A stretch of 6,612 bases of DNA, from contig DAOVRJ010000143.1 of assembly GCA_030628225.1 (NCBI GenBank), forward strand, positions 1 to 6,612, in the 5' to 3' direction. Positions 1-6,612 of this stretch are shown one piece after another; the first letter of the stretch is position 1, and each line of letters opens with the position of its first letter. The notes below the pieces were generated by a model. The model made no database searches. It saw only the letters and a program-made list of their open reading frames with translations, and was not told the origin of the DNA. This DNA is from Candidatus Zixiibacteriota bacterium (GTDB taxonomy: Bacteria > SM23-81). Position numbers and translations under genes: made by a program.

Positions 1-108
1 AAAGAGAGCGCGTTGGAGATGTATGAGCGCTGCCGGGCTCTAAAACGCGAATTGGGCTCGTCGGTACCAGAGGCGTTGCTTGACAAGATTAGGGAACTGG
101 GTGGATAA
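1..108 (+). CDS. C-terminal end of a BTAD/TPR-type protein (partial)
   Basis: Frame 1 is open from the window edge to a TAA at 106-108, giving 35 residues; the start lies outside. The peptide contains AL-x-MYERCR-x-LKRELG followed by P-x-A-L and a final helix. This resembles the last helical repeats of bacterial transcriptional activator (BTAD) domains, found in SARP-type and LuxR/TPR regulators, where YxRCRxxLxxELG is typical. In that family the domain is a TPR-like helical module next to the DNA-binding or ATPase part. Only the tail is visible, so the full architecture is unknown and a plain TPR protein is the alternative. The gene ends 30 bp before the left inverted repeat of the AT-rich island and is on the opposite strand to the island genes. 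Confidence 0.6.
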   Translation, partial: KESALEMYERCRALKRELGSSVPEALLDKIRELGG

Positions 109-138
109 TACAAACGACAGGTAACCAGAATTTAAAAT

Positions 139-161
139 GGGAATTATCCCTTTGAAGCAGA
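139..161 (+). repeat. Left terminal inverted repeat of the island
   Basis: This 23-bp sequence starts with the near-palindromic GGGAATTATCCC. It matches the reverse complement of 3173-3195 at 21 of 23 positions, including 15 perfect bases. It contains the stop codon of the small membrane protein gene that reads toward the edge. Confidence 0.7.
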
Positions 162-362
162 TTTAGATTCTTCAACAATTAAAGGAACCCATCGGAAGGG
201 TTCTTGGCCTAAACGCCAAGTTTGCCCCGTCCATTTATTTATTTTTATAGCGCCGCCCGCATCATTAAGTGCCACATAATATCTATTACCCATGTTGGAA
301 AAAATTAGAAAGCCCACAATGAGTCCAATAATTACTCCAAGCATAAAACTTTTCCAATTCAT
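144..362 (-). CDS. Small single-pass membrane protein, unknown function
   Basis: The protein is 72 residues long and I do not recognise a family. Residues about 5-23 form one hydrophobic transmembrane segment (MLGVIIGLIVGFLIF), preceded by a lysine. The rest, about 48 residues, is polar and probably extracytoplasmic. It contains YYVALNDAGG...INKWTGQTWRL and then FRWVPL, a short beta-rich pattern also seen in other small membrane-anchored proteins with TGxxWRL...W(V/I)P motifs. The start is supported by a perfect Shine-Dalgarno GGAGGTGAT (complement of 366-374) placed 3 nt from the ATG measured from its end, or 7 nt measured from GGAGG. The stop codon lies inside the left inverted repeat, so the gene ends exactly at the island edge. 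The nearest upstream minus-strand element is the hairpin leader and short ORF at 410-570. Confidence 0.7.
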   Translation of the reverse strand: MNWKSFMLGVIIGLIVGFLIFSNMGNRYYVALNDAGGAIKINKWTGQTWRLGQEPFRWVPLIVEESKSASKG

Positions 363-484
363 GTTATCACCTCCAGAACGGTACCCCCCGATTCCTGGCT
401 ACGGTCTATCTACATTTTCTGCGGATAGGCTTGGGCGGAGTATGTATATGCGATCTCACGCGCACGCGTTTCTGCCCCCGCTTT

Positions 485-520
485 TCAACCCTTTCGGGTC
501 GACATTTTATACGGGACCAT
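485..520 (-). CDS. Possible 11-codon leader peptide (frame resumes after UGA to 410)
   Basis: An ATG at 518-520 is preceded by an excellent Shine-Dalgarno, AAAGGAGGTGA, with 7 nt between GGAGG and the ATG. It starts the peptide MVPYKMSTRKG and then meets UGA at 485-487. The same frame is open for 24 further codons to a TAG at 410-412. The +1 frame is also open and encodes a very basic stretch rich in Arg and Lys that ends just short of the same place. So this may be a regulatory leader peptide, a short gene broken by one nonsense mutation, or a gene needing recoding at GGU-UGA. The strong ribosome binding site and the hairpin immediately upstream favour something translated. No family is recognised. 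It precedes the 72-residue membrane protein gene by about 120 bp. Confidence 0.35.
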   Translation of the reverse strand: MVPYKMSTRKG

Positions 521-532
521 GATCTCACCTCC

Positions 533-570
533 TTTCAGTTGCGATGTTTGCCCTACCATCACAACTGAAA
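533..570 (-). promoter_or_regulatory. Hairpin upstream of the short ORF's ribosome binding site
   Basis: TTTCAGTTGCGATG (533-546) and CATCACAACTGAAA (557-570) pair over 14 positions with one G-T wobble or mismatch and a 10-nt loop. On the minus strand the hairpin ends at the first bases of the AAAGGAGGTGA ribosome binding site. It could therefore mask or expose translation of the short ORF, or act as a protein-binding operator. There is no T-run after it in either direction, so it is not an ordinary intrinsic terminator. Confidence 0.6.
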
Positions 571-656
571 TTTGGCGAGACAAATAGGGGGGTACCAGCT
601 AATAATTGTCGTAGATCAATGCATTTGAAAGAACAGATTTGTAAATGTCTTGGGAA

Positions 657-1289
657 TTATTGGGTTTGAGTACCGAATTTTTCGGACGCAGCAACTGGAA
701 TCCATCTAATATAGCCTCGTTGATCTCTTGCGCCTTGAAATCTAAATCTTTGTTTGTTTTGAAATGGTTTCCAGTCTAAATGAAGATTGAATAAAAACGA
801 CCATTTGTAACTAATTATAAAGTCAATATCTGCTTCGTCGATTCGTTCTATCCTTTCTATATTTCTTTTTGCCTCAATATTCAATTTGGGAATGAAATAA
901 TCTAATCTTAAGAATTCTGTTGTCTGCTCACCAGCCCTTAAAGTTTGAATATAAACTCCTTCATAAAGAAAAAGTCGATTCTGTATCTTAAGTGGTTTTG
1001 AAATTCCTTCTCTTGCTGTGCCAGTTAAATATCTTATGTAATAGGCCATTTCGATATCATATATTTCAAAGAAACCTTCGTTTTTTACTATAAATGGTGC
1101 AGATAGTGGATTAGAGGAGTGCGTAGCTAATGATGGTGTTATTGACACATTGGATTTCCAACCTAAGAAAATCGCTATTATGCCAATTATTACAGAAAAC
1201 CCAATGATTGTTTTCCATATTAAAGCTAAAACCCTCTGAAATCTTGATCGAGATTTTGACTTGGGTTTGTGCTTTGATCGTTTCGGCAT
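657..1289 (-). CDS. Membrane-anchored protein of unknown function
   Basis: The protein has 210 residues. Residues 1-18 are strongly basic (Lys/Arg/Ser-rich), and about 21-43 form one transmembrane helix, so by the positive-inside rule the rest is outside the cytoplasm. From about residue 47 it reads as a beta-rich domain: SITPSL, then NPLSAPFIVKNEG and IYDIEMAYYIRYL. This pattern is common in membrane-anchored proteins with an immunoglobulin-like or arrestin-like fold, in which a tolerated N-E-G turn is followed by paired strands. The C-terminus has YIRWIPVA, reminiscent of FRWVPL in the small protein at 144-362. The start follows AAAGGAG about 10 nt upstream. The gene begins only 49 bp after the transposase pseudogene on the same strand and may depend on transcription from it. 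No catalytic motif is visible. Base composition is clearly AT-rich compared with the flanking housekeeping genes. Confidence 0.7.
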   Translation of the reverse strand: MPKRSKHKPKSKSRSRFQRVLALIWKTIIGFSVIIGIIAIFLGWKSNVSITPSLATHSSNPLSAPFIVKNEGFFEIYDIEMAYYIRYLTGTAREGISKPLKIQNRLFLYEGVYIQTLRAGEQTTEFLRLDYFIPKLNIEAKRNIERIERIDEADIDFIISYKWSFLFNLHLDWKPFQNKQRFRFQGARDQRGYIRWIPVAASEKFGTQTQ

Positions 1290-1337
1290 TGGTTGGGGTT
1301 CTCCTTTTTTACGTAATCATCTATATTGGAAATATCA

Positions 1338-2196
1338 TTATCTCCCATTTAAACTAAGACCATTTGATAATACTTTCTTATAAACATCATCTTGGAAATT
1401 GTGATTGAATCTAAATGTAAATTCATTCAGATACAAAGGCAAGTATTTTGCCGACATCTTATGATGTGTTCCGATAAATGCACGCTTGAGAATGGACCAG
1501 AAACTTTCAACCCCGTTGGTATAGACTTGATCTCTCACATATTCTAACTGATGATTAATCCTTTTGAGGTTTGTAATCTATGGCAAGCTGGTTATACGAG
1601 GGAAATTCACCGACACAGAGCATTTCGGCGTTATTGTGGACATACTTTCTGATTATGCCACAGACCGTTCTGGCCTTCACGTTGGGAATCAATTGGGCTC
1701 TGAGCTTGCCGTTTCTTTGCCTGACTCCGATGATAATAGCTTTGCTTTTAGCTCCACGTCCACGCTTGCCGTGGGCTTTACCACCCAGGTATGTTTCATC
1801 TGCCTCAACAATGCCCTTGAATTTTTGTATGAAGTCAGAATCTTTCATGGCTCGTCTAATGCGATGCATCATATACCAGGCCGTCTTGTACGTGACTTTC
1901 AAATCCCGTTGTATCTGTTTGGCCGAAATCCCCTTCCTGGCATTGCACAAGAGAAACGTGGCGAGAATCCACTTATTAAGTGGCAAGTGGCTACCGTGGA
2001 AGATCGTACCTGCTGTTACTGAGAACATATACCGACACTTGAGACATTGGAATTTGTGGACGGTTTTGATACGAGAAATGGCACGTGATTTGCAGCGTGG
2101 ACATTCAGGGCCATCGGGAAATCGTAGCCGTTCAAGAAATTCTAAACACGCTTCTTTGGTATTAAATCGTTCTGCAAGTTCGATTAAGGATGTCAT
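1338..2196 (-). pseudogene. IS1595-family (ISXO2-like) transposase, frameshifted and with a lost catalytic Asp
   Basis: Starting at the ATG at 2196 (GAGGGGA ribosome binding site), a zinc ribbon comes first (CPRC and CLKC, residues 32-54). A helix-turn-helix-like stretch follows at about 90-117, then the DDE domain with the first catalytic Asp in VEADETYLGGK (D133). The family's usual TDE motif reads VGE here: GGT at 1609-1611 in place of GAT, so the second catalytic Asp is Gly196. The frame then ends at TAA (1555-1557). The remaining part (YVRDQVYTNGVESFWSILKR, then the EFTFRFNHN region) continues in the +1 frame to 1338. Removing one A from the AAAA run at 1562-1565 would join the parts into about 285 residues, the normal family length. 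A sequencing error could explain the frameshift but not the Asp-to-Gly change as well. Some IS1595 elements carry passenger genes. Clear element ends adjacent to the gene were not found. Confidence 0.88.
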
Positions 2197-2197
2197 T

Positions 2198-2250
2198 TCT
2201 TGGCTCCCCTCTAAAAAGTTTTTCAACTTTTTTCTTGACAGGAGCCAAGA
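2198..2250 (-). promoter_or_regulatory. Inverted repeat sequestering the transposase ribosome binding site
   Basis: TCTTGGCTCC (2198-2207) and GGAGCCAAGA (2241-2250) are perfect 10-bp inverted repeats. A second pair, AAAAAGTT (2213-2220) and AACTTTTT (2225-2232), is nested inside. On the minus-strand transcript the GGGGAGCC that serves as ribosome binding site for the ATG at 2196 lies in the outer stem. Readthrough RNA entering from upstream genes would fold and block translation. This device is known from several IS families, such as IS10 and IS50, for preventing activation by outside transcription. The role here is inferred from structure only. Confidence 0.6.
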
Positions 2251-2263
2251 TTTATGGTATCGT
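2235..2263 (+). promoter_or_regulatory. Possible outward-facing sigma70-type promoter
   Basis: A perfect -35 box TTGACA (2235-2240), a 17-nt spacer and a weak -10 TATCGT (2258-2263) point rightward, antisense to the two tRNAs. The only matching plus-strand terminator is at 2524-2565. The -10 box matches only four of six positions, so the promoter may be weak or a chance match. Confidence 0.35.
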
Positions 2264-2307
2264 TTAAGTAGAGTTGAGTTCTTAGCTCTTTGTCAGGGCT
2301 CAGCGTC

Positions 2308-2346
2308 GGGGAGTTCTGAAAACTTTAGCGAGTGGAAGAACTCCCC
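2308..2346. repeat. 10-bp inverted repeat (stem-loop) downstream of the tRNAs
   Basis: GGGGAGTTCT (2308-2317) and AGAACTCCCC (2337-2346) pair perfectly around a 19-nt loop. On the minus strand the stem begins 15 nt after the 3' end of the second tRNA. No T-run follows the stem in either direction. It may be a processing or stabilising structure at the end of the tRNA transcript, or part of a former element end. Confidence 0.5.
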
Positions 2347-2361
2347 ACAAAAAGAATGTTG

Positions 2362-2436
2362 CGGCCCCGCCGGGATTCGAACCCAGAGTCTCCAACTTAG
2401 CAAGAGTGGCGCATTATCCAGTTATACTACGGGGCC
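2362..2436 (-). tRNA. tRNA-like gene with abnormal anticodon arm (GCT fits best; no class II arm)
   Basis: The 75-nt sequence folds as a tRNA. It has a perfect 7-bp acceptor (GGCCCCG/CGGGGCC), discriminator G, T8-A9, D arm GTAT/ATGC with GG in the loop, 5-nt variable region, and T arm CTGGG-TTCGAAT-CCCGG. The anticodon arm is 18 nt instead of 17: CCACT, then an 8-nt CTTGCTAA, then GTTGG. The stem has a C-T mismatch and a T-G wobble. An alternative fold uses a 7-nt loop with a bulged T. By the rules of T33 and purine 37 the best anticodon is GCT (Ser AGC/AGU), but serine tRNAs normally carry a long variable arm that is missing here. TGC (Ala) would need T37. CCA is not encoded. It may be a pseudo-tRNA, a degenerate passenger copy, or an unusual decoder. 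Confidence 0.7.
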
Positions 2437-2443
2437 AATACAG

Positions 2444-2516
2444 TGCGGCGCAGGGGGATTGAACCCCTCATACCTGATTCAAAGTCAGGTGTCCTATGCC
2501 AATAGACTAGCGCCGC
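2444..2516 (-). tRNA. tRNA-Gln(TTG)
   Basis: This is a 73-nt regular cloverleaf. The acceptor is GCGGCGC/GCGCCGC with discriminator A, and the D stem is GTCT/GGAC with GG in the loop. The anticodon stem CCTGA/TCAGG closes the loop CTTTGAA, giving anticodon TTG, which reads CAA (and CAG by wobble). The variable region has 4 nt, and the T arm is AGGGG-TTCAATC-CCCCT. CCA is not encoded and must be added. It lies 28 nt after the HARE-HTH gene and 7 nt before the second tRNA on the same strand, so all three are probably transcribed together from the promoter at 3016-3044. Confidence 0.93.
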
Positions 2517-2523
2517 AAGATGG

Positions 2524-2565
2524 GAGAAGCCGTAATGCTGCTACATTACGGCTTCTCTTTTTCTT
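2524..2565 (+). terminator. Strong hairpin with T-rich tail on the plus strand
   Basis: GAGAAGCCGTAATG (2524-2537) and CATTACGGCTTCTC (2544-2557) form a perfect 14-bp stem with a 6-nt loop. On the plus strand TTTTTCTTTC follows directly, the form of an intrinsic terminator for rightward transcription. On the minus strand the hairpin overlaps the stop codon of the HARE-HTH gene and lies between that gene and tRNA-Gln. There it has no T-run, so it may let minus-strand readthrough proceed into the tRNAs. Confidence 0.7.
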
Positions 2566-2980
2566 TCTCCCATTCTCTAAGGCCAAAAGTGGCCTTGTAG
2601 TCCTCTGATTTCTTGAACAGGTCTATTCTCTGATATGCCAAAATCGAATACAGTGTGGTATAAAGATTACGCACATTCTCATACGGTTTGTAGCCCTTAT
2701 ATCCACCTTCTATCATTATTTGGGCTATTCTTTTCAACGGCATCGGCTCTTTGTGTTCTAAGAGAATGGTCCTTGCTGCTTGAGCAGCTGTCATGTTTTC
2801 AAAACGGTTGGAGTTTTTGTTCATTAATCCTCGCATTTCCATTTGGGCATCTGATTCGATTTTGAGAAGCCCCTGTAGATATTCAATGGTCTGATTCAAG
2901 GCTCGCAGTTTTTTTCCTAACTCGGCTCGCTCTTTTTTGGCATGAATAAGTGCATCATTTATTGTTGTTGATTTCACCAT
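2546..2980 (-). CDS. Coiled-coil plus HARE-HTH winged-helix protein
   Basis: The protein has 144 residues. Residues about 10-45 have heptad-like charged and leucine-rich sequence (AKKERAELGKKLRALNQTIE) predicted to form a coiled coil. Residues about 64-137 (AAQAARTILLEHKEPMPLKRIAQIMIEGGY..., SILAY, FKKSEDYKATFGLREW) match the pattern of HARE-HTH domains. That winged helix-turn-helix is found in the RNA polymerase delta subunit, HB1/ASXL proteins and some restriction endonucleases, and is thought to bind DNA or link to transcription. No nuclease or other catalytic motif is present, so it is a stand-alone adaptor or regulator. GGAGGTGATGTGAA precedes the ATG, and a consensus promoter lies at 3016-3044. 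It is the first gene of a minus-strand unit that continues into two tRNAs. The exact function is unknown. Confidence 0.72.
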   Translation of the reverse strand: MVKSTTINDALIHAKKERAELGKKLRALNQTIEYLQGLLKIESDAQMEMRGLMNKNSNRFENMTAAQAARTILLEHKEPMPLKRIAQIMIEGGYKGYKPYENVRNLYTTLYSILAYQRIDLFKKSEDYKATFGLREWEKEKEKP

Positions 2981-3015
2981 TTCACATCACCTCCGATTCG
3001 CCTTCTTCACCCCAT

Positions 3016-3044
3016 AATATAATATAGTTGGAGGGGAATGTCAA
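3016..3044 (-). promoter_or_regulatory. Sigma70-type promoter of the HARE-HTH/tRNA unit
   Basis: On the minus strand TTGACA (3044-3039), a 17-nt spacer and TATATT (3021-3016) form a near-consensus promoter. The start site would be about 3009, giving a leader of roughly 28 nt before the ATG at 2980. The rest of 2981-3141 is AT-rich and holds no ORF or RNA gene that I can support. Confidence 0.8.
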
Positions 3045-3141
3045 GTCTTTTATGTTGTGTTTTGAAATAAATGTTTTGTTGAGTTTACTTTTAATAATAA
3101 CACCTGCCATGACTAAAAGCAAGCACTTTTTTAAAAAATAG

Positions 3142-3378
3142 CCGGCCGCTTGGCAGACTCAATTCGGAGCTTTCTGCCCCAAAGGGATAATTCCCTTATC
3201 TAATTGCAAAAACCTCATGACATTGGCCATCGAAATGGGCGCGAATGTGAAAGTTTGCGGGATTTGCGCCCGGGAGCGGGCGTTGAGCCAAAACGAATTG
3301 ATAGAGGGAGCGGCCATTGGGTCCATGCAGGACTTGATTGGATGGATTTTAGATGCGGATAAGGTGGTGAGTTTCTGA
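3142..3378 (+). pseudogene. 3' remnant of a DsrE-family gene
   Basis: The frame is open from the codon after a TAG (3139-3141) to TGA (3376-3378). It lacks a good start with a ribosome binding site; an internal ATG lies at 3217. The encoded sequence IIPLSNCKNLMTLAIEMGAN, VKVCGICARERAL, ELIEGAAIGSMQDLIGW and LDADKVVSF* matches the C-terminal half of DsrE/DsrF-like sulfur-relay proteins. That family pattern is an A-x-E-x-G-V stretch, a C-x-x-C-like segment, LIEG, and a final ADKVLSF. Family members are about 110-120 residues and this covers roughly 60-70, so the N-terminal part is gone. The missing part coincides with the right edge of the AT-rich island, and the inverted repeat 3173-3195 lies within the frame. 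Loss by rearrangement at this edge is the likely cause. Confidence 0.65.
3173..3195 (-). repeat. Right terminal inverted repeat of the island
   Basis: The reverse complement of this sequence matches 139-161 at 21 of 23 positions. AAAGGGATAATTCCC (3181-3195) is the perfect 15-bp part. It coincides with the change from AT-rich to GC-rich DNA and with the broken end of the DsrE reading frame. Confidence 0.7.
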
Positions 3379-3443
3379 GATGCGATACGTAATTCCTGAG
3401 AAAAACCAGAACCAAATTCTCGATCCACAGATGTGAGGAGCTC

Positions 3444-3971
3444 ATGCCGGAACTTCCCGATCTGGAGGTTATTAAGGATTTTCTGGGCAAAGCCATTCGT
3501 GGCGTTCTGATCCAAGAGGTCGAGATAACCGAGCACCTGGTGCTGCGCTGCTCGGCCGACGACTTGATCGACGGACTGGAGGGAAAGGCGTTTTCTGGTG
3601 TTCGCCGGCGGGGCAAGTTTCTCATTTTTGATCTGGCTGAGGATGCCCATCTGGTCTTTCACCTCATGATCGCGGGAAGGCTCCAGTACTGTTCGGGCGG
3701 GGAGAAACCCCTGGCCGGGATATGTCTGCGCCTGAAGCTTTTCCCCGACCACGAGCTACGCTACTATGACCGCAAGCGAATGGGCCGGGTCTACTGGGTC
3801 GGGGAGACGGATTTTTCGTCGATCCCGCAGTTCGCAGAGTTGGGCCCCGAGGCCACAGATCCGGCGGTGGACCTGGAGACCTTCTGCAAACGCATCAGGC
3901 GCCACCCGGGGCTGTCAGCGGTGATGCCGGTGTCTGATAAGAGGTGGTTTGATTCTGAAAAGGAGGATTGA
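3444..3971 (+). pseudogene. Truncated Fpg/MutM-family DNA glycosylase (N-terminal domain only)
   Basis: The 175-residue product starts MPELPDLEV. After Met removal the Pro1 nucleophile and Glu2 of formamidopyrimidine-DNA glycosylases are in place. It continues with RRRGKFLIF (Lys near 57), HLMIAGRL (73-80, family HLGMSGxL) and YYDRKRMG (family DxRRFG), and keeps normal similarity to about RIRRHPG (156). The family then needs about 110 more residues, the helix-two-turn-helix (GIGNxYADE) and usually a C-terminal zinc finger, both used for DNA binding. Here only 19 unrelated residues follow before TGA, and no leftover of the missing part is found in any frame before rnz. So the gene has probably lost its 3' third by deletion; a stand-alone N-terminal domain is possible. 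The start has GAGGAG 3 nt upstream. The tail contains AAAAGGAGG and overlaps the leader of rnz, so both are likely cotranscribed. Confidence 0.75.
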
Positions 3972-3978
3972 GGCGAAG

Positions 3979-4890
3979 ATGAAAGTAGTCACTCTGGGAA
4001 CGGGTGGGGCTATCCCCACGGTAAAGCGAGCTCTTCCGGCCACGGCCCTGATCCGCGAAGGAAAGATGTTTTTATTCGACTGCGGCGAGGGCACTCAGCT
4101 TCAGATGCGTCGCGCCGGCATCGGTTTCGGGCGGCTGGCCACAATATTCATCTCCCACCTTCACGGTGATCACTTGGCCGGGTTGCCCGGTCTGTTGATG
4201 ACCATGTCTCTGCTATCTCGAGACAAACCGTTGCAGATTATCGGCCCCCCAGGTCTGAAGCGTTTTGTCAAGGTGACCAAAGAGACCTTCCGGTTTCACA
4301 GCGAATATGAACTCACGGTGCAAGAGATTGAGGGCGGTCGCGTTGACCAGGGTCCAGGCTATCTGGTGGAGGCTTGTCCCATGGACCACAGCATCTTCGC
4401 TCTGGGATACGCGCTGGTGGAGGAAGACCGTCCCGGAGAATTCGACCTGAAGCGAGCGCTAAAGCTGGGAGTTCCTGAGGGCCCCCTTTTCGGTCAACTT
4501 CAACGGGGGAAATCGGTGAGCTTGGCGGATGGGCGAGTGATTCAACCCCATCTGGTACTGGGCAGATCGCGGAAGGGGAGAAAGTTTGTGCATGCCCTGG
4601 ACACGCGGCCCTGCCCGGCGGTGGTGGGGCTGGCCGAGGATGCCGATCTTCTGGTGCACGACGCGATGTTCGCCCAGGAGATGGCCGAGGATGCCCGGCA
4701 GATGGGTCACTCCACGGCTTCAGGCGCAGCGCGGGTGGCCAAGGAGGCCGGCGTGCGACAGTTGCTTCTGAGCCACATCAGCCAGAGATATAAAGACGAG
4801 CAGGTACTGCTCCAGGAGGCTCAGTTGGTCTTCCCCCAGACAGTGGTGGCCCGTGATCTGATGAGTGTGCAGGTTCCCCTGCGCCGCTAA
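3979..4890 (+). CDS. rnz: Ribonuclease Z (tRNA 3'-processing endonuclease)
   Basis: The 303-residue product has the full metallo-beta-lactamase set of RNase Z. It opens with GTGGAIPT, has FDCGEGTQ (33-40), and carries the metal-binding HLHGDH (60-65), His137 (MDHS), Asp208 (DTRPC), the GHST motif (243-246) typical of tRNase Z, and His266 (LLLSHIS). Length is normal. RNase Z cuts precursor tRNAs just after the discriminator in the cytoplasm. This fits the two tRNA genes in this window, which lack an encoded CCA, because such transcripts need RNase Z followed by CCA addition. I choose the ATG at 3979. A TTG 30 bp upstream gives a longer frame, but the sequence MKVVTLGTGG is the usual family start and GAGGCGAAG precedes it. 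It starts 7 bp after the truncated fpg, in an operon-like arrangement. Confidence 0.95.
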   Translation: MKVVTLGTGGAIPTVKRALPATALIREGKMFLFDCGEGTQLQMRRAGIGFGRLATIFISHLHGDHLAGLPGLLMTMSLLSRDKPLQIIGPPGLKRFVKVTKETFRFHSEYELTVQEIEGGRVDQGPGYLVEACPMDHSIFALGYALVEEDRPGEFDLKRALKLGVPEGPLFGQLQRGKSVSLADGRVIQPHLVLGRSRKGRKFVHALDTRPCPAVVGLAEDADLLVHDAMFAQEMAEDARQMGHSTASGAARVAKEAGVRQLLLSHISQRYKDEQVLLQEAQLVFPQTVVARDLMSVQVPLRR

Positions 4891-4923
4891 ATTTGAGCGT
4901 TGCTGGAGACCGGAGGCTAATCG

Positions 4924-5109
4924 ATGAACATAAAGCCGCTGGCTTTCGAGAGCATGGGCACCCGAGGAGTGGAGATGCTTACGGCGGCGGAATTTGCCGG
5001 TCTGAAGAACGATCTTCTGGAGGCCAAAAGAAGACGGTTATACGGTCGCCAACTTGGGCCCGCTGCAGGAAAACCGGAGAACTTAATTGGCCATCAGCCG
5101 ATAGCTTAG
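4924..5109 (+). CDS. Small ORF after rnz, possible fragment of a metallo-hydrolase
   Basis: This 61-codon frame follows rnz by 33 bp. It has a clear ribosome binding site, GGAGG, 7 nt before the ATG. Its first residues (NIKPLAFESMGTRG) resemble the N-terminus of UPF0282-type metallo-beta-lactamase proteins, where a similar FESLGVRSMAT segment opens the fold. What follows (AAEFAGLKNDLLEAKRRRLYGRQLG) does not continue that fold and has no HxHxDH. It could be a degraded remnant, a rearranged 5' end, or a short unrelated protein. It overlaps the convergent rex 3' end by 27 bp. The similarity is based on about a dozen residues and is tentative. Confidence 0.4.
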   Translation: MNIKPLAFESMGTRGVEMLTAAEFAGLKNDLLEAKRRRLYGRQLGPAAGKPENLIGHQPIA

Positions 5110-5703
5110 CGCTTCGAGCTCGATGGCCATATTTACGTTCCTGATGGTTACTTGCGGTGGAGCCATCAGGTTAACCGGCGCGAAGTTGAGGATAACCTTA
5201 AAGCCGGCCTGCACCAGCAGATTCACCACCGATTGGGCCTCGGTTTTGGGGACGGCCACGATGGCCATATCGATCTTCAACTCCCGGGAGACCTCAGGCA
5301 GATTCTTGATGTCCAGAATGATCAGGCCACGCTTGTTTTTTCCCACCTTAGCGGGATCCTTATCGAAAACGGCAACGATGTGGAACCCCTGTCTCTTGAA
5401 CTCCTTGTATGAAATCAGCGCAGCACCCAAGCTGCCTGCCCCCACCAGGGCCACGTTCCAGGTGCGGTGAAGCCCCAGAATGTGAGCGATGGTCTCCTTG
5501 AGCTGACAGACCGGATATCCCAGCCCACGGGTTCCAAACTGCCCAAAACAGGAGAGGTCCTTCCTTACCTGAACAGATGTGGCGCCACCTGTTTGAGCCA
5601 GCTCCTTGGAGGAAACCATTTCCTGGTTCTTCCGTTCCAGGCGGGCCAGAGAGCGGTAGTATCGGGACAACCGCGTGATGGTGGCGTCAGAGATCTTGCG
5701 CAT
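5083..5703 (-). CDS. rex: Redox-sensing transcriptional repressor Rex
   Basis: The 206-residue product has the standard Rex layout. An N-terminal winged helix covers about residues 1-75 (ATITRLSRYYRSLARL, with KDLSCFGQFGTRGLGYP as the DNA-contacting wing and linker). A Rossmann domain follows with VALVGAGSLGAAL (84-96) and VFDKDPAKVG, and the domain-swapped C-terminal helix is FAPVNLMAPPQV...NMAIELEALSY. Rex senses the NADH/NAD+ ratio; with NAD+ it binds operators and represses fermentation and respiration genes, and NADH releases it. The start at 5703 gives the family N-terminus, though the ribosome binding site is weak. A perfect Rex operator lies 35 bp upstream and a promoter 65-93 bp upstream, indicating autorepression. 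It is downstream of secF and the DUF456 gene on the same strand but has its own promoter. Confidence 0.96.
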   Translation of the reverse strand: MRKISDATITRLSRYYRSLARLERKNQEMVSSKELAQTGGATSVQVRKDLSCFGQFGTRGLGYPVCQLKETIAHILGLHRTWNVALVGAGSLGAALISYKEFKRQGFHIVAVFDKDPAKVGKNKRGLIILDIKNLPEVSRELKIDMAIVAVPKTEAQSVVNLLVQAGFKVILNFAPVNLMAPPQVTIRNVNMAIELEALSYRLMAN

Positions 5704-5737
5704 AGACCATTCCGGTATGATTACAGGAGTTAAAAGC

Positions 5738-5755
5738 TTGTGAAGACTTTCACAA
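5738..5755. promoter_or_regulatory. Rex operator upstream of rex
   Basis: Read on the minus strand, the site is TTGTGAA-AGTC-TTCACAA. Both 7-bp half-sites are perfectly complementary and match the known Rex consensus, TTGTGAA-N4-TTCACAA. It lies just downstream of the predicted start site of the rex promoter, where bound repressor would block transcription. Confidence 0.92.
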
Positions 5756-5767
5756 CCTGCCGATTAA

Positions 5768-5796
5768 AAGATAAGGTGAACCGGGGGGGGTGTCAA
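5768..5796 (-). promoter_or_regulatory. rex promoter with a poly-C spacer
   Basis: On the minus strand a perfect -35 TTGACA (5796-5791) is followed by exactly 17 nt and TATCTT (5773-5768), four of six matches to TATAAT. The first eight bases of the spacer are an uninterrupted C run. The start site would be about 5761, so the Rex operator falls in the early transcribed region. Confidence 0.65.
5783..5790. repeat. 8-bp G/C homopolymer in the rex promoter spacer
   Basis: Eight consecutive G on the plus strand (C on the minus) lie directly next to the -35 box. Such tracts are prone to slipped-strand length change. Confidence 0.85.
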
Positions 5797-5817
5797 GGGA
5801 TTTTTCTCAGGAGGGGC

Positions 5818-6321
5818 TTAAATAAGGCGGATGAGGATCAAGGTTATCATGGCGATGGCACAGGAGAAGGTGACGGTGATGCCCAGAATCTTACCCATGA
5901 AAGCGCCGAATCCTGCCTTTGCGGCTCCGGCCTGATCATCGCGGTGGATAAGCTCCAGGATAAAAGCGCCCAGAAAGGCTCCCAACAGGGCTCCCACCAG
6001 GGTGCCCACCAGGGGAAGGGCAGCGGACCCCCAGGCGGCTCCCAGGATGCCGCCCACCAGGGTGCCGATAACGCCCCACTTGGTAGCGCCGAATTTGAGA
6101 GTTGTGAAGGTGCCCAGGAGAAATTCCACCAGCTCGGAGAACACGGCTATGGCAAAAAGCAACAGCAGAAACTTTACGGTAATCCCGCCGTGGAAGTGGG
6201 TGATCAATCCGTAAATTAGGGCGTCGGCGAAGATAATAAACGTCCCCGGGAAACCAAGGAAGATGGTCACAATCCCGAGGACGAGGACGAGGTAGAACAA
6301 AATGAGACCGAAAACATGCAA
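5818..6321 (-). CDS. DUF456 family integral membrane protein
   Basis: The 167-residue hydrophobic protein has the DUF456 layout. An N-terminal helix is followed by FLGFPGTFIIFADALIYG, a middle segment (SELVEFLLGTFTTLKFGATKWG), and a glycine-rich core (VGGILGAAWGSAALPLVGTLVGALLGAFLGAF, described by its GxxxG spacing) with GTLVG twice. Then comes a charged loop (HRDDQAG) and a last helix. About five transmembrane helices are likely. The molecular function of DUF456 is not established. The start is a TTG at 6321, the first usable codon after the in-frame TAG upstream, with AAAGG about 11 nt before it. No ATG in this frame would keep the family N-terminus. It follows secF by 33 bp on the same strand and is probably cotranscribed with it. 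Confidence 0.85.
   Translation of the reverse strand: MHVFGLILFYLVLVLGIVTIFLGFPGTFIIFADALIYGLITHFHGGITVKFLLLLFAIAVFSELVEFLLGTFTTLKFGATKWGVIGTLVGGILGAAWGSAALPLVGTLVGALLGAFLGAFILELIHRDDQAGAAKAGFGAFMGKILGITVTFSCAIAMITLILIRLI
5993..6066 (-). repeat. Two 14-bp direct repeats inside the DUF456 gene
   Basis: CCCACCAGGGTGCC occurs at 5993-6006 and again at 6053-6066, 60 bp apart and in the same frame. Both copies encode GTLVG of the glycine-rich helices. This is probably internal duplication or shared codon choice; recombination between them would remove 20 codons in frame. Confidence 0.6.
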
Positions 6322-6354
6322 TGGACGCTTGGCCTTTAGCCTGTAAAGGGTCTG

Positions 6355-6612
6355 CTATTTTTTCTTGGCCAGAAGCCGGCTGTGCCACTCGATGAGCACC
6401 GGGCTGGCCACAAAAATGGAGGAGTACGTTCCAACGACCACCCCGATCATCAAGGCGAAGGCGAAGTCTCGAATGACCGCTCCACCAAGGATGAAAAGGC
6501 AGATTGTCACCGCCAGGGTGGTCAGGGAGGTGATGATGGTCCGACTGAGAGTCTGGTTGATGCTGGCATTGATGATGGCATTGTAGCTCTGGTTGCGCAT
6601 GATGCCCAGATC
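6355..6612 (-). CDS. secF: Protein translocase subunit SecF (C-terminal part)
   Basis: The frame is open from the window edge and encodes the last 85 residues, ending at TAG (6355-6357). The family signature [16 protein letters not shown] is followed by a transmembrane helix ([11 protein letters not shown]) and then [29 protein letters not shown] with a basic tail, the usual SecF C-terminus. SecF works with SecD in the inner membrane and uses the proton gradient to help pull proteins out of the SecYEG channel. An ATG at 6600 is internal, not the true start, because the frame continues upstream (DLGI before it). secD is expected just outside the window. The DUF456 gene follows downstream. Confidence 0.95.

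Follow-up and report, generated by a model that had tools for sequence, protein, structure and literature searches.

Elements of the IS1595 family fall into described groups and insert with 8-bp target site duplications (TSDs) (PMC8101967). ISNwi1 and ISNha5 are among these groups. Some elements of the family, such as ISNha5, carry passenger genes and are referred to as "transporter IS" (tIS), with transcription regulators among the passenger genes described (PMC11891212, citing Siguier 2009). In the literature that we searched, there was no description of tRNA cargo in IS1595 elements, either alone or together with a coiled-coil/wHTH gene. Among tRNAs, those with a Ser body are charged by a synthetase that ignores the anticodon (PMC6827378).

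Here, we analyze an AT-rich island at positions 139-3195 of a stretch of DNA that we call the window, which is one entire 6,612-bp contig from a 2.34-Mb draft assembly (306 contigs, ~92% complete). The initial annotation, made from the letters of the window, had guessed that this island is an undescribed tRNA-carrying IS1595-type transposon. The assignment to this type survived an independent test using a matrix of terminal inverted repeats (TIRs), and a host gene, dsrE, is cut at the repeat. We place at about 90% the probability that the island is a decayed, 3,057-bp passenger-carrying DDE transposon of the IS1595 family.

Results

An AT-rich island bounded by inverted repeats

The island has a left flank of 138 bp and the following features.

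1 to 108, + strand: 3' end of an unrelated host gene in the left flank; no relative in G001-G003
139 to 162, + strand: left TIR, outer base 139; best matrix site in the window, score 14.4
144 to 362, - strand: 72-aa small protein, cargo, with one N-terminal transmembrane-like stretch; open reading frame (ORF), no Pfam family
657 to 1289, - strand: 210-aa protein, cargo, with an N-terminal transmembrane-like stretch (hydrophobic segment identified by eye); ORF, no Pfam family
1338 to 2226, - strand: IS1595 transposase pseudogene; ORFs 1555-2226 and 1338-1538, frameshift near 1550
2361 to 2436, - strand: tRNA gene, anticodon UGC (or 8-nt loop); ARAGORN, Rfam 46.9 bits; C3:G70, G73
2443 to 2516, - strand: tRNA gene, anticodon UUG; ARAGORN, Rfam 58.8 bits; G1:C72, C2:G71, A73
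2522 to 2559, no strand: perfect hairpin that precedes the tRNAs, at the HARE-HTH gene 3' end
2546 to 2980, - strand: 144-aa protein with an N-terminal coiled coil and a probable C-terminal HARE-HTH winged helix (PF05066, just under the cut-off)
3016 to 3044, - strand: sigma-70-like promoter TTGACA-17-TATATT upstream of the HARE-HTH gene and tRNAs; 11/12 consensus bases, a consensus match only
3172 to 3195, - strand: right TIR, outer base 3195; second matrix site, score 12.8; dsrE homology from 3196
3196 to 3378, + strand: 3' half of dsrE, the interrupted host gene; 73% identity to G001 over 60 residues

The two ends of the island, GGGAATTATCCCTTTGAAGCAGA (139-161, + strand) and GGGAATTATCCCTTTGGGGCAGA (3195-3173, - strand), are identical at 21 of 23 positions, as first reported, and the perfect outer stretch is 16 bases long rather than the 15 originally counted. 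This pair is the top ungapped inverted repeat of the window, with a score of 17 that was reached in 0/488 segment-wise dinucleotide shuffles in which the two composition zones were kept (shuffle maximum 16). The GC content is 0.32-0.46 within the island vs 0.54-0.62 to its right, which agrees with the earlier claim that the repeat coincides with a composition change at the right edge; at the left edge, the flank available for this comparison is just 138 bp. All convincing genes inside the island lie on the minus strand, again as the initial annotation had it. No second exact copy of the repeat 16-mer was present elsewhere in the genome, an exact 16-mer search of viral contigs returned 21 loci with a single match each and no paired ends, and a 16-mer search of relatives, allowing one mismatch, also returned no paired ends.

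The ends match those of related transposons

Relatives of the transposase were gathered from genomes and IMG/VR contigs, and the ends of the corresponding elements were located, without use of the window repeat, as inverted repeats with exact 8-bp duplications. We obtained 168 distinct related elements, and exact 8-bp target duplications were found for 124 of them. As these 124 elements have a median length of 2.4 kb (5th-95th percentile: 1.7-4.2 kb), the presence of cargo is the rule in this group. The ends of the relatives read approximately SGNRATTATATACTTGACAAA. When a TIR matrix of 24 positions, built from 115 elements with exact 8-bp TSDs (230 ends), was run over both strands of the window, position 139(+) ranked first (14.4) and 3195(-) second (12.8), with the next site at 3.7. 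Since the two window ends are the top two matrix sites, the window repeat is the end pair of this transposon group.

The right end of the island interrupts dsrE

We observed that homology of the window dsrE to that of G001, the sole same-family genome compared, extends no further left than codon 3196-3198, which starts one base outside the repeat; in two more distant relatives, homology likewise begins at this codon. The dsrE gene of G001 is intact, and fpg and rnz lie downstream of it as they do in the window. The initial annotation had described a broken DsrE frame at the right end and advised a search for empty sites with an intact DsrE. The dsrE reading frame is by chance open through the repeat, so the frame by itself proves nothing about the break. 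The position of the break, one base beyond the repeat, gives it the appearance of an insertion end.

A simple insertion would leave dsrE sequence and a target duplication at the left edge of the island. The 138 bases of the left flank instead hold the final 35 codons of a gene without a relative in G001-G003, and a search of the ~92% complete genome did not recover the N-terminal half of dsrE; the island in the window is therefore not a simple insertion. The 8-bp flanks, TTTAAAAT and TTATCTAA, differ, as was noted at the outset, and this copy is without a target duplication. The lack of a duplication and the missing 5' half of dsrE suggest an adjacent deletion, and an adjacent deletion or other rearrangement is the simplest explanation for the left edge. 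The loss of the 5' half of dsrE explains the missing duplication, and we conclude that the window copy is a decayed derivative of the family and not an intact member.

An entirely different explanation is that both the repeat and the break in dsrE arose as errors in the assembly of a fragmented draft genome. This would be in keeping with an assembly of 306 contigs, a window that is an entire short contig, and the lack of a TSD. However, the ends agree, to the base, with a TIR model built from other elements, and the single copy of the island in the assembly makes repeat collapse unlikely, so we consider an artefact exceedingly improbable.

The transposase and the protein cargo

The window transposase matches Zn_ribbon_IS1595 (PF12760) and DDE_Tnp_IS1595 (PF12762), both above the cut-off. 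Its second catalytic Asp is replaced (VGEFPSY vs TDE/TDD..Y in relatives), and with this VGE motif and the frameshift the DDE catalytic triad is not intact. As the transposase is frameshifted and has lost this Asp, its sequence indicates that it is a pseudogene and that the element is dead. No other IS1595 transposases were found in the source genome. A point against our reading is the distance from the transposase start to its own end of the element, which is 969 bp, filled by the tRNA module, in the window; it is 45-470 bp in most relatives and exceeds 900 bp in only 1/124 TSD-confirmed relatives.

Besides the transposase, three protein genes and two tRNA genes lie between the TIRs, as is the case for passengers in a tIS. 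The contents listed by the initial annotation were largely recovered, namely the tRNAs, the transmembrane-like proteins and the IS1595 transposase, the latter in broken form; the HARE-HTH assignment falls just under the Pfam cut-off, with a match to the full 71 positions of PF05066 at E 2e-5 and 25.3 bits vs a gathering score of 25.9. An AlphaFold single-sequence model of this protein, too weak for fold searches, contains a long N-terminal helix. None of the PADLOC models matched the three window cargo proteins. The cargo of the relatives, named in part from Pfam matches and in part from reading the sequences, is varied and includes a methylase with a restriction enzyme, HTH proteins, a SocA/Panacea antitoxin, a ClpP-like protease, DUF3800, and small membrane proteins; membrane-like cargo ORFs are thus present both in the window and in its relatives.

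We also considered that the island might be a phage- or plasmid-derived AT-rich segment with tRNAs that was hit by a plain 1-kb IS1595 copy, with the outer repeat unrelated to the transposase. Pairs of tRNAs are typical of phages, the transposase lies in mid-island, and the HARE-HTH protein has a weak match to a PHROG of unknown function. This explanation is largely refuted by the observation that the outer ends, and no inner sites, fit the TIR class of the transposase's relatives; furthermore, dsrE breaks at the outer end, and phage and plasmid records yielded no relatives of the HARE protein. We therefore judge this origin highly improbable and favor a single transposon that extends from one outer end to the other.

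A small coiled-coil protein gene and tRNAs recur as cargo

In three elements besides the window, a small coiled-coil/winged-helix gene is accompanied by one or two tRNA genes. The coiled-coil protein of L436, from a Betaproteobacterium, matches HARE weakly; its gene precedes a UGC tRNA by 7 bp, and a UUA tRNA comes next (TSD: TAATTTTT). In L629, on a phage contig, a coiled-coil/wHTH-like protein gene is flanked by a UUA tRNA and an Arg-like tRNA (TSD: GGAAAATG), and in L128 a tRNA is upstream of a coiled-coil/wHTH-like protein gene (TSD: TAAGCAAA). The module genes of each of these three elements are on one strand and inside the TSD-confirmed element. Cargo of this type is carried by related elements in other bacteria and phages. 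The small proteins of the four modules have diverged beyond alignment, and the Pfam HARE domain is detected in only two of them, one weakly; what is demonstrated is a repeated architecture rather than common descent of the module. No HARE relatives besides the query itself were found in 399 genomes around the L436 host.

The body and anticodon of the cargo tRNAs disagree

To assign the tRNAs, we used those of the window's own genome and of two host genomes as references. Nearest-neighbour typing of the body was ambiguous for both window tRNAs, so identity positions alone were used for these. The UGC tRNA (2361-2436) has C3:G70 in place of the G3:U70 of tRNA-Ala that is present in 3/3 reference tRNA-Ala, and the two other UGC cargo tRNAs also have a different pair at this position (L436, G:C; L448, T:A). 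The UUG tRNA has G1:C72, C2:G71 and A73, whereas 3/3 reference tRNA-Gln have U1, G2:C71 and G73. The anticodon stem of the UGC tRNA is imperfect and the Rfam alignment inserts one base in its anticodon loop, which may, with some uncertainty, have 8 nt. The tRNA of L396 has an 8-nt loop.

ARAGORN detected at least one tRNA gene in 17 elements of our collection, 13 of them with exact duplications. The density of tRNA genes in the elements is mildly above that of the flanks (17 observed vs 10.5 expected; p 0.016); we rejected tRNA density alone as proof of selection, the excess being only marginal.

In bacteria, a long-arm body marks the tRNAs for Leu, Ser, Tyr or Sec. Anticodons for Ile (UAU), Pro (UGG, AGG) or the ochre stop (UUA) occur in 10 of the 13 long-arm tRNAs found as cargo; in contrast, 13/13 long-arm reference tRNAs have Leu, Ser or Tyr anticodons and 0/13 have Ile, Pro or ochre anticodons (Fisher p 5e-5). 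Nearest-neighbour typing assigned Ser bodies to tRNAs of L135, L187 and L381 and Leu bodies to those of L247, L309 and L436, and N73 was also used for the Ser/Leu assignment of several cargo tRNAs. By these sequence features, the cargo tRNAs look miscoding, in that body and anticodon disagree.

This mismatch might instead reflect drift, if the elements acquired ordinary or decayed translation tRNAs by chance. The mildly raised tRNA density, the variation of tRNA identity among phyla, and the imperfect anticodon stem of the window tRNA at 2361-2436 are consistent with such an origin. However, most stems of the cargo tRNAs are near-perfect and many of the genes encode CCA; a compensatory change in the anticodon stem distinguishes the tRNA of L385 from that of L386; the unusual anticodons recur across unrelated elements (UAU in 5, UUA in 2, UGC in 3, and UGG in 2); and a mismatch of this type was found in none of the reference tRNAs of the window's own genome and the two host genomes. 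The acquisition of drifting tRNAs by chance is a serious alternative to a miscoding function, although we lean against it.

The cargo could also recode itself, with ORFs that need the odd tRNA (to read UAA as Leu, AUA as Ser, or a four-base codon) and work only in its presence. Ochre tRNAs occur in two elements (L436 and L629), 8-nt loops occur in L396 and possibly in the window, and the reading frame of the ClpP-like cargo gene of L382 is broken by +1 exactly at the catalytic serine. On the other hand, readthrough of TAA yields no sensible extension in any cargo ORF of L436 or L629, and the AUA codons of the L382 protease are at hydrophobic positions. Self-recoding by ochre or UAU tRNAs is thus not supported by these checks, and we regard self-recoding as very unlikely.

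Discussion

Together, these data argue that the island is a decayed transposon, for which we propose the following history. Cleavage at the 24-bp ends by an active transposase would have been followed by insertion of the element with an 8-bp duplication, as its relatives display and as we extrapolate to the window copy. The element landed in dsrE, and a later adjacent deletion or rearrangement would have removed the left duplication together with the 5' half of dsrE. The transposase, in which the frameshift and the loss of Asp are observed, decayed as well, probably also at a later stage.

Part of the cargo can be read, as the likeliest though still tentative interpretation, as a module of a regulator plus miscoding tRNAs. 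The coiled-coil/winged-helix protein would control the operon, and the tRNAs, given the mismatch in their sequences, would be charged according to their bodies yet read another codon, so that expression of the module would result in mistranslation or stop-codon readthrough. In this module, the miscoding bodies would be Ser or Leu with Ile, Pro or stop anticodons, and the others would be non-Ala and non-Gln. By extension, it is possible, if doubtful, that IS1595-type transposons spread a small coiled-coil/winged-helix regulator with one or two miscoding tRNAs, and that the tRNA is the effector of an RNA-based addiction or phage-defence function that acts by mistranslation.

If this proposal is true, tRNA cargo with mismatched identity and anticodon would be a route by which codon reassignment, stop suppression and mistranslation could move between bacteria and phages. 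The elements make it testable whether mobile DNA uses miscoding tRNAs as effectors, and the end sequences allow base-exact delimiting of many more cargo-carrying IS1595 elements in metagenomes.

The phage and mobile-element tRNA arrays known to date resemble the elements described here in placing tRNAs on mobile DNA, but these arrays contain many tRNAs, whereas each of our elements is a TIR-bounded unit that holds one or two tRNAs whose identity is mismatched. To our knowledge, the mistranslating and suppressor tRNAs known so far are laboratory mutants, human variants or phage suppressors. These chimeric tRNA-Ser/Leu and ochre tRNAs likewise join anticodon-blind bodies to other anticodons, including UUA; those described here differ in being natural transposon cargo beside a regulator-like gene. 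Finally, the window shares with the IS1595 tIS its transposase family and TIR-bounded cargo, and its relatives share the 8-bp duplications, but the window copy carries tRNAs, is decayed, and is without a TSD. As passenger-carrying IS1595 elements are already described in PMC11891212 (citing Siguier 2009), the original label "undescribed" applies to the cargo and not to the element: the type of transposon is known, and the new part, with respect to the literature searched, is the tRNA cargo.

Sequences within and beside the window transposon

Beside the decayed IS1595-family transposon of the window, we observed a truncated fpg gene (3444-3971). Its similarity to the corresponding 268-aa protein of G001, a same-family relative with an intact dsrE-fpg-rnz locus, ends at residue 157, indicating a loss of the C-terminal part beside the transposon. 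Within the transposon, a 14-bp inverted repeat (GGTACCCCCC...) encloses a 217-bp stretch (380-596), which contains a hairpin at 523-580 and is possibly a nested MITE-like insertion.

Cargo and surroundings of related IS1595-type elements

Among related elements at other loci, the IS1595-type element at L448 (4352-6719) has as cargo a SocA/Panacea antitoxin gene accompanied by a partner ORF, together with a UGC tRNA, between the transposase and the element end. The tRNA-bearing IS1595 element at L382 encodes a ClpP-like, SDH-type serine protease with a +1 frame break immediately before the catalytic-serine motif (PHCGI / SAATM).

Element positions 1456-2527: L382 protease ORFs (observation also located at L382 4419-4509)

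The phage contig of L127 (434-8615) bears a large tRNA array and hosts an inserted IS1595-type element, whose target site duplication (TSD) is AATAAATG. A dense tRNA array that includes short-arm tRNA-Leu genes was also observed at L460 (contig G386:C1, 862842-865499), in the Betaproteobacterium that hosts the L436 element.

Structured RNAs were found both near and inside such elements. An Acido-Lenti-1 RNA (50.1 bits) lies ~50 bp beyond an IS1595-type element end at L385 (5575-5620). At L384, a TSD-confirmed IS1595-type element contains the Rfam orphan RNA DUF3800-IX (8403-8467; 66.9 bits) accompanied by a DUF3800 gene; the remaining DUF3800 RNA motifs may be transposon cargo too.
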